Below, piece by piece: positions 1 to 26,165 of a stretch of DNA of 26,165 bases. The DNA lies in contig FN649733.1 in assembly GCA_000310025.1 (NCBI GenBank), forward strand, positions 2,290,770 through 2,316,934. Reading direction: 5' to 3'. The position numbers and the translations under genes are program-made. Origin of the DNA: Ectocarpus siliculosus. Lineage: Eukaryota > Sar > Phaeophyceae > Ectocarpales > Ectocarpaceae. How positions within the stretch are numbered: position 1 is the first letter of the stretch; every line of letters starts with the position of its first letter. The notes under the pieces are model-generated. The model saw nothing but the letters and a program-made list of their open reading frames with translations, ran no database searches and was not told where the DNA came from.

Positions 1-44
1 GAGCACAAGAAAAAAGGAAACTAACTCCTTTTGGTGTTTCATGT

Positions 45-87
45 GGGGGGGGGGGTTCGGCAATAAAAGGGGGGGGGGGGGGGGGGG
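45..87. repeat. Paired poly-G runs
   Basis: An 11-base G run (45-55) and a 19-base G run (69-87) are separated by 13 bases. Similar runs recur at 3841, 12500-12510, on both sides of the assembly gap near 12600, at 24119-24131 and at 24971-24983. Long G runs are therefore a general feature of this genome segment. Confidence 0.9.
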
Positions 88-482
88 TAAATTATGGAAC
101 AAATCATGTCGGCACCCAAGACCATGCCTACAATAATACATGACCAGGAAACAGTACGAAGTATCTCTCACAGCAGCAATAAGCAAAAATAATGACAACG
201 GCCGTTTACCACTCGCCGCGCTCGGCCGCACCACGCCGTTGAAGGCGTCAGCGGATGGTTGCCGTGGGAAAAACAATTGCAAGACCTTAGCTAGACTAAA
301 ACTCAATAGCTAGACAAAATAACAAGCAAAACGGCGCTTGCTATCGCTTCTCCACCGCCAGCGGTGAAACTTTGCCATTTTCTACTCGGACATGAGCGTA
401 CCAATGACTCACGATGGGTAAAGTCTTGACTGAGTAGAAGCGACCCATCGCTGCGAATAAAAAAAAGAAAATAAAAACAAGA

Positions 483-672
483 AATCTATTTTCCCTGCCT
501 CCAAAGAGCAATGGCGAAGGGGGTAGCGGAAACAAACCAGAGCGCAACAACTGGTCACGTCGTGACTAGGCAAAAACCACCCGTAAGGTCAGGATGCGAA
601 TAAAAGGAATCTATTTTCCCTGCCTCCAAAGAGCAGGGACGAAGGGGGTATAGCGGAAACAAACCAGAACGC
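483..672 (+). repeat. Direct duplication, about 63 bp, period about 125 bp
   Basis: Positions 483-545 and 608-672 share an almost identical stretch that starts AATCTATTTTCCCTGCCTCC and ends near AACAAACCAGA(G/A)CGC. A few substitutions and a 2-base insertion separate the copies. The intervening sequence is unrelated. The copies lie in the 3' flank of the PC-esterase gene. This looks like a local segmental duplication rather than a known transposon. Confidence 0.85.
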
Positions 673-736
673 TCTTATTGCGAAGAGAGCACCAACAGCA
701 ACACACCAAACATAGTAAAGCAAAAAAGGTTCAAAT

Positions 737-3700
737 CTATGTGTCACTCTTCACTTTCTCAAGGAGAATATTGTACAACAGAACCACCCAGTGGTCGATA
801 GGCCCAGGCAAGCAGTAGTGCAGGCCATCTGTTGCCGAGGCGTGGGAGTCTGCCCTCAGGATTGTCGGCGAGTAGGCATCCAGCAGTGTCCAGCCATGCG
901 TGGCCTCGAAAGCTTCCTCCAGGAGCTTTGGTTTCAACATAGAGACGGTACATCCAAGAGCGGGCGCACACGCAACCGTTAAGAGCACGATCTACACTAC
1001 ACTGTATTGTGCAAGAAATAATGAGGTTGAGCCTTTCACCCGAAGGGGAGAGTGAGATGCCATGTTGTTCGCGGAAAAAAACATTCCCAACCATCGTATC
1101 AGAAAACCAGAGCCAAATTTAATTCGGCTACACAAACTGCAAGATAATAATTATGATTTCCGGGAAAGTGCAGACAATATGGTAGAAACAGCAGTGGACT
1201 ATATAGCGGTCACCATCATGAAGTCAACTCTTGGTTGCCTCTATTAATAATCCATCGATAGAGTTGTGTCTTTCTCGTAACACAGCAGTGTAGATAAAAA
1301 AAAAAAACACAAACACACACACATACACTAGTTGCGTACAAAACTGAAGTAGTGTATATCCTGAGACATGACCCTCAAGTTCGAGTTCCTCCGCGGCCCT
1401 CCTGTCGGGGGATCCGCGGATTAAAAAAAAAGGAAGCGAAATCGTGAGTTTTCGCCCCGCTACAGCGAGAGCGGTGGCTTGTCGTTGGTGAGCCGGATAG
1501 TGTGGCCGATGTTAACAGAAGAGACACACACAAGCACATAGAGAACAAGAAAAAAACGAACCAACACTCACGGGCCGCAAGCATTGTAAAAGAGAGGCAA
1601 TGTGCTCAACGGGCCAAGAGGGACGCACGGGCAGCGGCTTCGGAGCAAACGTGTAAATGCGAACAGACATATACATATATATATATATGGTACCCGTAAG
1701 GATTCTTCGAGGGCGCCCATTGCCTGCCGAGAAACGAAGAAGAGCGGCAGAACGACAACCAATCATAACCATCCCACAAGGCTTCGCGTAAGTCTAGAGA
1801 CGGCACATGGTTTGCAGGAGGATGAGGGTGAAATAGTTGGCGAGAACACTCCCAATCTTTAACCTTGACTCGCACCCTCGAAAGTCTGGTTGTTCAACGT
1901 TCTGGGCGAAAAAACAGCAAAAACCGACTACAACATTACTGCTGCCGTGTACTCCGCTGATAAGAAAATCACACAGGAGGTGAGGACGAGCCTATCGCAG
2001 CGTACACACGGCGCGGTTTCTTGGGGCTCCCTCCCGCAACAAGCAAGATCGACTCTGAGGCCTCTCCCCAACCCTTGCTAACCTTCACACACGACGATGT
2101 CGCCAAAAGAAAGTAAAAAAACGAGGAGTCTTACCGTGTTCTTATCTAATATCGTCGTCCACTCGAACTCCGGAGGGCCTTTCTCGACGAGGTCGAGGGC
2201 CGTGTCTAAATTAACAGGCCCGGTGAACATCCTGTAACGTAAAGTGGCACACAAACATAAAAACGTTGTCGAAACTCAAGCTTTTCGGGCACGACACAAA
2301 CCACCTCCTCATATTCGGCAGTGGAGCAAAGTGTAGATACGAATCGGTGGGGGAGGGAACAATTGCCGAGACCGAAAAAAGACAGATGTCAATAAAAAAC
2401 TGGGCTGCCAAAGAAAAGAAATCGGATAAACCGCGTGCGGTAGCATTGCTCTGCTCGGGCTCGGAAGGACTGCTTGTTTTGTTTTGCGGGGTGGAGAGAT
2501 GTGGAGCAAAAGAAAAACACTACAACTTCTGCACACCACATGTCGCCGGAGGTGAACAACGCCGGAGATGCCACAAGAATGATGGCAGGTTACAAGGCAC
2601 AGCAATGGCGGGGCGGTGCAGCAGGGTTGATCCGTTTCCGGTGTGCGTGTGCAGGCGGATACAAGCGACGACGAACGACAGCACGTGCATGCCTGTTTTG
2701 TGCCAAAACAAATAATCTCCCGCGTTCAGGTCTGCACCTGTTGAGTTATCACCGCGCGATGCACATATCGACACTCGATGCGGGACGAGCCAGATATAAA
2801 CGATTGTGCAGAAAAACTTCCAGGCGACCTATCCCGCGCGTAAGACCTCGAACAATAAATATCCACGGCGTAGGTTCGCATGCCTCCCAAAGCCATCACG
2901 TATGAAACTGAAATTGTTTTTCAGCCGCCGCGGTAGACTATCGCCAACATCCCCTTCTTGAAACGTCTCCCACCTATCGAAGCTCTCGCCGTGACCCGGG
3001 ACGGTGTTCCTGACCACCAAGATGGCGTTATCCCCGTGTAACCGTCTCATCGACGCGGTCAGGCTCTCGCCAGCGGTCTTTATCATCGACCCGTACGCCT
3101 CCACCCCCCCCAATTGACGGTGTGCCCCAGCGTTGACGAGGAGGGTGTCATACTGGCTCAAGGTAGCATCATCTGCGAGAATGGAAAGCAGTCTTCACGT
3201 TACCTCGTTATCAGGATCGATTCCGAGCTGGCTCAGGGCAGAATCATCTGCGAGAATAAAAAAAATCACGCTGCCATGTCGTTCGGCACCGACATAGCGC
3301 AGACGACAACGCGGAACGCTGTTGTTGCACCATCATCGGTCTAGCTGCAACAATATCACCGACAACGCAGAGCCACGGCTTCCGAACGACAACACTACCA
3401 GCACACCAACAGGCGAGGCGAAGAGTTTCTCCAATGAGACAAGGCACGCTAGAGGTTCCCAACCGCAAGATGTGCTGCGCAAACATGCCTGATGTGGATC
3501 GAGTCCGTGACAGCCGATTTTCGACCCCCTTACGTCGGAGCCCTCTCTTAAAAGGTACCCGTCTTTTACATCGGAGCCACGACTGACGGTACATGCCTGC
3601 AAAGACCATGCACTGCGAGATGCTTATGTCGGGCTCCTCGCACCGCGGCGTGTCGAAGCCGTCCAATCGCGTGTCGAGGAAGTCGTTGCGGTACCACGAC

Positions 3701-6700
3701 AGCGTCAGCTCTCCGTCGCAGGCTGTGTACGTGTCCATCTTCAGGTGAACGTGCTTGACGCGCGTCGCGCGCAAGACCGCCCTTAGAGTATCGATCATCT
3801 CACCCGTCAGGCTGTCCCCTAGGTGTGTGTGGGGGGGAAATGGGGGGGGGGGGGGAGACGAGGTGTTGTTGTTGGAGTGTCGTCGGTACCTATCAAGGCC
3901 TGCCTGCACCTTGAGTTCTTTGTACGGGGCAAGAGAACGATAGGTGGTGGGTTTGCAGATTCCACCGACCATTCTGTCAGATGTTGTGGTTTCCTTGCAC
4001 GTGGAACCAAGGCAACGCCAAAAATTATCTTACAATAGCCTTTGCGAGAGGAGGAAACGCGGACTTTTCTCCATCAAACGGTGTTCAGGTGAGATATTTC
4101 CCGCCTTCCTTGCTCGTCTCGTCCCCCCCCGCCCGCCTCCGCCTGGGCGAGGGGTGCACCCCTAACCCCCTCCGCCATTTCCGCGACTCATATCTTCTGA
4201 GCGGGCATAGGCACAACAGGACCGTGCACCAGCGACAGTGCTACTTCGGGGGTGGCCCTTGACGTAGCCATGTGGCTCTCACCTGCGAACAGCAAACCCT
4301 TCCTCCCCTTCATAACGCGGCAGAACTTGGCTTCGTCCACCTCCTCCAGCCGGCACGCCGAAGGCTCCCACTTCCAGTACGGCATGGGGGGGACGGGCTC
4401 TTCGCCCTCATGCTCTGCTGACCATCTTTTGCCACACCTGTAGCGAGCGCGCGGCGTTTCAGACAGAACAATGGACGCAACAATAAACACAAACGCCTCC
4501 CGTGTTGTGCGTACTTGTGTCTTATGACTGCGCTCTTCACTGCCGTAACCCACAATCTAGTCGAACCACCCAGACGACGGAGAGATTTCTTCTTACGAAT
4601 TCCTCATTTTCTCGACGATTTTGAGCTGGCCGGTCCAGGCTTGTTGATATAAAAAGCGTTTACGACCGTTCAATTTTCGCGACAACAGAAAATGCACGCT
4701 TCTCGTGCAACACACAACTGTAGGGACGACTGCGGCGGGTTGCAGCTTGCGTCGGGCATACGTACGGGTTGAACACACCTTTGTAGTAGCGGACGGGTGG
4801 ACGAACTAATAGAGACGTACTCACGTGGGCTTACGATTCACCACAGGGCTAACTAGACAAAAAAAAAAGCTCCTGAGGCTACAAAAACGACACCTCCAGT
4901 GGGGTGGTCTTTACACCCGTTGTTGCATTCGGCGGCTATTCGACGCGCAGCTGGTATGCCCTACGGCCATTACGCACGGGATGCGAAAGCCACCATCATA
5001 CCCTTTCGCAGTTCGACCGGTAATAAATGGGCCGCTCCCCGTGTTCGTCGGCGACGCGTCCATGCCTCCCGCGCACTCGTTCCATCTCCCTTGGGAAGGA
5101 TCAGCGGACGTGCTCGAGTAGCACGGCGGCAAGCCGAGGTCGGTTTCGACGTTCGCGCAGTCGACGACAAGGGCTGGATACCTTTCCTCCCCAACGACGA
5201 CAAGCGGTGGTGGATCCTTTCCATCCCCTGCCCCCCCCGGGCGCGACCAACAAGAGGCAGGCGTGTGTTTGGTTGTCAATGGTGAGCGGGTTGGGTTTGA
5301 ACGCGCTCTTGCGGCTGCTGCACAAAGAGCGTGTGTTGTCTTAGGAAAATACAAACACAGAAAAGACTACGGAGTCTTTGCAGTGAGTGGAGGGAAACCG
5401 GCCGGGTACTGGCCTCACTTCGTATTTCGAGTCTGTTTTAAACCTTTACACTGCTGATGATGTCACCAGTGATAACCAGCTGGTGCGAAGCACCAAAACA
5501 AACACTGCTGTGTTTTCGTAGTTTTCTATGTACAAATGTCTTCCGTACTGCTGTGGGTCCACGCGGTCTTACGAAAACTAAAGACAAACAAGAGACTTGT
5601 CGCATCGGGATTGTATTTTAGTAGGAAAAAAAAATTGTAACTGCTATTGGATAGGCATAGTGTACAGCAGTAGGAGAGCATGACTACAGCAGCACTACTG
5701 GCCGTAGGGCGTCGACGACAGATGGTCATGGAGGCCGCTGTAGTTTGGAACGATCTCCTCGTAGAAACTTGAGGAAATCGCCCGCTGGTTACTTGTTTGT
5801 TTCCAACCTGTTCCCATTTCCGTGATACAGCTGCGTGGACATGCATACCCTGCGACGACGACAACAACCCGCATAGCGTACAACGCTTTCGGTGGGTGTC
5901 TGGCAGGCTCGCAGACAACACGTACACAAGTAACGATTTTCATGAAAAAGCTGAATAAACGGTTGTCTCGAGACAACCACGAAAAAGTTCTTCAAACTGC
6001 ATACTTACTGCTGCTGTGGATTGATGCTTGACACGGCTGTGTGTGTGGCTGTGCAACTCATCTCCAGATCAGAACAAATCAGAACAACAAGTTGTTCTCC
6101 AGAACAGCAGCTCTTTTCTCACACTGACGTGTGATGTATACAACTGCTGCTGCTATGCTACTGTTGTGCAACCACTGTTGTGGAGATATCCATTGCGATT
6201 TCCATTTTTGGCGGACGCTCTAGGGGCCTCCTGGCTATAACGACGGTGCCTCGAGTGGCAGACTTGTCGCAACGCAACGCCCCTTCGGCTGCTCCACAGC
6301 ATTAAAGGCGCACAGCATTAGTCTAGACTACAGCAGTAGTTCTTGGGGTCGTTGCGGCTCCGTCTATTCATTGCACATGTCCGGGCAGGCTTCGCAACAG
6401 CCCTCCGTAGGTAAACTTATGGCACATTCCCCATACTGAGAACAATCGCGAGGCGTGCGCATCCTCGTGCTCTGCGGAAGGGGTTACAGCAGTAGTGCGA
6501 GCAAGCCCTAGACGTCTATCCTCTGCTCTGCCCGCGGTCAGGCGGCTAAAATGCGTGCCACTATGCTTTCGAAGTGTTGACGCTGCAGAACACCGCCGTA
6601 TCATGCGTATGTCTGTACATTTCTCTGCAAACACTTGGTGTAGTGCTTATCCTTACCTCCGGGACACCGGCCCTTCAGCAGGGCGTCCATCCCGATCAAC

Positions 6701-6876
6701 AGCACTCCCACCACACCAGCCAGCCAGAGCAGTCTCCGGCATCCCAGCAGCCGCTCTCTCAATGCCGTTGACGCCCCCGTTGATGATGTGGCGAAGGATT
6801 GTTCCGCCTCTCTTTGATCCGGGTGTCCTTCTGCGGCGTGTCTCAGTTCAAGACCCCCCTGCCCTTCTTCAGCCAT
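737..6876 (-). CDS. PC-esterase / TBL-like type II membrane protein, eight exons
   Basis: Probable polysaccharide O-acyl-transferase or esterase of the SGNH-like PC-esterase family, expected in the Golgi lumen. Exons on the minus strand: 6876-6657, 5849-5793 (5808 is an alternative end), 5317-5002, 4437-4283, 3818-3570 (3534 alternative), 3172-2974, 2231-2135 and 925-737. All phases agree and give about 493 residues. Exon 1 starts AAGGAGGAGATGG, encodes a 48-residue charged tail, then a signal anchor (RRLLWLAGVVGVLLIGMDAL). The domain has QGRW and YWKWEPSACRL blocks, the nucleophile block LLFAGDSLTGEM (Ser ~252, split across exons 4 and 5), LSWYRNDFLDT, YDTLLVNAGAH, VVRNTVPGHG, then RADSHAS and DGLHYCLPGPIDHW, where DGLH (Asp ~464, His ~467) is the DxxH motif. 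Catalytic residues look intact. Substrate is not readable from sequence. Least certain are exon 2, the exon 3 acceptor and the exon 5 donor. Confidence 0.85.
3155..3257 (-). repeat. Duplicated 3' splice-site segment at PC-esterase exon 6
   Basis: Positions 3155-3182 and 3230-3257 match at 25 of 28 bases, offset 75. Each copy reads ATTCTCGCAG then ATGAT on the minus strand, that is, an acceptor plus the first codons of exon 6. The upstream copy would begin a 44-base exon encoding DDSALSQLGIDPDNE, followed by a GTAACG donor. Including it would break the frame into exon 6, so the downstream copy is taken as the real acceptor. Confidence 0.75.
5381..5402 (+). repeat. Short dispersed repeat, GGAGGGAAACCGGC family, copy 1
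   Basis: The stretch CAGTGAGTGGAGGGAAACCG, followed by GC, matches the reverse complements of 15749-15787 and 22066-22104. This is the shortest copy, because the downstream part (CTGAAAACTGGGCTTA in the others) is not conserved here. It lies in an intron of the PC-esterase gene (between 5793 and 5317), on the opposite strand. It may be a remnant of a transposon terminus. Confidence 0.6.
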
Positions 6877-7814
6877 CTCCTCCTTCCTAGCAAGGGCAGG
6901 AGAGTAGAGGGGTGTGCACGGGGCGTGGGCAGAAGCATAATGCACACCGGTGGGGCGAAAGCGGAGGGTTTCCCGACCGAGAGAGGAACTTACTTGTATA
7001 CGACAAGCAGCACTGCTACTCTGTGTTGGACGCTGCATGTAGCAGAACTTGTAGTCTAGGTGTCCCTCTGAGGTTCGGCCTCTCACGACCGCGCGCCCTC
7101 GTGCGCATCTGCCCAGCTCTGACAGCAGCCGCACATCATTGCAGCTGGGGCGGGGTGTCACAAGAGCAAAGACGTGAGGTGATATGTACGTACATGCTCT
7201 TTTTTCAACAGCAGCGGCAGTCCGCGAACAAAAGAAACCAGAAACGACCACGAACCTGCTAGTGGGGCGAGAGAAGTAAGGGAATGAGGAGTGCGGAGCC
7301 TTTACTCTCTGGGAATGGCAGTACTAGAGCCTCTTGCTGTCCTCATGTGGTGGTTTGATCGACCACAAGGGCAGGCGAAGATCCTCCTCTCGAGGAGTGT
7401 GAAGATGAATTGCCGAGCCGTGGCTGGCTGGCTGGCTGAGTGCTGATGAGGAGAGTGTCCGGGACACTCATCCAGATCCAGACTTCCGTAAACACGAGAC
7501 GCGGGAAACCAACAAGATGCAGAAAGTTGCTCAAGAGAAGAAACACCTCGGAATTAAAAAAATAGTTCTCGTCATGAGGAAAAAGATACCGTGCGTAAGG
7601 ATGCGGCGAACACCGAACACACCCACCACGCACCCACAGCCACGTACTGGTGACGGCGGTTCGGCGATATCGGACACACCGGTGATGGTATCGCACCGGC
7701 CGTGCGATAAAAAACACTAGAACGAAAAATGTTTTGATTCGGGTATCGCACGGCGGGGATCGGGGTGGATGTCAGCGGATGTGGTTCCGAGACACTCATC
7801 ATTATCATCTAGAG
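6877..7814. other. Upstream flank of the PC-esterase gene; no gene seen
   Basis: This stretch precedes the PC-esterase start codon at 6876 and should contain its promoter and 5' UTR. I find no convincing TATA box or exon with proper splice borders. Short open frames occur on both strands but lack recognisable motifs. Confidence 0.5.
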
Positions 7815-7992
7815 TGGAGGCCGACCCCCCTTCCCCAAAATATCGGATGCCCTCGCCCCCCTGTGGAGACCTTGACAAGGTTGAACACGTTGGAGAAGGC
7901 AACCAAGGCCTCGAAAACACGTTCGACCTTGTCAAGGTCTCCACAAGGGGGCGAGGGCATCTGATATTTTGGGGAAGGGGGGTCGACCTCCA
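7815..7992. repeat. Long inverted repeat, 72-bp arms, 34-bp loop
   Basis: Left arm 7815-7886 and right arm 7921-7992 are reverse complements at 68 of 72 positions. All four differences are transitions, so a transcript of either strand would turn some of them into G-U wobbles. The arms start TGGAGG(C/T)CGACCCCCCTTC and end near CCTTGACAAGGT(T/C)GAAC. No target-site duplication is evident. It could be a foldback/MITE-type element or the source of a long RNA hairpin feeding small-RNA production. No protein is encoded. Confidence 0.9.
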
Positions 7993-9645
7993 TCCACCTG
8001 TTACCGCTGTATCTTCAGCTGCGTTGGTTGCGGATCCAAGTGTCTCCTGTATGGTCTACATATCCACCACCTGATCTCGACATCTCGACGTTCATCGGTG
8101 GAACGAGACGGAAAGTGGGTCTCCCAATCTTCATTCGGGGCGATACTATGCATATGTCAAAGCATCGGGACAACGGGACGTTCGGTTCCCAACATGGGAT
8201 GAAGAACGGATGATCTGAGAACAGCAGTAATTTCCCGCCTTTGGGATGGACACCCGGAAATGGGAAACATATGAATCCAATGTGTTCGGGCTTTCCCCAT
8301 GCCTTCAGATTTGTACGCTGCCCTTTGGTTTCTTCGGGAAGTCCATGGACTATTTACTTGTTTCCGTAGGAAGGAACAACTGAGAACTTTGAGCATGAAT
8401 TAGCATTGCTGTGTTTCTAGAGCAGCTTGTGTCGCCGTCACCTCAGAGATTAACGTCCGTGCTCTATTTCCCTGGCGCGGATACATACACGGTCCCGCGC
8501 GCTTGCACCACGCACAATACTAGTTGCGAACCCACAACCTGCTAGTATTCAAGTTACGAAGAACCCTCCACAAGCCACTGGGGCGGCCGGCTATCCTACG
8601 GATATAAATGAATTCGTGTTGATTTCTCCCACAGAGGAAACAGGAACAAACTGGCAGATGGGTGGGCGGTTCTTCATGTCCCTACTAAATTACGTTTAAT
8701 ACTCATCATTTGAGAGAACAAAAGTAATCGATACACCGTTACCATTAGACTTTTTAATTGTCGAACCTCCGTCGCTCGTTCGTTTCTACTAAAAAACACA
8801 AACCACCAAACCAACCAACAACGGGAACAACGAAGACATCCAAGAAAACGATGGAAACAACCAAGGAAAAACGACGAAAAACAACCAGATCACGCGAACC
8901 TACCGTACCGAGGTGTATACAGTTGTTGGACGCTCTGAACTTTGCTACTTCGGTTTTTCGAACCTTTCGGCAACAACACGATCTCATCTGCAAGACGCAC
9001 TTTTCGCCGCCAAACCAGCGACAAGCACGCCACCAACACACTCATGAACCATAATGTACGCATATATGAAAAAGGCGTCATTGCAAGCAATTGTGTTTAC
9101 TGCTACCACACCCGGGGTCCCGCGACTTCCAATAACACCGCCCCCACAACCGATCATCTCCGAGATCGCTCCCCGTGGGACTCGTGGTCGGTGTACGGGG
9201 AAGGGTCCGTCTGCTGCTGCTGCTGCTGCACTTACATGAAATTTGCCCCTGGTTCGTCACCATACACCCTCCGGCATACCCTAGGGACATCGTCTGCCTG
9301 CAACCACGTCTGACCCCCTTCGTTATTCTCGGGAGACAAATACAACTCTCCCCTCCCCCGCTTTCTGTCAGTATTGGGTCGTTTCTTAGTCTTAGTCTCC
9401 CCATCGCCCCTTTTCGTCACCTTGTCTTACCCCCCGCCTTCCGGTGAAAAGAGTCCTCCAAGCCTGCCCTGCCCAGAAGCGATAACACACAACGCCGACA
9501 AGAAAAACAAGAAACAACCCCCCACAAGACACACACCCTTAGCGGGATGCAGCGCACCCTCCATGCGACTCGCCGAATACCTCATGCCGCTTCGCACTTG
9601 GTGATGTGAGAGCCTGGTCCGGTGAGAACCCAGCGTGGTCCATCC
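7993..9645. other. Intergenic sequence, nothing recognised
   Basis: I see no gene here. The region contains a (CTG)6 microsatellite at 9211-9229 and A/C-rich low-complexity sequence at 8780-8900. A donor-like TTTCAT/GTAAGT on the minus strand near 9238 has an open frame before it, but I could not link it to any phase-compatible exon, so it is not called. Confidence 0.5.
9211..9229 (+). repeat. (CTG)6 microsatellite
   Basis: Six CTG units in tandem in intergenic sequence, directly readable. Confidence 0.95.
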
Positions 9646-9713
9646 CGGCTTTGTAGGGGTGCGAAGTCAATGGTCTAACGACCACGGCATGCACGACTAT
9701 GAGTACAAGCCCC
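9646..9713 (-). repeat. GTACTCAT/TTAGACCATTG dispersed element, copy E
   Basis: On the minus strand this reads GTACTCATAGTCGTGCATGC, then CGTGGTCGTTAGACCATTGAC and TTCGCACCCCT. It is the most complete of five copies (others at 12500, 12689, 17010 and 24970). A short G run precedes the GTACTCAT head. The TAG(T)CGTTAGACCATTG core resembles the D-arm/A-box part of a tRNA. About 35 bases past the copy is GGGTTCTCACC, which loosely resembles a B box. A decayed tRNA-derived SINE is possible but unproven. Confidence 0.7.
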
Positions 9714-10225
9714 GATAATACACAAGCCAGCAAACCAACACCACGACAGGGGGACCTACCGCACATGGGCTTCCTACCGCCGTAGACGAGCAGAAGAAAA
9801 CAAACTCGCGAAACGTTTGGGCAACCCCCCCCGCCAGGAGTCGCGTTGGAAACAACAGTCCGCGCAAAAGAGAGGACAAATCCAGATGACAACTATTCCC
9901 GCCCGTACCCTACCCACCTCTCTATTACACCCTGAACACCCTGGCCAAGTAACCCACACCCAAACCGCGGAGCCTTGCTAAAAGTAAGCGCACGCGACCA
10001 CGGGTGGTATGAGATACGTCGAATACCAGGAAAAAAACTAACCCCCCTCTGTCTGCAATGCACGTCCGGCCTTGTATCATACATCCCCCACTATTCTCCC
10101 ATTATCAGACCCCCATTCGCCCAAAAACTAGCCTCCCGAAACACACATCGCGTGAAATACACAAGCCACAAGGGCAGAGGGCAGAGAAAGACGACACGCC
10201 AGCCCCGGGGGGGCTGCCCGACAAA

Positions 10226-13200
10226 TCATCGGGCGCGAGATCGGCTCCGCCCCCGCGAGCTCCCGCCACCGCCGCTGCTGCGCCTCGAGCGGGGGTGGCG
10301 GCGCTGCATGTCCTTGCCGGCCGCGTCCGCGATCACGCCCGACGATAGCGAGGACATCGAAATCAGAGCCTGTAGTTTTGGTCGACAAACGAAGAGGACG
10401 ACGCGTTTTCGAGGGCCAGGCAAGAGGTGGGGGCAGCGGCGTTGAAACGCCAAGCGAGGGAACAACGCAAGCCAGGGAATGCGTCGCAAACAACGCTGCT
10501 GCCTTGTGGAGCCCGGGGGCATAGCGTCAAGACTGGCGTTCAGGAAGAACGGGCAGAGGAAACCGCGTGAAACATTGCACTCGCACGGGAAAAACACCGG
10601 GGGCGGATATTGAACCAACATTGAAGAAGAAACAGTCGATTGGTTGAAGAATGGCAGTAGGGGCTACAGATACGGGGTCGTGCATTGCGGCAAGGCGGGC
10701 CAAGGTACTCCATCGTTGCTTTGCCTTGTCCGAAAATCAGCTTCCGCGCGATGGAAGTGTTGGGGCCCAGCTCCAATGCTTGGGGCCGTCCTTTCCCTTC
10801 ACGTATTGGCGGGTCGTTGGTTCTAGGAACTGCTGCAGCTTCTTCGCGAGTATTAGGACTTGCTTCGATCTCCTTTCGCCTCCAAGTTGTGTTTCGGGTT
10901 ATGGTCTGTGACAACACGGATATTCCTTTCTTTGCCTACACAGAGTAGGGAAGGTGGTGTGCTGGATGTGGGCTAGAGCGAAGGTTATGGTGAAAAACAG
11001 AAAGAATAACAACGAAAACAACCCAACTATGGAAGCCCTCTACTCTGGCTGAGCAGAGAGTCCGGGAGTGTGGTGGCTATGTCCTGCCACCGGAGGTTGG
11101 CTATTTCCTTTCGTGCAATGTGGCGAGGAATGCCAAGCGTGACCGAGCGAACTCAGTCAAGCTAGGGTGGCAAGGAGAGTGGGCGAGCCTTCGTGGACCC
11201 TTTTCCCATTCTCCTAAAGATTCATCAACTCTTCGCAGCCGATGGGAATCGTAAGAGTCATAGACCCTCGAAGAACGGTAATCTATTATCACATATCCTC
11301 TCAGATCCTACTCTTTATGTACGTGTATCTGTGCTCCCTGAATCTCCATATCCTGACCACCTCCACACAACAACCATTTCCTTACTTGAATGCAACTCAG
11401 TAGCTGCCGGGCGGCACAGCAGACCATCAGCGTCATCCACACCGCTTTCCACGCCGTAGAAAACGGCGACCCGTCCCCGTCATCTTCCGCCTCTCGAACC
11501 CCTAGGTCTTCCCCCAATCCCAGCGCGGCGGAGTCGATCCTGATTTGTGTTAGTGCACGCGTTTTTTGTTACGGGGCCGAACGATTCACAAAACTCGAAT
11601 ATATTTAGAAGAACATGACCCGCACGTCCGCCGGGTCTTGATTCTCAAAAAAAAGACCCAAGGAAGGCATTTCTGAAACCTGCCAACTAGATCCGAACGG
11701 CGGTTTTGATGCCAAGACAGCAGCAGCAGTAGCATTAACAGCAACAACAACAACCAGACGCAAGTATTGGATTATCCTTCACGGTATCGACCTACCACCC
11801 GCGTCTTGCAGCAGCACAAAAACGCGATGTTTACAGCTGTCTCGAGCGTACGCGCGCATGCGTTGATACGCTGTTCATTTTTTGGGTTCGAGATAATGCC
11901 TTCATGGTGCAAGCGCTCGCCCCAAATCAAGATATGTCCCGCCGAACCTTCTGTTTTGCTTCTCCTGGGCAAGGCTTTGTCCCACAGGCAAGCTGCAGTG
12001 ACGACATCGGTGTGAGCAGCTGCCGGTGGAACAGGGCATCTGTTCACGACGTCATCGCTACCACCCCGGTACCCTCGAAAGCTTGAACAGTACATATAGC
12101 GTGAAACGCTTGTTTCTCGATACATGAGCGCCAACAAACAGCAGGAGGCGAAAAAAAAAACTGGGCTCACACGAGCGCACACCTGTTCGGTTCGAAGCCG
12201 CCAAACACGCCTCCATCCTCCGCGGCGGTCGTGGTCTCTTCGCCCGAAATGAGAATCGAAGCGACTTCTTCATCGGCGATGTCGGAAGACAAGAAGGAAG
12301 AGGAGGAGGAGGAGGAAGGGGAGAAGGAAGACAGGAGCTCGGTGAACAAGCTCGAGAGGAAGTCGCCGGCTTTCGCCACCATCGCTCGCAGCCCGAGTGG
12401 GAGATCGGACGAAGCCACAAGGTAGGACCACACCAGGAACGCCTCGCTTCCCAGGGAGACCTTCGCGCGAGGCGGCAGTCGACATCGGGGTAGAATGGGA
12501 GGGGGGGGGGGTGTACTCACAGTCGTGCATGCCTTAGCTGTTTACTACCACGTGTCCTCGAGACGGTCGGGGGGGGGGGGGGGGGGGGNNNNNNNNNNNN
12601 NNNNNNNNNNNNNNNNNNNNNNNNNNNNNNNNNNNNNNNNNNNNNNNNNNNNNNNNNNNNNNNNNNNNNNNNNNNNNNNNNNNNNNNNGGGGGGGGGGGG
12701 GGGTACTCATGTAACGCATGTCGTAGTCGTTAGACCATTGGCCTTGGGGGAGGGGGGGTCCAAAATCGAACACAGAGGGCATCGTGAGGAGGGCGATCGT
12801 CAGCGGGAAAAAAAAAACAAGAGAGAAAGTCACAAGGTGTACAACAGCAGGGGACACCCCTAGTCCCAAACAAAGGCTTGCGTGCGTCAACTGAACACGG
12901 TCGCGTACGAAGAAAGACGGGGTGGGCGGCGTGTGTGCCTCGTACATATAGGTGCCTGCGGCGAGTTTTGACTCGGGTTCGTTGTTGTTGAAAAGGTTGA
13001 GCTCAGTCCACGCTGCCATAAATACCCACAAAACACGCCGCGACGAGAACAGCGATGTCTGTGCCGCCATACGAGCTACCGTTCGCGTACTATCAACGAT
13101 TCCCTTCTTTTGGCAAGCGGTTAGAGACCGTTGCCAACTATCTGATATAGGCGATGAAAATTCTCAAGACAAGACGCAAAGCAAAAGCGGGGGCAACAAC

Positions 13201-16200
13201 GCCAGCAGCCATACCAGGGTGAGCTCGACGGGGTGTGTCAGCATGATGTGCGTGGCGAAGTCGGGGGCCGCTCCCCTACCGCTGACTAGGGTGCCGGCCA
13301 GGGGGTGAGACCCGTTGGAGATACTCGCGACGGACAGCTGCAGCCAGTTCGCCGCTACAGGAAAAAAAAAAAAAAAAACAACGACAGCGACAACAGGCCC
13401 TTCAAGAGTCCGAATGCTTGTATGCACATATTTGCCGTCGATCCGATCTTAACGAAACACACACAGCATCCCGCTGTAAGATTGACATTTCTCCTTGATC
13501 AGCCGTTTAGCGCGGTCGATGCCAACACACAAAAACAATAACTCGCAGTGAGACTGACGTCTTTGCATTGGTCAGCCGTTTACCGCGGTCGATGCCAACA
13601 CACAAAAACACATTCACACTGAGACTGACGCCTTTGCATTGGCCAGCGGTTTACCGCAGTCGATTTGTTAACGTAAACAAACACACATATACACACTGAG
13701 ACTGACGTCTTTTCATTGCTCAGCCGTTTAGTGCGGTCGATGCCAACATACAAAAACACACACATATACTTCTACACAAAACAATACCCCGTGACTCACT
13801 CATGTCGAGGGCGAGCATGCCGCCAAAGATCTGTGAGTGCCTCGGGTCCTTGTCTAGCAGCACCAGCGAGCCCAGCAGGACTAAGTACGAGAAACGATCA
13901 CCTGCATGCAAGACAAGACATAACATCACGGGCAACTCCGCGCGCTTACTGTGGAGGGATATGACGTGTTCAGCAACAACGGGAACCAAGTGTGGGAACT
14001 GACGGGCGGCGTCATAGCCAACGTGCGTGAGGAAGGAAAGAAGGGGGAGGGCGTGCCAAATTGCTCCTATTTTTTCGTTCACGTCCTTTCCTTGCGATTG
14101 TTCCCGGCGAGGTCGGTCGGTACAAGCGGAATGGATGAGTTTTTCAACTGGAGCGTATCTTGTGCTTGCGACGAAAGGGTAGAAGAGTCGAGATGACACC
14201 ACGCCGGCGCTGACCGCGAAAACATGAAGGGGCGCCGTGGTTTCAACAGCGGTAGGGCACGCACACCACGCCGAGAGAGGATAAATTATCCCTTGTACGT
14301 AGGCGGATGCGTGAACGCACGGGGAAGCGCAGACTAGACCCAACACAGCGCAATCGCGCTGCCGTACGGCGGAAACTCCCGCGACGCGACTGCGTCGCTC
14401 CGGGCCAATCTTCAGGTAGCTTACCCATAGTTGCGAGCACCACGCCAAAGTCGTCCATGGGGACCCCAGGCCGGCTCGACGCCCACCTGCAGAAGACCAT
14501 ACCAAACGAAGATAAAAGGGTTCCGAATGACACGTCAGCGATTCGAGGTAGTGAAGGTAATACAACGGTCAAAGAACAAAGAGACGCCCCCGCACATTAG
14601 CGGCCGGACATGGCCGTGTGGTGCTCAACACCGCTCCTCTAGCCGCTACCGAGGAAGAAATCGTATGAAACGTCCATGCCTTGCAAACAAAAAAACATCT
14701 TAACGGAAGGAGCTAACACGAAAACGGTGGTCACGGGGCGATGCAGTGGATGAAGGGGATAGCAGCGCGCCATCTCCAACCGTCGGCAAGACCCGCCGGC
14801 AGGGAAAAAACCACAATCCACCGCGATATCTCCTGCGAACTCACTAGATAGACAGCGCCCGCAATCCCTCACGCGGCCAAAACCGGCGTGTCTTGAAAGA
14901 CCCCAACGAACTAACTTCCCACGCCGAAAGCCTGAGCCACACACAACACCAACAAGGGACCGAAACACCACCGCTGCTTGCCACCAACTCCGCCGAACCA
15001 AGACAAGCTTCGCTGATGCATGCGTTAAAACACAACCCACCGGGAGAGGATATCAAACACGTGCGCGAGCGCGGTGACGAGCAGGAACACGTCCGGGTGG
15101 ACCGTCACCCGGGCGGCAGCTAGGCCGGTGCACACGAGCCGAAGGTAGCACAGGGACAGCACCAGGGTGCGGAGGGCCAAGACCTTCAGAGACAACAGCG
15201 GGACAATAACGCAGGGGACAGTTTGGGTTTTTGGTAGTGTCACTGTTTGGACGTCACGTGCAGTTTCTTCGGGTTAGTACGCTCTTTGCCGTCATGTATC
15301 TACGAAGAAAGGTACTATTAGAATAACGATATGATATAACGCGAAAGGGCTCCTCCACAGAGCAAGGCGGTACACTCGAACTCCGCTTGCAATTTGCTGT
15401 TCACTCCCCCGTCATGCGAAAGCAGCACCCAGTTTCATATGCGACGCAGATTTACCGCCTTATTACTCCTCCTGTTTTTTGTCCCGACAACTTATGCCAC
15501 TCTGTTCGGTGACATGGTGCACATATGGACGAGCGTCGGCCTAACTGCTGCACTATTTGTAGTGTGCAAATCCTCAACAACAAGGGTTGTATTTTTTCGT
15601 TGCTCTCCCACCTGAAAGGCGTCAGTCTTGCTAATGGAAAAACCGGGCCTCGTTTTCGATGTCTGTTTTTTGTTGCAACAAAATACAGACGCTTTTGGTT
15701 CTTAGCACACTGATACAATTCAGTGTATAGGCTTAAACGAACTCAAAATAAGCCCAGTTTTCAGCCGGTTTCCCTCCACTCACTGAACAGACTTCAACAA
15801 CACATCCCTTTCGACTGGGGTTGTATCTCGAACGGGCAGCCTTTCTGCGAAATTATCATGTTTACTTTCTAAAAAGTCCCGCACCTGGGATCGCTTGACG
15901 CCGGGAAGAGTTCTGCTTGTCTCTTCCCCGTCTCTGCGGGAGTTGGTCCAAAACGAGTTGGGGAAACGGGGGATCTGAGGTTGGAGGGGGGGCGTGCTGA
16001 CTTGTAGCTCGCCGGTGTCGTCTGCATGGAGACCGTTGCTTGATTGCCTGGTCGAGCGCATCGACTGAAACGGGGGCCGTTATCATGCCTCAAAAAAGCC
16101 ATAGCCAAGATCTGAGCTACCTTTCCGCATACGCGTAACAAGGTCAAAAGGTGTAGCAGTAGGAAGAAAATCACGCCAAAACAAAGGCGCTGCTTGTAAC

Positions 16201-19200
16201 AAAACACCGGACAAGGCGTGCCGTGCCTGTCCAACCCGCCAAAATTATCCCTCCCCTGTGCCTCTCCTTCGTCTGTGAAGCGAAGGTATCAAGCAAGCAG
16301 CCAAACCAATGCGATGGGACTTTGGACAAGCGAATAGGACTGCTTTTGCAGACAAGCTCATCATGGTACCAACCACCACGACCATGACGACAACACCAAC
16401 AACAAACGACGACGACGAGGGTCACGACGACAACCCAAAACCACGACAGCAACAACAAAAAACAAACAACAATAGCAATGCAGGCAACTAAAACAACGAA
16501 CAACGATGACAGCAGCGAAACAACAAATCAAGAACAACAACAAACAAACAACAACGGGAATAAGGTCAACAGCGACAACGATAACACCAACAACAACAAA
16601 AAAAAAACACACGAAGAATAACAGCAGCACGCATAACAAAAACAACAACACCACCACCAAAAGGGGCGGGTTTGGATGCACTTGTGTCGTCTCACGTGCC
16701 GGGCACCTCGAGCACGGCCACCTCATTCCCCTTGGCGTCGGACAAGACCAGCGTTTCTCCGGAGTTCTCCATCACTTCCTTTCTCCGCAAAGAGCCGTCC
16801 TGTGAAATCAAACAACAACAACAACAACAAACAACACGTGTCACCGACGAGACAGAGTTGTAAAGTGTTGATGCTGCTATATGCTTCAGTCCGTTTATCA
16901 ACCTAAATATTGCACAAAGACCGATACATATTTCTCCAAGATCATTTACGCCCCCTCCCCTCGCCGACAAGCCTGGGCCAGGGAAAACCCGGTACACAGC
17001 TCCGCCCCGGCACTCGAGGGGTGCGAGGTCTATCGTCTAAAGACGACGGCATACTCCGTTACATGAGTACACCCCCATTCCCCGACACACGCACACAAGT
17101 TATTCAGGCAACCCTTCGGGAAACCACGGCGGTGATATTCATCCAACACACCTGATTGTGCCACAGGAGGAAAGGCTGAGGAAGGTTGTGCAGCGCGCCT
17201 TCCGAAAACTTTCCCGGGCAGCAGTACACTGGTGAAGCAGACAAGAACGTCGCAAGCGTGCGTCATGCGTAAACACATTCAGCGTCAAGGAGCTGGTTTT
17301 GCCTCTGCGGCATCCTCGCGTTCTGTGTTTTTGTGCCTACCCGACGCAGGAGGCCAAAACACGCTGCTAAGAAAACAACAACTCAGAAAGGCATGTGTGC
17401 GTAAGATGCAAGCAACAGGCGGGAACAATCGACGCGCAGAGAGGATCTACAAGAGCATGCGGCGACACAAACGCGTGAGTGCGCGCGTACGGCCCTAGGA
17501 CACCGACCGCGGACGGGATAAAAACAGCTGTCGCACGTGCCCGCTGGCATCGCAGCAACCTGTACCGACTACACCACGCAATCCGGTTCTATTCTGGCAA
17601 GGCTTCTGAACAGAGCACTCCAAATACAAGCTCAAATTGTCTCCCTACTGCTGTGAAGCGACCACCCGAAGCTCGACAGCACCAAACCTCTCAAACCAGG
17701 GGGCGGAGGTGCTATCTACCTACATGACCACAGCAGCAGCAACACGGTGGTTGTGCGGCTTCCAAACGCCGCTAGCCAAGGAAAATAAATACACGCACAC
17801 ACATCCTGCCCCTCCCCCTGTCGGTAGAATCCTTTGACTAGAAAGTTTGTTTGCGTTGTCTACCCCGCTCTGTAAGACTGGCGTCTTTTCAATGGTCAGC
17901 CGGCTAGCGCGGTCGATACGAATAAGAACAACACGCAATCAAGGGACTCACATGTCAAGGAAGTGCGGGCGCGCAGCACAAACCGTTCCGGGAAGTGGTA
18001 GGTGTGTCGCTGCAGGCGATCGGTCAGGGTGTAACCGGCGAGGTTGGCCCCCCTCCACACGGAGGGATTGCGAATCGTAACCGTTTCTGCTTCCAGGTCG
18101 GCGTGGGCGATGAAAGGCGGCGGCCGGAAGAGCCACTGCACGCGCGCAAGAAAATGATCGCAAGAAGACAAGCACCGCGTAAGATAGCAGGCAATAAGCT
18201 GGTTGCTCTTTGGGTTGTCTAGGTCGGTGTAGCGTCGTCCTGATCTCGTTTTACCCGGCACGTCTCTACCCTCCTCCGACGGATGCCTTACACGCTCATG
18301 CTGCTTGGAGCGAGGCTCCCTCCCGGGTATCGGAAGGGTAGTTGCGTCGTAGTGTTGTTGTTGTTGTTGTTGTCGTTGTTGTTGCTGTCTTCACACTCAA
18401 AATCGCTCCGGTCTCTACACGGTACCTTCTAATATCCTTACCAACTGACGTGCCTGTCGTGGGCACAGGCCAACGAAAAAAGAAACGTTCCAGTAGTAGA
18501 AATCAAAATGTGTACAAGTACTACATCACAAGTACGACCGACGAAAAAAACTACAAGGGTTGCGCCCAAGATGGGTCGCGACCGCCAAGTGCTCGCACAC
18601 GGAGTAGGAGCGAGGAGGGATGAGGGTGTTGAGATAACCTATGCACATGAATTTGTAGCAATCCCTCCGGATCGCCGCTTGTATGTCATCTCTGTCCCCG
18701 TCTCTCTCCCGTGGTCGTTATTCTGGGATTCGCTTTATCGCAAATCACGGTTCCCGTCATGAAGCGATGATAAATCTCCAGAATCTCTAGCACTCGACTA
18801 GAATACCTTGTGATGCCTGCGGGCGCACCTCACACATGGCACACCGGAAGCGACAAGATCCCTCACCGTGGAAAAGAGGGTGTGGTTCGTGAACTTGGAT
18901 TCACGATTCAAACGAGCTTGAAAATAGTTGATCGTGTGTGTGTGCTTTGAGGAACAATCGATCAGAGGTGGGGATACGGCCGGCATCTCCTCCCTTGCGA
19001 CACCGCACTAAAGTTGATCTACAGACACGACATCTGTTGGCCGTCACAGCGCCGCCGCCACTGCTGCGGTAAACGCGCCGTGCAACCGGCTGCTGTAAGG
19101 TCGATGCAACTTTGGCCGCGGGCACAGCGGAGTGAATATACGTGAACAACAACCCCCATGATGGCTGGTGTGCCGATCTGTCATGCTACATCTTTAAGGT

Positions 19201-19519
19201 ATGCCGTGCGAGAACTGGACAATTATCGAGGTCGCACATGTTTCGGGACAGAACAAACCACACCACAACACCACAGCAGCCATGGCGGCTCGTCTTGCCA
19301 GCAAGGAAGGCTACCAGTAGTAAGAGAACACCTCAACGACTAAAAAAAGGCACTATTTAGCTGTAGCTTCTCTGCACTACTAAAGCAAGTACTCACGTGA
19401 GAGCCAGGAGGGGTGGGGTCGGTGGGAACGTCATCCTCCTCTTGAACCTGGTGCGTATCCAGCCCTGGCAGAAGCAGGGACCGCGGCACCGACGGCACAT
19501 GAAAAGCTGCGGTCGCCAT
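10226..19519 (-). CDS. Lamin-tail-domain protein fused to a PI-synthase-like membrane domain, fourteen exons
   Basis: Minus-strand exons: 19519-19397, 18135-17952, 17228-17152, 16799-16696, 16047-15885, 15183-15041, 14486-14425, 14066-13950, 13901-13800, 13354-13215, 13058-13026, 12460-12183, 11539-11386, 10369-10226. Every junction keeps phase, giving 607 residues. Residues ~55-162 read as a lamin tail domain: VTIRNPSVWRGANLAGYTL, YHFPERFVL, FLLWHNQDGS, then GETLVLSDAKGNEVA. Residues 163-217 are a hydrophilic linker. Residues 218-580 track phosphatidylinositol synthase: YLR in the first helix, HVFD where the catalytic motif begins, LALDMTANWLQL for the conserved LD-x-x-SHW block, SNGSHP, SSRRVLW, GSEAFLVWSYL, then a last helix WMTLMVCCAARQLLSCIQ. 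Three of four catalytic Asp are missing, so activity is unlikely. A Ser-rich/acidic insert (~450-533) precedes the last helix; the tail is RS-rich (RGRSRSRAR). Probable site: ER or nuclear envelope (inference). The N-terminus may extend upstream. The acceptors of exons 5 and 12 and the 33-base exon 11 are the weakest borders. Confidence 0.8.
10527..10890 (-). pseudogene. Possible decayed coding fragment inside intron 13
   Basis: One minus-strand frame reads like protein, including LILAKKLQQFLEPTTRQYVK and GPKHWSWAPTLP, then an internal TGA near 10768. It continues in the same frame (FSDKAKQRWSTLARLAAMHD) to a TGA at 10527-10529. There is no plausible start codon. It lies wholly within the last intron of the LTD/PI-synthase-like gene. 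I do not recognise the family. It may be a transposon relic or a chance open frame. Confidence 0.3.
12300..12324 (+). repeat. GGA/GGAA-rich microsatellite in coding sequence
   Basis: A run of AGGAGG units falls inside exon 12 of the LTD/PI-synthase-like gene. On the coding strand it gives TCC codons and produces the polyserine tract in the hydrophilic insert. Length variation here would change the serine count without shifting frame. Confidence 0.8.
12500..12570 (+). repeat. GTACTCAT/TTAGACCATTG dispersed element, copy A
   Basis: A poly-G run (12501-12511) leads into GTACTCACAGTCGTGCATGC, then CTTAGCTGTTTACTACCACG and TCCTCGAGACGG. The GCATGCC, TTAG and CCTCGAG blocks align with the other copies. 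It lies in intron 11 of the LTD/PI-synthase-like gene, antisense to it, and ends in the G run at the left edge of the assembly gap. Confidence 0.7.
12589..12688. other. Assembly gap of 100 N, flanked by poly-G on both sides
   Basis: Exactly 100 N are bounded by about 18 G on the left (12571-12588, after GGTC) and 15 G on the right (12689-12703). A round 100 usually marks a gap of unknown size. The gap lies between copies A and B of the poly-G-headed repeat and inside intron 11 of the LTD/PI-synthase-like gene, so an exon could be hidden, although the flanking exons already join in phase. Confidence 0.95.
12689..12745 (+). repeat. GTACTCAT/TTAGACCATTG dispersed element, copy B
   Basis: Fifteen G residues lead into GTACTCATGTAACGCATGTC, then GTAGTCGTTAGACCATTGGCC. 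The alignment with the other copies ends in another G-rich stretch. It has the same orientation as copy A, on the other side of the gap. Confidence 0.75.
13361..13378 (+). repeat. Poly-A run next to the exon 10 acceptor
   Basis: On the coding (minus) strand this is the poly-T part of the polypyrimidine tract leading to the CTGTAG acceptor of exon 10. It supports that splice site. Confidence 0.6.
13475..13776 (-). repeat. Four-unit tandem repeat (70-79 bp) just inside a 5' splice site
   Basis: Units begin near 13475, 13551, 13621 and 13698. Each contains AGACTGACGTCTTTGCATTG-like sequence, then CAGCCGTTTA(G/C)CGCGGTCGAT and an A/C-rich CAACACACAAAAACA spacer. The array fills the start of intron 9 of the LTD/PI-synthase-like gene; in gene sense the nearest unit begins about 23 bases after the GTGAGT donor at 13799. 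A fifth, single unit occupies the same relative place in intron 2 (17873-17939). Confidence 0.9.
15749..15787 (-). repeat. Short dispersed repeat, GGAGGGAAACCGGC family, copy 2
   Basis: The stretch matches 22066-22104 at 37 of 39 positions. On the minus strand it reads TTCAGTGAGTGGAGGGAAAC, CGGCTGAAAACTGGGCTTA. It lies in intron 5 of the LTD/PI-synthase-like gene. Confidence 0.85.
16370..16670 (+). repeat. ACA/CAN trinucleotide-rich low-complexity tract
   Basis: About 300 bases are dominated by CAA, ACC and ACG triplets on the plus strand (GTT/GGT-rich on the minus strand). The tract lies in intron 4 of the LTD/PI-synthase-like gene. Long open frames through it on either strand are composition artefacts. 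A related (ACA)8 stretch lies at 16811-16834, upstream of exon 4. Confidence 0.85.
17010..17084 (-). repeat. GTACTCAT/TTAGACCATTG dispersed element, copy D
   Basis: On the minus strand, GGGGAATGGGGGT is followed by GTACTCATGTAACGGAGTAT, GCCGTCGTCTTTAGACGATAG and ACCTCGCACCCCTCGAGTGC. It lies in intron 3 of the LTD/PI-synthase-like gene, in sense orientation. The 3' block CTCGCACCCCTCGAG matches copy E (CGCACCCCT) and copies A and C (CCTCGAG). Confidence 0.7.
17873..17939 (-). repeat. Single copy of the intron-9 tandem unit, in intron 2
   Basis: It reads TAAGACTGGCGTCTTTTCAATGGTCAG-like sequence, then CCGGCTAGCGCGGTCGAT. It aligns with the intron-9 array and lies about 12 bases inside the GTGAGT donor of exon 2 (17951). 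Confidence 0.8.
18353..18387 (+). repeat. (TGT)n microsatellite
   Basis: About eleven GTT-type units with one interruption (GTC), located in intron 1 of the LTD/PI-synthase-like gene. Confidence 0.9.
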
Positions 19520-20482
19520 GTTCGGTAATGCGTTCAGCAGTATATAGGCAACAGACCTGTGTCGTCTGGTTTTGTTGCCAACGGCCAACAAAAACGCGGA
19601 ATATTTTGTAGCTGCACCCCCGTTCCCCGAGTTCCTTGATACCAGTCTTTCTCTATCTCCCGCAAGATGCCTGTCTACACTGTCCCCTTTTCTCTCCCCT
19701 CGCTTTGTCCCCTATTCGTCCGGCTTTCCTGCTGTGGTGTTGTGTTGCCGCTGAGGTGGGGGTGACGCACCTTGGAAAATGAAACATGTTGTAGGTGTAC
19801 CATGTCACGGTGCCCCGAATTTTCTGCCCAAAAGCCGAGCGGATCTGCCACGCACAGAACAACAGCCAACAGAGTGAGAGAGAAAGATTGAGGGAGATAG
19901 CTATTCCGACGCGTGGCACCGGCTTGCTGTGCGAGGTAAGGCTTTCCTGAGTGGTGTGTGTTGGTTACAGCTGCGCGTGCTCGTGCTGTGTGCTTCCTGA
20001 AAGGAAGAGAGAACACAAAAGTTGTTAGCGACACACACACACAACATCCGTCCCTTTTCATTTGTTCCCCCGCGAGCGAGAGGGAATCGAGATCGCTTGC
20101 ATGCAGAGAGCGTTTGGCGAGGAAGGGGAAGTGGTTTGCCTGGGAATCTCGAATGTACATGAGAGAGATCGAAGTCTTTGCTGTGCGCCCCGAGCCTCCT
20201 CTGGGAATCCGCCCTTGGTTGGATCTTGCTTCCACACCAGAGAGTACCTGTAGCAGATGAGTACCAATGGTAGATAGGAACGTTTTACATACAGCAGTAC
20301 AAGAATATCCCGGAGCCAATGTCAACTGCTGTGAAAACGGTCTGGGTTCAGGGTTGTCGCGGCCACCACATGGGTAGCCGCAGCACTCGTTCTGATCAAG
20401 TCTTTGGAGACGTTCTGTGTACAGCCCTTGGGACCGGAGGGTTCCGCTTAACCTACCTGCTGCTTTGCACATCGTCGTCAAC
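19397..20482 (-). CDS. Candidate upstream exons of the LTD/PI-synthase-like gene
   Basis: A phase-compatible chain continues upstream of the chosen ATG: 20482-20457 (VDDDVQSS), 20247-20140 (YSLVWKQDPTKGGFPEEARG..., ending at an AG/GCAAAC GC-type donor), 19996-19969 (28 bases, behind a strong CTCTCTTCCTTTCAG acceptor), 19844-19771 (IRSAFGQKIRGTVTWYTYNM..., acceptor GTGGCAG, donor AAG/GTGCGT) and 19556-19397, which runs through the ATG at 19519 (SVAYILLNALPNMATAAF). The 19844-19771 exon is the most convincing. If true, the protein starts beyond 20482 and the ATG at 19519 is internal. I see no family match in this N-terminal part. The very short exons and the GC donor make the chain uncertain. 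Confidence 0.4.
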
Positions 20483-20499
20483 CTATTAGACAAACAAAT

Positions 20500-22065
20500 T
20501 TCCCCCGGAATTCGGATCTAAAACCATACACGAACACACGGCTTGTCTCCTTCTCCCTCCAAGATGAAAAGCAAGTTATTTATTGCCCAGCAGCGGGTTA
20601 GACTACTGCTGTACCCGCAGCCCGCGAGACAAACGTCACACCCACAAGAGAGGAAACGAACACCCTCTACTCATCCACCCACACCCATGCCTGCAAGGTG
20701 AAACGAAAAGGAGACACCCAGCCTCTATGTGTTGTGCTTCGTCCCCGCTGCTGCTGATTCGCCAGTGATAACAGCTCTCTCCATCAAAGTCCGCCTCTCG
20801 CCGGATTCCTACCGTACAACACCGTCAGGCAACCAAGTCTGGGGAACGTATTTTGGGCGTGGAGGAGGAGGAGGAGGAGGAGCTAGCTGCTAGGCAGGGT
20901 GGGTGTGTTTGGCACCCGCCCGCAAGGAAAGGTAGACCGTCGGAACGGAAAAGGAGGTGGTGGTGGCGGTGTTTTTTCACTCGCAGCAGGCAGCGCCGAG
21001 TCGTTGCCCACAGCAGCGTACCGTTGTGGGTGTTGACAACTTTTTGGACTTTTTGTTTGGCAGATGCTGCGGTCCGTTAGTTCTGTGTGTATCCTCCCCT
21101 GATGGGGTTGTACGACCTCCGTTTATATTCCAACTTGGGATAAGTTGCCATTGCTCGTTCTCTCTGTCTCACCCATTTAGCTGCAGCCCCGGCATCTCAC
21201 CCATTTATCGCTTGGGAGGGCACCCACGGGGCAGCGGTGCCGCTGCTGCCCAGGTACAGCAAAGTGTGAATTGCCTTCACAAGGCCTCCGTGTGAGATTT
21301 CCCGTGTACACTCATGATGAACAGAGATCTATCTATCCGGCTGGCTCCCAACGGTTGTTTCTCTTGACGCTCCTCTTGTACAGGTCCTATGCATATGCAC
21401 CGCATATCTACAGTGGTAGGAGAGTTCAAGGTGCATGGTAGTGCATCGATGGCAGCTGTGCTTCCCCCCCCGCGCGCTTTCTAGATATCACCGGAACAAA
21501 CATGCGCGATGCATCCCCGCCGCAGGAAAGTTGCGGCGGTTTTACACAATACCGAGCGAACCACCGAGGTTTTGCTTTGCAAAATCTACTCTCCGCCTCC
21601 CCTTGCTTGGATGCGGTGTATCGATTTTCCGATTTTCCCCTCTCCGCCACATCTCCACACGTTACTTCAGTTCGGTTCGTCACATGTGTGAGTTATATTA
21701 GAGGATGCCCACAATGCATGCAATATACAGTACACCCATGCTTATGTGTTTTACCGATACTATTTAGCTGTTCTGCTGTGTAGGCGCATACAAAGCGTAC
21801 ACGGGGGCGGCAACAGCCGGCTATGATAGCTGCTACTCCTGTCGATCAGCCGGTATCTTCGCAACCTGTCCACGCTCGGACGTGAATATGGTTCTCGGTG
21901 CATCCACAGGAACTTGGTCTCACGCTTTGCCGTGTGCAAACAAGGGAGGGTATTGACTTTATTATTATACCGAGTATTTCGTGAGTAAATTTATTTACCG
22001 GCAGTTCAAGGTACCACAATAATAGCAATTATTGGACGGGTAAAAAAATCTTCATCAAATAAAAG
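20500..22065. other. Largely non-coding stretch
   Basis: I see no gene that I can support. A (GGA)7 microsatellite lies at 20861-20881. Open frames around 21430-21700 on both strands are uninterrupted for about 85 codons but lack recognisable motifs and splice partners. Unrecognised 5' exons of the neighbouring minus-strand gene could lie here. Confidence 0.45.
20861..20881 (+). repeat. (GGA)7 microsatellite
   Basis: Seven tandem GGA units, directly readable. Confidence 0.95.
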
Positions 22066-22104
22066 TAAGCCCAGTTTTCAGCCGGTTTCCCTCCACTTAT
22101 TGAA
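22066..22104 (-). repeat. Short dispersed repeat, GGAGGGAAACCGGC family, copy 3
   Basis: It differs from 15749-15787 at only two of 39 positions. It overlaps the 3' end of the open frame at 22078-22302 and supplies its last residues (KWRETG and the stop), so that frame may belong to the repeat. Confidence 0.85.
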
Positions 22105-22302
22105 AATACGGTATTTTTTCACGATTATGATTGAGGACCGCACGGCATTGAACAAAAATGTGGTAGTCTGTAGCTCCTGTGTGGCCTCGGCTGATTCGTC
22201 CAAAAACATACACACCGAAAGGGTGTTAAAAAAGTCGACGTCTTCCAGACATGCGTTCATATGCACGACAACACGCCAAAGCAACTCTTGACCGCGTTGC
22301 AT
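22078..22302 (-). CDS. Hypothetical ORF ending in a dispersed repeat, 74 residues
   Basis: The frame has a natural-looking amino acid mix: VDFFNTLSVCMFLDESAEAT, then FLFNAVRSSIIIVKKYRIFN. It stops inside the 39-bp repeat. Codon choice is more AT-rich at third positions than in the two main genes. No family is recognised. It may be a mobile-element fragment or a lone exon (an ACACAG acceptor precedes GAGCTACAG). Confidence 0.25.
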   Translation of the reverse strand: MQRGQELLWRVVVHMNACLEDVDFFNTLSVCMFLDESAEATQELQTTTFLFNAVRSSIIIVKKYRIFNKWRETG

Positions 22303-22326
22303 TACACTACTAGAATCACGGCAAAC

Positions 22327-22506
22327 ATGGAGCGACAGAGTAGTGCTGCTGTCATGGCCCTGTCAGCGAGAACAGACTTCGACGACGTACAGTATACTCC
22401 GGAGTGCTACAATGTACCCTCCATTGTGGTGTATTCGGGTGGGGTGCGAGTATTAGGGTCGCTCTTTCTTGCGACCTATCTTGGCGTTATGTCGGTCTGG
22501 GCATAA
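22327..22506 (+). CDS. Hypothetical small ORF, 59 residues, with a C-terminal hydrophobic segment
   Basis: The ATG has a favourable context (AAACATGG). The frame encodes a polar N-terminus (MERQSSAAVMALSARTDFDD) and a hydrophobic stretch (VRVLGSLFLATYLGVMSVWA) ending directly at TAA. A tail-anchored microprotein is conceivable. There is no homology, and chance cannot be excluded. Confidence 0.2.
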   Translation: MERQSSAAVMALSARTDFDDVQYTPECYNVPSIVVYSGGVRVLGSLFLATYLGVMSVWA

Positions 22507-23154
22507 CGAGTGCTCCGCGAAAGTTAAACCTTAACCTCAGCTGTTCTTCCCTGGGTGTACTAGAGAGGTCAACATCTTGTAGGATATGGGCTACGAAACA
22601 AATGGACGATCGCCCCGGTTGCCCGGCGGGTACAGCAGTAGCCTCGTAAACCTAGACTGGCGCTAGGATACATACTGAGATGGGACGAAGACACACACAG
22701 CATTTCACGCCACTTGTTGAGGGCGGTGGCTGCGATACAGCAGTAGTTGGGGGCTGCAGCTAAGAGACTGTAGTTATCGGTCGAGGCTCAGTTTTTTTTT
22801 TGTCTCGTGGCACCGTCGAGCAATAGACCTCTCCTCTTTGTAGGATGTAATTTAGTCGTAGGACCCGCCGCTATGATTTTGCTTCTTGATACACGTAAAA
22901 AAATACTTTCTGTCGGGTAAATGTGAAGATATGTTTTTCTAGTGTGTATAGCTTTGCTTAGAAAAAAAAAAGAGAACGAAAATAGATGGGACGAACACAC
23001 ACGCACTACAGGATTGACAGCGGCCGAAATGAAACCGCTGACTAATCTCATGGTTTGATTTCGGCCTGTATATCCCCGTGTACTATAATACTGCGTTGCG
23101 CTAGGGCAGTGTTCCCTGGACACACCTCGGCTTTCTGTACTTTTCCTTCTCAGA

Positions 23155-23445
23155 TGAGAGCCTTTCACCAACTCGTTGATTCCTATCAACTTTTGTTGGT
23201 AAAAATTATGAAGTAGAGCACCGTCTTCGGATCGAGTAAGCTTGTCGAGCGTTTGGATCAGATGCCGTCGCTCTTGTTATCTCTGCCGTGCTCTCACCAT
23301 TTCGTTGGTTCTCATCAGTATTTGTTGATACATCGCATAAATAACTTTGTTATCAATGTAGTAGAGCACCGTGGTCGTTCTCGACGGATGGGTATGCTTG
23401 ACGAGCACATGGATCGAATATGGTCGCCCTTGTTCTCTCCGCCGT
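23155..23445 (+). repeat. Imperfect tandem duplication, about 135-155 bp units
   Basis: Unit 1 (23155-23288) and unit 2 (23289-23445) share in order: CTTTCACCAACTCGTTG versus CTCACCATTTCGTTGG, ATCAACTTTTGTTG versus ATCAGTATTTGTTG, GTAGAGCACCGT in both, and CTTGTTATCTCTGCCG versus CTTGTTCTCTCCGCCG. One plus frame runs through both units with one TAG in unit 1 (HQLVDSYQLLL versus HHFVGSHQYLL), hinting that the duplicated unit may once have been coding. Confidence 0.6.
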
Positions 23446-23585
23446 ACGCATCTACGTATCATCACGTCTCGTGACAGGAGCGATCGAGAGGGCGTGTTGC
23501 CAGGGGAGCGACGGCGGGGGCGCTCAATAAGGCGGCGGGCGGGCGGCTCGGGCTTGCCGCTGCTGCTGGCTCGCAGCGGGCACCC

Positions 23586-23729
23586 ATGTTCGCGCCAGCC
23601 TCGGCGGTGGCTCTGGTGGCACTGGTTGCGTTGGTTGTTCTTCTACCAAAAGGTATGGCCGTGTGTACTGAAGAGGACATTCCACCAACCAACCAAACAG
23701 GAATAATTCCTGGTGTTTTTTTTTCTTAA
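23586..23729 (+). CDS. Candidate secreted micro-ORF or first exon with a signal peptide
   Basis: A GC-rich stretch precedes an ATG that encodes MFAPASAVALVALVALVVLL, then PKG: a good signal peptide or membrane anchor. A donor-like AAAAG/GTATGG follows at 23652/23653, so this could be exon 1 (67 bases) of a plus-strand gene. Read straight through, it ends at a TAA after 47 codons with an N-glycosylation-type NQT. I found no convincing downstream exon. No family is recognised. Confidence 0.3.
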   Translation: MFAPASAVALVALVALVVLLPKGMAVCTEEDIPPTNQTGIIPGVFFS

Positions 23730-23843
23730 CCCAAGAATGCATTTGGAACCCTAGCACGCCGGTTGCACTTTGTACTTTTGCGTCTTTTTGTTTTACGATT
23801 TGCTATGGCATGGATATGCGTGATTTGCAGCGTCATACCACGC

Positions 23844-23938
23844 AAAAAAAGAAACACCACGCAAAAGATCAAGGCCTCGTCGAGGCTTGTTAAGCCTTGC
23901 GGATACAACCGATTTTGCGTGGTGTTTTTTTTTTTTTT
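23844..23938. repeat. Inverted repeat with A-tract/T-tract arms
   Basis: Left arm 23844-23866 (A7, GAAACACCACGCAAAA) pairs with right arm 23913-23938 (TTTTGCGTGGTGT and T13). The roughly 46-base loop contains a second small inverted repeat (AAGGCCTCG/TCGAGGCTT). It could be a foldback remnant. No function can be read. Confidence 0.75.
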
Positions 23939-24070
23939 AATCTTTTGTGATGGTTCTGGTTCCTGGCTCCTGGCGCAGCAACCAAATGCTGGTCTTGAGT
24001 GTTCGTAGGTCCCGACTCCGTACAGCGGTACGTCATGCTGCGGCACCACTTTTGGTACCGATGTGAGCGT

Positions 24071-24538
24071 CTACCATGTGAGTGTGGCAACCCGGGTACC
24101 CAGCCCCGCATTGGTTGGGGGGGGGGGGGGAGGATCGATACCCATCTGTACCGTACATATTGTAGATGACACAAGATACCGCAGCCCCTGGACCGATTTT
24201 GAAAGCTCGAGAAGAGTGGCGGTGCCGCAAAATGTCGGCATTGCAACCGTCTCGTCGAGATCTTTCGAAAACGCATCATTTGAGTCTTGAAACCCTCTCT
24301 TGTTGGTGGAGTAGCCGAGCGTTGAAAATCGGTCCAGGGGTGTGGTTTCTTGTGACATGTTCGTTGTTGGGGTCGGTTTCCAGGACACGGGCGGTGCAAC
24401 TGGCACGGACGGCGGTGGAGGTGCAAGGTTGGCTGCCAAGGGAAATCGTCCGGGTCTTTTTTCAGAGCGGTTGAAATTGCCTGGCGCCAGGACTGTTGTC
24501 ACACGTGGCCTTTGATTGGTATTGTAGCACACTTGCAT
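24071..24538 (-). CDS. Candidate coding exon, unknown protein
   Basis: An uninterrupted 155-codon minus frame includes protein-like sequence: NFNRSEKRPGRFPLAANLAP, SWKPTPTTNMSQETTPLDRF, then STNKRGFQDSNDAFSKDLDE. The last part (poly-Pro from a poly-G run) is a composition artefact, so a real exon would end before about 24185; GCTGCG/GTATCTTG is a possible donor. No family is recognised. The plus strand also has a fairly open frame after an acceptor at 24383, so the strand is not certain. Confidence 0.3.
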   Translation of the reverse strand: MQVCYNTNQRPRVTTVLAPGNFNRSEKRPGRFPLAANLAPPPPSVPVAPPVSWKPTPTTNMSQETTPLDRFSTLGYSTNKRGFQDSNDAFSKDLDETVAMPTFCGTATLLELSKSVQGLRYLVSSTICTVQMGIDPPPPPPTNAGLGTRVATLTW

Positions 24539-24660
24539 GTCAACCTACACCAATAGGAGTGGGATTGCCGTTTGTAGAAGCATTTGCCTAACCTTTGCCC
24601 TGTGTTTTTCCGGCATCCACGTGGACTGGGGGTCCGAAATAAAGATGTACTTCTCGAGTT

Positions 24661-24720
24661 TTCCCAACCATAGCAGTACTACCCCCCCCCCCCCCCTCCC
24701 CCCCCGGACTTGCAGACCCC
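24661..24720 (+). repeat. Poly-C tract
   Basis: Two C runs (about 17 and 9) are separated by T/CC. They give spurious poly-Gly frames on the minus strand. The tract is a likely zone of sequencing and length uncertainty. Confidence 0.9.
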
Positions 24721-24969
24721 CTCCCCTTCACACCTTGTCGCTGTACCTTCACGCGGCGTTGTGTTCTTTCTGGGATATATATATATAAAGTGAACCAGAA
24801 CGCGAGGTCGGATGTCAACGGTGTGCTGCCTTTCGCAGTTTTTGCAGCTTTTGAGGGGCTCGAGCCAGGGGTGGGCCGTTCTGCTCGTAGTGCTGATTCC
24901 AACGCGAAGCACTTTTGCACGAGGAGTTACTCGGCCCATCTCGAGAGCTTTGCCCCCCTAGCGGACAAA

Positions 24970-25047
24970 GGGGGGGGGGGGGGCGTACTCTTATGTTTTG
25001 CATGCCTTAGCGGTTAGACCATTGACCACGCGTCCTCGAGAGGACGG
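24970..25047 (+). repeat. GTACTCAT/TTAGACCATTG dispersed element, copy C
   Basis: A 13-base G run leads into CGTACTCTTATGTTTTGCAT, GCCTTAGCGGTTAGACCATTG and ACCACGCGTCCTCGAGAGG. It abuts and overlaps the 3' end of the LINE reading frame, supplying its last codons (RGRVVNGLTAKACKT), so the true LINE stop may have been lost or the element inserted there. Confidence 0.75.
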
Positions 25048-26071
25048 AGCATTGTTCCCACAGGACCGATCACCAATGGTCAATCGTTCCTTCCTACTTT
25101 GCCAAAGGTGGCTCAAAAATGTCTTCCCTAGTCTGTCTATCCTAACGATATCCCTTCCCGCCTTTTCAACCCACTTCCTACTCCCCAGTACAGCTACCGT
25201 CCTCTCCTCTCTATTCCATGCCTCAAACATCTCCCTGTACGTCACTTGTATTTTTCCCAGCTCAGTCATGTACACTTCCCTCTCCTCTTCGTACCACGGA
25301 CATTCCGCGACTACATGAACACGGTCTTCGCATTCGAAGCCGCAATCACATTTGAACTTGTCGTCTTCGTCGTCTATCGTCCTATCTATGTCTTCGTCGA
25401 CGTTATCGAAGGCCTATGTCCCCGGTCCTGAATTTGACCTTAAGCTGTGTCCCTGCATCCATTGGTCCATGTAGGTAATCCTTGAACCCTATCCCTTCTT
25501 TCAACATTCCGTACACTTCTAGACCCTCCTTATCCTCGGTTTCTTTCCTTAGATTCTGTTCTTCTCTCTCGGCACAAGCAACAGATATCTTCTCCTTGAA
25601 CCCCTGTAGACCCTCCGTTTCCAGCGTTTCATCTTCGTCGATGTCTAACCCCTTCCATACGTCCTCTACAACATTGACCCATTCCGTGGGTTGTCTACCC
25701 CTCTTTTTGTTTGCCCACTTCGCCTCCCATACTACTCTCGGCAGCCTCTCCTCTCCCATCCCGCACATGCGATACTGCCATGTCAGCTTCCTTGCGTCTC
25801 TTCCCGAACGTAGGGATTGGATCCCCAATTCTGCCCTGACGGCTGCATTACTTGTGCGCTTGGAGCATCCTAGGATGATTTTCGCTGCTTTCATCTGCGC
25901 CGCCTCGAGGGGGGGGGTGTTCATGCCAGTAACAATCGTTCCCGGAGCAAAGACACAGATCCTTTTCATGTGTGTTGCGCCGCAAGTGCTGCCACCATGC
26001 CGGACTGCTTGCTCTTTGCACCTACAGCAGTCCCGTCTGAGAAAATCGCTCATGTCTATAGTAATTCGCAA
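24991..26071 (-). mobile_element. 3' part of a non-LTR retrotransposon (LINE), frameshifted
   Basis: This is the region C-terminal to a LINE reverse transcriptase. The first frame (26071 down to a TAA at 25403-25405) reads AAQMKAAKIILGCSKRTSNA, AVRAELGIQSLRSGRDARKL, WEAKWANKKRGRQPTEWVN and KDYLHGPMDAGTQLKVKFRT, the order typical of this tail. The second frame, offset by one base, takes over near 25405-25417 and has the terminal C-x-C-x3-C-x4-H-x4-C knuckle (25300-25350) and ECPWYEEER, ending at 24991. The reverse transcriptase catalytic domain is absent: the frame is closed by a TAA just upstream of 26071, and the sequence further upstream (to 26165) looks unrelated. A 5'-truncated, dead copy. 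Confidence 0.85.
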
Positions 26072-26165
26072 CTCTTAGGGCTGTTTTTTGTTTCCCGCCT
26101 ATGTTTGGATTCTTTGCTGCTCTCCATTTTTTGCCGTTTTCGGTCGACCCCCCCGCCCCCCCTCT
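26072..26165. other. Flank upstream of the truncated LINE, unassigned
   Basis: T-rich sequence ending in C runs. The LINE-like frame does not continue through it. It may be the 5' truncation junction or diverged LINE sequence cut by the window edge. Confidence 0.4.

What the first reader, a model, noticed from the sequence alone, without database searches (positions are those of the whole stretch)
10226..19519. Lamin tail domain fused to a PI-synthase-like membrane protein
Fourteen minus-strand exons join in phase. The N-terminal part carries the strand order and motifs of an LTD (VTIRNPSVW, LAGYTLTD, YHFPERFVL, LLWHNQDGS, ETLVLSDAKGNEVA). The C-terminal part follows phosphatidylinositol synthase from YLR to the final helix. 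Metazoan LTDs sit in lamins and a few other proteins, and bacterial ones in secreted or membrane enzymes. I know of no described LTD/CDP-alcohol-phosphotransferase fusion. It could tether an LTD to the ER or nuclear envelope membrane in an organism that lacks classical lamins.
Basis: partly seen in the sequence, partly recalled or inferred. Interest (0 to 1): 0.9.

Follow-up and report, generated by a model that had tools for sequence, protein, structure and literature searches.

The report
Lamin-tail domain on a dead lipid enzyme
Brown algae carry a gene that joins a lamin-type globular domain to a membrane domain related to the enzyme that makes phosphatidylinositol but stripped of most of its catalytic residues, a combination that could anchor a lamina-like protein in the nuclear or ER membrane of these seaweeds.

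Summary
The finding holds, with corrections. On the minus strand, 10226-19519, I find 12 exons (not 14), all GT-AG and in phase, giving 519 residues, 512 identical to a predicted Ectocarpus sp. 6 protein. The gene is single-copy here at the sensitivity. Relatives with a named organism are brown algae; of the eight used, five span the junction between the domains.

New: the PIS part is a predicted pseudoenzyme. In the alignment five of eight signature residues, including two of three metal-binding aspartates, are replaced in every relative covering them, while 70 of 70 aligned PIS proteins keep all eight. Two PIS genes with the full signature lie elsewhere in the genome. Most likely the domain anchors the LTD in the ER/nuclear envelope; location and function are inferred, not shown.

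The parts
19397..19519 (-). exon 1, start codon, residues 1-41 (conserved PSVPR..LLLPGLDT N-terminus)
   Evidence: matched by P0004
17952..18135 (-). exon 2, residues 42-103, first part of the lamin tail domain
   Evidence: E 5.3e-17 with P0004
17152..17228 (-). exon 3, residues 103-128, LTD including the LLWHNQ stretch (LIWKNQ in lamin B1)
   Evidence: not matched on its own, present in P0001-P0004
16696..16799 (-). exon 4, residues 129-163, end of the LTD
15885..15933 (-). exon 5, residues 163-179, linker between the domains (acceptor at 15933/15934, not at 16047)
   Evidence: relatives P0001-P0004 lack the longer form; not matched on its own
15041..15183 (-). exon 6, residues 180-227, first two helices of the PIS-like domain
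15043..15054 (-). second-helix signature remnant: D1 kept (D223), D2 replaced by S226
   Evidence: alignment A5; the register in this helix is uncertain by a few residues, but only one aspartate is present there
14425..14486 (-). exon 7, residues 227-248; G2 kept (G241), D3 replaced by A245 (codon 14432-14434)
   Evidence: D3 to A in 8 of 8 relatives
13800..13901 (-). exon 8, residues 248-282; D4 kept (D249)
13215..13354 (-). exon 9, residues 282-328
12183..12460 (-). exon 10, residues 329-421; GSEAFLVWSY helix (GxELFYxxLY in PIS) and a variable acidic stretch not found in PIS
   Evidence: weak (E 0.06) with P0004
11386..11539 (-). exon 11, residues 421-472; end of the variable stretch and start of the last helix
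10226..10369 (-). exon 12, residues 473-519 and stop
10226..10258 (-). arginine/serine tail SRGRSRSRAR before the stop; RSRxR ends 6 of 6 relatives that reach the C-terminus

Best explanation
The gene encodes a brown-algal, multi-spanning membrane protein. Supported by computation: an N-terminal lamin-type LTD (about residues 45-163), a short linker (exon 5), a domain of the CDP-alcohol phosphotransferase fold homologous to PIS but without most signature residues (about 178-490), a variable acidic stretch before the last helix, and a conserved Arg/Ser tail. Inferred: the dead PIS domain is a membrane anchor, and perhaps a dimerisation or lipid-sensing module, in the ER/nuclear envelope. Six predicted helices would put the LTD and the RS tail on the same side, the cytosolic or nucleoplasmic one. 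There the LTD binds protein partners, chromatin or DNA as lamin LTDs do (recalled), and the basic RS tail retains the protein at the ER/inner nuclear membrane or binds nucleic acid. In outline it would work as the animal lamin B receptor does: a nuclear binding module carried by a membrane domain of lipid-enzyme kind.
Confidence: 0.5

Rival explanations
1. A regulator of phosphatidylinositol synthesis: the dead PIS domain pairs with one of the two true PIS proteins (that CDP-alcohol phosphotransferases are dimers is recalled) and controls its activity or place, with the LTD as a docking module.
For: Two PIS paralogues with full signatures in the genome. The family keeps 15 of 40 near-invariant PIS positions in all members, perhaps more than a bare anchor would need. 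Regulatory pseudoenzymes beside active paralogues are common (recalled).
Against: No interaction data. The divergence from PIS is extreme, about 10 changes per site on the separating branch, which leaves little reason to expect a shared dimer face.
Confidence: 0.25
2. A still active CDP-alcohol phosphotransferase with an unusual active site or a changed substrate.
For: D1, G2, D4, R194, D280 and E334 are kept in every relative that covers them.
Against: In alignment A5, D2, G1, A and R of the signature are replaced in 7 of 7 relatives and D3 in 8 of 8, against 0 of 70 PIS rows; in the profile alignment the window's close relative P0001 keeps an R one residue on. D1-D3 hold the metal (PMC4634129 passage).
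Confidence: 0.12
3. Two genes (an LTD protein and a membrane protein) joined by gene prediction.
For: The join falls at a short linker exon whose acceptor I first misplaced. No RNA-seq could be mapped, and most relatives are themselves gene predictions.
Against: Of eight relatives, P0001-P0005 cross the junction; P0006-P0008 are fragments that do not reach it. P0004, 519 aa, lies on contigs no longer than 2,569 bases, too short for a copy with Ectocarpus-like introns, so it is probably from a transcript (inference).
Confidence: 0.05
4. An ER or plastid-ER membrane protein whose LTD has nothing to do with the nucleus, for example a contact-site or lipid-binding module.
For: LTD-like domains occur in bacterial and eukaryotic proteins that are not lamins (PMC5630835 passages). 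Arg-rich tails are also ER-retention signals (recalled).
Against: Among solved structures the LTD is closest to lamins in sequence and in fold, although no set of bacterial LTDs was compared side by side.
Confidence: 0.2

Closest known systems
Nuclear lamins (LTD, PF00932)
   Different: LTD near the N-terminus; no coiled-coil rod, no CaaX end; membrane domain instead
Eukaryotic phosphatidylinositol synthase (CDP-alcohol phosphotransferase, PF01066)
   Same: Collinear homology from YxR in the first helix to the RQ..Q (KQ..Q) helix; same fold in the model
   Different: Signature D1xxD2GxxAR...GxxxD3xxxD4 broken; variable stretch before the last helix; fused LTD
Lamin B receptor (LBR)
   Same: By analogy only: nucleoplasmic binding part, RS region and a membrane domain of lipid-enzyme kind (PMC5617974 passages)
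   Different: Unrelated domains (Tudor plus sterol reductase); RS region in the N-terminal part of LBR, C-terminal here; LBR has sterol reductase activity
Bacterial and eukaryotic non-lamin LTD proteins
   Same: LTD without a rod
   Different: None with a CDP-alcohol phosphotransferase domain appeared among the rows listed by my paper searches; the supplementary table of PMC5630835 that lists such proteins was not seen

Membership tests
Lamin | Lamin tail (Ig-like) domain | tested here: met
   Pfam LTD E 1.4e-7 (window; bits just under the cut-off), 46.0 bits in P0004; lamins top the sequence and fold comparisons with solved structures
Lamin | Central coiled-coil rod | tested here: not met
   About 44 residues precede the LTD and what follows is the PIS-like domain; no Filament match in the protein at E<=10; no separate coiled-coil predictor was run
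Lamin | C-terminal CaaX box | tested here: not met
   6 of 6 proteins that reach the C-terminus end in RSRxR
Phosphatidylinositol synthase | CDP-alcohol phosphotransferase fold and collinear sequence | tested here: met
   the model used PIS rows, so the fold test is partly circular
Phosphatidylinositol synthase | Signature D1xxD2G1xxAR...G2xxxD3xxxD4 | tested here: not met
   D1 (6 of 6), G2 and D4 (8 of 8) kept; D2, G1, A, R replaced in 7 of 7 and D3 in 8 of 8; the status of R depends on the register
Phosphatidylinositol synthase | Enzyme activity | not testable with these tools
   needs a bench assay
Lamin B receptor | Sterol reductase membrane domain and Tudor domain | tested here: not met
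   no such Pfam match at E<=10 in the window protein or P0001-P0005
Inner nuclear membrane protein | Localisation at the inner nuclear membrane | not testable with these tools
   no localisation data

The most novel reading that the evidence does not exclude
Brown algae, in which the survey passages I saw name no lamin, built a lamina component of their own by welding a lamin-type LTD onto a dead phosphatidylinositol synthase, so that the LTD is held directly at the inner nuclear membrane by a lipid-enzyme-derived anchor. This would be a convergent counterpart of the lamin B receptor that carries the lamin domain itself.
Probability: 0.35. Interest if true: 0.82.

Novelty: new variant of a known kind. 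Interest (0 to 1): 0.62.

Why it matters
How eukaryotes without canonical lamins organise the inner face of the nuclear envelope is open, and brown algae are an independent origin of complex multicellularity. A conserved, apparently single-copy membrane protein bearing a lamin-type LTD is a concrete candidate that can be tagged or knocked out; a genome-editing method for brown algae is described in PMC12853178 (only the start of the abstract seen, listing). It is also a clear candidate for a lipid-synthesis enzyme fold kept as a scaffold after loss of catalysis.

Tried and rejected
Exon 5 as first joined (15885-16047) was dropped because P0001-P0004 lack the extra stretch. Pfam and NCBIfam do not report the PIS part, and PF01066 has six matches in the genome, none in the window, so a PIS profile was built from PIS relatives. 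A shallow profile-profile comparison gave only probability 46, E 2e-4. The first structure model, from 5 rows, was unusable (pLDDT 37). The quick tree places the family as one clade (support 100) on a branch of about 10 changes per site; joining it with six brown-algal PIS rows is neither supported nor rejected (p-AU 0.466), so origin by recent duplication is unsettled. The own-genome search with PF00932 found nothing, not even this gene, so it says nothing about other LTD genes. PF00038 gave 5 weak matches (best E 0.0039, 23 bits, cut-off 40); 6 of 14 prokaryotic controls ring as well. No relatives were confirmed in viral or prokaryotic contigs. A phage search with one exon was empty. Rfam on the window was empty. 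Pfam on 7 other open frames of the window was empty at E 0.1.

Rows dropped: the PIS profile used only those of the 120 PIS proteins fetched (of 360 found) that are 195-290 aa long. Alignment A5 used 70 of the 120, chosen by hand for spread, plus P0001-P0008. P0009, the ninth match, a fragment that seems to read into an intron, was left out of every alignment and count. P0007 and P0008 were left out of the trees. HMMER reported 439 of 1000 plain shuffles (highest 4.3), 1597 of 2000 class-preserving shuffles (highest 7.6) and 7 of 8 reversed sequences; unreported ones were counted as not reaching the real score. Scores of the window protein are for the 557-residue first version.
Full report
Where it lies. 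The window is G000:C8:2290770-2316934 of a 189-Mb genome. I take the genome to be Ectocarpus siliculosus because the PIS protein P0010, named so, is listed with a contig of 3,847,105 bases, the length of contig C24; this is inference.

Observation. Reading the minus strand gives 12 exons from ATG 19519 to the stop at 10226-10228; every intron is GT-AG and the frame is kept. With the exon 5 acceptor implied by relatives the product has 519 residues, 512 of them identical to P0001 from Ectocarpus sp. 6 AP-2014. The profile search returned nine proteins at E<=10, all from the 7,995 candidates that share most words: full-length P0001, P0002 (Pylaiella littoralis), P0003 (eukprot g6555.t1, organism not named) and P0004 (source tag 'lgn', not named); partial P0005 (Scytosiphon promiscuus), P0006 (Hapterophycus canaliculatus), P0007 (Laminaria digitata), P0008 (Undaria, read from its 'Undpi1' name) and the unnamed fragment P0009, which I left out. 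Every named one is a brown alga. Searching the genome with P0004 gave 11 matches at E<=10: 10 fall on 10 of the 12 exons (all but 3 and 5), in order, one of them weak (exon 10, E 0.06); the eleventh, elsewhere, has E 0.36. The gene is therefore single-copy at this sensitivity. P0004 has 519 residues on contigs of at most 2,569 bases, while the Ectocarpus gene spans 9.3 kb. I take it to come from a transcript; that 'lgn' means an assembly of public read sets is recalled, not from a call.

Loss of the catalytic signature. PMC4634129 (passages) gives the CDP-AP signature D1xxD2G1xxAR...G2xxxD3xxxD4, with D1-D3 on the metal and D4 as likely base. In alignment A5 all 70 PIS rows have all eight residues. 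The family keeps D1 (6 of 6), G2 (8 of 8) and D4 (8 of 8) and has S or G for D2, R for G1, S for A and S for R (7 of 7 each) and A for D3 (8 of 8). Of 40 positions at least 90% conserved in PIS, 15 are kept in all members and 25 are not, four of these 25 being kept by some members. The second-helix stretch can be aligned in another register: in the profile alignment, P0001 keeps an R one residue on, where relatives have Q. In any register only one aspartate is present there (read from the sequence), so two of the three metal-binding aspartates are missing. Two PIS genes with the full signature lie on C13 and C24. The family is a predicted pseudoenzyme. The loss is shared by Ectocarpus, Pylaiella, Scytosiphon, Hapterophycus and Laminaria (and D3 by Undaria), so it is old within brown algae.

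Origin. Six members form one clade (SH-aLRT 100, quick tree) on a branch of about 10 changes per site. Their joining with six brown-algal PIS rows is not rejected (p-AU 0.466). Descent from PIS is the simplest reading; its time is not resolved. That one search lists no relative with a named organism outside brown algae is weak evidence of absence: the search needs shared five-residue words, skips proteins far from the query's length, and scored only the best-sharing candidates.

How it may work. I count six membrane helices in the model (177-203, 209-230, 239-263, 267-294, 323-345 and the first part of 446-496), which would put both ends on one side. Against this, the hydropathy scan flags only four regions, and a further helix at 353-374 is predicted. 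In the enzyme family the active-site cavity is at the cytosolic boundary (PMC4634129 passage). The tail is basic (11 K+R, 2 D+E) and the stretch before the last helix acidic (3 K+R, 20 D+E), which fits a cytosolic or nucleoplasmic tail and LTD; this is inference. The tail ends in RSRxR in 6 of 6 relatives that reach it; it could be a nuclear or ER retention signal or bind nucleic acid. The nearest functional parallel is the lamin B receptor, with a nucleoplasmic RS-bearing part and a sterol-reductase membrane domain (PMC5617974 passages). The parallel is of design, not descent.

Literature. 'Lamin tail domain' with 'brown alga' is in no held paper; with 'stramenopiles' only in PMC5630835; PIS with 'pseudoenzyme' in none. 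Broader searches held far more papers than they list: 20 of 69,712, 15 of 1,142, 20 of 357, 12 of 1,819 and 10 of 79; no listed title or abstract start describes this fusion. Of PMC5630835, PMC4448529, PMC4634129 and PMC5617974 I read passages only. The supplementary table of PMC5630835, which lists eukaryotic non-lamin LTD proteins, was not seen and might contain this gene.

Scores. Architecture and homology of both domains: about 0.95. Pseudoenzyme: about 0.85. ER/nuclear-envelope anchor for the LTD: about 0.5.

Noticed in passing
window 13456-13760 and 17853-17936: A repeat (GAGACTGACGTCTTTGCATTGGTCAGCC...CGGTCGATGCCAA), four near-tandem copies in the intron between exons 8 and 9 and one in the intron after exon 2. 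It is interspersed through the genome: 44 matches from 40 scored of 808 candidates, a lower bound.
   Followed up: partly
window 12589-12688: An assembly gap of 100 N flanked by C runs (minus strand) inside the intron between exons 9 and 10.
   Followed up: no
window 24991-26074, minus strand: Open frames that look to me like the end of a retroelement reverse transcriptase (recalled resemblance); no Pfam match at E 0.1.
   Followed up: partly
G000:C13:1244335-1244535 and G000:C24:1004084-1004855 (L010, L011): Two phosphatidylinositol synthase genes with the full catalytic signature in this alga; Pylaiella also has two PIS proteins in the listing (P0013, P0024).
   Followed up: partly
window 2829-4556, minus strand: Several adjacent open frames that may be exons of another gene; no Pfam match at E 0.1.
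   Followed up: partly
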